A stretch of DNA of 54,894 nt. Origin: Achromobacter dolens (lineage in GTDB: Bacteria > Pseudomonadota > Gammaproteobacteria > Burkholderiales > Burkholderiaceae_B). A program made the translations under genes and the position numbers. This document shows positions 1 through 54,894 of this stretch, piece by piece; position 1 is the stretch's first letter; each line of letters begins with the position of its first letter. Under the pieces are notes generated by a model. It saw only the letters and a program-made list of their open reading frames with translations, was not told the origin of the DNA and searched no databases. Location of the stretch: assembly GCF_902859745.1 (NCBI RefSeq), contig NZ_CADIJW010000038.1, forward strand, positions 1 through 54,894. The letters are read 5' to 3'.

Positions 1-55
1 GGTCTGCCGGAATCGACGGCAACTCGCGCAGGGGAAGTCTCTTCTTTGTGGCCAT
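1..55 (-). CDS. 5' end of an unidentified gene (partial)
   Basis: Reading leftward from an ATG at 55-53, an open frame of 18 codons (MATKKRLPLRELPSIPAD) runs off the window edge. A good Shine-Dalgarno sequence (AAGGAG, seven bases before the ATG) lies at about 63-68, so this looks like a genuine gene start. The fragment is basic at its N-terminus and too short to assign to a family. It has the same orientation as the monooxygenase genes beginning at 662, but more than 600 bases separate them, so it is probably a separate unit. Confidence 0.55.
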   Translation of the reverse strand, partial: MATKKRLPLRELPSIPAD

Positions 56-363
56 ACACATGCTCCTTGAGCGGTATGTTAGGCCTCAAACACAAAATTT
101 ATGACACTCCCGGAGGGCGCGTCATGCGTAACATGCCGCCGATTCAGCACGAGCAGCCTGGCGGCGTGGGCACATCGCAATCATGCGCCAATGAAACACC
201 GCCCGCACCACGCCTGTTTGTGGTCGGCGCGAGAGGTCGTCACGCGCAACATGTCTGATGCCGCGCCGACCACCACCGCCCCTCCCCCCTGACGTGCGGA
301 ACCATTAGAAAACCGCCCGCCGCCAGCGCGCAGCGCACCCGCAACACGTTCAAATGAACAGAC

Positions 364-397
364 GCCAGTTGTGGCCGCCCGGGCGGCCGCAACTGGC
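364..397. repeat. 34-base near-perfect palindrome
   Basis: The two 17-base halves (364-380 and 381-397) are reverse complements except for one T/G position, which would still pair as a wobble in RNA. The centre is CCCGGG. As transcript it would fold into an almost unbroken hairpin. No T-tract follows, so it is not a standard intrinsic terminator. Confidence 0.8.
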
Positions 398-460
398 AGC
401 CCCGCAGATTCCATTCCCTGCACACAGGTCCAGCAGCGCGGCAAGCCCAGACGCACGCAG

Positions 461-624
461 CCCCTCGGGCGGGCGGACCCGATGGCGGGCAACCTCGATG
501 CGCCCGAGGGAATCCGAAGGCAGCCGCCGGCAGGCGGCAACGAGGATGACGAAGGGGCAGTCCGGAGCGAACGCTCCGGACCGCAATCGTGGGCGCCCGC
601 CATCGGGTCCGCCCGCCCGAGGGG
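461..624. repeat. Structured repeat bounded by 30-base inverted copies
   Basis: Bases 461-490 and 595-624 are perfect 30-base reverse complements. The enclosed 104 bases contain a 9-base-stem hairpin with an AA centre (561-580) and a smaller CCGCC/GGCGG hairpin near 520. The folded form would be a long stem carrying secondary stem-loops, like a REP/BIME-type or MITE-like intergenic element. No transposase, target-site duplication or second copy is visible here, so its class is inferred. Confidence 0.7.
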
Positions 625-661
625 CGACCTACGAAGATCAAACTCACCCGCCAAAAAAAAC

Positions 662-2032
662 CTAAGCCACCACCCGCCGATACTCCCCAGCAGCATGCCC
701 CCCCGCCAGCAACGCCCGCCCCGCCCCAAACAGCTTCTCCCGCAACGTCCCCTCCGCATAAGCCGTCTTGTACACGCCTCGCTCCTGCAACTCCGGCACC
801 ACCAGATCGACGAAATCCGCGTAGCACTCCGGCGTCACCGTCCGCGCCAGGTTGAAGCCATCGATGTCCGTCTCTTCGACCCACGATGCCAGCTCATCGG
901 CCACCTGCGACGCGCTGCCCACCAGCGCCGGATAGCGTCCGCCCAGCGCCATGTCGGCCAACAGATCCCGCACCGTGCGGTCGGTGCGCGCCACAGTCAG
1001 GTTTTTCACCGCCGACTCGATCGCGTTGTTCTTCACGTAGCGGATCGGTTCGTCCGCCGCATAGCGCGAGAAGTCGATGCCGGTGGAGCTGGCGTAGTGG
1101 GCCAGGCCGGCTTCCGGATTGGCATAGCGCAGGTACTCCGCGTGCTTCTCGCGCGCCTCGGCCTCGGTGCGGCCCACCACCGCCGTCACGCCCATGAAGA
1201 ACTTGATGTCGCGCGGATCCCGGCCCTCGCGCGCCACCGACTCGCGCACGCCCGCCACCAGCTTGCGCAGGCCTTCCTTGGTCTGGCTCGACACGAACAC
1301 GCATTCGGCGTGGCGGGCCGCGAAGGCCTGGCCGCGGCCCGAGGAGCCCGCCTGGTACAGCACCGGCGTGCGCTGGCGCGACGGTTCCGAAAGATGGTAG
1401 CCCTGGACCTTGTAGTACTTGCCTTCGTGATCGATGCGCCGCACGGCGGCCGGGTCCGCGTAGACACGCGCGCGCCGGTCGGCGCGCACCGCGTCGTCGT
1501 CCCAGCTCCCCTCCCACAGCTTGTAGGCCACTTCCAGGAACTCGTCGGCACGGTCGTAGCGCTCGTCGTGCGCGATCTGTTCGGACAGGCCCATGGCGCG
1601 CGCCGCGCTTTCCAGGTAGCCGGTGACGATGTTCCAGCCGATGCGGCCGTCGGTCAGGTGGTCCAGCGTCGAGAAGCGGCGCGCCAGGAGGTACGGCGCC
1701 TCGTAGGTCAGGTTCACCGTCACGCCGAAGCCCAGGTGGCGGGTCGCGGCGGCCATGGCGGAGACGGTCAGCAGCGGGTCGTTGACCGGCAGCTGGATCG
1801 ACTCGCGCAGCGTCAGGTCGGCCGAGTCCTGGTACACGTCGTAGACGCCAACGATATCGGCCAGGAACAGGCCGTCGAACAGGCCGCGCTCCAGCAGGCG
1901 CGCCAGGTCGGTCCAGTAGTCCAGCGTCTTGTACTGCGTCGAGGTATCGCGCGGGTGGGTCCACAGGCCGTGGTTGATGTGGCCGACGCAGTTCATGTTG
2001 AACGCGTTCAGGAGGATCTGCTTTTTCGCCAT
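662..2032 (-). CDS. LLM-class FMN-dependent monooxygenase (NtaA/SnaA/DszA family)
   Basis: A 457-residue protein of the flavin-dependent, luciferase-like monooxygenase class, in the nitrilotriacetate/pristinamycin/dibenzothiophene-sulfone branch. These two-component enzymes use FMNH2 from a separate reductase to oxidise C-N or C-S bonded substrates. Family signatures include the N-terminal LNAFNMN stretch, GLWTHPRDT, GLFLADIVGVYD and the central TGYLESAARA. Length is typical. The ATG at 2032 is chosen because it precedes the conserved start; an in-frame TTG at 2056 overlaps the upstream stop and is less likely. It is the third gene of a minus-strand unit with two SfnB/DszC-like genes, which points to organosulfur use. 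No flavin reductase gene is nearby, and the substrate is unknown. Confidence 0.9.
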   Translation of the reverse strand: MAKKQILLNAFNMNCVGHINHGLWTHPRDTSTQYKTLDYWTDLARLLERGLFDGLFLADIVGVYDVYQDSADLTLRESIQLPVNDPLLTVSAMAAATRHLGFGVTVNLTYEAPYLLARRFSTLDHLTDGRIGWNIVTGYLESAARAMGLSEQIAHDERYDRADEFLEVAYKLWEGSWDDDAVRADRRARVYADPAAVRRIDHEGKYYKVQGYHLSEPSRQRTPVLYQAGSSGRGQAFAARHAECVFVSSQTKEGLRKLVAGVRESVAREGRDPRDIKFFMGVTAVVGRTEAEAREKHAEYLRYANPEAGLAHYASSTGIDFSRYAADEPIRYVKNNAIESAVKNLTVARTDRTVRDLLADMALGGRYPALVGSASQVADELASWVEETDIDGFNLARTVTPECYADFVDLVVPELQERGVYKTAYAEGTLREKLFGAGRALLAGGHAAGEYRRVVA

Positions 2033-2052
2033 GGCGTGCCGTTCCGAGGAAA

Positions 2053-3270
2053 TCAAGTGGTGCCGACGCGGCCGGGCGCGGCGTCGTTCAGGTAGTAGTT
2101 GCCGACCGCGTGGCGCTTCCAGCGCACCGGATCGTGCAGCGTGTGGGTGCGGGCATTGCGCCAGTGGCGGTCAAGATTGAGTTGATCGAGCGTGGCTTGC
2201 GTGCCCGCCAGCTCGAACAGCTTGGTGCCGGCGGCCAGGGCCGATTCCGTGGTCAGGGCGCGGGCCTCGGCCACGGCGATGGCGGCGGCCGCCACCAGAT
2301 GCGGCTGCGGATCGGCGGTGGCGACGTCGAGGATGCGGCCGGCGCGCGCTACCAACGCGCGGGCGGCGTCCAGGCGGATCGACAGGCGGCCGAACTCGCT
2401 GATGGTCAATGGATCATCGGCGGCGCGCTCGACGCCCGCGTCGATCCATGGCCGCGAACGCTCCCGCACGAAATCCAGCGCATCGGCCAGGGCGGCCTGG
2501 CCGATGCCCAGGTCAATGGCCGCATGGATGATCTGCGCCAGCGGCTTGATGGTGTTGGGCGGCGCGGAAGGGTCGACCAGCACCATCACGTCCTCGTCCG
2601 GCACCGCCACGTCCTGGAACAGCACCGTGCCGCTGCCGGTCACGCGTTGGCCGAAGCCCGACCAGTCGTCGATCACCTCCACCCCGGGGCTGTCGCGGCG
2701 CACGAAGGCGAGCCGCTGCAGGCCATCCTCGCCCACGGTCGCGGTGGGAATCCATTGCGCGTAAAGCGCGCCGGTGCAATAGAACTTGCTGCCGTTGATG
2801 CGCCAGCCGCCGCGGCCATCGGCCGACAATCTCGTGCGGCGCTCGGCGGCGGTGCGCGTGCCGATCTCGGCCAGCGCGTTGCCAAAGCGTTCGCCCGCCA
2901 GGGCGCGGGCGTAAAAGCGGCGCTGCTGGTCGGCATTGCCGTTGACCCGCAGCACCTCCAGCGCGTAGTAATGGTTCTGCGGGATCTGCCCGAGCGAGCC
3001 GTCGGCGCCCGAGATGATCGCGGTGACCTCGGCCAGCGTCACCCGCGACACGCCGGCGCCGCCGTGCTCGCGCGGCACCGTGATGCCCCACAGGCCGGAC
3101 TGCGAATAGCGCTCCAGTTCGGGCAGCGGCAGGCGCCGCTCGCGGTCGCGCACGGCGGCGTCGCGGGCGAAGTCCGCGGCCAGTTCACGCGCGACCGCGA
3201 TCGCTTGCGCGTCGCTGTCGATGATCGCGGCGCGCCGCGGCGCCAGGGTCGAGATGGCGAGTTCGGTCAT
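2053..3270 (-). CDS. SfnB/DszC-like flavoprotein monooxygenase (acyl-CoA dehydrogenase fold), copy 1
   Basis: A 405-residue protein of the acyl-CoA dehydrogenase superfamily, closest to the SfnB/DszC group of FMNH2-dependent monooxygenases linked to sulfur acquisition. Family marks are GITVPREHGGAGVS near residue 62, SLGQIPQNHYYALE, the GSKFYCTGALYAQWIP strand, DDWSGFGQRVTGSGTV, and the C-terminal HWRNARTHTLHDPVRWK motif typical of this subgroup. It begins four bases after its paralogue (3275-4516) ends and is followed 20 bases later by the LLM monooxygenase, so the three are almost certainly co-transcribed. Substrate is not deducible; a sulfone or sulfonate is an inference from the family. 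Confidence 0.88.
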   Translation of the reverse strand: MTELAISTLAPRRAAIIDSDAQAIAVARELAADFARDAAVRDRERRLPLPELERYSQSGLWGITVPREHGGAGVSRVTLAEVTAIISGADGSLGQIPQNHYYALEVLRVNGNADQQRRFYARALAGERFGNALAEIGTRTAAERRTRLSADGRGGWRINGSKFYCTGALYAQWIPTATVGEDGLQRLAFVRRDSPGVEVIDDWSGFGQRVTGSGTVLFQDVAVPDEDVMVLVDPSAPPNTIKPLAQIIHAAIDLGIGQAALADALDFVRERSRPWIDAGVERAADDPLTISEFGRLSIRLDAARALVARAGRILDVATADPQPHLVAAAAIAVAEARALTTESALAAGTKLFELAGTQATLDQLNLDRHWRNARTHTLHDPVRWKRHAVGNYYLNDAAPGRVGTT

Positions 3271-3274
3271 GGCA

Positions 3275-4516
3275 TCAGATCCAGGAATGGCGGTTGGGGC
3301 GGCGCCCGTTCAACAGGTAATTGCCGACCGCGTGGTATTTCCAGCGCACCGGATCGTGCAAGGTATGAGTCCGGGCGTTGCGCCAATGGCGGTCCAGGTT
3401 GAACTCCGCCAGCGAGGCTCGGGCGCCGGACAGTTCGAACAGCGTCTCGCTGGCCACCAGGGCGATTTCCGTGGTCAACGCCTTGGCCCGCGCCACCGCG
3501 ATCGACGCGGCGGCCACGTCGTCGGCATCCAGCGCGCGCGGGGTGGCCTCGTCCAGGTGCGCCGCGGCTTCGGCCAGCACCGCCTGCGCCGCGTGCAGGT
3601 CGATGAACAGCCGGCCGACGTCGCCGATCACGTAGGGATCCTGCGTAGCGCGTTCGACGCCGGCCTCGGCCCAGGGCCGGGCGCGCTCGCGCAGGAACTT
3701 GACAGTGTCGTTCAGGGCCGCTTCGGCGATGCCGGCGTCGATGGCGGCCTGCATCAGTTGCGCGAACGGGCCCTGCAAGGCTGGCGCTTCCTGCACTCGC
3801 CAGGCGGGCAGCACGCTGTCCGCCTCGACCCGCACGTTGTCCAGCAGCACCGTGCCGCTGGCGGTGGTGCGCTGGCCAAAGCTGGACCAGTCGTCCACCA
3901 CCGTCAGGCCGGCGGCGTCCCGTTCCAGCAACACCGTCACCAGGCGGCCTTCGGTGTCCAGCGCCTTGGTGGGAATCCAGTGCGCATACAGCGCGCCAGT
4001 GGAATAGAACTTGCGCCCGGACAGGCGATAGCCGTCGCCATCGGCCACCAGCCGCGCCTGCACGTCACGCGCATGGCGGGTGTGGCGCTCGGGCCCGGCA
4101 TTGCCCAGCCTGCGGCCGGCCAGCACGCCCTCGTAGTAGCGCCGCTTCTGCCCCGGCGTGCCGACCTGCCGCAGCAGGTTGAGCGAGCCGAAATGGTTCT
4201 GCGGAATCTGGCCCAGCGACGGATCGGCCGCGCTGAGGATGCGGAACACGTCCGCCAGCGTCACGTGCGACACCTGGGCGCCACCGTACTCGCGCGGCAC
4301 GGTGATGCCCCCCAGGCCGCTGGCCGAATAGCGCTCGATCTCGCGCCAAGGCAGGCTGCGGGTCTGGTCGCGGTGCGCCGCGCCCTGGGCGAAATCGGCG
4401 GCGAGGATGCGCGCGGCGTCGATGGCTTCGGCGTCATCGCGAATGCGGGCGGCGGGCACGACGCGCGGCGCGTCGTCATCATCGATGGGCTGGGAAGAAC
4501 TCGCGGCTTGCGGCAT
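3275..4516 (-). CDS. SfnB/DszC-like flavoprotein monooxygenase, copy 2
   Basis: A 413-residue paralogue of the next gene, sharing GITVPREYGGAQVSHVTL, SLGQIPQNHF, GRKFYSTGALYAHWIPT, DDWSSFGQRTTASGTVLL and the C-terminal RNARTHTLHDPVRWKYH block. It has a longer acidic N-terminus (QPIDDDDAPR). The ATG at 4516 is preferred because the upstream extension is not family-like, although no clear Shine-Dalgarno sequence precedes it. It is probably the first gene of the minus-strand unit, with its promoter in the 228-base divergent gap shared with the ferritin-like gene. Tandem duplication from one ancestor is likely. Role inferred: oxygenation step in use of a sulfur compound. Confidence 0.87.
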   Translation of the reverse strand: MPQAASSSQPIDDDDAPRVVPAARIRDDAEAIDAARILAADFAQGAAHRDQTRSLPWREIERYSASGLGGITVPREYGGAQVSHVTLADVFRILSAADPSLGQIPQNHFGSLNLLRQVGTPGQKRRYYEGVLAGRRLGNAGPERHTRHARDVQARLVADGDGYRLSGRKFYSTGALYAHWIPTKALDTEGRLVTVLLERDAAGLTVVDDWSSFGQRTTASGTVLLDNVRVEADSVLPAWRVQEAPALQGPFAQLMQAAIDAGIAEAALNDTVKFLRERARPWAEAGVERATQDPYVIGDVGRLFIDLHAAQAVLAEAAAHLDEATPRALDADDVAAASIAVARAKALTTEIALVASETLFELSGARASLAEFNLDRHWRNARTHTLHDPVRWKYHAVGNYLLNGRRPNRHSWI

Positions 4517-4744
4517 GGAAGGGTGCGCACGAAGGGGAAAAGAACAGCCTATCGACGCGCCGCGACGCACGGAAGGACGGATTTCTCATGCGGATATTTG
4601 GAATCGGTATATGCGACGCGATCGCACCATGCGCCTCTATTAGCGATCCGCGAGCCGGCATATCCAAATCACGAAAGAGTGTTTGCGGCGCGCTTCGGCG
4701 CTTGCTTAGAGTCGAGCTTTTCCTCGAACGCCCCGCGCCGCCCC

Positions 4745-5572
4745 ATGCCCGAACTGGATCTGCCCATTGCCCTGGACTACGACGGCGCCCTGGAAGCGCG
4801 CCTGTTCGACGACATCCGCCTGGCGGTGGCCCCCAACATTCCCGCCGCGCGCAACGACCCGCCGCGCGACCTGGCCAGCGCCGAGGAACGGCGCGCGGCC
4901 GGCGAGTACGCCGTCTGGAACACCGTGCACGACCTGTTCATCACGCAGGTCGCGGCGCACGCCATCGCCGGCCTGTTCCGCGACGACACCGAGTTCCAGT
5001 TCGCGCTGGCGCGCCAACTTGGCGATGACGCGGCCCATGCGGAGTTCTCGCTGGCGCGGGCCACCCTGCTGCTGGGCCGCGATGTCAGGCCCGAGGTCGA
5101 GCAGGGCGTGCGCGACGCCTGGGACCTGGTTGGCGGCTTCGCCCTGCGCAACTGGCAGAACTTCCTGGCCTGGCAGTTCCACTACGAGCACTACATCCTG
5201 GCACGGCTGTTCGTGAATCGCCGCACCGCGAAGGTGCTGGACTTCGGCCACCGCGAGTTCGGCGAAAACCGCATCCTGCCCGACGAGGAAGCCCACCGCA
5301 TCCGCATCACGCAATGGTGGCTGCGCAAACTGGCCGGCGCCAGCGACAGCGAGCGCCACGACTGGACCGAAGGCCTGGTCCAGGCCGACGAGGACGTACA
5401 GCGCCTGCTCGGCCCCTACCTGCGCGACTCCTGGCAACTGAACCTGCGCGCCACCGGCCTGGACACGCGCAACCACGTGGCGCTGTACGACGCCTGGCGG
5501 CGCGAACTGCTCGCCACCCTGCTGCGCGTGGCGCCCGACGACCTGCCTTCCCTGACCAGCCTGGCCGCCTGA
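4745..5572 (+). CDS. Ferritin-like helical protein, possible diiron enzyme
   Basis: A 275-residue all-helical protein I cannot name. Spacing of possible metal ligands fits a ferritin-like four-helix bundle: E54 in the first helix, D95-x-x-H98 (DDAAHAEF), E148 in a helix with YEHY, and E181-x-x-H184 (DEEAHRIR). The second helix has Asp where Glu is usual. The gene sits 34 bases before an ABC importer operon and is divergent from the SfnB-like genes, so it may process or sense the same substrate. The ATG at 4745 is chosen because coding character begins there; no strong Shine-Dalgarno sequence is seen. Diiron chemistry is inference from the ligand pattern. Confidence 0.7.
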   Translation: MPELDLPIALDYDGALEARLFDDIRLAVAPNIPAARNDPPRDLASAEERRAAGEYAVWNTVHDLFITQVAAHAIAGLFRDDTEFQFALARQLGDDAAHAEFSLARATLLLGRDVRPEVEQGVRDAWDLVGGFALRNWQNFLAWQFHYEHYILARLFVNRRTAKVLDFGHREFGENRILPDEEAHRIRITQWWLRKLAGASDSERHDWTEGLVQADEDVQRLLGPYLRDSWQLNLRATGLDTRNHVALYDAWRRELLATLLRVAPDDLPSLTSLAA

Positions 5573-5606
5573 CGCGGCCGCTCCCCTTACGACCGAAGGA
5601 ATCCGC

Positions 5607-7295
5607 ATGACCCAGCCCTTGCCCCCGGCGCACGAGACCGACGCGCCGCAGGATACCGTCAACCCCTTGCGCCGCTGGCTGATGGGCGCCGGCGCGCTGA
5701 TGGGCGTCGGCGCCCTCTTTCCCAACGTGATCATGGCGCCCGCCCATGCCGACACGCAGAGCCTGCCGAACACGCTGGACGGCGCGGTCAAGGGCGGCGT
5801 GCTGAACGCGGTGGTGCACCCCGAGCCGCCCACGCTGGCTTTCTACCTGAACTCATCCACCCCTACCGGCGCGGTCGCGAGCAAGATCTTCGACGGCCTG
5901 GTGGAATACGGCCCCGACCTGAAGCCGCGTCCGGTCCTGGCGGAAAGCTGGAGCGTATCGGAAGACGGCAAGACCCTCACCTTCAAGCTGCGGCAGGGCG
6001 TGCTGTGGCACGACGGCAAGCCGTTCACTGCCGCCGACGTGAAATGGTCGGCCGAAGAGGTCTGGCTCAAGCACGCGCCCAGCGCGCGCCGCGTGTTCCA
6101 GTACCTGCAGCGGATCGAGACGCCCGACGACCACACCGTGGTGCTGCACCTGTCGCAGCCCACCCCGGTGGCGCTCAATGCCATCGACTCGCTGGGCGCG
6201 CCGATCCTGCCGCGCCACCTGTTAGAAGGCACCGACATCCAGAACAATCCGTACAACAACAAACCGGTGGGCACCGGGCCGTTCGTCTTCAAGGAATGGA
6301 ATCGCGGCAACTACATCGTGCTCGAGCGCAACGAGCGCTATTGGCAGCCGGAGCGCCCGTTCCTGGACCGCATCGTCTGGAAGATCGTGCCCGACGTCTC
6401 CGGCCGCGCAACGGCGCTGGAGACGGGCGCGGTCTCGTATGGCGAGCGCAATCCGGTCGCCTTCACCGACGCCACCCGGCTCGCCAAACTGCCCAAGCTG
6501 GCGGTGGACACCGCCGGCTACAACGGCTTCGCGGCCTGGCTATGGCTGGAAGCCAACCTGCGCGACCCGATCCTGTCGAACCTCAAGGTGCGCCAGGCCA
6601 TTGCGCACGCCGTCAACAAGCAGGCGCTGGTCAAGACCGTGTGGAACGGCTATGCCGAGCCCTTCGTCAGCCCGGTGCCGTCGCTGGTCAAGCCTTATCA
6701 CAACCCAAACGTGCAGCAGTATCCCTACGACCCGGCGCTGGCCGAGAAACTGCTGGACGAGGCCGGCTACCCGCGCGGCGCCGGCGGCTGGCGCTTCGCG
6801 CTGACGCACGACTACATCCCGTTCGGCGACGACTATCGCCGCACCGGCGAATTCGTGCGGCAGGCGCTGCGCAAGATCGGCATCGACGTGACGCTGCGCG
6901 GCCTGGACCTGGCCACCTGGACGCGCAACGTCTTCACCGACTACAACTTCCAGCTCATCAGTTCGTGGGGCACGGTATTGATCGACCCGCAACTGGGCGT
7001 GGAGACGCGCTACTGGAGCAAGGCGGAGGCGCGCGGCACCCCCTGGTACAACGTGTCCGGCTACAAGGATCCCGACATGGACCGCGTCATCGAGGCGGCC
7101 CAGGTCGAGACCGATCCACAGAAGCGCATCGAACACTACAACGAGCTGCAACGGCTGGCGCAGCGCGACCTGCCGCTGATCGGCCTGTTCGAGTTCCGCT
7201 GGTTCGGCGTGTGGGACAAGCAGTTGCGCAACGTGACCGACGCCTCGTCGCACTCGCGCAACAACTTCGCCCACGTCTGGCTCGGCAAGGCCTGA
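5607..7295 (+). CDS. ABC transporter substrate-binding protein, family 5 (peptide/opine type)
   Basis: A 562-residue periplasmic binding protein of the DppA/OppA class (SBP_bac_5). It shows an N-terminal export signal with adjacent arginines (LRRWLMGAGALMGVG, a possible Tat signal), then GGVLNAVVHPEPPTLAF, the family hallmark KTLTFKLRQGVLWHDGKPFTAADV and a VGTGPFVFKEW block. Length is normal. AAGGAA five bases before the ATG supports the start. It is followed within 12 bases by the two permeases. Family 5 proteins bind peptides, nickel chelates, opines and sulfur compounds such as glutathione; here the neighbouring monooxygenases suggest a sulfur-containing ligand. Confidence 0.92.
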   Translation: MTQPLPPAHETDAPQDTVNPLRRWLMGAGALMGVGALFPNVIMAPAHADTQSLPNTLDGAVKGGVLNAVVHPEPPTLAFYLNSSTPTGAVASKIFDGLVEYGPDLKPRPVLAESWSVSEDGKTLTFKLRQGVLWHDGKPFTAADVKWSAEEVWLKHAPSARRVFQYLQRIETPDDHTVVLHLSQPTPVALNAIDSLGAPILPRHLLEGTDIQNNPYNNKPVGTGPFVFKEWNRGNYIVLERNERYWQPERPFLDRIVWKIVPDVSGRATALETGAVSYGERNPVAFTDATRLAKLPKLAVDTAGYNGFAAWLWLEANLRDPILSNLKVRQAIAHAVNKQALVKTVWNGYAEPFVSPVPSLVKPYHNPNVQQYPYDPALAEKLLDEAGYPRGAGGWRFALTHDYIPFGDDYRRTGEFVRQALRKIGIDVTLRGLDLATWTRNVFTDYNFQLISSWGTVLIDPQLGVETRYWSKAEARGTPWYNVSGYKDPDMDRVIEAAQVETDPQKRIEHYNELQRLAQRDLPLIGLFEFRWFGVWDKQLRNVTDASSHSRNNFAHVWLGKA

Positions 7296-7307
7296 GGGGC
7301 CGGCGAT

Positions 7308-8285
7308 ATGCTTGCGCGCCTGCCCCGTCCCGCCCGCTACCTGCTGCAGATCCTGTTCGTGGTGGCCGCCACGGGGGTCGCCAATTTCTTCCTGCTCAAG
7401 CTGGTGCCGGGCGACCTGGTGGACGTGATCGCCGCCGAGAACAGCGGCATCACTCCTGCCCACGTGGCCGAGCTGCGCCAGGCCTACGGCCTGGACCGGG
7501 GCCTGCTGGCGCAGCTCGGCTATTACCTTAAGAGCCTGGCTTCGCTGGACCTGGGCTATTCGTTCCGCTATGGCGAACCGGTGGCCGACCTGATCTTCGG
7601 CCGCCTGCCGGCCACCCTGGCGCTGATCGGCACCGGTCTGGCCTTGTCGGTGGCATTGGGGGTGCTGCTGGGCGTGCTGGCGGCGCGGCGGCCGCACGGG
7701 CTGCTGGACACGCTGCTGTCCGGCCTGGCCACGGCGGGTTATTCGGCGCCGATGTTCTGGACGGCGTTGATGCTGATCGTCGGCTTTGGCGTGCACCTGG
7801 ACTGGCTGCCGGTCGGCGGCATCCGCGACGTCGGCGCCGCCCATACCGGCGGCGCGCTGTGGCTGGACTACGCGCGGCACCTGGTGCTGCCGGTGGCCAC
7901 GGTGGCGATCTACTACGTCGCCATCTACGCGCGGCTGTCGCGCGCGTCCATGATCGAGACGCTGCAGGAAGACTACATCCGCACCGCCCGCGCCCGCGGC
8001 AATGGGGAGGGCCGGGTGATCTGGCGCCACGCGCTGCGCAACGCCATCCTGCCGGTGGTCACCATGCTCGGCCTGCAGAGCAGCGCGCTGCTGGGCGGCA
8101 GCATCGTGGTCGAGACCGTGTTTGCCTGGCCCGGCCTGGGCCAGCTTTCGTTCGAGGCCATCGCCAGCCGCGACGTCAACCTGCTGCTGGGCATCCTGCT
8201 GATGAGCGCGGCGTTGGTGGCGGTGATGAACATCGCCGTGGATGCCTGCTACGGCCTGCTCGACCCGCGCGTGAGGAAAGCATGA
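7308..8285 (+). CDS. ABC transporter permease, DppB/OppB type
   Basis: A 325-residue inner-membrane permease with the expected N-terminal transmembrane helix (RYLLQILFVVAATGVANFFL), the VPGDLVDV motif after it, and the binding-protein-dependent transport domain with the EDYIRTARARGNGEGRVIWRHALRN coupling loop that contacts the ATPase. About six membrane segments are visible. Its stop overlaps the next start (ATGA), indicating translational coupling with the DppC-like partner. Confidence 0.92.
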   Translation: MLARLPRPARYLLQILFVVAATGVANFFLLKLVPGDLVDVIAAENSGITPAHVAELRQAYGLDRGLLAQLGYYLKSLASLDLGYSFRYGEPVADLIFGRLPATLALIGTGLALSVALGVLLGVLAARRPHGLLDTLLSGLATAGYSAPMFWTALMLIVGFGVHLDWLPVGGIRDVGAAHTGGALWLDYARHLVLPVATVAIYYVAIYARLSRASMIETLQEDYIRTARARGNGEGRVIWRHALRNAILPVVTMLGLQSSALLGGSIVVETVFAWPGLGQLSFEAIASRDVNLLLGILLMSAALVAVMNIAVDACYGLLDPRVRKA

Positions 8286-9162
8286 AGCACGCCTTGACGT
8301 TCCTGGCGCGCCTGTTGCGGGCGCCTTCCGCCGCCATCGGCGCGGCTGTGCTGGTGTTGCTGGTGGCCGCCGCCGCCACGGCCGGCTGGCTGTATCCGGA
8401 CGACCCGCTGGAAATGGTGGGCGCGCCCTTCACCTGGCCCGGCACCGACGCGGAATTTCCGGCCGGCACCGACCTGATGGGCCGCGACATCCTGGCCGGC
8501 CTGTTCCACGGCGCCCGAGTCTCGCTGCTGGTGGGCGGCGCCTCCGCCGCCATCGCGCTGGCGCTGGGGCTGCTGGTGGGCGCCATCGCCGGCTACGCCG
8601 GGCCGCGCGTGGACGCGGTGCTGATGCGCCTGACCGAGCTGTTCCAGACGGTGCCCTCGTTCCTGCTGGCGATCGTGCTGGTGGCGATCCTCGGGCCTTC
8701 GCTGTCGACCATCATCTTCGCGCTGGGCGTGACTTCCTGGACCGGCATCGCGCGCCTGACGCGCGGCGAGTTCATCTCCCTGCGCCAACGCGAATTCGTG
8801 CGCGCCGCGCAGGCGCTCGGCGCCAGCCACGCCCGCATCATCTTCCGCGAGATCCTGCCCAACGCCCTGCCGCCCATCATCGTGACCACCGCCGTTCTGG
8901 TGGCCAACGCCATCCTGTCCGAAGCCGGCCTGTCGTTCCTCGGCCTGGGCGACCCCAACGTAGTCAGTTGGGGCAGCATGGTGGGCGCCGGGCGCGAGGC
9001 GCTGCGCACCGCCTGGTACATGACCGCCCTGCCGGGCCTGACCATCATGGCGGCCGTGCTGGCCCTGAACCTGCTGAGCGACGCCGTCAACGACGCGCTC
9101 AATCCCAAGCTGCGGCGGCGCGCCGCCGTGGCGCCCGCCGCCCCGCTACCGACTGCCTCCCC

Positions 9163-9166
<4 letters not shown>
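8282..9166 (+). CDS. ABC transporter permease, DppC/OppC type
   Basis: A 294-residue permease partner. It has the family's N-terminal helix, the GTDLMGRDILAGLFHGARVSL motif characteristic of DppC proteins, about six membrane spans and the REFVRAAQALGASHARIIFREILPN coupling loop. The ATG at 8282 overlaps the previous stop by four bases, and its own stop overlaps the start of the ATPase gene in the same way, so permeases and ATPase are translationally coupled. Confidence 0.92.
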
Positions 9167-10873
<1,707 letters not shown>

Positions 10874-10982
10874 CGGGGCGGCGCGCCGCGCTCATCCGAA
10901 TGCGGTACTGGATTGCGGGCAGGGGCGGGCCTATACTGGATTCGCCCTTGCTGGACGTTCCTTTTCTCAAAGGAGACGCAAC

Positions 10983-11420
10983 ATGTACAGGCATCTGCTC
11001 ATCGCCGTGGACGGCTCCCTGCTGTCCGAGTCGGCCTTCAAGAAGGCGCTCGTTTTCGCCAAGGAAATGAACGCCACCATCACCCTGCTGCGCGCCATCC
11101 CGGAGGATCACCTGACCGTCTACCAGGCGGAAATGCTGGGCGCCCACCAGCCGCAGCATACCGACCAGGCACGCAAGAACGCCACCGGCTACCTGGAAGG
11201 CCTGGAGGCCGAGGCGCGCCACGCCCTGGTGCCTTGCGAGACCGCCGTGGTGGTCAACGACCATCCGCACGAAGCCATCGTCGACACGGCGCAGCAACGG
11301 GGCTGCGACCTGATCGTGATGGGGTCGCACGGCCGCCACGGCATGACCGGCTTCCTGCTCGGCAGCGAGACCCAGCGTGTGCTGGCGCGCACCAAGCTGC
11401 CGGTGCTGGTGTTCCGCTAG
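10983..11420 (+). CDS. Universal stress protein, UspA family
   Basis: A 145-residue single-domain universal stress protein. The ATP-binding signature G-x2-G-x9-G-S is intact (G114, G117, G127, S128 in GSHGRHGMTGFLLGSET), so it belongs to the nucleotide-binding subgroup. The N-terminal YRHLLIAVDGS strand carries the usual Asp10. A strong Shine-Dalgarno sequence (AAGGAGA) precedes the ATG. It stands alone, 110 bases after the transporter operon and convergent with the next gene, with a TATACT candidate -10 box at 10932-10937. Confidence 0.9.
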   Translation: MYRHLLIAVDGSLLSESAFKKALVFAKEMNATITLLRAIPEDHLTVYQAEMLGAHQPQHTDQARKNATGYLEGLEAEARHALVPCETAVVVNDHPHEAIVDTAQQRGCDLIVMGSHGRHGMTGFLLGSETQRVLARTKLPVLVFR

Positions 11421-11441
11421 GGATCGCCGCGCGAGCCCGCC

Positions 11442-12458
11442 CTACGGCATCGCCGCCGTGGCCGGCGCATGCTGGAAGGTGAAGCTGTCGGCGTACACGT
11501 GGTCGAGGCTGGCGCCGCGCCCCGCCAGCAGCGTGGTCGCCTCGCTGATCATCGCCGGCGCGCCGCACAGGTAGAAGGCGTGTTCGGACAGGTCGCCGTG
11601 GTCCGCCAGCACCGCCTGCTGCACGTGGCCGCGCCGGCCCTGCCAATCGGCGCCCGCGCGCGACAGCACCGGCACGAAATTGAACTCGTACAGGCGCCCG
11701 GCCCAGCCCGCGATCTGGTCGCGCAGATACAGGTCGGCCTCGGTCCGCATGCCCCAGTAGAGCGTCACCGGCGGGCAGTCGTCGTTGTCCAGCAACGATT
11801 CCAGGATCGCCTTGATCGGCGCGATGCCGGTGCCGGTGGCCATCATGATCATCGGCCGCCAATCTTCCTCGTGATAGCTGAACACGCCCAGCGGCGCCTC
11901 GATCTCGAGCGCCGCGCCCGGCCGCGCCTGCCCCAGCCACTGGTCGGTGTAGCGGCCGCCCGGAATGCGGCGCACGTGGAAATCCACCAGGTTGCCGGCG
12001 GGCGCCGAGGCCATCGAGAAGCTGCGGGTGGCGCCGTCGGGCAACACCACGTTCATGTACTGGCCCGGCGCGTAATCGAGCGGCGTGTCCGGCGGCAGCG
12101 CCAGCGTCAGGTGGATGACGTCGTCGCACAGCGCGGCGATGCGGTGCACGGTGGCGTCCAGGCGCCGCGGCTCGGCGAATTGGCGCGGGTTGGCGACGCT
12201 GATGCACAGATCGCTGCGCGGCCGCGCCTGGCAGGCCAGCGCATAGCCCTGGGCCGCCTCTTCCGGCGTCAGCGCCATCGGGAATTCTTCGTAGTCGACC
12301 GACCCTTCGGCCAGCTTGATGCGGCAGGTGCCGCAGCCTCCGAAGGTGCATTCGTGCGGCAGCCGCACCGAGGCGCGCTCGGCCGCCTGCAACACGGATT
12401 CATCCGGCGCGACCATGAAGGCCTGCCCGGTCTCGAGGATCTGGACACGGTATGCCAT
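11442..12458 (-). CDS. Ferredoxin-flavin-NAD(P)H reductase (oxygenase electron-transfer component)
   Basis: A 338-residue fusion of an N-terminal plant-type [2Fe-2S] domain (C37, C42, C45 and C76) with a ferredoxin-NADP reductase module: flavin motif R145-S-F-S148 and nicotinamide motif GTGIAP near residue 209, ending with the YLCGAPAMI stretch. This architecture is that of phenol hydroxylase and methane monooxygenase reductases and of CDP-6-deoxyglucoseen reductase. It would pass electrons from NAD(P)H to an oxygenase or to free ferredoxins. It is the last gene of the aldehyde dehydrogenase-GlcG-reductase unit, 11 bases after the GlcG-like gene. Within the same regulated cluster, its likely acceptors are the ferredoxins at 17909-18997. 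Confidence 0.9.
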   Translation of the reverse strand: MAYRVQILETGQAFMVAPDESVLQAAERASVRLPHECTFGGCGTCRIKLAEGSVDYEEFPMALTPEEAAQGYALACQARPRSDLCISVANPRQFAEPRRLDATVHRIAALCDDVIHLTLALPPDTPLDYAPGQYMNVVLPDGATRSFSMASAPAGNLVDFHVRRIPGGRYTDQWLGQARPGAALEIEAPLGVFSYHEEDWRPMIMMATGTGIAPIKAILESLLDNDDCPPVTLYWGMRTEADLYLRDQIAGWAGRLYEFNFVPVLSRAGADWQGRRGHVQQAVLADHGDLSEHAFYLCGAPAMISEATTLLAGRGASLDHVYADSFTFQHAPATAAMP

Positions 12459-12469
12459 GACGACAGCGC

Positions 12470-12949
12470 CTATTTCTTGATGTCCGCCTGCACCAGCACC
12501 TTCAGGCCGCGCGGCTCCAGCATTTCGGCCAACGCCCCCAGCGCGGCCAGGCCGGCCTGGGTGTCCTGCTCGCCGTTGCCGCCGCTCAGGCCCACGCCGC
12601 CGATGACCTCATCGTTGACCACGATGGGAAAGCCGCCCACGAACGCGGCGAACCTGCCTTCGAAGCTCCATTGGATGCCGAAGGCTTCGTTGCCGGGCAG
12701 CGCCGGCCCGTTGGGGGGGGTGGTGAACAGGTGCGTCGAGCGCTTGTGGCCGGCGGCGGTGAAGGCCTTGTTCCAGGCGATCTGCGGGCCGGTGATGCGG
12801 GCGCCGTCCATGCGCTCCAGCGCGATCGGATAGCCGCCGTCATCAACGATGCACACCGATTCCAGCACGCCGATCTGTTCCGAGCGAGCGATGGCGGCGC
12901 GCACCATGAGGCGCGCTTCTTCGAGTTCCAGCCGATAGATCTGCTTCAT
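12470..12949 (-). CDS. GlcG/HbpS family protein
   Basis: A 159-residue protein of the GlcG/HbpS (haem-degrading/haem-binding-like) family, recognised by LTLEEA-like RLELEEARLMVRAAI, VCIVDDGGYPIALERMDGA, AWNKAFTAAG and the glycine-rich VGGFPIVVNDEVIGGVGLSGG block. Members often sit in glycolate, propanediol and aromatic or alcohol oxidation operons with an uncertain accessory role; haem binding is shown for HbpS only. It lies 24 bases downstream of the aldehyde dehydrogenase and is probably co-transcribed. The coding strand contains a run of eight C (12713-12720), but the frame is intact. Confidence 0.85.
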   Translation of the reverse strand: MKQIYRLELEEARLMVRAAIARSEQIGVLESVCIVDDGGYPIALERMDGARITGPQIAWNKAFTAAGHKRSTHLFTTPPNGPALPGNEAFGIQWSFEGRFAAFVGGFPIVVNDEVIGGVGLSGGNGEQDTQAGLAALGALAEMLEPRGLKVLVQADIKK

Positions 12950-12973
12950 GTTGCTTGACTCCAGGTAGGGCCG

Positions 12974-14434
12974 TCAGCCTGCGCGGTAGACGGTCTTGAT
13001 CTGCGTGTAGAACTCCAGCCCGACCCGGCCCGATTCACGGAAGGTCGAGGTGCTGGAACTTTTCAGGCCGCCGAACGGCGCGTTGATGAGATTGCCGGTG
13101 GTGGTGCGGTTGATCTTGACGGTGCCGGCCTGGATGTCGCGCGCGAAGCGATGGGCGTAGCGCGCGTCGCTGGTGGCGATGGCGGCGGACAGGCCGTATT
13201 CGGTGTCGTTGGCGCAGGCGATGGCCTCGTCGTAGCCGTCCACCGCGATCAGCGCCAGCACCGGTCCGAAAATCTCCTCGCGCGCGATCCGCATCTGCTG
13301 CGTCACGTCGGTGAACAGGGCCGGCGTCACGTAATAGCCGCGCTCGAAGCCGGGACCGTCCAGGCGCTCGCCGCCGATCAGATGGGTGGCTTCCTGCTTG
13401 CCCAGCACGATGTAGCTCAGCACCGTGTCGAGTTGTTTACGGGTGGCCAGCGGACCCAGGTCGAAATTGCCCTCCAGGCCATTGCCGATGGTCAGCTTGG
13501 CCATGCGCGCCAGCAGCTTCTCGGTGAACGCCGCCAGCACCTTGCGGTCGACCAGCAGCCGGCTGGTGCCGGTGCAGGCCTGGCCGCTGAGCGAGAACCC
13601 GCCCTTGACCGCCAGGTCCACCGCGCGATCCAGGTCGGCGTCGGCCAGCACGATCAGCGGGTTCTTGCCGCCCAGCTCCATCTGCGTGCGCGTGGTCAGG
13701 CCGGCGCCGCGGTGGATCTGCTCGCCAGCGGCGGTCGAGCCGGTGAAGGAAATGGCGCGCACCGCCGGCGCCGTGGTGATGGCCTGGCCCACCTTCGAGG
13801 CCGGTCCCGTCACGAAATTCAGCACGCCCGGCGGCAGGCCCGCCTCGACCAGCGCCTGCGCCAGCCGGTAGCCGGACAGCGGCGCGTCCGACGACGGCTT
13901 GAACACCACGGTGTTGCCGGTGATCAGCGCGGGCGCGATCTTGCGCGCCGGAATCGAGATTGGGAAGTTCCACGGCGAGATCACCGTCACCACCCCCAGC
14001 GGCTCGCGCTGGCTGTAGACCACCATGTCCGGATCGTCGTTGACGAAGGTCTCGCCGGTGAACGACTGCCCTTCCACCGCGTAGAAACGCAGGGTCTGGG
14101 CCGAGCGCAGCACTTCGTCGCGCGCCAGCGCCAGCCCCTTGCCTTCCTCGCGGGTCAGTTCGCGCGCCACGCTGTCGGCGCGGTCCTCCAGCAGTTGCGC
14201 GGCGCGGAACAGGATGGCGGCGCGCTTGGAGATCGGCGTGTCGCGCCAGGCGGGAAAGGCGGTGGCGGCCGCCGCCACGGCGCGGGCGCCATCGGTGGCG
14301 TCCGATTGCTGGAACCGTCCCACCACGTCGGCGCTGTCGGCCGGGTTCAGGTTCGGCACTGTCGCGCCCGAGGCGCAGGCGACCCATTCGCCCCCGATGT
14401 GATTCAGAAATTCCTGCTGCGAAAGCTCGTCCAC
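12974..14434 (-). CDS. NAD(P)-dependent aldehyde dehydrogenase
   Basis: A 486-residue member of the aldehyde dehydrogenase superfamily. Visible marks: SPWNFPISIPARKIAPAL, the cofactor motif FTGSTAAGEQI, the general-base Glu in MELGGKNPL, the nucleophilic Cys in GQACTGTSRLLV, and the late EEIFGPVLALI segment. The GTG at 14434 is chosen because AAGGAAGGA ends five bases before it; an upstream in-frame start at 14503 would add unrelated residues. It leads the unit with the GlcG-like and reductase genes. About 65 bases upstream is the 14-mer also found before the diiron-enzyme gene (14497-14510). It probably oxidises an aldehyde formed by the cluster's oxygenase. Specificity is not deducible. Confidence 0.93.
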   Translation of the reverse strand: MDELSQQEFLNHIGGEWVACASGATVPNLNPADSADVVGRFQQSDATDGARAVAAAATAFPAWRDTPISKRAAILFRAAQLLEDRADSVARELTREEGKGLALARDEVLRSAQTLRFYAVEGQSFTGETFVNDDPDMVVYSQREPLGVVTVISPWNFPISIPARKIAPALITGNTVVFKPSSDAPLSGYRLAQALVEAGLPPGVLNFVTGPASKVGQAITTAPAVRAISFTGSTAAGEQIHRGAGLTTRTQMELGGKNPLIVLADADLDRAVDLAVKGGFSLSGQACTGTSRLLVDRKVLAAFTEKLLARMAKLTIGNGLEGNFDLGPLATRKQLDTVLSYIVLGKQEATHLIGGERLDGPGFERGYYVTPALFTDVTQQMRIAREEIFGPVLALIAVDGYDEAIACANDTEYGLSAAIATSDARYAHRFARDIQAGTVKINRTTTGNLINAPFGGLKSSSTSTFRESGRVGLEFYTQIKTVYRAG

Positions 14435-14496
14435 GGAAGTCCTTCCTTTGCCGGGCTGGCCGGGATGCCCGGAAATTGGCCGTCTGAGGTAATTTC

Positions 14497-14510
14497 TGAA
14501 CATTGTATAC
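14497..14510. promoter_or_regulatory. Shared operator-like site A (upstream of aldehyde dehydrogenase)
   Basis: The sequence tgaacattgtatac is identical, base for base, to the one at 19844-19857 before the diiron-enzyme operon. Distance to the start codon is similar in both places (63 and 53 bases). Read on the transcribed strand it gives GTATACAAT, which could overlap a -10 box. FadR-type GntR regulators commonly bind palindromes with a GTATAC or similar core, and such a regulator is encoded at 17122. Confidence 0.65.
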
Positions 14511-14551
14511 TTTAATCTAAATGATTCGATCCACGTAAACCCGAACCGGCC

Positions 14552-16084
14552 TCAATGCCAGATCAGCACGGCGCAGATCGTGGACACGAACAGCGCCAGC
14601 AGCACGGGCAGCAGCAGCGCCCGCACCAGCGACAGCACGTGGACCCGCGCGAACCCCGCCACCGCGATCAGCGACGACCAGGCGATCAGGGTGCCGCCCC
14701 CGGTCCACACCGCGCCCATCTGGCCCACCGCCGCCAGCGTCGCCGGATCCACCCCGACCACCGGCCCCAGCGCGCCCGACAGCGTGCCGGTCAACGGCAG
14801 GCCGGCGAAACCCGAACCGTCGATGCCGGTGATCATCCCCACCAGCAGCACGCCGAACGCCACCAGGAAATGGTTCTCCGGGATCAGGTGCTGGCCCGCC
14901 GAGATCACTTCGAACAACAGCCCGGGAGCCTGGGCCTGCGGCATGCCCAGGATCTGCGCGGCCGTCTCGTTGGCGCCGACGAAGAAGAAGCCGGCGATCG
15001 GCAGCACCGAGCCCATCGCCTTGAAGGCGAACACGAAGCCGTCGGTGACGTGCTCGGGGCAGACGTCCAGCATCTTGCGCGGCCCTTCGGCCGCCAGCGT
15101 CACCAGCATCATCACCACGAACGCCACGCCGCCCACCAGCGCCGCCGCGTCGCCGCCGCGCAGCGCAGGCAGCGACGGGAACAGCCGCGGCAGCACCATC
15201 ACCGCGATCACGCCCAGGAAGGCCAGCGGCGTCACCACCGCGAACACGCGCGACCAGCGCACCCGGCGCCGTTCCTCATCGTTCAGCCCCGGGCCGCGCG
15301 GCAGCGCCGGGTTCGCACCCATGGTGCCGCGCGCGAGTTCGGCCTTGTCGAACGATCCTGAGTGCTCGATCTCGGCCAGGCTGCCGTCCTGGGCGCGCGC
15401 CTGCCAGGCCGACAACAGGCCCGGGTCGGCCGGCACGATGTGCTTGCGCACCAGCAGGTACGCGACGGTCAACGCCACCGCGCCGGTGATCAGCGACAGC
15501 ACCAGCGCGCGGTCCGCCACCACCGCGGCGCTGACCGCGGCGCCCGCGGCCTTGGCGCTGATGCCGGGCGCCACGCCAATCACGTAGTCGGACGACAGCG
15601 CCATGCCCTGACCGGCGATGGCGATCGCCATGGCCCCCGCCAGCGGCGGCAGCCCGGCCGCGATGGCCGCCGGCAGCAGGATCGCCGAGACCAGGGGCAC
15701 CGCCGGCGTCGGCCAGAAGAACAGCGAGATCACATAGGTACAGAGGGCGATGATGAGGAACGACGAATGGCCGCCGCGCATCACCCGCCGGAACGGCTGC
15801 ACCATGCGCACGTCCGCCTGCAGCGTCTTGAGCGCATTGAGCAGGGCGGTCATGAAGGTGATGACCAGGAAGATGTTGAAAAGCTCTTTGGCGGCCACGA
15901 AGCTGGCCGAGAAGATGCCGATCAGCGCGCTGATCGGGTTGCCGGTGATGGCCAGCACCACCAGAAAGGTGCCGATGACCGACGGCACCACCACATTGGC
16001 CCGCAGGATCATCGTCAGGATGATGGCGGCGACGCTGACCAGGTACATCCAGTGAGCGGCGTTGAGGACGACGTCCGATTGCAT
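14552..16084 (-). CDS. Multi-spanning inner-membrane permease (ion-transporter-like)
   Basis: A 510-residue protein with roughly 12 hydrophobic segments and a central charged loop (about residues 225-275). The fold style, with two halves each having a small-residue-rich loop (FFWPTPAVPLVSAILLP and GITGIDGSGFAGLPLTGTLSG-like), recalls the ion transporter superfamily of carboxylate carriers. I cannot place it in a named family. It is transcribed alone, downstream of a GTATAC site at 16125-16133, between the aldehyde dehydrogenase unit and the TauE-like gene. It probably imports the substrate or an intermediate of the cluster. Confidence 0.75.
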   Translation of the reverse strand: MQSDVVLNAAHWMYLVSVAAIILTMILRANVVVPSVIGTFLVVLAITGNPISALIGIFSASFVAAKELFNIFLVITFMTALLNALKTLQADVRMVQPFRRVMRGGHSSFLIIALCTYVISLFFWPTPAVPLVSAILLPAAIAAGLPPLAGAMAIAIAGQGMALSSDYVIGVAPGISAKAAGAAVSAAVVADRALVLSLITGAVALTVAYLLVRKHIVPADPGLLSAWQARAQDGSLAEIEHSGSFDKAELARGTMGANPALPRGPGLNDEERRRVRWSRVFAVVTPLAFLGVIAVMVLPRLFPSLPALRGGDAAALVGGVAFVVMMLVTLAAEGPRKMLDVCPEHVTDGFVFAFKAMGSVLPIAGFFFVGANETAAQILGMPQAQAPGLLFEVISAGQHLIPENHFLVAFGVLLVGMITGIDGSGFAGLPLTGTLSGALGPVVGVDPATLAAVGQMGAVWTGGGTLIAWSSLIAVAGFARVHVLSLVRALLLPVLLALFVSTICAVLIWH

Positions 16085-16124
16085 GCGCTATTCCCCTTGT
16101 GACGTGGCTGTTGAATCGCCACTT

Positions 16125-16133
16125 CGGTATACT
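16125..16133. promoter_or_regulatory. Operator-like site C (upstream of permease)
   Basis: The sequence cggtatact lies 41 bases upstream of the permease ATG at 16084. On the transcribed strand it reads AGTATACCG, sharing the GTATACCG core with the sites at 16282 and 19844. It is one of a family of related motifs in front of each unit of the cluster. Confidence 0.5.
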
Positions 16134-16281
16134 ATATTTCGTCATGCGTCATACCAACCGAAATATGCATCGCCTAGGGAAACCGATAATTCTGAAATTT
16201 CGATGAATATTCGAGGAAAATCAGTGCATTAAGTTGGCGCATAAGCCCAATCTTGGTGCATGGGCGGTTTTTATTCAGACT

Positions 16282-16292
16282 ACGGTATACAA
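16282..16292. promoter_or_regulatory. Operator-like site D (upstream of TauE-like gene)
   Basis: Its reverse complement, ttgtataccgt, is an exact 11-base match to part of the site before the diiron-enzyme operon (19850-19860). It ends 14 bases before the ATG of the TauE-like gene, a position suited to repression, and it could control both that gene and the GntR gene downstream. Confidence 0.55.
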
Positions 16293-16306
16293 AAAGAGAC
16301 TGCTAC

Positions 16307-17044
16307 ATGCCCATCGCCGTTCCCGATCTCTGGCATTTCGCCGCCATGGCCGCGGTCGTCTTCGGCGCCGCGCTGGCGCAGGGCGTGGGCGGCATCGGCT
16401 TTGCCATGTTCGCCGCGCCGGTGGCGGCGCTGTGCTTTCCGCAGTTGGCGCCCGGCCCGCTGCTGACGCTGGGCGGCTTCATCTCGCTGCTGACCGCGCT
16501 GCGCGAACGCGGCGCGATCGACTGGCCGGCGGTCGGCTATGCCCTGACCGGGCGCGCCGCCGGCACCCTGATCGCCATCTACGCCATGGCGCGCTTCGCG
16601 CCGCAGGCGCTGGGCCTGCTGTTCGCCGCCATGATCCTGGCCGCCGTCGGACTCAGCGCCGCCGGCCTGCGCTTTGCCGCCACCCCCGGCCGGGTCTCGG
16701 GCGCCGGCGTGGCCTCGGGCATCATGGGCACCATGACCTCGGTGGGCGCCCCGCCGATTGCCCTGGTGTTGCAGCACGCCGAGCCGCCGCGGCTGCGCGC
16801 CACGCTGGGCATGGTGCTGTTCCTGGGGTCAATCTTCTCGCTGGCGATGCTGGCGCTGGCCGACCGCTACACCGGTTACCACGCCGCGCTGGCGCTCAGC
16901 CTGGCGCCGTTCCTGCTGGCCGGCTTCGCGGTTTCCGGCCGGCTGCGCTCGCGGCTGCCGCCGCGCGCGGTGCGCGCCGTGCTGCTGGCCGCCTGCGCCA
17001 TCGGCGCGCTCGGGGTGATCGCCAAGGCCCTGTGGCTCGGCTGA
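16307..17044 (+). CDS. TauE/SafE-family membrane transporter
   Basis: A 245-residue protein with about eight hydrophobic segments. The TauE/SafE repeats are visible in the N-terminal ALAQGVGGIGFAMFAAPVAAL and central GIMGTMTSVGAPPIALVLQ motifs. Family members export sulfite or sulfoacetate or carry small organic anions; most have no known substrate. The ATG at 16307 is preferred over an upstream start because the first membrane helix then begins normally and a purine-rich AAAAAGAGA stretch precedes it. It is followed by the GntR gene on the same strand. Its promoter holds one of the cluster's shared motifs. Confidence 0.82.
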   Translation: MPIAVPDLWHFAAMAAVVFGAALAQGVGGIGFAMFAAPVAALCFPQLAPGPLLTLGGFISLLTALRERGAIDWPAVGYALTGRAAGTLIAIYAMARFAPQALGLLFAAMILAAVGLSAAGLRFAATPGRVSGAGVASGIMGTMTSVGAPPIALVLQHAEPPRLRATLGMVLFLGSIFSLAMLALADRYTGYHAALALSLAPFLLAGFAVSGRLRSRLPPRAVRAVLLAACAIGALGVIAKALWLG

Positions 17045-17076
17045 CGCCACTCGCCAACACCGTCGACGCGCCGCCC

Positions 17077-17090
17077 GGTAATACAATGAA
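17077..17090. promoter_or_regulatory. Operator-like site F (upstream of gntR)
   Basis: The sequence ggtaatacaatgaa has the reverse complement TTCATTGTATTACC, a one-base-expanded form of the ATTGTATAC motif found before the other units. The flanks also give ATACA-N8-TGTAT as an inverted repeat (17081-17098). Its place just upstream of the regulator's probable start suggests autoregulation. Confidence 0.45.
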
Positions 17091-17121
17091 GACTGTATCC
17101 ATTCCGCCAGACCCGCTCGCC

Positions 17122-17838
17122 ATGACCACTTCGCCCGTCAGCTCGCAAGCCGTAGACATGCAGCAATCTGCTCCGCTGAAGATCGGCGAGCAGCACCCGC
17201 AGTTGTTCGCGGTCATCCGCGACAAGCTGCGCGAGCGCATCCTCAGCGGCGAATTCACGCCGGGCGACCGCCTGGTCGAAGGACGCCTGTCGGAGGAAAT
17301 GGGCGTGTCGCGCATCCCGGTGCGCGAAGCGCTGCGGGCGCTGGCCGCCGAAGGGCTGGTCACCATCGAGCCGCGCCGCGGCGCGTCGGTGTCGGTGCTG
17401 TCGGACGCGGTGGCCTACGACATGGTGGAAGTGCGCGCCACGCTGGAAGGCCTGAACGCCAAGCTGGCCGCGCAACGCCGCGACGACAAGACCGTCGAAC
17501 GCCTGCAGGCGTTCCTGCGCGAAGGCACCGAGGCCGCGCGCAGCGAGCAGTTGGACAAGTTCCTGGCGCTGAATTCGCAGTTCCACGAAATGCTGGCCAC
17601 CATCGGCGGCAACGTGGTGCTGACCGACCTGATGCGTTCGCTGCGCGACCGCACCGCGCTCTTGTTCGCCCCCAGCAACATGCACCGCGCCAAGCAGAAC
17701 TGGGACGAGCACTCGCAGATCCTGAACGCCGTCATCGCCGGCAACGGCGACCTGGCAGCGCTGCTGGCCAGCCAGCACGTGCACAACGCCGCCAAGGCCT
17801 ACACCGAGACGCGCCAGGCGCACTCGTCGGCCGCCTGA
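17122..17838 (+). CDS. GntR-family transcriptional regulator, FadR (FCD) subfamily
   Basis: A 238-residue regulator. The N-terminal winged helix-turn-helix is clear (LRERILSGEFTPGDRLVEGRLSEEMGVSRIPVREALRALAAEGLV), and the C-terminal all-helical FCD domain has metal- or ligand-site residues typical of the family (NSQFHEMLATIGGN, DEHSQILNAVIAGNGDLA, HVHNA). It probably senses the cluster's substrate or product and controls the five surrounding promoters, which share an ATTGTATAC-like motif. The start is uncertain: ATGs at 17086, 17122 and 17158 are all in frame and none has a good Shine-Dalgarno sequence. I chose 17122 because site F overlaps the first. It is convergent with the ferredoxin operon. 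Confidence 0.9.
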   Translation: MTTSPVSSQAVDMQQSAPLKIGEQHPQLFAVIRDKLRERILSGEFTPGDRLVEGRLSEEMGVSRIPVREALRALAAEGLVTIEPRRGASVSVLSDAVAYDMVEVRATLEGLNAKLAAQRRDDKTVERLQAFLREGTEAARSEQLDKFLALNSQFHEMLATIGGNVVLTDLMRSLRDRTALLFAPSNMHRAKQNWDEHSQILNAVIAGNGDLAALLASQHVHNAAKAYTETRQAHSSAA

Positions 17839-17908
17839 GCGCGGGCGCGGCACCCCGGCGCGTTCGCCGCCGCCCGACCGTTGCGATGTGGCGGCCAGCG
17901 CGCGACCG

Positions 17909-18259
17909 TCATGGCGCGGCGGGCGCCGCTTGCGCCGCCGCGTCCGTCACCACGCCCTTGCCGTCGCGCACCACCCACGACACGGCCACATCGCCCAGCA
18001 CAAAGGTCTGGCAAGCCATGCGATAGCCGGCCTCGAAGTCCTCGGGCCGCAGGTGCTTGCGTTCCTTGGGCTTGATGGCGTCGGTGTTCTCGATCCCCTG
18101 CTCGATGCGGCACTTGCAGGTGCCGCACAGGCCGCCGCCGCACTTGAAAGGAATGCCACCTTTTTCCTTCAGCGACACGCGCAGCAGATTGCTGTTCTCC
18201 GGGGCCTCGGCCACCTTGCCGCCATTCGATATAAACGTGATCTTGACCATGCTGCTCAT
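17909..18259 (-). CDS. [2Fe-2S] ferredoxin (plant type), Fd1
   Basis: A 116-residue ferredoxin with cluster cysteines C40, C45, C48 (CGGGLCGTC) and C83 (MACQ). The alanine-rich C-terminal tail beyond residue 100 is probably disordered. It is the last gene of the unit started by the diiron enzyme, and its ATG overlaps the stop of the small unknown gene by four bases, so the two are translationally coupled. It should carry electrons between the reductase at 11442 and the oxygenase. A second start three codons in (MVKITF) is possible. Confidence 0.9.
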   Translation of the reverse strand: MSSMVKITFISNGGKVAEAPENSNLLRVSLKEKGGIPFKCGGGLCGTCKCRIEQGIENTDAIKPKERKHLRPEDFEAGYRMACQTFVLGDVAVSWVVRDGKGVVTDAAAQAAPAAP

Positions 18260-18597
18260 TGCTCCGCGGCGACGCGGTCGGGATGCCGCGTCAGGGTGGT
18301 ATCGATGCTGCCGAAGCGGGTCAGGTGGATAAGCTCCTGGCGCGCGGCGTCCAGCGACGCGAAGGCCTCCAGGAACTTGGACGGCACCCGGTTCACCACA
18401 TAGGGCGGCGTTTCCTCGGTGACCACCAGCCGGCTCGGTCCGCGCAGCCGCGCGATGCTGAAGACGGCGCGCAGGCGGCCATCGCAGGCGTAGTCGTAGG
18501 TCTCGACGATCTCGGCCAGCGCGTCCGCCTCGGTGCGGTACACGCCCGGCTTGGACGTCAGAATCACGAACACGGCGTCATTCGCGTCGCGGGTCAT
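18256..18597 (-). CDS. Small conserved-looking protein of unknown function between two ferredoxins
   Basis: I do not recognise this 113-residue soluble protein. It begins MTRDANDAVFVILTSKPG, has mixed alpha/beta character (VFVILTS and RLRAVFSIARL strands, then a helix with FLEAFASLDAARQELIHL) and has no cysteine set for a cofactor. The only Cys is in YDYACDG. A good Shine-Dalgarno sequence (AAAGGAA, six bases) supports the ATG at 18597. It is wedged between two ferredoxin genes and overlaps one of them by four bases, so it is likely an oxygenase accessory, coupling or regulatory subunit. That role is inferred from context only. Confidence 0.8.
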   Translation of the reverse strand: MTRDANDAVFVILTSKPGVYRTEADALAEIVETYDYACDGRLRAVFSIARLRGPSRLVVTEETPPYVVNRVPSKFLEAFASLDAARQELIHLTRFGSIDTTLTRHPDRVAAEQ

Positions 18598-18658
18598 GCG
18601 GGGTTCCTTTGCGGATTGTGTTCGGGGAGGGCCTGGCGGCTGCCGCCGTGGACGACGG

Positions 18659-18997
18659 CTAGCGCTGCTCGGCGGCGGCAACGACCTCGCGCGGCGGCGC
18701 CGTCTCGACGTCCTGCCCCAGTTCGATATCGTGGTCGAGCCATAGCTGGCAGGCCAGCCGGTAACCCGCGTCGATGCGCTCGCCCAACTGCTTCTTTTCC
18801 TTCCAGTTCACCGGCGGCAGGTGTTCCCCCCCCGACAGCACGCGGCAGGCGCATTTGGCGCATTTGCCCATGCCGCATTCGTAACGCAGGTGCGGAAAGG
18901 GAAACTGCCGGATGCCGGCGCGCACCACCAGGTTGGCGTTGTCCGGCACCACCCCGGTATGGGTCTGGCCGTCTTTGTGGAATACGACGGTAGGCAT
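18659..18997 (-). CDS. [2Fe-2S] ferredoxin (plant type), Fd2
   Basis: A 112-residue ferredoxin with cysteines C41, C46, C49 (CGMGKCAKC) and C83 (LACQ), the same spacing as Fd1 but with otherwise low identity. Family members of this type often serve oxygenases and amine or thioether-oxidising systems. It lies 62 bases after the diiron-enzyme gene and 61 bases before the small unknown gene. Having two ferredoxins in one operon suggests either two successive electron transfers or one ferredoxin per partner. Confidence 0.9.
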   Translation of the reverse strand: MPTVVFHKDGQTHTGVVPDNANLVVRAGIRQFPFPHLRYECGMGKCAKCACRVLSGGEHLPPVNWKEKKQLGERIDAGYRLACQLWLDHDIELGQDVETAPPREVVAAAEQR

Positions 18998-19059
18998 GGA
19001 TCAGGTATCCGGTAGCGCCCGCCGCCGCCCGCGCGGGCGGACGGCGGCGGGCTGGGGAC

Positions 19060-19791
19060 TCAGGCGGCCAGGCCGAGCTCGGGCAGCGCGATTTCCTGCT
19101 GCACGTAGTCGGTATAGAGCGCGGTGGTGTAAAGCAGCCGCATCTGCGCGCCGATCTCGCAGATCTTCAGGCAGCGCTGCTGCAGCTCCACCGTGTTGGC
19201 GTGCTCCAGCACGATCTGGTAGCCGCGCTCGCCATGGATCTCGTCGGACACGATGTGCAGATCGAAGAACTCGACTTCCTCGTCGGTGAAGCCATATTTC
19301 TCGCGCAGGGTCGGCGTCTGCTTGCGGTAGATCGACGGCACCTGCGATTCCAGTCCCACCACCAGGCCGGCCACGGCCACGATCGGGTCTTCGCGCATCG
19401 CCACGGCGTAGCACCAGCTTTGCAGCGCTCGCGTGGTGGGCGACATGTTGTCCGGATTGGTGACCCGTTCGCGGGTGGTGCCGCAGGCCTCGGCGAAGCG
19501 GATCAGCAGGTCGGTATGGCGGTCGCCGCCAATTTCCTCTTCATACATGTTGGCCAGCAGAAAATCCTTGGCCTCGGTGTAGGTGTCAGGCGTGCGGGCG
19601 TACAGGTAGCCCAGGTAGTCGGCGAACGGGCCGACGTAGTGGTAGTGGTTCTCGGCCCAGCGCGACAGGTGTTCGCGGCTGAGCTTGCCTTCGGCCCAGG
19701 CGATCGAGAACGGCGAGGCATTGGCGCTCTTGCCCTTGATTGCGTTTTCCAACGCGGTACGGAATTCATCTCGGTTCATCAGTTCAGCCAT
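19060..19791 (-). CDS. Haem-oxygenase-like diiron enzyme (HDO; CADD/PqqC/TenA-like)
   Basis: A 243-residue helical protein of the haem-oxygenase-fold superfamily. All six positions that bind the two irons in CADD-type HDO enzymes are present with the family spacing: E85-x6-H92 (EEIGGDRH), E148 (GLESQVP), and H179-x3-D183-x2-H186 (HIVSDEIH). The aromatic WAENHYHYVGPF segment near residue 45 is also typical. HDO enzymes activate O2 for N-oxygenation, C-C cleavage, decarboxylation and similar reactions. PqqC lacks this ligand set, so a PqqC role is unlikely. GGAG six bases before the ATG supports the start. It heads the operon with two ferredoxins, and an exact 14-base operator-like site lies 53 bases upstream. 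The reaction and substrate are unknown. Confidence 0.88.
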   Translation of the reverse strand: MAELMNRDEFRTALENAIKGKSANASPFSIAWAEGKLSREHLSRWAENHYHYVGPFADYLGYLYARTPDTYTEAKDFLLANMYEEEIGGDRHTDLLIRFAEACGTTRERVTNPDNMSPTTRALQSWCYAVAMREDPIVAVAGLVVGLESQVPSIYRKQTPTLREKYGFTDEEVEFFDLHIVSDEIHGERGYQIVLEHANTVELQQRCLKICEIGAQMRLLYTTALYTDYVQQEIALPELGLAA

Positions 19792-19843
19792 GACACGCTC
19801 CAGGTCTGGTGAGGGAGGGGCGGCCGAAGTCTTCGACCGATTA

Positions 19844-19857
19844 TGAACATTGTATAC
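19844..19857. promoter_or_regulatory. Shared operator-like site B (upstream of diiron-enzyme operon)
   Basis: The sequence tgaacattgtatac is identical to 14497-14510 upstream of the aldehyde dehydrogenase operon. It continues with cgt, so that TTGTATACCGT (19850-19860) also matches the reverse complement of the site at 16282-16292. This makes it the best link among the motif copies. It is the probable binding site of the GntR regulator encoded at 17122. Confidence 0.65.
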
Positions 19858-19974
19858 CGTCTACCGTTTTGATCGACTAGGGTATTCCCGTTGCGGGTCG
19901 CCCATAAAAGGGACGGCCTCCTCTGGTATCAAGGACTTGGCGCCGGTTGCCACGGTTGGCGGCGAGGGCGACCG

Positions 19975-19988
19975 ACTGGTACAATGAA
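19975..19988. promoter_or_regulatory. Operator-like site E (upstream of small gene)
   Basis: The sequence actggtacaatgaa has the reverse complement TTCATTGTACCAGT, a weaker variant of the ATTGTATAC motif. It is 29 bases before the ATG of the small gene at 20017 and on the far side of the divergent gap from site B. Its lower similarity makes it the least certain of the six. Confidence 0.35.
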
Positions 19989-20016
19989 TACACTTTCAAT
20001 GCAATACGGAAATACC

Positions 20017-20226
20017 ATGACCACCCGCCATCCCCTGGGAGACGCCCCCATCGGCCAGCAGTTGCTGGCGCACTACGCCGGCCGCGATGCCGTGCGCCAT
20101 GCCACGCCCCTGTTCCCCTCGTCGTGGTCGGAATGCCTGGCGCCGTTCCGCAACGCCCGGCTGCGGCCGCAAGCCGCGCCGTCGGCCCAGGCCGACAAGC
20201 GCACCCCGGCCATCCAGCCGGGCTGA
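20017..20226 (+). CDS. Small protein of unknown function (69 residues)
   Basis: A short frame beginning MTTRHPLGDAPIGQQLLAHY and ending with a proline/alanine-rich tail. Nearly every codon ends in G or C, matching real genes of this genome, and GGAAA lies five bases before the ATG. An in-frame ATG at 19984 is possible but has a less GC-biased lead. It is divergent from the diiron-enzyme operon. No motif is recognised; one Cys (SSWSECLAPF) is present. A GGGGCGC/GCGCCCC hairpin (20270-20288) lies about 45 bases past the stop. Confidence 0.55.
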   Translation: MTTRHPLGDAPIGQQLLAHYAGRDAVRHATPLFPSSWSECLAPFRNARLRPQAAPSAQADKRTPAIQPG

Positions 20227-20323
20227 CGCCGGCCGCCTCCGTTCCCGTCACGACGGGCGCGATCCATCCGGGGCGCCTCGCGCGCCCCGTCGCCTGAAAA
20301 TTGATTGCTCGAGGCCCGACGGG

Positions 20324-20740
20324 CTAGGTCCCGGCGACCCGGGAGCCGACCGATTGGCGACCCGACTGCCACCGCCGCCGCGCCCCGGCCAGCAGTAGCA
20401 CCAGGAAGAACCCCAGCGTGTAGGCCAGCACATCCCACCAGTCCGGCACGCTGCCCAGCAGGATGCGCAGCACCGGCTGTTCCAGGCGCCAGCCGAACAG
20501 CCGCGCCAGGTACTGTCCGAACTCCACCGCGTAGCCGGTCAACAGCGCGGCGATGGCCAGCGGCAGCACGCCGGCACGGATGAAGCTGCGATACACCAGA
20601 TAGGCCCACCCCACCGCCACCACATCGCCCACGAACCCGCGCAACAGTGGGTAGGGCTTGCCCAGGGTGGCGATCAGCGCCTCCACCACGGTCACGGCAA
20701 GCAGGGCGGCGAACGCCGATCGGTCGAAGGTCAGTCGCAT
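20324..20740 (-). CDS. DUF2809-like small membrane protein
   Basis: A 138-residue protein with about four hydrophobic segments. The motifs TLGKPYPLLRGFVGDVVAVGWAYL-like region, YAVEFGQYLARLF and SVPDWWDVLAYTLGFF match the DUF2809 pattern of small integral membrane proteins of unknown function. The ATG at 20740 is chosen because membrane character begins there; the 72-codon upstream extension is not protein-like. It is divergent from sorA. Confidence 0.75.
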   Translation of the reverse strand: MRLTFDRSAFAALLAVTVVEALIATLGKPYPLLRGFVGDVVAVGWAYLVYRSFIRAGVLPLAIAALLTGYAVEFGQYLARLFGWRLEQPVLRILLGSVPDWWDVLAYTLGFFLVLLLAGARRRWQSGRQSVGSRVAGT

Positions 20741-20883
20741 CGGGAGGTCAGGCGCGCGGGGCGCGGAAAACGCGGTTATTGGAACGGCCGACGCAACTGT
20801 TAACGCATTTGTCAGGCCGGCGGGCGTAGCCTGATTCGACCACGCCGCAGGCGAGGGTACTAGAAAAACACGAGGAGACATGC

Positions 20884-22119
20884 ATGAGCGCATTCGATAC
20901 GGATGGGCGCAGGCGCTTCCTGCGCCAAGCCTGTACCCTGGGCGCGACCGGCACACTCGCCGGCCACGCCCTCGCCAGCCTGGCGGCCCCCGCCACCGTC
21001 ACCCTGCCATTCGCCAATGGCGAACGCGACCTGATCGCCTACCCCCAGAAACGCCCCCTGATCCGCCAGACATCGCGGCCGCCGCAGTTGGAAACGCCGT
21101 TCGCGGTCTTCAACGACAGCGTGATCACGCCCAATGACGCCTTCTTCGTGCGCTATCACCTGGGCAACATCCCCACCGCCATCGATGCCGCCGCCTACCG
21201 GCTGCGCATCGGCGGGCGGGTAAACACACCGCTGGAACTGTCGCTGGCGGACCTGAAGCAGCAATTCGGCCAGCCGGTCGAGCTGGTGGCCGTAACCCAG
21301 TGTTCCGGCAACAGCCGCGGCTTCTTCGAGCCGCGCGTGGGCGGCGGCCAGCTCGGCAATGGCGCCATGGGCAACGCCCGCTGGCTCGGCATCCCGCTCA
21401 AGCGCGTGCTGGAGAAGGCCGGCATCCAGGCCGGCGCGCGCCAGGTCACGTTCCAGGGGCTCGACCGCCCGGTGCTGCAGGGCACGCCCGCCTTCGTCAA
21501 GGCGCTGGACGCGGCCCATGCGCTGGACGGCGAGGTGATGCTGGCCTACGCCATGAACGGCGCCGACCTGCCGATGCTCAATGGCTATCCCGTGCGGCTG
21601 GTGGTGCCCGGCTATTACGGCACGTACTGGGTCAAGCACCTGGCGGACATCCAGGTGCTTGACCAGGAGTTCGACGGCTTCTGGATGCAGAAGGCCTATC
21701 GCATCCCCGACAACGACTGCGCCTGTACGCCCGCGGGCAAGGCGCCGGAGAAGACCCGCCCCATCGGCCGCTACAACGTGCGCAGCTTCATCACCAGCCT
21801 GGCCGATGGCGCCCGCGTCGCCAAGGGCGCACGGATGCAGGTGCGCGGCATCGCCTTCGACGGCGGCCGCGGCATCCGCGAGGTGCAGTTCTCGGCCGAC
21901 GACGGCAAGACCTGGAGCGCCGCCACGCTGGGCCCGGATCTGGGACGCTATTCCTTCCGCGAATGGCATGCCGACTTCACGCCGGCCCGGGCCGGCCGCT
22001 ACGCGCTCAAGGCGCGCGCCACCAACCAGGCCGGCGACACCCAACCGCTGGAACCGCTGTGGAATCCGGCCGGCTACATGCGCAACGTGGTCGAAACCGT
22101 GCGCATCGACGCCGCCTGA
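20884..22119 (+). CDS. sorA: Sulfite dehydrogenase (cytochrome), molybdenum subunit
   Basis: A 411-residue molybdopterin oxidoreductase of the sulfite oxidase family. A Tat signal (DGRRRFLRQA, residues 8-17) sends the folded enzyme to the periplasm. The molybdenum-binding Cys is C140 in TQCSGNSRG. The C-terminal half is the Mo-co dimerisation domain (RGIAFDGGRGIREVQFSADDGKTW). GGAG precedes the ATG at 20884. It is followed 14 bases later by a cytochrome c subunit, the SorAB arrangement. The enzyme oxidises sulfite to sulfate and passes electrons to cytochrome c. Some relatives act on other substrates, but the paired cytochrome supports SorA. Confidence 0.9.
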   Translation: MSAFDTDGRRRFLRQACTLGATGTLAGHALASLAAPATVTLPFANGERDLIAYPQKRPLIRQTSRPPQLETPFAVFNDSVITPNDAFFVRYHLGNIPTAIDAAAYRLRIGGRVNTPLELSLADLKQQFGQPVELVAVTQCSGNSRGFFEPRVGGGQLGNGAMGNARWLGIPLKRVLEKAGIQAGARQVTFQGLDRPVLQGTPAFVKALDAAHALDGEVMLAYAMNGADLPMLNGYPVRLVVPGYYGTYWVKHLADIQVLDQEFDGFWMQKAYRIPDNDCACTPAGKAPEKTRPIGRYNVRSFITSLADGARVAKGARMQVRGIAFDGGRGIREVQFSADDGKTWSAATLGPDLGRYSFREWHADFTPARAGRYALKARATNQAGDTQPLEPLWNPAGYMRNVVETVRIDAA

Positions 22120-22133
22120 GCCAGGAGCCCGCC

Positions 22134-22457
22134 ATGATCCCCTTCGCCCGCCTTGCCCTGGCGCTGGCCGCCGCCGGCGCCGTCGCGCCCGCGTACGCCC
22201 TGGACATCCAGTTGCCCCAGGAAACCGCCACGCTGCATCCCGGCGCCGGCCCCGGCGCCCAGGCCGCCACCCTGTGCCTGATGTGCCATTCGGTCGATTA
22301 CCTGTCCTCTCAGCCGCCCATGCCCCTGGGGTTCTGGGATGCCGAGGTCAGAAAGATGGTCGGCACCTACGGGGCGCCGATTCCGGCCGAACAGGTCCCC
22401 CTGATCGTCGAGTACCTGAACCAGGCCTACCCCGGCCCGGCCCCCGCCAAACCCTGA
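22134..22457 (+). CDS. sorB: Sulfite dehydrogenase cytochrome c subunit
   Basis: A 107-residue exported monohaem cytochrome. It has a signal peptide (to about residue 22, ending AYA), one haem motif C48-L-M-C51-H52, and a methionine-containing PPMPLGFW segment that could supply the axial ligand. It follows sorA by 14 bases with AGGAG before its ATG. It would accept electrons from the molybdenum subunit in the periplasm. Confidence 0.87.
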   Translation: MIPFARLALALAAAGAVAPAYALDIQLPQETATLHPGAGPGAQAATLCLMCHSVDYLSSQPPMPLGFWDAEVRKMVGTYGAPIPAEQVPLIVEYLNQAYPGPAPAKP

Positions 22458-22575
22458 TCGCGTCCGCCGCGCCGCGCTCGACGGGCGCGCGGCGTCTTGC
22501 CTTAACCCGGACCCTCAATAGGCGTACCATTGGACAGCCCCCGCCCGCCGTCGCCGGGCGATCACCGAGGCTTCC

Positions 22576-24279
22576 ATGCTCCAGCCCGTTTCGGCCAACA
22601 ACGATCTGCCTCCTTCCTCGCCGGGCGCGGCCGCCGCCGCCCCCAAACCCGTCCTGCGGGTCAGCACGCTATCCCCCTTCGCCTTCCCGGCGTTCCGCAT
22701 CATCTGGATCGCCAACCTGTTCGCCAACCTGGGCACCTGGGCGCAATCGGTCGCCGCGGCCTGGGTCATCACCACAGAGCAGAGCAGCCCGCTGATGGTC
22801 GCCATGATCCAGGTGGCCGCCGCCTTCCCGCTGGTGGCGCTGTCGATCCTGACCGGCGTGCTGGCCGACAACTACGACCGCCGCAAGGTCATGCTGGTCG
22901 GCATGCTCCTCGAGCTGGCCGGCGGCATCTTCATCACCGTGCTGGCGTTCATCGGCCTGCTGCACCCCATCACCCTGATCGTGTCGGTCTTCTGCATCGC
23001 CATCGGCAGCGCCATCGTCACCCCCGCCTGGCAGGCGGCGGTGGGCGAGCAGGTGCCGCGCGAGCACATCGGCAGCGCGGTGCTGCTCAACAGCGTCAAC
23101 TACAACGTGGCGCGCGCGGTGGGGCCGGCCATCGGCGGCCTGCTGCTGGGCGCCGCTGGCGCGCCTGTCGTGTTCCTGCTGAACTGCGTCTGCTACGGCA
23201 GCCTGATCTGGGCCATCTGGCGCTGGCGCCGCGATGTGCCGCCACGGCGGCTGCCGCCCGAACGGCTGCTCGAAGGCGTGGTCGCCGCCCTGCGCTACAC
23301 CCAGCATTCCACCGTGACGCGCGTGGTGATGCTGCGCGCCTTCGCCTTCGGCCTGTCGGCCAGCGCGCTGTGGGCGCTGCTGCCGCTGCTGGCGTACGCC
23401 CACGAAAACGGCAACGCGTTGCTGTACGGCTACATGCTGGGCGCGCTCGGCGTCGGCGCCATCCTCGGCAGCGCCGTGGTGCGTCGCCTGCAGGCGGCCT
23501 GGGGCGCCAGCGGGCTGGTGACGGTCGCCGCGGGACTGCTGGCCGCCTGCCTGCTGATGCTGGGCCTGACCAGCACGCTGTGGCTGGCGTTTCCGGCGCT
23601 GCTGGTGTCCGGCGCCTGCTGGATCGGCGTGCTGGCCACCTACAACACCACCGTGCAGATGCTGGTGCCCGACTGGGTCAAGGCGCGCTCGCTGGCGCTC
23701 TATCAGACGGCGATCTTCGGCGGGCTCGCGGCGGGCTCGTTCATGTGGGGCCACTTCGCCGGCACCATGGGCGTGTCCGGCGCGCTGTCGGCGGCGGGCG
23801 TGATGCTGGCCATCACCGTCGCGCTGCTGTACCGCTCGCGGCTGCCGGAGCAGGTCAACACGCAATCGCTGGCGCGCGCCGACGCCACCGAACCGGCGCT
23901 CTCCGCCGCCGGCTTCGACACCCGGCACGGCGCCGTGCTGGTGGCGGTGCAATACCTGATCCCCAGGGAAAAGCTGTCGGCCCTGATCGACGCGGCGCGG
24001 CCGTTGCGCCTGTTGCGGCTGCGCAATGGCGCGCAGCAATGGCAGTTGTTCCGCGACCTGGAGCGCGACGGCGTCTGGCGGGAAGTGTTCCTGGTGGAAA
24101 GCTGGATGCAATACCTGCGCATGATCGACCGCATGACGCTGGCAGACAAAATGGTGCTGGACGGCCTGCTGGCGCTGCATGAGGGCGACACGCCGCCAGT
24201 GGTGTCGCGCAACGTCAGCTATCTGGCAATGAACGAGGCGCAGGGCTTCTCGCTGCGCCGGGAACCCGAATCCCTCTGA
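22576..24279 (+). CDS. MFS transporter, MFS_3 (enterobactin-exporter-like) family
   Basis: A 567-residue protein. The N-terminal ~420 residues form a 12-helix major facilitator domain of the EntS-like MFS_3 type (FRIIWIANLFANLGTWAQSVAAAW, DNYDRRKVMLVG). A soluble C-terminal domain of about 135 residues follows (from QVNTQSLARADATE), with an antibiotic-monooxygenase-like pattern ending MNEAQGFSLRRE. This long form is common in proteobacterial MFS_3 proteins. It is upstream of the Gcr-like gene by 16 bases, so the two may be co-transcribed. Substrate unknown. Confidence 0.87.
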   Translation: MLQPVSANNDLPPSSPGAAAAAPKPVLRVSTLSPFAFPAFRIIWIANLFANLGTWAQSVAAAWVITTEQSSPLMVAMIQVAAAFPLVALSILTGVLADNYDRRKVMLVGMLLELAGGIFITVLAFIGLLHPITLIVSVFCIAIGSAIVTPAWQAAVGEQVPREHIGSAVLLNSVNYNVARAVGPAIGGLLLGAAGAPVVFLLNCVCYGSLIWAIWRWRRDVPPRRLPPERLLEGVVAALRYTQHSTVTRVVMLRAFAFGLSASALWALLPLLAYAHENGNALLYGYMLGALGVGAILGSAVVRRLQAAWGASGLVTVAAGLLAACLLMLGLTSTLWLAFPALLVSGACWIGVLATYNTTVQMLVPDWVKARSLALYQTAIFGGLAAGSFMWGHFAGTMGVSGALSAAGVMLAITVALLYRSRLPEQVNTQSLARADATEPALSAAGFDTRHGAVLVAVQYLIPREKLSALIDAARPLRLLRLRNGAQQWQLFRDLERDGVWREVFLVESWMQYLRMIDRMTLADKMVLDGLLALHEGDTPPVVSRNVSYLAMNEAQGFSLRREPESL

Positions 24280-24295
24280 CCCGCGAGGTCCGACC

Positions 24296-26359
24296 ATGGC
24301 GATCTCCCTCTGGCGTAAATGGCGCGCAGCGCGCCATGGCGGCCCGCAACTGGACACCCTGCTGGCGAGCGCCGACCCGGACGCGCCCCTGGCGCAGCGC
24401 AACCTCTGGATGGTCGACCTGTGCCGCTGGATCGACCGCCCCGCGCGCGACCCGGCCGAGGACGGACGCCATCCGCAACACGCCCGCCTGCGCTACGTGC
24501 TGCAGGTGCTCGAGAATAATCCGGCGCTGGCGGCGCCGGTGGCCGCCACGCTGCGCTCGCTCATCACCGACAACGACCCCACTTCGCTGCTGTGCGATAC
24601 CGGCGTGGCCTCGCACCCCGGTTTCTGGGGCGAGTTCTGGGAACGGGCGCAAGCGCGGCTGCTGCCGCCCCCGCCCAATCGCAGCGACATGTTCGGCCTG
24701 TTCTCGCTGATCTTCCGCAAGGCCCACGACGCCGCCTGGATCGAAGCCCTGGACGAGGAGACCCGCGCCCGCCTGCGCCGGCTGCTGCGGCAGGGCGACG
24801 GCCTTGCCCACGCCGACCCGATGGCGCCCGAGCCACCGCCGCAGCACCTGGTCGAGGCCCTGACCAGCAGCATCCAGGTCCTGGCCAGCCAGGTGCGCGC
24901 CACCGGCCTGAGCCAGGACATCCGCAGCCGCCTGCCGGGCCGGGTGCGCGAGAGTCCATTCTTCGCGTTGGCCGGCGCCGCGGCGGAACTCTGCGACAGC
25001 GGCCCGGATACGCCGCGCGACGTCTTCGGCAGGCGGCTGAACGTGTTCCGGGCGCTGCTGGACAGTTGCCGCGACGCCACCCGCGACGTCTACGCCGAGC
25101 TGGAACAGAACGGCGTATCGGTCGAAGTGGTGTTCCAGATCGAGCGCATGAAGCTGCGGCTGGCCCGCATCGAACTGCTTCTGGGCGTGTGGGTCGATCC
25201 CACCCAGCGCAACAAGTATGCCCACCTGATCGCCGAGCTGGTCCGTTCGACCCAGGCGCGCAGCAGCATCCGTCACCTGGCGGCGTCGTCGTTCGCGCAA
25301 CTGGCGCGGCGCGTCATGGACCGCACCGCCGAGACCGGCGAGCACTACATCGCCCGCGACGCCGCCGAATACCTGTCGATGCTGAAGGCATCGGCGGGCG
25401 GCGGCCTGGTGATGGTGCTGACCGTCTACCTGAAGTTCTTCATCGTCTCGCTGCACCTGGACAAGTTCATCGAGGGCCTGCTGGCCTCGCTCAACTATGC
25501 CGGCGGCTTCCTGGCGATCCATTTCGCGCATTTCACGCTGGCCACCAAGCAGCCGGCCATGACCGGCCCGGCGCTGGCGCACCGGCTCGACGAGGCCAAC
25601 ACCCCCGAAGGTCGCGAGGCCTTCCTGGACGACACCCTGTCGATGATCCGCTCGAACGCGGCGGCCATCCTGGGCAACCTGGCCGTGGTGTTCCCGCTGG
25701 CGTGGGCCGTGCAGTGGGTGGCGCAGCATTGGCTGCAACGGCCCCTGATCGATGCCGAGAAGGCTCAGGCCACGCTGGACTCGTTTTCCCTGTGGGGACC
25801 GACGCCGATCTACGCCGCCGCCACCGCCGTGCTGCTGTGGCTGTCCAGCCTGATCGCGGGCTGGGCCGACAACTGGTTCGCCCTGCATCGCGTGCACGAC
25901 GTCATGGCCTATGACCGCCGCATCCGCCATCTGTTCGGCGCGCGCGGCGCGGCGCGCTGGGCCGGCTTCTGGCAGCGCAACATCTCGGGCATCGCCGGCA
26001 ACGTGTCGCTCGGGCTGATGCTGGGCCTGGGACCGGCCATCGTCAGCTTCTTCGGTCCCCACGTCGAAGTCCGCCACGTCACGCTCAGCGCCGGCCAGAT
26101 CGGTTCGGCCATCGGCGCGCTGGGATGGGAAGTCGTGCACACGCATGCGTTCTGGATGGCGGTGGCGGGCACCGCCGTGACCGGGCTGTTGAATGTCGGG
26201 GTGAGTTTCGCGCTGGCCTTCAATGTCGCGCTGCGCTCGCGCAACCTGCGCCGCGGCGATCGGCAGGCGCTGGCGCTGGGAGTGCGCCAACGCATCTGGC
26301 AACGGCCGGCCACGCTGTTCTGGCCGGTCAAGCCGCGCGTCGCGCCGCCCGCGGCCTGA
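24296..26359 (+). CDS. Gcr-family 'site-specific recombinase' membrane protein
   Basis: A 687-residue protein of the family named after Neisseria gcr. The first 370 residues are helical and soluble (VDLCRWIDRPARDPAEDGRHPQ, LRYVLQVLENNPALAAPVAATLRSL). The C-terminal part has about six membrane segments (AGGGLVMVLTVYLKFFIVSL, AGFLAIHFAHF-like, FPLAWAVQWV and others). No tyrosine or serine recombinase catalytic residues are evident, and the membrane topology argues against direct DNA recombination. The family name is historical. GAGG seven bases before the ATG supports the start. Confidence 0.82.
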   Translation: MAISLWRKWRAARHGGPQLDTLLASADPDAPLAQRNLWMVDLCRWIDRPARDPAEDGRHPQHARLRYVLQVLENNPALAAPVAATLRSLITDNDPTSLLCDTGVASHPGFWGEFWERAQARLLPPPPNRSDMFGLFSLIFRKAHDAAWIEALDEETRARLRRLLRQGDGLAHADPMAPEPPPQHLVEALTSSIQVLASQVRATGLSQDIRSRLPGRVRESPFFALAGAAAELCDSGPDTPRDVFGRRLNVFRALLDSCRDATRDVYAELEQNGVSVEVVFQIERMKLRLARIELLLGVWVDPTQRNKYAHLIAELVRSTQARSSIRHLAASSFAQLARRVMDRTAETGEHYIARDAAEYLSMLKASAGGGLVMVLTVYLKFFIVSLHLDKFIEGLLASLNYAGGFLAIHFAHFTLATKQPAMTGPALAHRLDEANTPEGREAFLDDTLSMIRSNAAAILGNLAVVFPLAWAVQWVAQHWLQRPLIDAEKAQATLDSFSLWGPTPIYAAATAVLLWLSSLIAGWADNWFALHRVHDVMAYDRRIRHLFGARGAARWAGFWQRNISGIAGNVSLGLMLGLGPAIVSFFGPHVEVRHVTLSAGQIGSAIGALGWEVVHTHAFWMAVAGTAVTGLLNVGVSFALAFNVALRSRNLRRGDRQALALGVRQRIWQRPATLFWPVKPRVAPPAA

Positions 26360-26377
26360 TGCCGGGCGCGGCGCCAC

Positions 26378-27367
26378 TCAGAAAGTGATGGTGACCAGCA
26401 CGGTGTCCTTGTAATTGCCGGGGCGAGGCGTCGTCTGCGCGGGCACCCGCCCATACACGGTGAACACCTGATTGGCGCCGGTGCCTGTGCGGTTGAGCGT
26501 GGTGCCTCCGGTCACGCCGTCGCCCCAGACCGTCGCATAGTTCGCATCCTGGTAAAGCTGATAGCCGACCGTATCGGCCTGTGTCTCATGCTTCATCTTG
26601 CGCGCCGACACATTGTTGGCCACCGAGCCGCCATTGAGCGCGACCGCAAACGCATTGCTGTTGGTGCATCGCACCGTGACCTGCGCATTCCCGGTGACGG
26701 CCTGATTGAGCAGACCCTGCGGCGGAAACGCCAGATCGGTGGTGTTGATCGTGCAGTTCTTCTGCACCGTGGCCTGCACGGTCAGCGGGATGGACAGCCG
26801 CTGGGTCGGCGCGGCGATCGGGCAATTCACCAGCAGGGAGGCCAGCAACCCGATGGCGATATCCACATAGCCGGTGGTGGTGTAGCTCTCGCTGTAGAGC
26901 GTATTGGCGTTGCCGACGGTCGAGACCGTGTTCTGGCCGCCGGGCAGCTTGGCATAATAGGAAAACGTCGCCGACGCGTTGCCCCCCAGCGCGGGCCCGC
27001 TCAGCAGCACCGAGGTCGGCGCCGTCGTGCCCGCAGTGCTCCACACCTGAGTGTGGCCGCTGTCCGTGTATAGGTTGTAATTCATGCGCAAGGCGCCCGC
27101 GCCCAGGGCCCTTGCCGCGGTGCTGGGGCTGGTGTTGCCCACGCCCATGTAGAAGCACAGCCGCGCGCCCAGCGCCAGCGCGGTGAAATTGCAATTGACG
27201 ACGACGCTGTTGGCATCCGCGAAGGTATCGGTGGCCAACAGCGGATTGACCGAGCCGAAGTTGATCGTTGACGTCGTGCCCGCCCCCAACGAGCATGAAC
27301 TGGCCCGCGCATCGACGGTCGCGCCCAGCCCGAGCAAGGCACCCAGAACGAACAAGGCGGATTTCAT
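26378..27367 (-). CDS. Spore coat U-domain protein, probable Csu-type pilus tip subunit
   Basis: A 329-residue exported protein with a signal peptide ending near VDARA (residue 21) and two spore-coat-U domains of about 150 residues each. The second has the usual CTINTTDLAFPP start and NYKDTVLVTITF end. It is the last gene of the chaperone-usher operon and its ATG overlaps the usher stop by four bases. AAGGAG eight bases upstream supports the start at 27367. In Csu systems the two-domain subunit (CsuE) is the tip adhesin, so a tip role is likely here. Confidence 0.88.
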   Translation of the reverse strand: MKSALFVLGALLGLGATVDARASSCSLGAGTTSTINFGSVNPLLATDTFADANSVVVNCNFTALALGARLCFYMGVGNTSPSTAARALGAGALRMNYNLYTDSGHTQVWSTAGTTAPTSVLLSGPALGGNASATFSYYAKLPGGQNTVSTVGNANTLYSESYTTTGYVDIAIGLLASLLVNCPIAAPTQRLSIPLTVQATVQKNCTINTTDLAFPPQGLLNQAVTGNAQVTVRCTNSNAFAVALNGGSVANNVSARKMKHETQADTVGYQLYQDANYATVWGDGVTGGTTLNRTGTGANQVFTVYGRVPAQTTPRPGNYKDTVLVTITF

Positions 27368-29709
27368 TGGCCGGGCTCCTTCAACGGCTGGCATACGAAC
27401 GGCCCCAGCGTGGGCAGCGGGCGCGCCGGATCGTGACGGTACGGAAATTCCGCCACGCACGACACGCCGCTGCCTTTCACGCGCAAATGATTCTCGACCT
27501 GCAGGTCTTCGACAAAAGCGATGCCGTCGTAGCCCACCACCGACTGCTTGCCGCTTTCGACGTGCGCGACCCGCGCCCCCACCGGCAACACCGAGCCGTC
27601 CGGCAGGTGCAGGATGACCGACGCCGCGGCATAGCGCTGCAACTGGAACTTGACCAGCACGCCGGACCCCGCCTGCGGCACCGCCACCGCCTTGGTCGAC
27701 TCCAGTTTCATGTCGACCGGCAGTTCGTCCGGATCGATGGACAGGCGGTTGATCTGATAGGAATTCAGGTCCGGCACCAGCAGGTGGCCCGCGCTGTTGG
27801 TGCGGCCCAGTTTGCGGTTCTCGTGCAGCACCGCCACGTCCGGCGTGCCGTCGGTGCTGACCAGCGCGAAGCCGTCGTTGATCCGGCGCGACGGCGTCAG
27901 CGAACCATCCATCAGCACCACCGCGCCGACGGCCTGCAGCGCCGCCTGATTCTTGCCGCCGTAGTCCTGCCCCAGCGCGGTCAACTGGCCATAGCGGCCC
28001 AGGAACTGCAGCTTGCCCTGGTTGTACTGCCTGCCGCCGCTGCGGCCATTCTCCACGCCCCAGCCCCAGCCGCCGTCGTAATCCACATTGCGCTGCGCGC
28101 CGACGCTATAGGTATCCTGCTCACCCTGACGGCCGACCGAGGCGTTGAACTGCGTGTTGTCGCCCAGCAGGATGGAAAAGCCGAGATAGACGCCGTGTGA
28201 ATTGGTCTGCGCGAAATCGTTGTACGCGCTGAGGTTCATGGATACGCGGCTGTGCAGATTGGCGGTGTACGAGGCCGACCCGATCTTGGCGGCCGGCACC
28301 TGCGGCATGCGAAAGCCGATGTAGCTCAGCGACACGCTCTGCGACTGGGTCAGCGGCAGCGAGAACGTGACGCGGTCGGTCTGCCGCGGCACCGGCGCGT
28401 CCTCGCGCGAGCCCAGGTCGCCGTAATTGCCCAGGGCGCGCACCGTTTGCAATTCGACGCTGAAGGCCGGCTCGACGTATTGGTAGCCCAGGCTGACCTG
28501 GCCGCCGTCGTAGTGGCCCGCGCTGCCGGACAGCGCGCCATTGACCACGCCCGCCTGTCCCAGCCTGACGAGCGCGCCCGCGCCGACGTTGTAGACGCCG
28601 GCGCTCATTTCACTGTGGCCCTCCAGGGTCAGCGCATCGTCCAGGCCATAACGCCCCGACGCCGTGACGGCGGGCCGCTTGTCGTAGTCGAACGAGCGCA
28701 CGCTGAACTGGCGCCGCGCGAAGCCGGCCTCGACGGAATAGCTGGACAGGCCGGCCGCCAGCATGCGCGTATCGATGTAGAGCGGCACCGAGGTGCTGAC
28801 GCTGCGTCCCAGCGCGTCGCGCGTGACCAGCGTGGCCTGGCCCGATCCCGTGACGCCGGGAATCTGGTTGACCACGAAAGGGCCGGCCGGGACGTTGCCC
28901 GAATACTGCTGCACGCCATTGACGTACAGGGACACGGAGGAGGGCACCACCGATGAAGCGCTCAGGGACGACACCGGGAATGTCACCAGATCCGGACGCA
29001 AGGCGAAATTGCGGCCCCACTGGATTCCGGCCACCCGCACCGAGCGCGACCAGTTCAACGACGAGGTGATGGTGTCGCCGACCCGCAGGGTGCGCAACGT
29101 GTCCTGGTCGGAATGGGTCCAGTAGGTGTCATAGCGGATGTAGCGGTCGGCCCGACCGCCGAGGTAGGCCGTGCCGGTGTTGTTGAACGTGCCGCGCGGA
29201 TCGAAGTAGCGCTGCTCGGTGTACATCGACACCTTGTTGTAGGCATCGGTCTGCGCATAGGCCTCGTAGTTCAGGACCAGCCCGCGGCCCGAGGTGGCGC
29301 GCGGCGTCTGCGGCAAGCCGCGGGTATCCACCTGGAATGGGAGGCGCAACGCGTCGGGCACCACCAGATTCACCGTCTGCATGGCGGCGTTGTAGGTGTA
29401 GCGCAGGCCGGCAATGTCATCGAGCGGGATCTCGCTGTCGCGGGGCGCGCCGAGCTTGCTCACGTCCACCCCGACGGACCCCAGCGCGCCCGGGCTGGCG
29501 GACAGCCGGCCCTGCGCATCCCGGAAACGCAATAGCTGCGCGGTATTCACGCCGTTGATACTTACCTCCAAATACACATCGCGCTCGGCGATATTGCCGA
29601 ACGACACCAGTTGGATGGGCAAATCCGCCGCCGCCGACGTCGCGCCGGACAGTGCGAGCGCGAGGCGGCAGGCGCAGCGCCCGCAAGCACGGATCGCGCG
29701 TACTGCCAT
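27364..29709 (-). CDS. Outer-membrane usher of a Csu-type pilus
   Basis: A 781-residue fimbrial usher. After a signal peptide it has an N-terminal chaperone-binding region (DVYLEVSINGVNTAQLLRFRDAQ), a long beta-barrel section with an internal plug (VYVNGVQQYSGNVPAGPFVVNQIPGV-like), and C-terminal domains rich in VGYDGIAFVEDL. The ATG at 29709 is chosen because the signal peptide starts there; a longer frame to 29997 is not protein-like. It follows the chaperone gene by 56 bases and overlaps the tip gene. It assembles and secretes pilin subunits at the outer membrane. Confidence 0.9.
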   Translation of the reverse strand: MAVRAIRACGRCACRLALALSGATSAAADLPIQLVSFGNIAERDVYLEVSINGVNTAQLLRFRDAQGRLSASPGALGSVGVDVSKLGAPRDSEIPLDDIAGLRYTYNAAMQTVNLVVPDALRLPFQVDTRGLPQTPRATSGRGLVLNYEAYAQTDAYNKVSMYTEQRYFDPRGTFNNTGTAYLGGRADRYIRYDTYWTHSDQDTLRTLRVGDTITSSLNWSRSVRVAGIQWGRNFALRPDLVTFPVSSLSASSVVPSSVSLYVNGVQQYSGNVPAGPFVVNQIPGVTGSGQATLVTRDALGRSVSTSVPLYIDTRMLAAGLSSYSVEAGFARRQFSVRSFDYDKRPAVTASGRYGLDDALTLEGHSEMSAGVYNVGAGALVRLGQAGVVNGALSGSAGHYDGGQVSLGYQYVEPAFSVELQTVRALGNYGDLGSREDAPVPRQTDRVTFSLPLTQSQSVSLSYIGFRMPQVPAAKIGSASYTANLHSRVSMNLSAYNDFAQTNSHGVYLGFSILLGDNTQFNASVGRQGEQDTYSVGAQRNVDYDGGWGWGVENGRSGGRQYNQGKLQFLGRYGQLTALGQDYGGKNQAALQAVGAVVLMDGSLTPSRRINDGFALVSTDGTPDVAVLHENRKLGRTNSAGHLLVPDLNSYQINRLSIDPDELPVDMKLESTKAVAVPQAGSGVLVKFQLQRYAAASVILHLPDGSVLPVGARVAHVESGKQSVVGYDGIAFVEDLQVENHLRVKGSGVSCVAEFPYRHDPARPLPTLGPFVCQPLKEPGQ

Positions 29710-29765
29710 GGGCTGCCTTCTCTTACCCCAACGGCCGCCAAAAGGGCGGCGCGGGACGCAATCAG

Positions 29766-30515
29766 TCAGTCGACTCGCGGCGTGACGGTGACGGTGCTGC
29801 CGTTCACCATGGCCCGGATCCTGATCTGGCCGGCCGCGTCCTGTTTGGCGGGAAAGCGCCAGAGCCGCTCGCGGCGGGCCAGCGCATATCCCAGCAGGCC
29901 GTCCACTTTCGCCAGCGGCGCGTCGGCGCCGGACAGCAGTTGCAGCGACGCCACCTGCGCATAACGGGTGCCGGAGTTGTCGAGCCGCAGCACCCATTCC
30001 TTGCCCTGGCGCGACAGGTGCCAGGCCAGCTCGGGCACCGGCTCGGGCGTGGCACCGGCCACGAAGACCGGCACGGAGTAGCGCATGCGCAGCACCACGC
30101 CATTGACCATTGGCGTGGACGGATCGGGAATCTCGTCGATCACCAGCCGGTAACTCTGTTCCAGCGCCGCCAGTTCCTTGCCGGCACGCACCAGACGCAC
30201 CAGTTGTTCACCTTTGGGCGGCACCTGGATGATCGGCGGGCTGGCCAGGATCTCCTGCGTCGGCGTCAGCACGTCTTCACCCTGCGCCTGGTCCCAGGCG
30301 TAGACGCGCACCTGGCCGTAGACGGGCGTCACGCCCGGATTGCGCAGCATGATGCCGGTGGCGCTCTGCTGCGGCTGCAAGTCCACCAGCACGGGGGATA
30401 TCTGCAGCGTCGCCGCCCGCGCCGGCACGGCCAGGACGCTCCAGGCGAAAACCGCGCCGACCAGTATGCGGAAGATACGACCCACGAATGGGCGGCCCGC
30501 GAATGGGCGGCCCAC
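29766..30515 (-). CDS. Periplasmic pilus chaperone (Csu type)
   Basis: A 249-residue PapD-like chaperone. A signal peptide (FRILVGAVFAWSVLAVPARA) precedes the first immunoglobulin-like domain (LQISPVLVDLQPQQSATGIMLRNPG, then RLVRAGKELAALEQSYRLVIDEIP, which holds the subunit-binding arginine and the conserved EQSYR region). The start is ambiguous: GTG at 30515 overlaps the pilin stop, while GTG at 30485 gives a standard 24-residue signal. The two differ by two copies of a 15-base repeat (30486-30515). It lies between pilin and usher. Confidence 0.88.
   Translation of the reverse strand: MGRPFAGRPFVGRIFRILVGAVFAWSVLAVPARAATLQISPVLVDLQPQQSATGIMLRNPGVTPVYGQVRVYAWDQAQGEDVLTPTQEILASPPIIQVPPKGEQLVRLVRAGKELAALEQSYRLVIDEIPDPSTPMVNGVVLRMRYSVPVFVAGATPEPVPELAWHLSRQGKEWVLRLDNSGTRYAQVASLQLLSGADAPLAKVDGLLGYALARRERLWRFPAKQDAAGQIRIRAMVNGSTVTVTPRVD
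30486..30515. repeat. Tandem 15-base repeat at the chaperone gene start
   Basis: Two adjacent copies of gaatgggcggcccgc (30486-30500 and 30501-30515) differ by one base. They add ten residues (repeating GRPF) ahead of the chaperone signal peptide and create two possible GTG starts. Because the unit is a multiple of three, copy number can change without a frameshift. Confidence 0.75.
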
Positions 30516-31030
30516 TAGAAATACACCGTCGCGGTCACGGTCGAGGAATAGGTATCGGGCGCCGGCGTACTCTGCACGGGCACCGTGCCGTTCACGGTGA
30601 GCGCCTGCGATGAGCCATTGCCGACGCCGCCGACGCGATCGCTGGAGCCGGTATCGCCCCAGACCACCGTCTGGTTGGGCGCGGGCTGGTACAACTGATA
30701 TCGCACCGTGCTGGCGGTATTGCCCGTCGCGGTCCCGTTCATATAACGGGTGGCGAAGGTGGATCCCGAACCGGTCCCGGCACTCAGGCCGACGGTATAG
30801 GGCGTGGTATTGGTGCAGGTCACGTTGACCGTGGTATTGCCCGTGACCGCGGTGGTGAGCAGGCCGTGACTGCCGAAGCTCAGGTTATTCGCGGCGATGG
30901 TGCAATTGGCGGTAATGGTCAGCGTCACCGTCATGTTGGCCGTGGTCTGGGCCAGCGCCGCCTGGGGCAGGGAGCCGGCCGCCGCAAGCGTCAAAGTCAG
31001 AGTCGTCGCGCACAAGGACAAGCGTTTCAT
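30515..31030 (-). CDS. Spore coat U-domain major pilin (CsuA/B-like)
   Basis: A 171-residue exported protein with a signal peptide ending AALAQ and one spore-coat-U domain (CTIAANNLSFGSHGLLTTAVTGN, ending YSSTVTATVYF). Thr, Ser and Gly rich, as expected of an archaic chaperone-usher pilin. It is the first gene of the operon and directly follows the long AT-rich regulatory gap, fitting the major rod subunit. Its stop (TAG) overlaps the first base of the chaperone GTG. Confidence 0.88.
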   Translation of the reverse strand: MKRLSLCATTLTLTLAAAGSLPQAALAQTTANMTVTLTITANCTIAANNLSFGSHGLLTTAVTGNTTVNVTCTNTTPYTVGLSAGTGSGSTFATRYMNGTATGNTASTVRYQLYQPAPNQTVVWGDTGSSDRVGGVGNGSSQALTVNGTVPVQSTPAPDTYSSTVTATVYF

Positions 31031-31538
31031 GAATCACTCCCACGAAATACTGCTGCACTGTCAGACCTGCATAACAACCATGGTACGGCGAATAAAGTGG
31101 CCGGGCACAATTTGGTTAAATTCAAACTCGCATCGCTTACCACTTCTCACCAGACGGATTAAGAATCCCGGACAACGAATTGAATTATCTCTATGAAAAC
31201 ACGATTAATCCGGGATGGGATATTTTGTTGTAATTCAGCACACAGGACAATTTCAATTAGTAACCGGCGTTCCCAAAAACGAGAGAAATCCCGGCCGCGG
31301 GATTATTCATTGATGATTATTCCGACGCCGCCGCGTGACCGCCCGGTCGCATTAATGCCGAGCGGCCGATAATCACCGCGCGTCCGCCATTGCGCGTGCC
31401 GTCCCGGCGCGCTGGCCGCCCGGGCGCCCACGGCACGGCCACGTCCGCCCGGCTGACGAAGCGTTGAATCGACATGTCGCACTAGAATCAACGCTCACCC
31501 ACAGCCGTCGGCCCCGGCGTTTCGCCGCGCGTCTCCTC
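31031..31538. other. Regulatory gap between pilus operon and MFS gene
   Basis: No gene is accepted in this 508-base interval. It is clearly lower in GC than its surroundings between about 31060 and 31320 and must carry the leftward pilus promoter and the rightward transporter promoter. It contains three copies of an AATCCCGG-type sequence: 31164-31171, inverted at about 31207-31216, and in the palindrome at 31287-31304. No terminator-like stem with a T-tract was seen. Confidence 0.6.
31287..31304. promoter_or_regulatory. Palindrome aatcccg-n4-cgggatt
   Basis: Perfect seven-base arms around a four-base centre, a size suited to a dimeric repressor. The half-site recurs upstream at 31164-31171 and inverted at 31209-31216. 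It lies between the pilus operon and the MFS gene; which one it controls is not decided by position. Confidence 0.45.
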
Positions 31539-32948
31539 ATGTTCTCCTTCTCAAGCAACACCATCCATCCGGCGGGCCGCGGCCTGCCCGCGTCCGAACG
31601 CCTGGGCGCGCTGCTGGCCGTCATGCTGGCGGTCTGCATGGCCAGCCTCGACACCGCCATCGCCAACACCGCGCTGCCCACCATCGCTCGCGACCTGCAG
31701 GCCAGCGACGCGGGTTCCATCTGGGTCATCAGCGGCTACCAACTGGCGATGGTCGCGGGTCTCTTGCCGGCGGCGGCGCTGGGCGAGATCCTGGGGCACC
31801 GGCGCGTCTACATGGTCGGCATCGTGGTGTTCACCCTGGCCTCGCTGGCCTGTGGGCTGGCGCCCTCCCTGCCGGTGCTGGTGGCGGCCCGCATCCTGCA
31901 GGGCCTGGGCGCGGCCGGCGTCATGAGCGTGAACGCGGCCTTGCTGCGCTTCATCTATCCGGCCCCGGTGCTCGGGCGCGGCATGGGCCTGAACGCGATG
32001 GTGGTGGGCCTGTCGTTCGCCGCAGGGCCGACCGCGGCCTCCACCATCCTGCTGCTGGGGTCATGGCACTGGCTGTTCCTGATCAACGTGCCGATCGGCC
32101 TGCTGGCGGTGGCGCTGGGCCTGCGCGGCCTGCCCCTGACCACGCGCGCGCCGCACGGCTTCGACGGCCTGGCCGCGGCGCTGTGCGCCATGACGCTGGG
32201 GCTGTTCGTGCTCGGCTCGAACGAACTGGCGCATAGCGCGCCGTGGCCGCGCGTCACCCTGGAATGGGGCCTGGCGGCGGCCAGCCTGTGGCTGCTGATG
32301 CGGCGCCAGGCCGGCCACCCGGCGCCGATCCTGGCGGTGGACCTGTTGCGCCGACCGCTGTTCGCACTGTCCGCCGCCACCGCGGTGTGCGCGTTCGCGG
32401 CGCAGGCGCTGGCGTTCGTGTCGCTGCCGTTCCTGTTCCAGACGGTGCTCGGCTACACCCAGGTGCATACCGGCTTTCTCATCACGCCGTGGCCGGTGGT
32501 GGTGGCGATCATGGCGCCCATCGCCGGGCGCATGTCCGACCGCTATCCGGCCGGCATGCTGGGCGGCGTGGGGCTGGCGCTCCTGGCCCTGGGCATGGCG
32601 TCGCTGGCGCTGCTGCCGGCCGCGCCCTCGGCCTGGGACATCTCTTGGCGCATGGCACTGTGCGGCGCCGGCTTCGGTTTCTTCCAGTCGCCCAACCTGC
32701 GCGCCATCATGACCTCCGCGCCGCCCTCGCGCGCGGGCGGGGCCAGCGGCATGATCGGCACGGTGAGGCTGCTGGGCCAGGCCACCGGCGCGGCGCTGGT
32801 GGCCGCCTGCTTCAACGTGTCAACCACCCACGGCGCCGTGATCGCGCTGTGGCTGGGCGGCCTGTGCGCCGCGCTGGCCAGCCTGGCAAGCTTCGCGCGG
32901 CTGCGCTTTGGCGCGATCGAGCCGGCCGAAACGCCCGCCACGCGATGA
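31539..32948 (+). CDS. MFS drug-resistance-type transporter (DHA2 family)
   Basis: A 469-residue major facilitator of the DHA2 type. Family motifs include MASLDTAIANTALPTIARDL near residue 30 (motif D1), GEILGHRRVYMVG (motif A), LVAARILQGLGAAGVM (motif B) and GLSFAAGPTAAS (motif C). I count 12 to 14 hydrophobic segments. The ATG at 31539 is chosen over a TTG at 31464 because the upstream part is arginine-rich and unlike the family; no clear Shine-Dalgarno sequence precedes it. Substrate unknown. Confidence 0.85.
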   Translation: MFSFSSNTIHPAGRGLPASERLGALLAVMLAVCMASLDTAIANTALPTIARDLQASDAGSIWVISGYQLAMVAGLLPAAALGEILGHRRVYMVGIVVFTLASLACGLAPSLPVLVAARILQGLGAAGVMSVNAALLRFIYPAPVLGRGMGLNAMVVGLSFAAGPTAASTILLLGSWHWLFLINVPIGLLAVALGLRGLPLTTRAPHGFDGLAAALCAMTLGLFVLGSNELAHSAPWPRVTLEWGLAAASLWLLMRRQAGHPAPILAVDLLRRPLFALSAATAVCAFAAQALAFVSLPFLFQTVLGYTQVHTGFLITPWPVVVAIMAPIAGRMSDRYPAGMLGGVGLALLALGMASLALLPAAPSAWDISWRMALCGAGFGFFQSPNLRAIMTSAPPSRAGGASGMIGTVRLLGQATGAALVAACFNVSTTHGAVIALWLGGLCAALASLASFARLRFGAIEPAETPATR

Positions 32949-33025
32949 AAAGACGCTTTTATTGCGGTTAATGTCGTTATATATCGCTGACAGGCCGACA
33001 CATACGTAAGATGTGCAACACGCGC

Positions 33026-33052
33026 TAAATATCAAAGGGGCCGGGCCGTTGT
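33026..33052 (+). promoter_or_regulatory. Candidate sigma-28 (FliA) promoter
   Basis: TAAATATC, 11 bases, then GCCGTTGT. The flagellar/chemotaxis sigma-28 consensus is TAAAGTTT-N11-GCCGATAA, so the TAAA, spacing and GCCG cores match. It ends 39 bases before the chemoreceptor ATG, and chemoreceptor genes are the usual sigma-28 targets. Confidence 0.5.
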
Positions 33053-33091
33053 CCGGGGTGAGGCAGTCTCCTACCCCCAAGAAAGACGCGT

Positions 33092-34714
33092 ATGACACAG
33101 TTCCTGAAAGACATCACCATCCGCCGCATGATCCTGAGCACGTTGCTCCTGATCAGTGTCCTGTTCGCCGGCCAGGCAGCCATCAGCGTGAACGGGTTGC
33201 GCCACGCCAGCGACGCCCTCGAAGCCAGCAACGACCTGCTGAACGAAGTTTCCTCGCTTTCCCTCATCAACGACCAGATCATGCGCGCCCGCCTGCGGCT
33301 GGCGCGGCAGCTTGAATACGCCCGCGACGGCCTGGCCGCGCCCGCCGCCGAAGAAGGCCGCGCGATCGACGCGGCGCTGGAGGAAGCCCGCAAGAACCAG
33401 CAGGCATTCCTAGAGTCGGCCAAGAACGATACGCCCGCGTCGATCCTCGACCCATTGCGCAACGACTTCGATGCGCTGGTCAATGGCGGCATCGCGGTGC
33501 AGCGCAACTTCCTGGCGCAGGACGACATCGAGAAGGCGCGCGCCCACGCCGCCGGACCGGTCGTCACCGCCAGCCGCGCCTTCGGCAAAAGCATCGAAAA
33601 CTACCAGGCCTACGCCAGGCAGCGCCAGGAGGCCCTGATCGAACGGTCCATGACCGAGCGCCGCGAAGCGTTCGCGGGCATCGGCATCGTGCTGGGCGTC
33701 AGCCTGCTGCTGCTGGTGCTGGGCGACCGCTATGTCGTGCACTTCATGCAGCGGCCATTGAACGTGGTCAAGCGCCACTTCCAGCATATCGCCGCGGGCG
33801 ACCTGACCGCGCCCATTGCCCCGTTTGGCAACAACTGCGTCGGCCAGTTGATCCCTTACCTGCAGGAAATGCAGGCCAGCCTGGTGCGGACGGTGCATTC
33901 GGTGCGCGACGGCGTGGCTGAAATCAACACCGGCTCCAGCGAGATCGCCGCCGGCAACCAGGACCTGTCCAGCCGCACCGAGCAACAGGCCGCCGCGCTC
34001 GAGGAAACCGCGGCCAGCATGGAACAGTTGCTGTCGACCGTCACCAGCAACGCCGACAACGCGCGCCAGGCCAACGCCATGGCCGCCGAGGCGTCGGAAG
34101 TGGCCCGCCGTGGCGGCGCCGCGGTGCAGAGCGCAGTCGCCACGATGCGAGAAATCGCGCAGGACTCGGGGCGCATCGAAGACATCGTCGGCGTGATCGA
34201 CGGCATCGCCTTCCAGACCAACATCCTGGCGCTGAACGCGGCGGTCGAAGCCGCGCGCGCCGGCGAGCAGGGCAAGGGCTTCGCCGTGGTGGCGGGCGAA
34301 GTGCGCTCATTGGCGCAACGCAGCGCCAGCGCCGCCAAGGAAATCAAGCAGTTGCTGGGCGCCTCGGGCGCGACGGTGCAGGCCGGCGCGGCCCAGGTCG
34401 AGACCGCCGGCCGCACCATGGAGGAAATCCAGGCGGCGATCGAGCGGCTGACCACGCTGGTCGGCGACATCGCCAGCGCCTCGCACGAACAGGTCACCGG
34501 CATCGATCAGGTCAACACCGCGGTGACCCAGATGGACCAGGTGACGCAGCAGAACGCCGCGCTGGTCGAACAGGCCGCCGCCGCCGCGGCCTCGCTGGAA
34601 TCGCAGGCGCAGCGCCTGCAGCATTCGGTCAGCACCTTCCGGCTGCCGGCTGGCCAGCAGGAATACGCGCCGCCGGCCCTGCCGGCGCGTGAGCGCCTGG
34701 CGCTGTCGGCCTGA
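33092..34714 (+). CDS. Methyl-accepting chemotaxis protein
   Basis: A 540-residue chemoreceptor. It has an N-terminal membrane helix ([19 protein letters not shown]), a periplasmic four-helix ligand domain (about residues 35-190), a second membrane helix ([15 protein letters not shown]), a HAMP linker ([22 protein letters not shown]), and a cytoplasmic signalling domain with the invariant hairpin tip ([42 protein letters not shown]). Methylation helices rich in [17 protein letters not shown] flank it. Length is typical of the Tar-like class. The ligand cannot be deduced. Confidence 0.95.
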
Positions 34715-34723
34715 TCCGCGCGC

Positions 34724-34750
34724 GCGGCGCCGGCCGCGGACCGGCGCCGC
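34724..34750. terminator. GC hairpin between convergent genes
   Basis: A ten-base perfect stem (34724-34733 with 34741-34750) and a seven-base loop lie in the 40-base gap between the convergent chemoreceptor and hutI genes. There is no T-tract on either strand, so it may act as a bidirectional transcript-end structure rather than a classical intrinsic terminator. Confidence 0.4.
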
Positions 34751-34754
34751 CGCG

Positions 34755-35972
34755 TCAGTCCAGCGCGGTCGCGCAGACCGGCTCGCCGTGGCGGATGACC
34801 CGCTTGGGCAGTTCGCCGCCGATCCAGTACGCCAGCTCGGCCGGATGGGCGATGTCCCACGCCACGAAGTCGGCGACCTTGCCCGGCGCCAGCACGCCGT
34901 GGCTGGCCTGCAGGCCCAGCGCGCGCGCCGCGTGGACCGTAGCGCCGGCCAGCGCCTCCTGCGGCGTCAAGCGGAACAGGGCGCATGCCATGCTCAACAT
35001 CAGCCGCAGAGACAACGCAGGCGAGGTGCCCGGGTTGAGGTCGCTGGAGATCGCGATCGGCACGCCGTGCCGCCGCAGCAGGTCGATCGGCGGCAGTTGC
35101 GTTTCACGCAGCGCGTAGAACGCACCCGGCAACAGCACCGCCACCGTGCCGGCCGCCGCCATGGCGCGGACGTCGGCCTCGGTCAGGTATTCCAGATGGT
35201 CGGCGGACAATGCGCCGTAGCGCGCCGCCAGGCTGGCGCCGTGCAGCGACGACAATTGCTCGGCGTGCAGCTTCACCGGCAGGCCCAACTGGGCCGCGGC
35301 CTGGAATACCCGCTCGACCTGCGCCGGCGAGAAGGCCAGGTGCTCGCAGAAAGCGTCCACCGCGTCCACCAGCCCTTCGGCCGCCAGCACCGGCAGCATG
35401 CGACGCGCGACCTCGTCGATATAGTCATCGGCGCGGCCGGCGAATTCAGGCGGCAGCGCATGCGCCGCCAGACAGGTGGCGCGCACCGTCAACGGCAGCG
35501 TCTGCCCCAGGTGGCGCGCCACCCGCAGCATCTTGCGCTCATTGGGCAGGTCCAGGCCGTAGCCGGACTTGATCTCCAGCGTGGTGACGCCATCGCGCAG
35601 CAGATGCAGCGCGCGTCGCCGAGCGCTGGCGTACAACTGCGCCTCGGTGGCGGCGCGGGTGGCGCGCACCGTGCTGGCGATGCCGCCGCCCTGGGCCGCG
35701 ATCACCGCGTAGTCCACGCCCTGCAGGCGCTGTTCGAACTCCTGGCTGCGGTCGCCGCCGAACACCAGATGCGTGTGACAGTCGATCAGTCCCGGCGTCA
35801 CCCAGGCGCCGCCCAGGTCGTGCTCGGCCGCCTCGTCGCCGCGCGGCAGGTCAGCTTCCGGGCCGACCCACTCGATGTGCTGGCCGCGCGTCACCAGCGC
35901 GGCGCGCTCGACGGCCGCATATTCGCCGCCGGCCATCGTCGCCACGTGGCAGTTGCGCCAGATCTGTTTCAT
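34755..35972 (-). CDS. hutI: Imidazolonepropionase
   Basis: A 405-residue amidohydrolase that opens imidazolonepropionate to N-formimino-L-glutamate, third step of histidine degradation. The metal-site [16 protein letters not shown] motif, [25 protein letters not shown] and [18 protein letters not shown] are diagnostic for HutI. Length is standard. AAGGGGAG before the ATG supports the start. It is the last gene of the leftward hut operon, 28 bases after hutH. Confidence 0.96.
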
Positions 35973-36000
35973 GCGCGTACTCCCCTTATCGTCGATGCGC

Positions 36001-37530
36001 TCAAAGGCTGGGCAACAGGCCAGCCGGCATCAGCGCGTTCAGGTGACGGCCGGCGATCAACCGACTGGCGGCCTCGATGTCGGGCGCGAAGAAGCGGTCC
36101 TTTTCGTAGTGCGCGACCTGCTCGCGCAGCAGGCCGCGGGCGCGTTCCAGCTTGGGAGAGGTCTTCAACCCGGCGCGGAAGTCCAGCCCCTGGCAGGCGC
36201 CCAGCCACTCGATCGCCAGGATGTCGCGCACGTTGTCGGCCATCGGCCAGAGCCGCTTGCCGGCATTCGGCGCCATCGACACGTGGTCTTCCTGGTTGGC
36301 CGAGGTCGGCAGGCTGTCGACGCTGGCAGGATGCGCCAGCGCCTTATTGTCGCTGGCCAGCGCGGCCGCCGTGACCTGCGCGATCATGAACCCCGAATTG
36401 ACGCCGCCGTTGCTCACCAGGAACGGCGGCAGTTGCGACATGTGCTTGTCCATCATCAACGAAATGCGGCGCTCGGACAGCGCGCCGATCTCGGCCAGCG
36501 CCAGGGCCAGGTTATCGGCCGCCAGCGCCACCGGCTCGGCATGGAAGTTGCCGCCCGACAGCACGTCGCCCTGTTCGGCGAACACCAGCGGGTTGTCGGA
36601 CACGGCGTTGGCCTCGATCTGCAGCACCTGCGCCACGTGGCGGATCTGCGTCAGGCAGGCCCCCATCACCTGCGGCTGGCAGCGCAGCGAGTAGGGGTCC
36701 TGGACCTTGTCGCAGTCCACGTGCGAATGGCCGACCTCGCTGTCTTCGGTCAGCAGGTCGCGGTAGACGGCGGCCACGTCGATCTGGCCTGGCTGGCCGC
36801 GCGCCTCGTGGATGCGGGCGTCGAACGGCACGCGCGAGCCGAGCATCGCTTCCACGCTCAGGCTGCCGCAGACCAGGCCCGCGGCGAGCAGGTCCTCGGT
36901 CTCGAACAGGCCGCGCAGCGCGTAGGCCGTGGACACCTGGGTGCCGTTCAGCAGCGCCAGGCCCTCCTTGGCCGCCAGCGTCAGGGGCCCCAGTCCGGCG
37001 CGGGCCAGCGCCGCCCTGGCCGGCAGCCACTCGCCGTCGCAGCGGGCGCGGCTCTCGCCCAGCAAAAGCAGCGACATGTGCGCCAGCGGCGCCAGGTCGC
37101 CGGAAGCGCCCACCGAGCCTTTCAGCGGGATATGCGGATACACGCCGGCATTGACCAGCGCGATCAGGCTGTCGATGACCTGGCGGCGGATGCCCGAGCG
37201 GCCGCGCGCCAGGCTGTTGATCTTGAGCACCATGATGAGCCGCACCATGGCGTCGTCGAGCGGCTCGCCCACCCCGGCGGCATGCGACAGCACCAGCGAG
37301 CTCTGCAGCGCCTGCAGGTCTTCGCGGGCGATCTTGGTCGAGGCCAGCAGGCCGAAGCCGGTGTTGATGCCATAGGCCGTGCGGCCTTCGGCAATGATGC
37401 GCTCGACGCAGGCGACGCTGGCGTCGATCGGGCCGTAGGCGGCCGGATCCAGCGTCACGCGGCCCGCTTGCTGGTACACCTGGCGCAGTTGCGCCAGCGT
37501 CAGGTGGCCAGGATTCAAGTGCAGATCCAT
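36001..37530 (-). CDS. hutH: Histidine ammonia-lyase
   Basis: A 509-residue enzyme converting histidine to urocanate and ammonia. The self-forming MIO cofactor tripeptide Ala-Ser-Gly is present in [17 protein letters not shown], along with [14 protein letters not shown] near the N-terminus and QEDHVSMAP in the active site. Length matches the family. It lies between the NCS1 permease and hutI in the leftward operon, with GGAG eight bases before the ATG. Confidence 0.97.
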
Positions 37531-37559
37531 TTCTTATTCTCCAGGACGGATATCCGATG

Positions 37560-38990
37560 TCATGCGATGTCGTGTCCGCGCAGGGTCGGGTGGGGCGCAG
37601 GCGTGTGCCCGCGGCGGGCGAACACGTAATAGAGCAGGCCTGGCACGATCAGCCCGATGATCCACGAGATGTCCACGCCGCCCAGGCGCGCGACCATCGG
37701 ACCGGTGTAGAGCCTGGTCGAGATGAAGGGCATCTGCACCAGCACGCCCGCCACGTAGACCAGGATGCCGGGCCAGTTCCAGCGCCCGTAGCGGCCATCG
37801 GGATCCGACAGCGCGGCGACGTCGTAGCGCTCGCGGTTGATGAAATAGTAGTCAACCAGGTTGACGGCGCTCCAGGGCGTGAAGAAGGCCAGCAGGAACA
37901 GGATGAACGATTTGAACGCGTTCAGGAACGAATGCTGCCCCACCAGCGCCACACAGGTGGCCGCGCCGACGATCAACAGCACGAACACCAGCCGCTGGCG
38001 TCGCGAGATCTCCACATGGCCGCGAAAGCCGCTGATGATGGTGGCGATGCACATGAAGCTGCCGTAAGAGTTCAGCGTCGAGATGGTGACCTTGCCGAAG
38101 GCGATGCTGAAGTACAACAGCGCAGCGGTGGCGCCGGCGCCGCCCAGTCCGACGATGTAGGCCACTTCGCGGCCGGCGAACTGGCCCGCCGCCATGGCCG
38201 CCGCCAGCACGCCGAGCGTCATCGCGATCTGCGCGCCCGCGACCGAACCCAGGCCCACCGCCAGGAAGGTCCTGGACGACGAGGTGCGGCTGGGCAGGTA
38301 GCGCGAGTAATCCGCCACGTAGGGGCCATAGGCGATCTGCCACGAGGCCGCCAGCGACACCGCCAGCAGGAACGAGGTCCAGTTGAAATGGCGGATCTGC
38401 AGCAACTGGCCCACGTCGCCCAGCGTCATCACACGGCTGAACAGGTAGACGAACGCGATCAGCCCCAGCACGCTGGCCACGCGCCCGATCATGTGGATCG
38501 TGCGGTAACCGAACACCGTGACCAGCACGATGACGGCGGCGAACAGCAGGATGCCTGCGCTGTCGCTGACGCCCAGCAACTGGCCGATGGCCTGCCCCGA
38601 CAGCACGGCGCCTGTAGCCGTGAACCCCAGATACATCAGGCACACCAGCACGATCGGGATGGCCGCGCCGTAGACGCCGAACTGCACGCGGCTGGAGATC
38701 ATCTGCGGCAGGCCCAGCCTGGGCCCCTGGGCCGCGTGCAGCGCCATGACGGCGCCGCCGAAGACCTGGCCGATGAACAGCCCGACCAGCGACCAGAACA
38801 CGTCCCCGCCTAGCACTACCGCCAGCGCGCCGGTGACGATGGCGGTGATCTGCAGATTGGCGCCCAGCCACAGCGTGAACTGACTGTAGAGCCTGCCATG
38901 GCGTTCGGCCTCCGGAATGAAGTCGATCGAGCGCCGCTCGATCAGCGCTCCGTCGTGCGCCCCATTGCGCGCCTCGCTGTCCTGCTCCAT
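37560..38990 (-). CDS. NCS1-family permease in the hut operon
   Basis: A 476-residue transporter of the nucleobase-cation symporter 1 family (cytosine/purine/allantoin type) with about 12 membrane helices. Family features include the N-terminal TLWLGANLQITAIVTGAL, QFGVYGAAIPIVL and FTPWSAVNLVDYYFINRERYD. AGGAGA precedes the ATG. It lies between hutU and hutH with gaps of 66 and 29 bases, so it is part of the operon. The likely cargo is histidine, urocanate or a related imidazole, as inferred from position; cytosine transport is less likely here. Confidence 0.88.
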   Translation of the reverse strand: MEQDSEARNGAHDGALIERRSIDFIPEAERHGRLYSQFTLWLGANLQITAIVTGALAVVLGGDVFWSLVGLFIGQVFGGAVMALHAAQGPRLGLPQMISSRVQFGVYGAAIPIVLVCLMYLGFTATGAVLSGQAIGQLLGVSDSAGILLFAAVIVLVTVFGYRTIHMIGRVASVLGLIAFVYLFSRVMTLGDVGQLLQIRHFNWTSFLLAVSLAASWQIAYGPYVADYSRYLPSRTSSSRTFLAVGLGSVAGAQIAMTLGVLAAAMAAGQFAGREVAYIVGLGGAGATAALLYFSIAFGKVTISTLNSYGSFMCIATIISGFRGHVEISRRQRLVFVLLIVGAATCVALVGQHSFLNAFKSFILFLLAFFTPWSAVNLVDYYFINRERYDVAALSDPDGRYGRWNWPGILVYVAGVLVQMPFISTRLYTGPMVARLGGVDISWIIGLIVPGLLYYVFARRGHTPAPHPTLRGHDIA

Positions 38991-39056
38991 GCGTTGTCTC
39001 CTGGCGGGCGCCGCGCGGCGGAGCCCGGTTGTGGTGCCGTGGCCGCCGGCCCCGGA

Positions 39057-40748
<1,692 letters not shown>

Positions 40749-40802
40749 GATCGATGGCGCGGCGCGATGCGCGGCCTGCTGACGGAATCATAGGACGCCT
40801 AT

Positions 40803-40818
40803 GCTTGTATATACAAGC
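40803..40818. promoter_or_regulatory. Probable HutC operator (16-base perfect palindrome)
   Basis: gcttgtatatacaagc is a perfect palindrome 55 bases upstream of hutU. HutC operators in Pseudomonas and enterics have the form CTTGTAT-rich/ATACAAG, which this matches. It probably binds the HutC repressor encoded two genes upstream, releasing it when urocanate accumulates. Confidence 0.85.
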
Positions 40819-40888
40819 TGGCCGGACCCGGTTACCGATCAGGGATTTCCCGTACGACGCCGCGCTCGGCGGGCGTCGCACCCCGGCA

Positions 40889-41491
40889 TCAGCCCTGGCG
40901 CGGCTGCAGCTCGATCAGGCAGGCGTCCAGCACCGTGGCCGATTCCAGGCGGTATTCGGCCAGCCCTTCCGCGCTCTCCAGGTGCAGGCAGTCGTAGCGC
41001 GCCGGCGCCGGCAGCACATGGCCGTCGCGCCGCGCCGTGAGCGCGTCGCCCGCATTGAACAGCAGCACGGTGGTGGCCGCGCTGTGGAAGGTCCAGTCGC
41101 GCGCGCCGCCAATCCATTGCAGCCGCGCGTGGTGGTGGCGCGGCGAATAGATCAGGTTGAAATCGCGGATGGGGCCGTCCAGCAGGCGGCAATCGACCCG
41201 CGCGTCGCCCGGGAAGGCGTAGGCCTGGCGCGCCCGCAATGGCGCCTGCGCGCGGCCGTCGACGGTCAGCGCGATGCCCGCGCCTTCCAGCACGGTAATG
41301 ACGCGCTGCAACCCATTGAACGCGGAAAAACCGCCGTCCTGGGCCACGTCGGCGATCGACAGGCGCCAGGTGAACGCGGCGCTGCTGCCTCCGGCGTTGC
41401 ACGCCACCTCCTGCGTGGTGCCCCCGCCATTGCGCCATGGCATGCGGGGATAGTCCTGTGCCCGGTACAGGCGCACGTCTGGCGAAGTCAT
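40889..41491 (-). CDS. hutD: HutD family protein
   Basis: A 200-residue cupin-like protein of the HutD/Ves family, with MPWRNGGGTTQEV near the N-terminus, FTWRLSIADVAQDGGFSAFNGLQRVITVLEG, and a central DGPIRDFNLIYSPR region. In Pseudomonas, HutD limits hut expression or binds formiminoglutamate; the mechanism is not settled. The ATG at 41491 overlaps the hutC stop by four bases. The operator palindrome lies 70 bases past its end. Confidence 0.9.
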   Translation of the reverse strand: MTSPDVRLYRAQDYPRMPWRNGGGTTQEVACNAGGSSAAFTWRLSIADVAQDGGFSAFNGLQRVITVLEGAGIALTVDGRAQAPLRARQAYAFPGDARVDCRLLDGPIRDFNLIYSPRHHHARLQWIGGARDWTFHSAATTVLLFNAGDALTARRDGHVLPAPARYDCLHLESAEGLAEYRLESATVLDACLIELQPRQG

Positions 41492-42231
41492 GTGGAGAAT
41501 TTTCCTTCCAGGCGGTGGCGCGAGCCAGGGTGGATCAGGCGCGCCAGGGTGACGGCGCGCTCGCCCGACCAGGTGCGCCGGCGGATCAGCAGGCACGGCT
41601 CGCTGCGCTCGATCTGCAGCAACTGGCATTCGCGTGGTTTGGCGACGATGGCCTCGACCACGTGCTCGCCTTCGGTCAGCGGCGCCACGCGCGTCAGGTA
41701 TTCATAGGGCGTGTGGCGAGTGAAATCCTGCTTGAGGTAGTCGGGCGCCAACCGCACGTTGACGTAGCGGTCTTCGAGCTGGATCGGCACGTCGTCCTCG
41801 AAGTGCACAATGAGCGAATGAAACACCGGCTGGCCTTCGCGGATGTCGAGCGCGGCGGCCTGCTCGCTGCCGGCCGCTTCCTCGAGCAGCCGCACCACGC
41901 GGCTGTGATGGCGATGGCCGCGGGCCACGATCTCGTCGGCGATGTTGTTGACCGCGAACAGCGCCGAGCGCGTCTTGGGCGGGGCCACGAACGTGCCCAC
42001 GCCCTGCATGCGCACCAGCAGGCCCTCGGCCGTCAGCTCGCGCAGCGCGCGATTGATGGTCATGCGGGAATAGCCCAGCTCCTGCACCAGTTCGCTTTCC
42101 GACGGCACGCGGTAATGCGCCGGCCAGGCGCCGCTGCGGATCTGCTGGGCGATCATCTGCTTGAGTTGCGCATAGAGCGGCGCGGGCAGGGCATTGGCCT
42201 GGGCCGGCAGCCGGGGCGGATTGGAAGCCAC
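41488..42231 (-). CDS. hutC: Histidine utilisation repressor
   Basis: A 247-residue GntR regulator of the HutC subfamily. It has an N-terminal winged helix (YRVPSESELVQELGYSRMTINRALRELTAEGLLVRMQGVGTFVA) and a UTRA ligand domain (QPVFHSLIVHFEDDVPIQLEDRYVN, PYEYLTRVAPLTEGEHVVEAI). HutC represses the hut operon and responds to urocanate. It starts the leftward unit, divergent from frmR, and is coupled to hutD. Confidence 0.95.
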   Translation of the reverse strand: MASNPPRLPAQANALPAPLYAQLKQMIAQQIRSGAWPAHYRVPSESELVQELGYSRMTINRALRELTAEGLLVRMQGVGTFVAPPKTRSALFAVNNIADEIVARGHRHHSRVVRLLEEAAGSEQAAALDIREGQPVFHSLIVHFEDDVPIQLEDRYVNVRLAPDYLKQDFTRHTPYEYLTRVAPLTEGEHVVEAIVAKPRECQLLQIERSEPCLLIRRRTWSGERAVTLARLIHPGSRHRLEGKFST

Positions 42232-42330
42232 GGAATATCCTGTGTCGTGCCGTTGGACGAAAACCGATTATAGGGGCCACTAGACATGTACAGACAGGCC
42301 GCCCGCATTGGACGCGGACGCCATGCCTGC

Positions 42331-42350
42331 GTATACTCCCCCCCTGTATC
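42331..42350. promoter_or_regulatory. Probable FrmR operator (C-tract with AT flanks)
   Basis: gtatac-t-ccccccc-t-gtatc: a seven-base C tract with inverted ATAC/GTAT flanks. CsoR/RcnR-family repressors, including FrmR, bind G/C tracts with flanking AT-rich inverted repeats. It ends 15 bases before the frmR GTG, a place suited to autorepression. Confidence 0.75.
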
Positions 42351-42364
42351 TACCGGAGCCCAGT

Positions 42365-43790
<1,426 letters not shown>

Positions 43791-43810
43791 CACCGGCGGA
43801 TGTTCCCGAG

Positions 43811-43837
43811 GGCCCGGCACATGCCGGGCCTTTTTTT
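43811..43837 (+). terminator. Intrinsic terminator after frmA
   Basis: A nine-base perfect stem (ggcccggca/tgccgggcc, 43811-43830) with a two-base centre is followed by seven T (43831-43837). It lies 20 bases after the frmA stop and is the clearest intrinsic terminator in the window. Confidence 0.92.
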
Positions 43838-43927
43838 CCGGCATGACAGATCTGCGACGGCGACAGGACCCTTGCCAACGTGCCTGCTGCGCGGCGCCAA
43901 AGCATCGGCGCGCCGGGCGCCGACGCC

Positions 43928-44974
43928 TCAGCGCGCGCCGCGCAGCCGCATCAGGCTCAGGATCTCGAACAGGATCTGCGCGCCCGCGTGCGCCGTATTG
44001 GCGGTGGCGTCATACGACGGCGCCACTTCCACCAGGTCGCCGCCGACGATGTCCAGGCCCGCCAATCCACGCAGCATGGCCTGGGCCTCGCGCACGGTCA
44101 CGCCGCCGACCTCCGGCGTGCCGGTGCCGGGCGCGAAAGCCGGATCCAGGCAATCGATATCGAACGACACATACACGGGCGCGTCGCCGACCACGGCCCG
44201 CGCCTGGGCGATGATGGCGTCCACTCCCAGGCGCGGAATGTCCTCGGCGTGGATCACCGTCATGCCCGACTCGTACGAGAACTCCCACAGGTACTCGGCC
44301 GAGCCGCGGATGCCGATCTGGATCGTGCGGGTCGGGTCGAGCACGCCTTCCAGCACCGCTTGCCGGAACGGCCCGCCATGATGAAAGCGGCTGCCGTCGA
44401 ACGGACCGCCGGTATCGCAATGCGCATCGAAGTGCACCAGCGCCACCGGCTGCCGCGCCCCCAATGCGCGCAGGATCGGCAGCGTCACGGAATGGTCGCC
44501 GCCCACCGACAGCGGCGTGACGCCGGCCGCCACGATCTTCTCGTAGGTCGCGTGGATGTCCTCGTGCGACTGTTCCAGGCTGTAGCGGCTGCGCATCGGC
44601 ACGTCGCCGATGTCGGCCACGCGCAGCTCGCGCACCGGCGTGCATTTGAGCGCGTGGTTGTACGGCCCGACGCGCTCGATGGCGCGCAGCGCGCGCGGTC
44701 CAAAGCGACAGCCGCTGCGATTGCTGGCCCCCAGGTCCATCGGCACGCCCAGCAGCGCCACCTGCAGATCGCCGAAATCCGGCCGGCTCCAGTCGATCTG
44801 CCGGGCCGGCGCATCCAGCAGTGTCGGCATGCCGGCATAGGGCGCGCTGCGCGTGCCGCTGTCGTCGATGACGTTGGCCGCCACCGCGCGAAAGTGCGGA
44901 TCGTGGATGACGGCTTCGTTGGCGCCGCCGAACCGGGCGCGCAACGCGGCCAGCTTCTCGGGGGTGAAACTCAT
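43928..44974 (-). CDS. Ureohydrolase, agmatinase/guanidino-acid hydrolase type
   Basis: A 348-residue arginase-superfamily enzyme. The dimanganese site is intact: GGDHS, HFDAHCD and SFDIDCLDP, followed by PGTGTPEVGG, which is typical of the agmatinase group. A long N-terminus precedes LLGVPMDLGASNRSGCRFGPRALR. It could be agmatinase (SpeB), guanidinobutyrase or a related guanidino hydrolase; the specificity loop does not decide. Formiminoglutamase is in the same superfamily but fits less well. AGGAG supports the ATG at 44974, which overlaps the symporter stop, so the substrate is probably imported by that symporter. Confidence 0.88.
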   Translation of the reverse strand: MSFTPEKLAALRARFGGANEAVIHDPHFRAVAANVIDDSGTRSAPYAGMPTLLDAPARQIDWSRPDFGDLQVALLGVPMDLGASNRSGCRFGPRALRAIERVGPYNHALKCTPVRELRVADIGDVPMRSRYSLEQSHEDIHATYEKIVAAGVTPLSVGGDHSVTLPILRALGARQPVALVHFDAHCDTGGPFDGSRFHHGGPFRQAVLEGVLDPTRTIQIGIRGSAEYLWEFSYESGMTVIHAEDIPRLGVDAIIAQARAVVGDAPVYVSFDIDCLDPAFAPGTGTPEVGGVTVREAQAMLRGLAGLDIVGGDLVEVAPSYDATANTAHAGAQILFEILSLMRLRGAR

Positions 44975-46371
44975 GGGGTGCTCCTGGAAGATGAATCGCC
45001 GTGGACCGGCGCCGCCGCCTGTCCCATCAGGCTGACGATGATGAAGCTGACGGCGCTGACGGCCAGGCTGGCGTAGATCGGCGTATTGGCCGCCAGGCCG
45101 TCGCGGATCATGAAGCCGATCGCCGTGGCGCAGCCCAGCAGCATGCTGGCGATCGCGCCCGTGGTCGTTCCGCGGCGCCACCAGATGGCACCCAGGATCG
45201 GCACCAGCATGCCGCCGACCAGCAGGTTGTAGGCGCAGGTAAGCGCGTCCAGCACGTCATCGACCACCAGCGCGATGCCGAGCGTGGCCACGCCGACCAG
45301 CAGTGTCATCAGGCGATGGCTGCGCACATGGGTGAAGCCGCGGCCGCCGCGCAAGGCCGGCAGCAGGTCCTCGGCCAACACGGTGGAAGACGCCAGCATC
45401 GCCGCGCTGGCCGTGGACATCATGGCCGCCAGCGCCGCCGCGATCACCAGGCCGCGGATGCCGGCGGGCAGCTCGGCCTGCACGATGGCGGCAAAAGCGT
45501 TGTTGACGTTGTCCAGGTCGGGCAGCAAGACCCTCGCCGTCATGCCGATCAGCGCGCCCACCAGGCCATAGACGATGCAATACAGCCCCGCCGCCGCCCC
45601 CGCCAGCCTCGCCACCCGCTCACTGCGGGCGGTGAAGACGCGTTGCCAGATGTCCTGGCCGATCAGGATGCCGAAGAAATAGATCAGGAAGTACGTCACG
45701 ATGGTGGGCCAGCCGATCGCGGTGGGCTCGAAGCTGGCCGCCGGCAGTTTCGCCACCAGTTGGTCCCAGCCGCCGACCCGCGACAGGCAGATCGGCAGCA
45801 GCACGGCCATCAGGCCGACCGTCTTGATCAGGAACTGCACGATGTCGGTCAGGGTCAGCGACCACATGCCGCCCACCGCCGAATAGACCACCACCACGCC
45901 GCCGCCCACCAGTATCGCCAGCCAGAAGGGCATGTCGAACAGCACCTGCATCACCGTGCCGGTCGCGATCACCGAGGTCGCGGCCAGCATCAGCGCGTAG
46001 GCCATCATCACCAGCGCGCTGACATGCCGGGTGCGCGCGCTGTAGCGGAACTCCAGGATCTGCGTCACGGTGAAGATGCGCAGCTTCAGCAGCGGCCGGG
46101 CCAGGAACACGTTCAGCACGATGATGCCCAGGCCCAGCATGGCGCACAGCCAGAAACCGGAGATGCCATGCACATACCCCAGCCGCACCGTGCCGACGGT
46201 GCTGGCGCCGCCGAGCACCGTGGCCGCCATGGTGCCCATGTAGAAGGCCGGTCCGAGATTGCGGCCCGCCACCAGGAAATCCTCGTGCGTCCTGGCCCGC
46301 CGCATGCCGTACCAGCCCAGTAGCAGCATCGCGGCAAGATAGGCCACGACAACGCCTATGTCGACAAACAT
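44971..46371 (-). CDS. Sodium:solute symporter family transporter
   Basis: A 466-residue SSS-family transporter with about 13 membrane segments. Family features: the N-terminal YLAAMLLLGWYGMRRARTHEDFLVAGRNLGPAFYMGTMAATVLGG stretch, the LEFRYSARTRHVSALVMM core, and VLLPDLDNVNNAFAAIVQAELP later. It is coupled to the ureohydrolase (stop overlapping start) and divergent from a LysR gene, suggesting that it takes up a guanidino compound or polyamine precursor. The cargo is inferred. Confidence 0.88.
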   Translation of the reverse strand: MFVDIGVVVAYLAAMLLLGWYGMRRARTHEDFLVAGRNLGPAFYMGTMAATVLGGASTVGTVRLGYVHGISGFWLCAMLGLGIIVLNVFLARPLLKLRIFTVTQILEFRYSARTRHVSALVMMAYALMLAATSVIATGTVMQVLFDMPFWLAILVGGGVVVVYSAVGGMWSLTLTDIVQFLIKTVGLMAVLLPICLSRVGGWDQLVAKLPAASFEPTAIGWPTIVTYFLIYFFGILIGQDIWQRVFTARSERVARLAGAAAGLYCIVYGLVGALIGMTARVLLPDLDNVNNAFAAIVQAELPAGIRGLVIAAALAAMMSTASAAMLASSTVLAEDLLPALRGGRGFTHVRSHRLMTLLVGVATLGIALVVDDVLDALTCAYNLLVGGMLVPILGAIWWRRGTTTGAIASMLLGCATAIGFMIRDGLAANTPIYASLAVSAVSFIIVSLMGQAAAPVHGDSSSRSTP

Positions 46372-46625
46372 GTCCTTCCCCTTGTCTCGTCGCGCGCAAT
46401 CCGCGCGCTGAATGACCGCCGCCGGCTAAACAACTATTTACGTAGAAGTGAATCCGGAAAAAATCGATTCTCCGGGCTGCCGATTGCCTGTTGGCCGCCG
46501 ACGGCACCGGCGCCAGGTTGAATCGGCAACACCGGTGGAATAATAGGAATCCACTCTTTTTCCATCCATATCTGGTTCGGAAAATTCACATCGATCTTCG
46601 TCAATGTTTTGTCGGTAGTTACCCT

Positions 46626-47543
46626 ATGCTCTCGAACGTCTCCGACCTCGACCTGCGGCTGATCCGCGTCTTCCTGACCATCGTCGACGCTGGCGGCGTG
46701 TCGGCCGCGCAGGCCCTGCTGGGCGTGGGCCAGTCCACCATCAGCAGCCAGCTCGCCACGCTCGAAACCCGGCTTGGCTTCACCCTGTGCGAACGCGGGC
46801 GCGGCGGCTTTCGCCTGACCGCCAAGGGACAGCGTTTCGACAAGCTGGCGCGCCGCGCGCTGGCGTCGCTGGATGACTTCAGCGCGCAGGCGCGCAATAT
46901 GCATCGGCAACTGGTGGGCAACCTGACGCTGGGCCTGATCGGCAACGCCACCATGGCGCAGAACGCGCGCATCGGCCACGCCATCGAGAGATTCCGCCGG
47001 CGCGACGAGGCCGTGCGCCTGTCGGTGCTGATCCGCAGCCCGCGCGAACTCGAAGAGCTGATCCTCAAGGACGAGATGCAGGTCGCCATCGGCTACTTCC
47101 TGCACCGGGTGCCGATGCTGGACTACACCGCGCTGTTCCAGGAACGCCAGATCGCTTACTGTGGCGCCACCCATCCGCTGGCGGCGCGCGCCGGCCGCGT
47201 CACCGAGCAGGATCTGGCCGACGCCGACTGGACCTGGCGCACCTACCCCTTGCCGGAGTCCTCGTTCGCCGGCCGGCCGCGCCACATCACCTCCGAGGCC
47301 GACAACATGGAGGCCGCGCTGATCCTGATCCTGTCGGGCGCGCACCTCGGATACCTGCCCGAGCACTATGCGGCGCCGTACGTGGCCGCCGGCCTGCTGC
47401 ATGCGCTGGACGCCAACGTCTACCACTACGATGTCGAGATCAGCATGGTGGCGAAACGGCGCAGCCACCTGGACGACATCGCCGCGACCTTTCTCGAAGA
47501 CATGCGCGCGGCCCTGCTGGAGGCGCCGGCCCCGCCGCCGTGA
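46626..47543 (+). CDS. LysR-family transcriptional regulator
   Basis: A 305-residue regulator with an N-terminal winged helix-turn-helix ([59 protein letters not shown]) and a periplasmic-binding-like sensor domain. The start at 46626 is chosen because the HTH begins shortly after; an upstream ORF extension is not family-like. It is divergent from the symporter-ureohydrolase operon across 254 bases, the usual layout for a LysR activator of that operon. A CCGGA-N12-TCCGG inverted repeat (46454-46475) lies in the gap. Confidence 0.9.
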
Positions 47544-47602
47544 TATACCTGTGCCGCGCGGCGTCCGCACCAGGCACCGCGCGCCGCAGACCAGGAGCCC
47601 GC

Positions 47603-48433
47603 ATGTCCACCACCGCCACCTTGAATTCCGCCGCCGCCGCGACGCGCCGCATGACCGTCCCGGCCTTTCGCGCCCGCAAGCGCGCCGAGCCGCTGGTCAT
47701 GCTCACCGCCTACACCGCGCGCATGGCCGAATTGCTCGATCCCCACTGCGACGCGCTGCTGGTGGGCGACAGCCTGGCGCAGACCATCTATGGGCTGCCG
47801 TCCACCGTGCCCGTCACGCTCGACATGATGATCGCGCACGGCGCCGCCGTCGTGCGCGGCGCGCGCCAGGCGCTGGTGGTGGTCGACATGCCCTTCGGCA
47901 GCTATGAGGAAAGCCCCGAACAGGCTTTCCGCTCGGCCGCCCGCGTCCTCAAGGAAACCGGCGCCAGCGCCGTCAAGCTGGAAGGCGGCCAGGCCATGGC
48001 GCCAGCCATCGCCTGCCTGTCGGCGCGGGGCATTCCCGTCATGGCGCACATCGGCCTCACGCCCCAGGCCGTCAACATTCTCGGTGGCTACGGCGCGCGC
48101 GGCCGCGGCGATGCCGAATACGCCCGCATCGCCGCCGACGCCACGGCCGTGGCCGACGCCGGCGCCTTCGCGGTGGTGATCGAGGGCGTGGTCGAGCCAC
48201 TGGCGCTGGCCATCACCGAAGCCATCGCCTGCCCCACCATCGGCATCGGCGCGTCCGCCGGCTGCGACGGCCAGGTGCTGGTGGTTGACGACATGCTCGG
48301 CATGTTCGACCGCACCGCCCGCTTCGTGAAGCGCTACGACACCCTGTCGGCCCGCATCCAGGATGCCGCCCGCGACTACGCCGCCGACGTGCGCGCGCGC
48401 CGCTTTCCGGACGCGGAGCACCTGTACGGCTGA
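47603..48433 (+). CDS. panB: 3-methyl-2-oxobutanoate hydroxymethyltransferase
   Basis: A 276-residue ketopantoate hydroxymethyltransferase, first step of pantothenate synthesis. Diagnostic motifs: [66 protein letters not shown] and [23 protein letters not shown] precedes the ATG at 47603. No panC lies next to it. Relatives near catabolic genes can be paralogues, so it may not be the only panB of the genome. Confidence 0.92.
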
Positions 48434-48532
48434 TCCCGCGTCGGCCGGGCGGTAAGGCCCAGTCGGCGTTTGTCGCTAGAATCGAGCCATATCCGATTCC
48501 CGCGCCCGCCGCGCGCCCTGCCCTTGCCAACC

Positions 48533-49642
48533 ATGACTCCGCCCCGCCACGACACGCCCCAGTTGCAGGACGCGATCGCCGATGCGATCAGCACCGCCAC
48601 GCGCGGCGCCGGCCGCGTCAACATCCTGGTCGCCGGCAAGACCGGCGTAGGCAAGAGCACGCTCATCAACGCGGTGTTCCGCGGCGACCTGGCCAAGACC
48701 GGCGCCGGCAAGCCGGTCACGCAGACCACGCAGGAATTCTCGCGGCCCGGCCATCCGCTCACCATCATCGACACCCGCGGCCTGGAAGTTGGCGATTACG
48801 CCCGCTCGCGTCAGCAACTGGCCGACCTGATCCGCGAGCGCGCGGCTTCGGAAGACCAGGACCGGCATCTGCATGTGGCCTGGCTGTGCATCCAGGACAG
48901 CAGCCACCGTGTCGAAGATGCCGAGATCGAGCTGTGCGCGCTGCTGGCCGATGCCGGCATACCGGTCATCGGCGTGCTCACCAAGGCGCGCAAGAACAGC
49001 CCCTTCCTGGAACAGGCGCGGGCGCTGCTGCCGCGCGCGCGCCAGGTGGTGGCGGTGCGCGCGCTGCCCGAACGCATCGAGGAACTGGACGCCGACCTGC
49101 CGCCAATGGGGCTGGACGCGCTGATCGAAGCCACCGCCGCGTTCATTCCCGAATCGCAGCAGCGCGCCTACGCCAACGCGCTCTCGACCCGCAACCAGAA
49201 AGCGCTGGAAGTAAAAAAAAAGCGGGCTGAAATAGAGGTCAACGTCGCCGCCGGCCTGGCCGCCTCGGCCGCCGCCGCGCCGATCCCGTTCTCCGACGCC
49301 GTGGCGCTGGTGCCGATTCAGGTCGGCATGATCGCCAAGATCGGCATCACCTTCGGCATGGAACTGAACACCGCCGCCATCAGCACGCTGGTCACGTCCA
49401 CGCTGGGCGCGTCCGCGGCCACGCTGGTCGGGCGCTCGGTGGTGTCGGGCCTGCTGAAGTTCATCCCCGGCGCCGGCAGCGCGATCGGCGGCACCATCGC
49501 CGCCACCACAGCCGGCGCCATCACCAAACTGCTGGGCAACGCCTACATCGCGGTGTTGTACGACTTCTGCCAGAAGCATCCGGGCCAGGATCTCGACATC
49601 CCCATGATCACGCAGGCCCTCAAGCAACGCATGAAACCCTGA
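48533..49642 (+). CDS. GTPase with C-terminal DUF697-like membrane domain
   Basis: A 369-residue protein. The G domain has P-loop GKTGVGKST (residues 35-43), DTRG (G3) and TKAR (G4, with NKxD replaced by TKxx). The C-terminal half, after a charged KKKRAEIEVN segment, has hydrophobic glycine/alanine-rich helices (AAGLAASAAAAPIPFSDAVALVPIQVGMIAKIG) typical of DUF697. The function of such GTPases is largely unknown. The ATG at 48533 was chosen because it places the G domain at the usual distance. It stands 100 bases after panB and 24 bases before the diguanylate-cyclase-like gene. Confidence 0.85.
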   Translation: MTPPRHDTPQLQDAIADAISTATRGAGRVNILVAGKTGVGKSTLINAVFRGDLAKTGAGKPVTQTTQEFSRPGHPLTIIDTRGLEVGDYARSRQQLADLIRERAASEDQDRHLHVAWLCIQDSSHRVEDAEIELCALLADAGIPVIGVLTKARKNSPFLEQARALLPRARQVVAVRALPERIEELDADLPPMGLDALIEATAAFIPESQQRAYANALSTRNQKALEVKKKRAEIEVNVAAGLAASAAAAPIPFSDAVALVPIQVGMIAKIGITFGMELNTAAISTLVTSTLGASAATLVGRSVVSGLLKFIPGAGSAIGGTIAATTAGAITKLLGNAYIAVLYDFCQKHPGQDLDIPMITQALKQRMKP

Positions 49643-49666
49643 GCCTGTTACGCCTGCCCACTCTCA

Positions 49667-51748
49667 ATGATCATCGACCATTCCGACGTCATGTATCGGC
49701 ACCTCGTGCAAGGTGTCGTTGACTACGCCATCTACATGTTGAACCCCGACGGCACCGTCGCCAACTGGAACGCCGGCGCCGAGCGCGCCAAGGGGTATAC
49801 GCGGGACGAAATCGTGGGGCGGCATTTTTCCTGCTTCTACAGCCCCGCCGACCAGGCCTCGGGCCTGCCGGGACGCGGCCTGAGCATCGCCCGCGAGCAG
49901 GGCCGCTTCGAGGCCGAAGGCTGGCGCATCCGCAAGGACGGCGCGCCGTTCTGGGCCCATGTGGTGATCGACGCCATCCACGACGACGCTGGCGCGCTCA
50001 TCGGCTACGCCAAGATCACGCGCGATTGCACCGAACGCCGCGAACGCGAACTGCAGGTGCTGCATGCCAAGGAACTGGCCGAGCGCTACAACAGCGAGCT
50101 GACCTCGCTGTCCAGCTTCCTGGAAGCCGTGGTCTCGCACATCCCGTCCTGCGTGCTCGTGCTGGACGCGGTGTCGCGCCGCATCCTGCTGGCCAACCGG
50201 CAGACCGAAAACGTCTTCGGCGCGCGCCGCGAGCAGATGCAGGGCCGCACCATGCAGCAGTGTTTGCCGCCCGCGGTCCATGAATTCTTCGAGCGCCTGA
50301 CCAATGACGCCCTGCGCTCCGACGGCGCCCTGCGCGAGGCCGGTCAGGAAGAGGTCGTCACCGGCCGCGGCCCGCGCACGCTGCGCAGCAAGACGCTGGT
50401 GTTTCACAGCAGCGACCCGCGTTCGCGCTACGTGCTGCTGATCGCCGACGACATCACCGACGAGAACGCGGCCCAGGCCCAGGTGCGCTACATGGCACAC
50501 CATGACACGCTCACCGGGATACCCAACCGCCGCCTGTTCCGCGAGCGGCTCCTCAAGGCGCTGTCGCCCGAGGGCCGGGAACGCAGCGCCGCGGTGCTAT
50601 GCCTGGACCTGGACAATTTCAAGAGCGTCAACGATACGCTTGGCCACCAGTACGGCGATGAGCTGCTGCGTCAATTGGCACGGCGCCTGGCCAAGAACCT
50701 GCGCGAGCAGGACACGCTGGCGCGACTGGGCGGCGACGAATTCGCGGTGGTGCTGCCCGGCATCGAGAAGACCGACGACCTGCGCCATATGGCGCAGCGC
50801 CTCATCGATGCGGTGCGCGAGCCGTTCCAGGTCGATGGCCACACGGTGCCGGTCAGCGTCAGCATCGGCATCGCCCGGGCCACCGCGCAGGAAGCCAGCG
50901 CCGATCACCTGCTGCGCTACGCCGATATGGCGCTGTACGAAGCCAAGCGCAATGGCCGCAACTGCCTGGCGTTTTTCAAGCCCGAAATGGAAGCGGCCGC
51001 GCTCAAGCGCCACGAAATGGAAATGGACCTGCGCCAGGCGATCCTATCGCAGCAGCTACAGTTGTACTACCAGCCGATCAAGGACATCACCCACGTCCGC
51101 ACGGTGGGGCGCGAGGCGCTGATGCGCTGGCAGCATCCGGCCAAGGGCGTGATCATGCCCAACGACTTCATCCCCATCGCCGAAGAGACCGGCCTGATCC
51201 ACGAGCTGGGCGCCTTCACGCTGCACGAAGCCTGCCGCGAAGCCATGACCTGGGACGCGCACGAAACCGTTGCGGTGAACCTGTCGGCCACGCAATTCAC
51301 CAACAACGCGCTGGTCTCGCTGGTGGAGTCCGCCCTGGCCACCTCCGGCCTGCCGGCGCGGCGGCTGGAGTTGGAAATCACCGAATCGGTGCTGCTGGCC
51401 AATTCGGAGGCCAACCTGACCACGCTCAACCGGCTCAAGCAACTGGGCGTCAAAGTGGCGCTGGACGATTTCGGCACCGGCTATTCATCGCTGGGCTACC
51501 TGCGCACCTTCGAATTCGACAAGATCAAGATCGACAAGTCCTTCACGCAGGACGTCGAATCGAGCAAGGAAGCGCTCGCCATCATCCGCGCCATCAACGG
51601 CATCGGCCGCAGCCTCGATATCCCGACCACCGCCGAGGGGGTGGAGACCGCGGCCCAACTGGAAAGGCTGACGCAGGAAGGCTGCTCGCACTTCCAGGGC
51701 TTCCTGCTGGGGCGGCCGGTGTCGCACGAGCCGGCGCAATCCGAATAG
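49667..51748 (+). CDS. PAS-PAS-GGDEF-EAL cyclic-di-GMP protein
   Basis: A 693-residue cytoplasmic signalling protein. Two PAS domains (about residues 5-125 and 150-260) precede a GGDEF domain with intact RLGGDEF motif and an EAL domain with REALMRW and DDFGTGYSS motifs and the QGFLLGRP end. Both catalytic motifs look intact, so it may make and degrade cyclic di-GMP. No membrane segment is present. It starts 24 bases after the GTPase. Confidence 0.93.
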   Translation: MIIDHSDVMYRHLVQGVVDYAIYMLNPDGTVANWNAGAERAKGYTRDEIVGRHFSCFYSPADQASGLPGRGLSIAREQGRFEAEGWRIRKDGAPFWAHVVIDAIHDDAGALIGYAKITRDCTERRERELQVLHAKELAERYNSELTSLSSFLEAVVSHIPSCVLVLDAVSRRILLANRQTENVFGARREQMQGRTMQQCLPPAVHEFFERLTNDALRSDGALREAGQEEVVTGRGPRTLRSKTLVFHSSDPRSRYVLLIADDITDENAAQAQVRYMAHHDTLTGIPNRRLFRERLLKALSPEGRERSAAVLCLDLDNFKSVNDTLGHQYGDELLRQLARRLAKNLREQDTLARLGGDEFAVVLPGIEKTDDLRHMAQRLIDAVREPFQVDGHTVPVSVSIGIARATAQEASADHLLRYADMALYEAKRNGRNCLAFFKPEMEAAALKRHEMEMDLRQAILSQQLQLYYQPIKDITHVRTVGREALMRWQHPAKGVIMPNDFIPIAEETGLIHELGAFTLHEACREAMTWDAHETVAVNLSATQFTNNALVSLVESALATSGLPARRLELEITESVLLANSEANLTTLNRLKQLGVKVALDDFGTGYSSLGYLRTFEFDKIKIDKSFTQDVESSKEALAIIRAINGIGRSLDIPTTAEGVETAAQLERLTQEGCSHFQGFLLGRPVSHEPAQSE

Positions 51749-51769
51749 GCCGCGGCGCCCTGGCGCGGC
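51749..51769. terminator. Hairpin between convergent genes
   Basis: GCCGCG and CGCGGC arms (51749-51754 and 51764-51769) with a nine-base loop fill the short gap between the convergent GGDEF-EAL and cyclodeaminase-like genes. No T-tract follows, so it is only a possible transcript-end structure. Confidence 0.35.
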
Positions 51770-52840
51770 TCAGTCCTTGAGCAGCGCCGGGTTGACGCGG
51801 GCCGCGGCCTGCGCGGCGGCCTGGCGGCCACGCACCAGTTCGAACAGATTCTTCGGATCGGCCAGTCTCGGCGCCACTTCCACGCGGGTGCCGATGCCAT
51901 GCTTGACTGCGCTGTCGCGCAGCCAGCGCAGGGCCGAGAAGTCCTCGAGCGCGAAACCGACGGAGTCGAACACGGTGATGTCGTGATCGCCCTGCCGGCC
52001 GGCGCTCTGGCCCGTCAGCACGCGCCACAACTCGGTCACTGCGAAGTCGGCGGGCATCTGCTGCAGGTCGCCCTCGATGCGCGTCTGCGGCTCGTATTCG
52101 ACGAATACCGGCCCGGCCCGCAGCACGTCGGCGTGCAGCTCGGTCTTGCCCGGGCAGTCGCCTCCCACGGCGTTGATGTGCATGCCCGGCTCGATCATGT
52201 CGACGGTCAGGATGGTGGCATAGGCCTTGTCGGCCGTCACCGTGGTCACGATGTCCGCGCCCTTGGCGGCGGCGGCGGTGCTGTCGAAGCGTCGCAGTCG
52301 CAGGCCGGGCACGCCGGCCAGATTGCGCTCGAGCTTGTCGGTGGCGGCCGGGTCGACGTCATACAGATGCAACGTGTCGATGCCGAGAATGTGATGGAAC
52401 GCCAGCGCCTGGAATTCGCTTTGCGCGCCGTTGCCGATCAACGCCATGCTGCGCGAGCCCGGACGAGCCAGGGCGCGGGCGGCCAGCGCCGACGTGGCGG
52501 CGGTGCGCAGCGCCGTGGTCAACGTCAGTTCGCTGATCAGCAGCGGTTCGCCGGTGTTGACCTGCGCCAGCGCGCCAAAGGCCATCACGGTGCTCAAACC
52601 GGCCGCCGGATTGCCAGGATGGCCGTTGACATACTTGAAGCTGTAAAGATCGTTGTCGGCCGTGGGCATCAGTTCGATCACGCCGGTCGCCGAATGGCTG
52701 GCGACGCGCGCGCTCTTGTCGAACTCCTGCCAGCGCAGGAAATCGGCCAGCAGATAATCCAGCAGATCTTCGAATACCTTGCGCGGGCCCTGTGCGGCCA
52801 CGATCTTCGCGACGTCGGTGGTGGTGAGCAGTGTCGTCAT
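51770..52840 (-). CDS. Ornithine cyclodeaminase/mu-crystallin family enzyme
   Basis: A 356-residue NAD(P)-binding protein. The Rossmann motif is MALIGNGAQSEFQALAF, with family stretches FKYVNGHPGNPAAGLSTVMAF and GMHINAVGGDCPGKTELHADVL. Members convert ornithine to proline or act as ketimine reductases, alanine dehydrogenases or opine-type enzymes. The ATG at 52840 has AGGGG upstream. It lies alone between convergent and divergent neighbours; exact substrate unknown. Confidence 0.9.
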   Translation of the reverse strand: MTTLLTTTDVAKIVAAQGPRKVFEDLLDYLLADFLRWQEFDKSARVASHSATGVIELMPTADNDLYSFKYVNGHPGNPAAGLSTVMAFGALAQVNTGEPLLISELTLTTALRTAATSALAARALARPGSRSMALIGNGAQSEFQALAFHHILGIDTLHLYDVDPAATDKLERNLAGVPGLRLRRFDSTAAAAKGADIVTTVTADKAYATILTVDMIEPGMHINAVGGDCPGKTELHADVLRAGPVFVEYEPQTRIEGDLQQMPADFAVTELWRVLTGQSAGRQGDHDITVFDSVGFALEDFSALRWLRDSAVKHGIGTRVEVAPRLADPKNLFELVRGRQAAAQAAARVNPALLKD

Positions 52841-53012
52841 TATTTTCCCCTGATGTTTCGGTACAGAAATTCTGTCCGATGCCCAGGTCAATGCCTAGCG
52901 CCCACTTTCCACACAAAATGCAAGGAAGCTGCCATTCTGGCAACGGTCGATGCCACTTGTCGCAATCCGGCCGCGGCGCTGCTGGTAATCCCTGATATGC
53001 CGCGATCTGCGC

Positions 53013-53957
53013 CTAAACCGCGTCACTCGCGCGCAACTCCGCGGGCAGATGCTCGCGCATGACCTCGATGAAACGCCGCAGCCGCGGTGGTTGCAAGCGA
53101 GACGGGGCGTAGACCAGATAGACAGGCAAGGGCGGGGCGAACCAGTCCGGAGCCAACTGCACCAGTTGGCCGCTGGCCAGTTCCTCGCGCAGCGCCCAGG
53201 CCGACGCGATACCCACGCCCAGGCCTTGCAGCGCGGCCTTGCGCAGCGCGTACAGGCCGTCGGTGGACAGGCGCGGCACGATGTCGATGCGCACCACCTC
53301 GCCAGTGCGGACGTGCGTCAGGCTGACTTCGTCCCGGTAGAACGTGCGCAGCGCGAGCCACGGCAGCGCCGCCAGTTCGGACGGATGCCGTGGCAGGGGG
53401 CCGCCGCCCAGCAGCGACGGCGCCGCCATGACGCTGCGCGCCACATCGCCCAGCTTGATCGCGACCACCGAAGGATCCTGCACCGGCCCGACCTTGATCG
53501 CGCAATCGATGTTCTCGGCGATGAAATCCGGCACCCTGTCATGCAGCAGCCATTCCACCCGCATGCGGGGATACTGGCGCAGGTAATGCGCCAACGCCTC
53601 CATGAACTGGTTCTGACCGAACGCGTGCGGCGCCACCACTCGCAACGACCCGGTCAGGTCCTCGCCCGCGCCACTGACCTCGCTCTCGAGCGACTGCCAG
53701 GTGGTCGTCAATTCCCGGGCGCGTTCGTAGCAGCGCTGACCATCGTCGGTCAGCCGGATGGCGTGGGTCGAGCGCTGCAGCAGACGCACCCCCAGCGAGC
53801 GCTCCAGCAACTGCAGCCGGCGGCTGATCGTCGGCTGCGTCGCTCCCAACTGCAAAGCGGCCGCCGACAGGCTGCCAGCCTCCACGATGCGTATGAAGGT
53901 CTCCAGCAACAGCAGGCGGTCTGTTCCAGTTGCGGCGGGCAGGGCGGGCTTGGTCAT
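53013..53957 (-). CDS. LysR-family transcriptional regulator
   Basis: A 314-residue regulator with a clear HTH (LETFIRIVEAGSLSAAALQLGATQPTISRRLQLLERSLGVRLLQRSTHAIRLTDDG) and the sensor domain of the CrgA/AaeR subgroup (LRVVAPHAFGQNQFMEALAHYLRQYP). It is divergent from the MFS transporter starting at 54071 across a 113-base gap, a common pairing in which the regulator controls the exporter. Confidence 0.92.
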   Translation of the reverse strand: MTKPALPAATGTDRLLLLETFIRIVEAGSLSAAALQLGATQPTISRRLQLLERSLGVRLLQRSTHAIRLTDDGQRCYERARELTTTWQSLESEVSGAGEDLTGSLRVVAPHAFGQNQFMEALAHYLRQYPRMRVEWLLHDRVPDFIAENIDCAIKVGPVQDPSVVAIKLGDVARSVMAAPSLLGGGPLPRHPSELAALPWLALRTFYRDEVSLTHVRTGEVVRIDIVPRLSTDGLYALRKAALQGLGVGIASAWALREELASGQLVQLAPDWFAPPLPVYLVYAPSRLQPPRLRRFIEVMREHLPAELRASDAV

Positions 53958-54070
53958 ACGCCTATCGTATAACGGATCTACCCGGGGGACGGCTACCCAC
54001 GGCCCCCGCGGACGCTCAGAATCTGCCCCGTGCCCCCTTCGCGGCCTATTTCCTGAACGGAACCCCCATC

Positions 54071-54894
54071 ATGTCCTCCGATACCCGGGCGCACCCCGCG
54101 CCCACAACCCAAGATCCGTCCGCCGGACTGGTCCTGCTGCTCGCCATCGGCGCCGGCCTGGCCGTTGCGTCCCTGTATTACAACCAACCGATGCTGGGCA
54201 TCCTGGGCGCGGACCTGCACGCCAGCGCCAGCCAGCTTGGCTGGATTCCGACGCTGACCCAGTTGGGCTATGCGTTCGGCATCCTGCTGCTGGCGCCGCT
54301 GGGCGACCGCTACGACCGCAAGCGCATCGTCCTGATCAAGGCCGCCGCCCTCGCCGCGGCGCTGTTGCTGGCCGCCGCCGCCCCCGCCATCGGCGTGCTG
54401 CTGGCCGCCAGTTTCGCCATCGGACTGTCCGCCACCCTGGCGCAGGACATCGTGCCCGCCGCCGCCACGTTGGCGCCCCCCGCGCATCGCGGCCGCATCG
54501 TCGGCACGGTGATGACCGGCCTGCTGTTGGGCATCCTGCTGTCACGCGTCATCAGCGGCTTCGTCGCCGAACAGCTCGGCTGGCGCACCATGTTCCTGAC
54601 CGCCGCGGTGTCGATCGTGGCGCTGGGCGCGGCCCTGTGGCGCGGCCTGCCCGCGTTCGCCCCGACCTCCCGGCTGCCCTACGCCGAACTGCTGCGCTCG
54701 CTGCCCCGCCTGTGGCGCCAGCACGGCGAACTGCGCCGCGCCGCGACCGCGCAAGGCCTGTTGTCGCTGGGTTTCAGCGCCTTCTGGTCGACCCTGGCGG
54801 TCATGCTGCACGAGGCGCCATTCCACCTGGGCGCGGCGGCGGCCGGCGCCTTCGGCCTGGCCGGCGCCGCCGGCGCCCTGGCGGCGCCGCTGGC
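54071..54894 (+). CDS. MFS transporter (3' end outside the window)
   Basis: The frame is open for 274 codons to the window end. It begins MSSDTRAHPAPTTQDPSAGL and continues through about eight hydrophobic segments (GLVLLLAIGAGLAVASLYYN, LGWIPTLTQLGYAFGILLLAPLGDRYDRKR). The motif A sequence GDRYDRKR confirms a major facilitator. GGAA lies about ten bases before the ATG. It is probably controlled by the divergent LysR gene. Substrate unknown. Confidence 0.85.
   Translation, partial: MSSDTRAHPAPTTQDPSAGLVLLLAIGAGLAVASLYYNQPMLGILGADLHASASQLGWIPTLTQLGYAFGILLLAPLGDRYDRKRIVLIKAAALAAALLLAAAAPAIGVLLAASFAIGLSATLAQDIVPAAATLAPPAHRGRIVGTVMTGLLLGILLSRVISGFVAEQLGWRTMFLTAAVSIVALGAALWRGLPAFAPTSRLPYAELLRSLPRLWRQHGELRRAATAQGLLSLGFSAFWSTLAVMLHEAPFHLGAAAAGAFGLAGAAGALAAPL

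Follow-up and report, generated by a model that had tools for sequence, protein, structure and literature searches.

In Achromobacter dolens, the gene of a haem-oxygenase-fold dimetal enzyme (HDO) lies among genes for ferredoxins, a reductase, an aldehyde dehydrogenase, permeases and a regulator, which raises the question whether these genes form one system and what it would do. Judging from the sequence, we consider it fairly probable that the cluster is an inducible catabolic regulon with a multicomponent O2-dependent HDO oxygenase as its central enzyme. We recognised no publication describing the cluster in a literature search that was sparse in subscription papers and preprints.

Composition of the cluster and the HDO enzyme

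The cluster consists of ten named genes on both strands and is not one operon. All ten genes named in the initial annotation were recovered as open frames at or near their annotated positions, and eight of the ten proteins score above the Pfam cut-offs for the families given here. An eleventh, small open reading frame is a candidate further member. The locus counts refer to the 83 loci described below.

11442..12458, minus strand: RED, 2Fe-2S/FAD/NAD(P)H reductase, 338 aa, BenC-like (Pfam Fer2, FAD_binding_6, NAD_binding_1)
12470..12949, minus strand: GlcG/HbpS-like protein, 159 aa (Pfam HbpS-like, 108 bits; 80/83 loci)
12974..14434, minus strand: ALDH, aldehyde dehydrogenase (Pfam Aldedh, 546 bits; 73/83 loci)
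14552..16084, minus strand: PERM, polytopic membrane protein without a named family, 510 aa (77/83 loci)
16307..17044, plus strand: TauE/SafE permease, 245 aa (Pfam TauE; 56/83 loci)
17086..17838, plus strand: FadR-type (GntR/FCD) regulator, 250 aa (Pfam GntR 75 bits, FCD 90 bits; 81/83 loci)
17909..18259, minus strand: Fd2, [2Fe-2S] ferredoxin, 116 aa, C-x4-C-x2-C-x34-C (Pfam Fer2; 81/83 loci)
18256..18597, minus strand: U113, 113-aa orphan between Fd1 and Fd2, without a Pfam match
18659..18997, minus strand: Fd1, [2Fe-2S] ferredoxin, 112 aa, C-x4-C-x2-C-x33-C (Pfam Fer2; 81/83 loci)
19060..19791, minus strand: HDO, haem-oxygenase-fold dimetal enzyme, 243 aa (Pfam Haem_oxygenas_2, 134 bits)
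19984..20226 (tentative start; ORF 19891-20226), plus strand: small orphan ORF divergent from HDO

The HDO score, against a cut-off of 28.9 bits, places the protein in the haem-oxygenase fold. Its predicted ligands, E85, H92, E148, H179, D183 and H186, were located by alignment with 1rcw/8va9, where they match the CADD ligands, and the six positions are conserved in at least 98% of 76 aligned rows. Hence HDO has the full set of three histidines and three carboxylates and is predicted to be a dimetal O2-activating enzyme. Outside Achromobacter the protein is 86-93% identical (79 best loci), while the drift at its four-fold sites does not stand out from that of the adjacent genes (six loci compared), which indicates strong constraint on the enzyme. 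Among solved structures, p-aminobenzoate synthases and PqqC come closest. The CADD/NePabS synthases have the same six ligand positions; however, the residues that CADD sacrifices, Tyr27 and Lys152 according to the available text of PMC11965152, align with Ser29 and Gln158 here, and we rejected a self-sacrificing p-aminobenzoate synthase. Assignment to the CADD family (TIGR04305, 100.1 bits, cut-off 200) and to PqqC (TIGR02111, 52.9 bits, cut-off 240) was rejected as well.

The Fer2 scores of the two ferredoxins are 36 and 49 bits in Pfam. U113 has nothing above the cut-offs in Pfam or NCBIfam. Its AlphaFold model (pLDDT 82) is a beta-rich domain with six strands and one main helix, for which Foldseek found no PDB match at E<=0.001, the best TM-score among the 50 matches listed being 0.35. 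We propose that U113 is an accessory or effector protein. PERM, too, has no family above the cut-off in Pfam or NCBIfam; its model is all-helical (pLDDT 75.6), and the PDB search yielded two weak matches with the single sequence (E 0.31 and 0.68) and none with a profile. The best PDB match of ALDH is betaine aldehyde dehydrogenase, and its score with NCBIfam NF042993 is 544 bits, under the cut-off of 770; it seems to stand near the alpha-ketoglutaric-semialdehyde/betaine-aldehyde group. Its start is more likely the GTG at 14434 than 14503, because a GTATAC palindrome overlaps the first ATG, while the TauE protein presumably starts at the ATG at 16307. The small ORF ends at 20226, where the region delimited in the initial annotation also ended, and was not named there. 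Relatives of it (tblastn, E<=0.001) are present in 26/26 Achromobacter and 29/57 other loci, in the latter at a different position within the cluster.

Conservation of the gene set

We compared 83 loci, 26 from Achromobacter and 57 others. Best matches of RED were left out of the counts when below 45% identity, and those of the two ferredoxins when below 50%; four of six plasmid matches were retrieved. The gene order is shuffled among the loci. Fd1, U113 and Fd2 are all within about 10 kb of HDO in 81 of them, including all 26 from Achromobacter. In 268 genomes of the family, HDO and U113 occur together in 75, each occurs alone in one, and neither is found in 191 (Fisher 1e-64, uncorrected for relatedness); three genomes keep both though the genes are unlinked or on separate contigs. 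Co-occurrence of HDO, the ferredoxins and U113 had been set beforehand as the search to be made, and since the genes are conserved together in relatives, the outcome named as fatal to the initial proposal did not arise. The genome G238 has HDO, Fd1 and Fd2 and lacks U113, therefore the latter is not strictly required. The cluster is present in 42 of 43 Achromobacter genomes, the source genome counted. Pairwise distance correlations between the cluster proteins were uninformative.

An orthologue of RED is found in 74/76 HDO-positive and 1/192 HDO-negative genomes of the family (74 with both, 2 + 1 discordant, 191 with neither). Together with the ferredoxin counts, these comparative tests back the predicted dedicated electron chain suggested earlier. 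The larger gene set held in part: ALDH accompanies HDO in 73/83 loci, two of them with a match of only 46-47% identity, and RED is within the examined flanks in 68/83. ALDH is missing near HDO in ten loci and RED in 15, some of which end at contig ends, so that neither is obligatorily linked in every case. The suggestion that an aldehyde product is cleared by the dehydrogenase is not supported as it was stated.

A sister HDO, 42-45% identical, keeps GlcG and the FadR-type gene in 12/12 loci. These loci are without the ferredoxin/U113 set and mostly have a Rieske-like protein nearby, which suggests exchangeable electron donors.

Another neighbour in some loci is an OCD-family protein. The flank search, from which matches below 38% identity or covering less than half of the query were left out, found no OCD in the examined flanks of all 26 Achromobacter loci. 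The source genome has three OCD-family genes. The cluster-type OCD matches two of them (window positions 51770-52891 and contig C2, the window being the whole 54,894-base stretch analysed) at 30-31% over part of the length and the third (contig C17) not at all at E<=1e-4, hence none is an orthologue. The nearest PDB entry to OCD is 3hdj, named probable ornithine cyclodeaminase. For the proteins of the accessory operons considered below, the nearest are RutB (isochorismatase), ClbL and urethanases (amidase), and an entry named cephalosporin acylase (GGT-like protein); none of these PDB relatives pointed to a substrate.

The GTATAC palindrome

Six copies of GTATAC occur in the window, and four of them are situated at cluster promoters, which bears out the earlier observation of promoter motifs common to the cluster. 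The cores, given without strand, are:

14505..14510: GTATAC core, ALDH promoter (upstream of ALDH in 24/25 Achromobacter loci)
16127..16132: GTATAC core, PERM/TauE divergent promoter
16285..16290: GTATAC core, PERM/TauE divergent promoter
19852..19857: GTATAC core, HDO promoter (upstream of HDO in 26/26 Achromobacter and 49/57 other loci)

The HDO and ALDH sites have the same 14-mer, TGAACATTGTATAC. In the 26 Achromobacter loci, the upstream regions of the cluster (35,281 bp in all) contain 109 sites versus 27 in 465,696 bp elsewhere; in the 57 other loci, the numbers are 207 in 70,120 bp versus 110 in 1,066,000 bp. The upstream regions are richer in AT than coding DNA, thus part of this enrichment is compositional. 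Outside Achromobacter the site is found ahead of TauE in 21/30 loci and ahead of Fd1 in only 12/55; ahead of OCD it is seen in 10/41 loci. The GTATAC copies upstream of ALDH in these other genomes (10/48), several of which by their sequence fall within the last part of the HDO gene, were not taken as operators. No GTATAC site was found in the unlinked ferredoxin stretches of genomes G083 and G129. Other sites of the source genome matching the pattern WYNGTATACNRW, on contigs C1, C2, C29, C47 and C59, were inspected and not assigned to the cluster regulon; the pattern itself does not cover the ALDH site at 14505.

The operator test was designed, and the upstream regions chosen, after the window had been seen; more independent tests are the unlinked binding-protein loci, the amidase loci and the sister HDO family. 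An unlinked operon encoding an ABC importer and an isochorismatase carries the site in 30/30 Achromobacter loci (the best 30 of 51 matches), and its binding protein is found in 50/76 HDO-positive versus 1/192 HDO-negative genomes (E<=1e-80). The amidase operon carries the site in 21/21 loci. Since the palindrome marks both the cluster promoters and the unlinked importer/isochorismatase operon, the cluster and the operator-marked operons probably constitute a regulon. The FadR-type protein is likely the regulator acting through the palindrome, to which we infer it binds.

Possible function and alternative explanations

The catabolic regulon may operate as follows. RED would take electrons from NAD(P)H, and Fd1, Fd2 or both would carry them on to the dimetal site of HDO; U113 would act as a coupling or effector protein without a cofactor, and GlcG possibly as an accessory to HDO. 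The enzyme would oxidise a small carboxylic acid, amino acid or amine, either imported directly by PERM or freed inside the cell from an amide or ester precursor by exchangeable modules, the candidates being the ABC importer with the isochorismatase hydrolase, the amidase with an MFS protein, and a GGT-type hydrolase. The last step is the least supported: the product might be an aldehyde or imine that ALDH removes, together with the OCD-family reductase in many genera.

The closest precedent is MboA-MboB of mangotoxin biosynthesis, where an HDO stands beside a reductase composed like RED; as the available text of PMC13185094 has it, an HDO can depend on its own dedicated NAD(P)H/flavin/Fe2S2 reductase, and this is possibly the first dedicated pair of an HDO and a redox partner. 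Here, too, such a reductase is encoded, judging by its domains, and is co-inherited with HDO. However, MboAB serves biosynthesis and has a single redox partner in that account, whereas the present cluster adds two ferredoxins, U113, GlcG, ALDH, permeases and a FadR-type regulator. The architecture of RED is that of the reductases of benzoate dioxygenase (BenC) and soluble methane monooxygenase (MmoC), and in multicomponent oxygenases, as with MmoB, a small protein that shows no evident cofactor motif is likewise encoded beside the electron carriers; unlike in these systems, the oxygenase here is a haem-oxygenase-fold HDO, and U113 has no significant fold match in the PDB.

Several other readings have to be weighed against the catabolic regulon. 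That HDO makes a cofactor or metabolite, similar to p-aminobenzoate, PQQ or a natural product, would agree with its nearest solved structures and with a 2026 review whose available part casts the family as natural-product biosynthetic (PMC13108848); we consider this unlikely, as the sacrificial CADD residues are replaced, the CADD and PqqC cut-offs are missed by far, and the permeases, the importer/hydrolase operon and the FadR-type gene with a common site fit uptake and use. A system for stress or detoxification, removing for example a toxic amine or aldehyde or reactive oxygen species, seems improbable, given the FadR/GntR type of the regulator and the same GTATAC site at importers and amidohydrolases, although TauE/SafE proteins can export and the HDO-domain protein DtpC guards Acinetobacter against desiccation (PMC13232832, as far as its available text goes).

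The ferredoxins and U113 might instead serve another enzyme, e.g. the adjoining OCD-family protein, with HDO working alone. In genomes G197 and G083, where the two halves are unlinked, the ferredoxins indeed adjoin OCD, away from HDO, and in some linked loci (L055, L178, L181) OCD stands beside Fd2. On the other hand, in all 26 Achromobacter loci the trio of Fd1, U113 and Fd2 is near HDO and no OCD is seen in the examined flanks, HDO and U113 occur together in 75 of the 77 family genomes having either, and OCD-family enzymes use NAD(P)H directly, so that we give this division of labour little credence. The main known system considered, the Dirammox (dnf) ammonia oxidation of Alcaligenes, a genus that the family searched probably includes, resembles the cluster in pairing a diiron oxygenase with a 2Fe-2S/FAD reductase. 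However, in the available descriptions (PMC9136411, PMC9478400) DnfA is AurF/CmlI-like, of another diiron family, and the dnf cluster contains aminotransferase-type proteins, a hydroxymethyltransferase, a glutamine amidotransferase and a pyridoxal kinase. The ten proteins of the present cluster match none of the described dnf proteins, and Dirammox, rejected on gene content, has hardly any probability left.

Returning to the catabolic regulon, the gene set, which many soil bacteria have inherited jointly, has the look of an uncharacterised degradation pathway. About a dozen HDOs have been functionally validated, and those studied so far need no protein effector, according to the available part of PMC13108848. 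A bolder version, which we offer tentatively and would not yet favour, is that this is the first true multicomponent HDO oxygenase, in which RED, two ferredoxins and an effector of undescribed fold, U113, feed and gate the dimetal site; it would serve a widespread catabolic regulon for a common small acid or amine bound in amide or ester linkage, the electron module (ferredoxin/U113 versus Rieske-like) having been swapped in evolution and the HDO-GlcG-FadR core kept. The cluster offers a directly testable system, in which HDO is accompanied by RED, both ferredoxins, a candidate effector and uptake genes marked by the operator. If the catabolic reading is true, the HDO family would extend from natural-product biosynthesis to nutrient breakdown.

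Composition and linkage of the HDO cluster

The window corresponds to contig C38 of a genome of 6.29 Mb. The gene of the haem-oxygenase-fold dimetal enzyme (HDO, 243 aa) lies beside those of two [2Fe-2S] ferredoxins (Fd1 and Fd2) and of U113, a 113-aa orphan encoded between them:

19891-20226, plus strand, small orphan ORF divergent from HDO, start codon unsettled
19060-19791, minus strand, HDO, an ORF with a family match
18659-18997, minus strand, Fd1
18256-18597, minus strand, U113
17909-18259, minus strand, Fd2

After Fd2 the minus strand continues with PERM (a 510-aa permease), the aldehyde dehydrogenase ALDH, GlcG and RED (a 2Fe-2S/FAD/NAD(P)H reductase); the GntR/FCD regulator FadR and the second permease, TauE, are on the plus strand. 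The families named in the initial annotation were confirmed by family searches, in which U113 and PERM matched no named family above the cut-off. The PERM model is predicted to be all-helical (pLDDT 75.6). The window HDO has 100% identity with the Achromobacter insuavis and A. ruhlandii proteins, on which ground the genome is assigned to Achromobacter.

A scan of genome contigs yielded 494 stretches encoding an HDO relative. The best 80 of these were kept, giving 79 loci, and four of six plasmid hits were fetched in addition, hence 83 loci, 26 of them from Achromobacter. The flanks were about 10 kb per side, 15 kb for plasmids, and shorter at contig ends. The initial annotation had proposed to check whether HDO, both ferredoxins and the 113-residue protein co-occur; they do, Fd1, U113 and Fd2 each being found within the flanks in 81/83 loci. 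FadR was present in 81, GlcG in 80, PERM in 77, ALDH in 73, RED in 68 and TauE in 56 of the 83. One of the two ferredoxin-less loci (L073) is on a contig beginning 538 bases before HDO; in the other, L072 (identical in contig position to G197), the ferredoxins are about 64 kb off. Gene order and orientation vary from genus to genus. Cupriavidus metallidurans CH34 (L111) is among the strains with the cluster. The neighbouring gene Usp occurs in 24 loci, exclusively from Achromobacter, and therefore the linkage of the cluster is not passive. Relatives of the small divergent ORF are found in all 26 Achromobacter loci and in 29 of the 57 others, in the latter at other places in the cluster.

HDO and U113 are each present in 76 of 268 genomes of the family, in the same 16 genera; both occur in 75 genomes and neither in 191, the Fisher values on co-occurrence being uncorrected for relatedness of the genomes. 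The two discordant genomes are G238, with HDO only, where Fd1 and Fd2 are present with no space for U113, and G179 (72% complete), with U113 only. G083 and G197 retain the pair without linkage, the distance in G083 being about 0.5 Mb on the assumption of a circular contig, and in G129 the two genes are on separate contigs. RED orthologues (at least 51% identity; paralogues, at most 43%) were found in 74/76 HDO-positive versus 1/192 HDO-negative genomes. Among 398 genomes sampled across the phylum, four, including our own, have a close HDO (at least 88% identity), and one more, G406, has a 45% identical relative.

Identity of the enzyme and its sister family

The nearest solved structures are the p-aminobenzoate (pABA) synthases 9pj4, 1rcw and 8va9 (E about 1e-17), followed by PqqC. 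In the alignment with these relatives, HDO residues E85, H92, E148, H179, D183 and H186 match the ligands of the pABA synthase CADD. Across 76 aligned rows (the window HDO and the locus HDOs, duplicates removed), each of the six is conserved in 98% or more. Self-sacrificing pABA synthesis is defined by Tyr27 and Lys152, according to PMC11965152; these are replaced in the alignment by Ser29 and Gln158. The HDO also scores under both curated cut-offs, those for CADD and PqqC. By ligand set and family, then, the window enzyme is assigned on sequence to the HDOs, and the two replacements and the missed cut-offs set it apart from both of its closest characterised relatives, pABA synthase and PqqC.

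In six compared loci the HDO protein is 88–93% identical to that of the window, and its four-fold degenerate sites show 55–69% identity, which is towards the top of the values for neighbouring genes (31–71%). Among the eight proteins compared, HDO is the most constrained and U113 (40–48%) the least. The locus of Cupriavidus basilensis KF708 (L062) has two HDO genes (5900-6694 and 9938-10732) and a pair of PERM genes, which gives the impression of a fusion between two cluster versions.

A sister HDO, 42–45% identical, is frequent in the order to which G406 belongs, where 32/76 genomes give a match at E<=1e-30; three of these (G671, G682, G703) carry the window-type HDO. The sister gene is accompanied by GlcG and a FadR-type gene in 12/12 examined loci, and in none of the 12, two of which (L163, L172) end early, were Fd1, U113 or Fd2 found at E<=1e-6. 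In 10/12 sister loci the fetched stretch further encodes a protein of 277 aa in which a Rieske motif was recognised by eye, and in L126 (8929-9762) it adjoins the sister HDO divergently. Fd1, U113, Fd2 and PERM are present in the three loci of window type from this order, with no match to ALDH or RED. Thus HDO-GlcG-FadR is the stable core, and the electron module appears exchangeable. In G726 (C18:17550-19071, L166) the sister HDO is tandemly duplicated, the copies having 74% and 83% identity with that of G406.

The GTATAC palindrome and a putative regulon

A GTATAC-centred palindrome, the proposed operator, occurs at four cluster promoters of the window. Over the 83 loci its density in the 250-bp stretches preceding HDO, ALDH, PERM, TauE, Fd1 and FadR exceeds that elsewhere about 53-fold in Achromobacter and about 29-fold in the other loci, an enrichment explained in part by AT-rich intergenic DNA. 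Outside Achromobacter, the site precedes HDO in 49/57 loci, PERM in 51/51, FadR in 38/55, TauE in 21/30 and Fd1 in 12/55. Near the sister HDO gene there are at least two sites in 12/12 loci, with a spacing of precisely 52 bp in 10 of them.

Genome-wide, the pattern WYNGTATACNRW is found 11 times versus three for the reversed control; three of the 11 fall inside the HDO cluster. One further site, at C14:55187, is upstream of an operon on contig C14 (51600-55200, L196), unlinked to HDO, which encodes an isochorismatase-family hydrolase together with an ABC importer whose binding protein is SsuA/NMT1-like. In 8/57 non-Achromobacter loci the HDO cluster has relatives of these genes linked to it. 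The binding protein (E<=1e-80) is found in 50/76 HDO-positive versus 1/192 HDO-negative genomes of the family; G025, the only Achromobacter genome without HDO, lacks it too. Each of the best 30 of 51 binding-protein loci, all from Achromobacter, has one GTATAC site at the matching place.

An amidase-MFS operon of Cupriavidus and Paraburkholderia has a site within 350 bp in 21/21 cases; in the 10 listed, its position ranges from -83 to -92. Sites also precede 7/8 linked binding-protein genes and 10/41 genes of the ornithine cyclodeaminase (OCD) family. None was seen upstream of MFS (0/21), GGT (0/8) or isochorismatase (0/8) genes, as expected of operon-internal genes.

Palindromes also occur upstream of an allantoinase-like gene (C59:25939, L195) and around a different GntR gene that neighbours an amidohydrolase (C47:33257-33558, L194), the names being read by eye. 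These are perhaps operators of other GntR regulators.

Possible function

RED shares its make-up with MboB, the reductase required by the HDO MboA in the mangotoxin system, as described in PMC13185094. In the simplest electron chain, NAD(P)H would reduce RED, and Fd1 and/or Fd2 would relay the electrons from RED to HDO. About a dozen HDOs have been validated according to a 2026 review (PMC13108848), in whose main text a word search does not find "ferredoxin". ALDH would clear an aldehyde product; since it is missing near HDO in 10/83 loci, this step is either not universal or supplied from elsewhere. All three families of accessory hydrolase (isochorismatase, amidase, GGT) fall among the amide-hydrolysing groups, and 41/57 non-Achromobacter but 0/26 Achromobacter loci have a gene of the OCD family. 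This tentatively suggests a nitrogen-containing or acyl-linked substrate. The window has an OCD-family gene at 51770-52891, distinct from the cluster type.

U113 has a good structural model (mean pLDDT 82, pTM 0.77), with six strands plus a single main helix. The protein contains one Cys and two His, each less than 90% conserved, and a metal cofactor is therefore not expected. A Foldseek search of the PDB found nothing at E<=0.001, the highest TM-score in the 50 matches listed being 0.35; this lack of a match is not proof of a new fold. Since U113 is encoded between the ferredoxins and co-inherited with HDO, it naturally suggests itself as a candidate effector or coupling protein; the HDOs studied so far require no protein effector, as stated in the same review (PMC13108848).

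In a literature search, with most subscription papers outside its reach, we recognised no paper describing such a cluster. The oxidative system around HDO is real and conserved, and it is apparently co-regulated.
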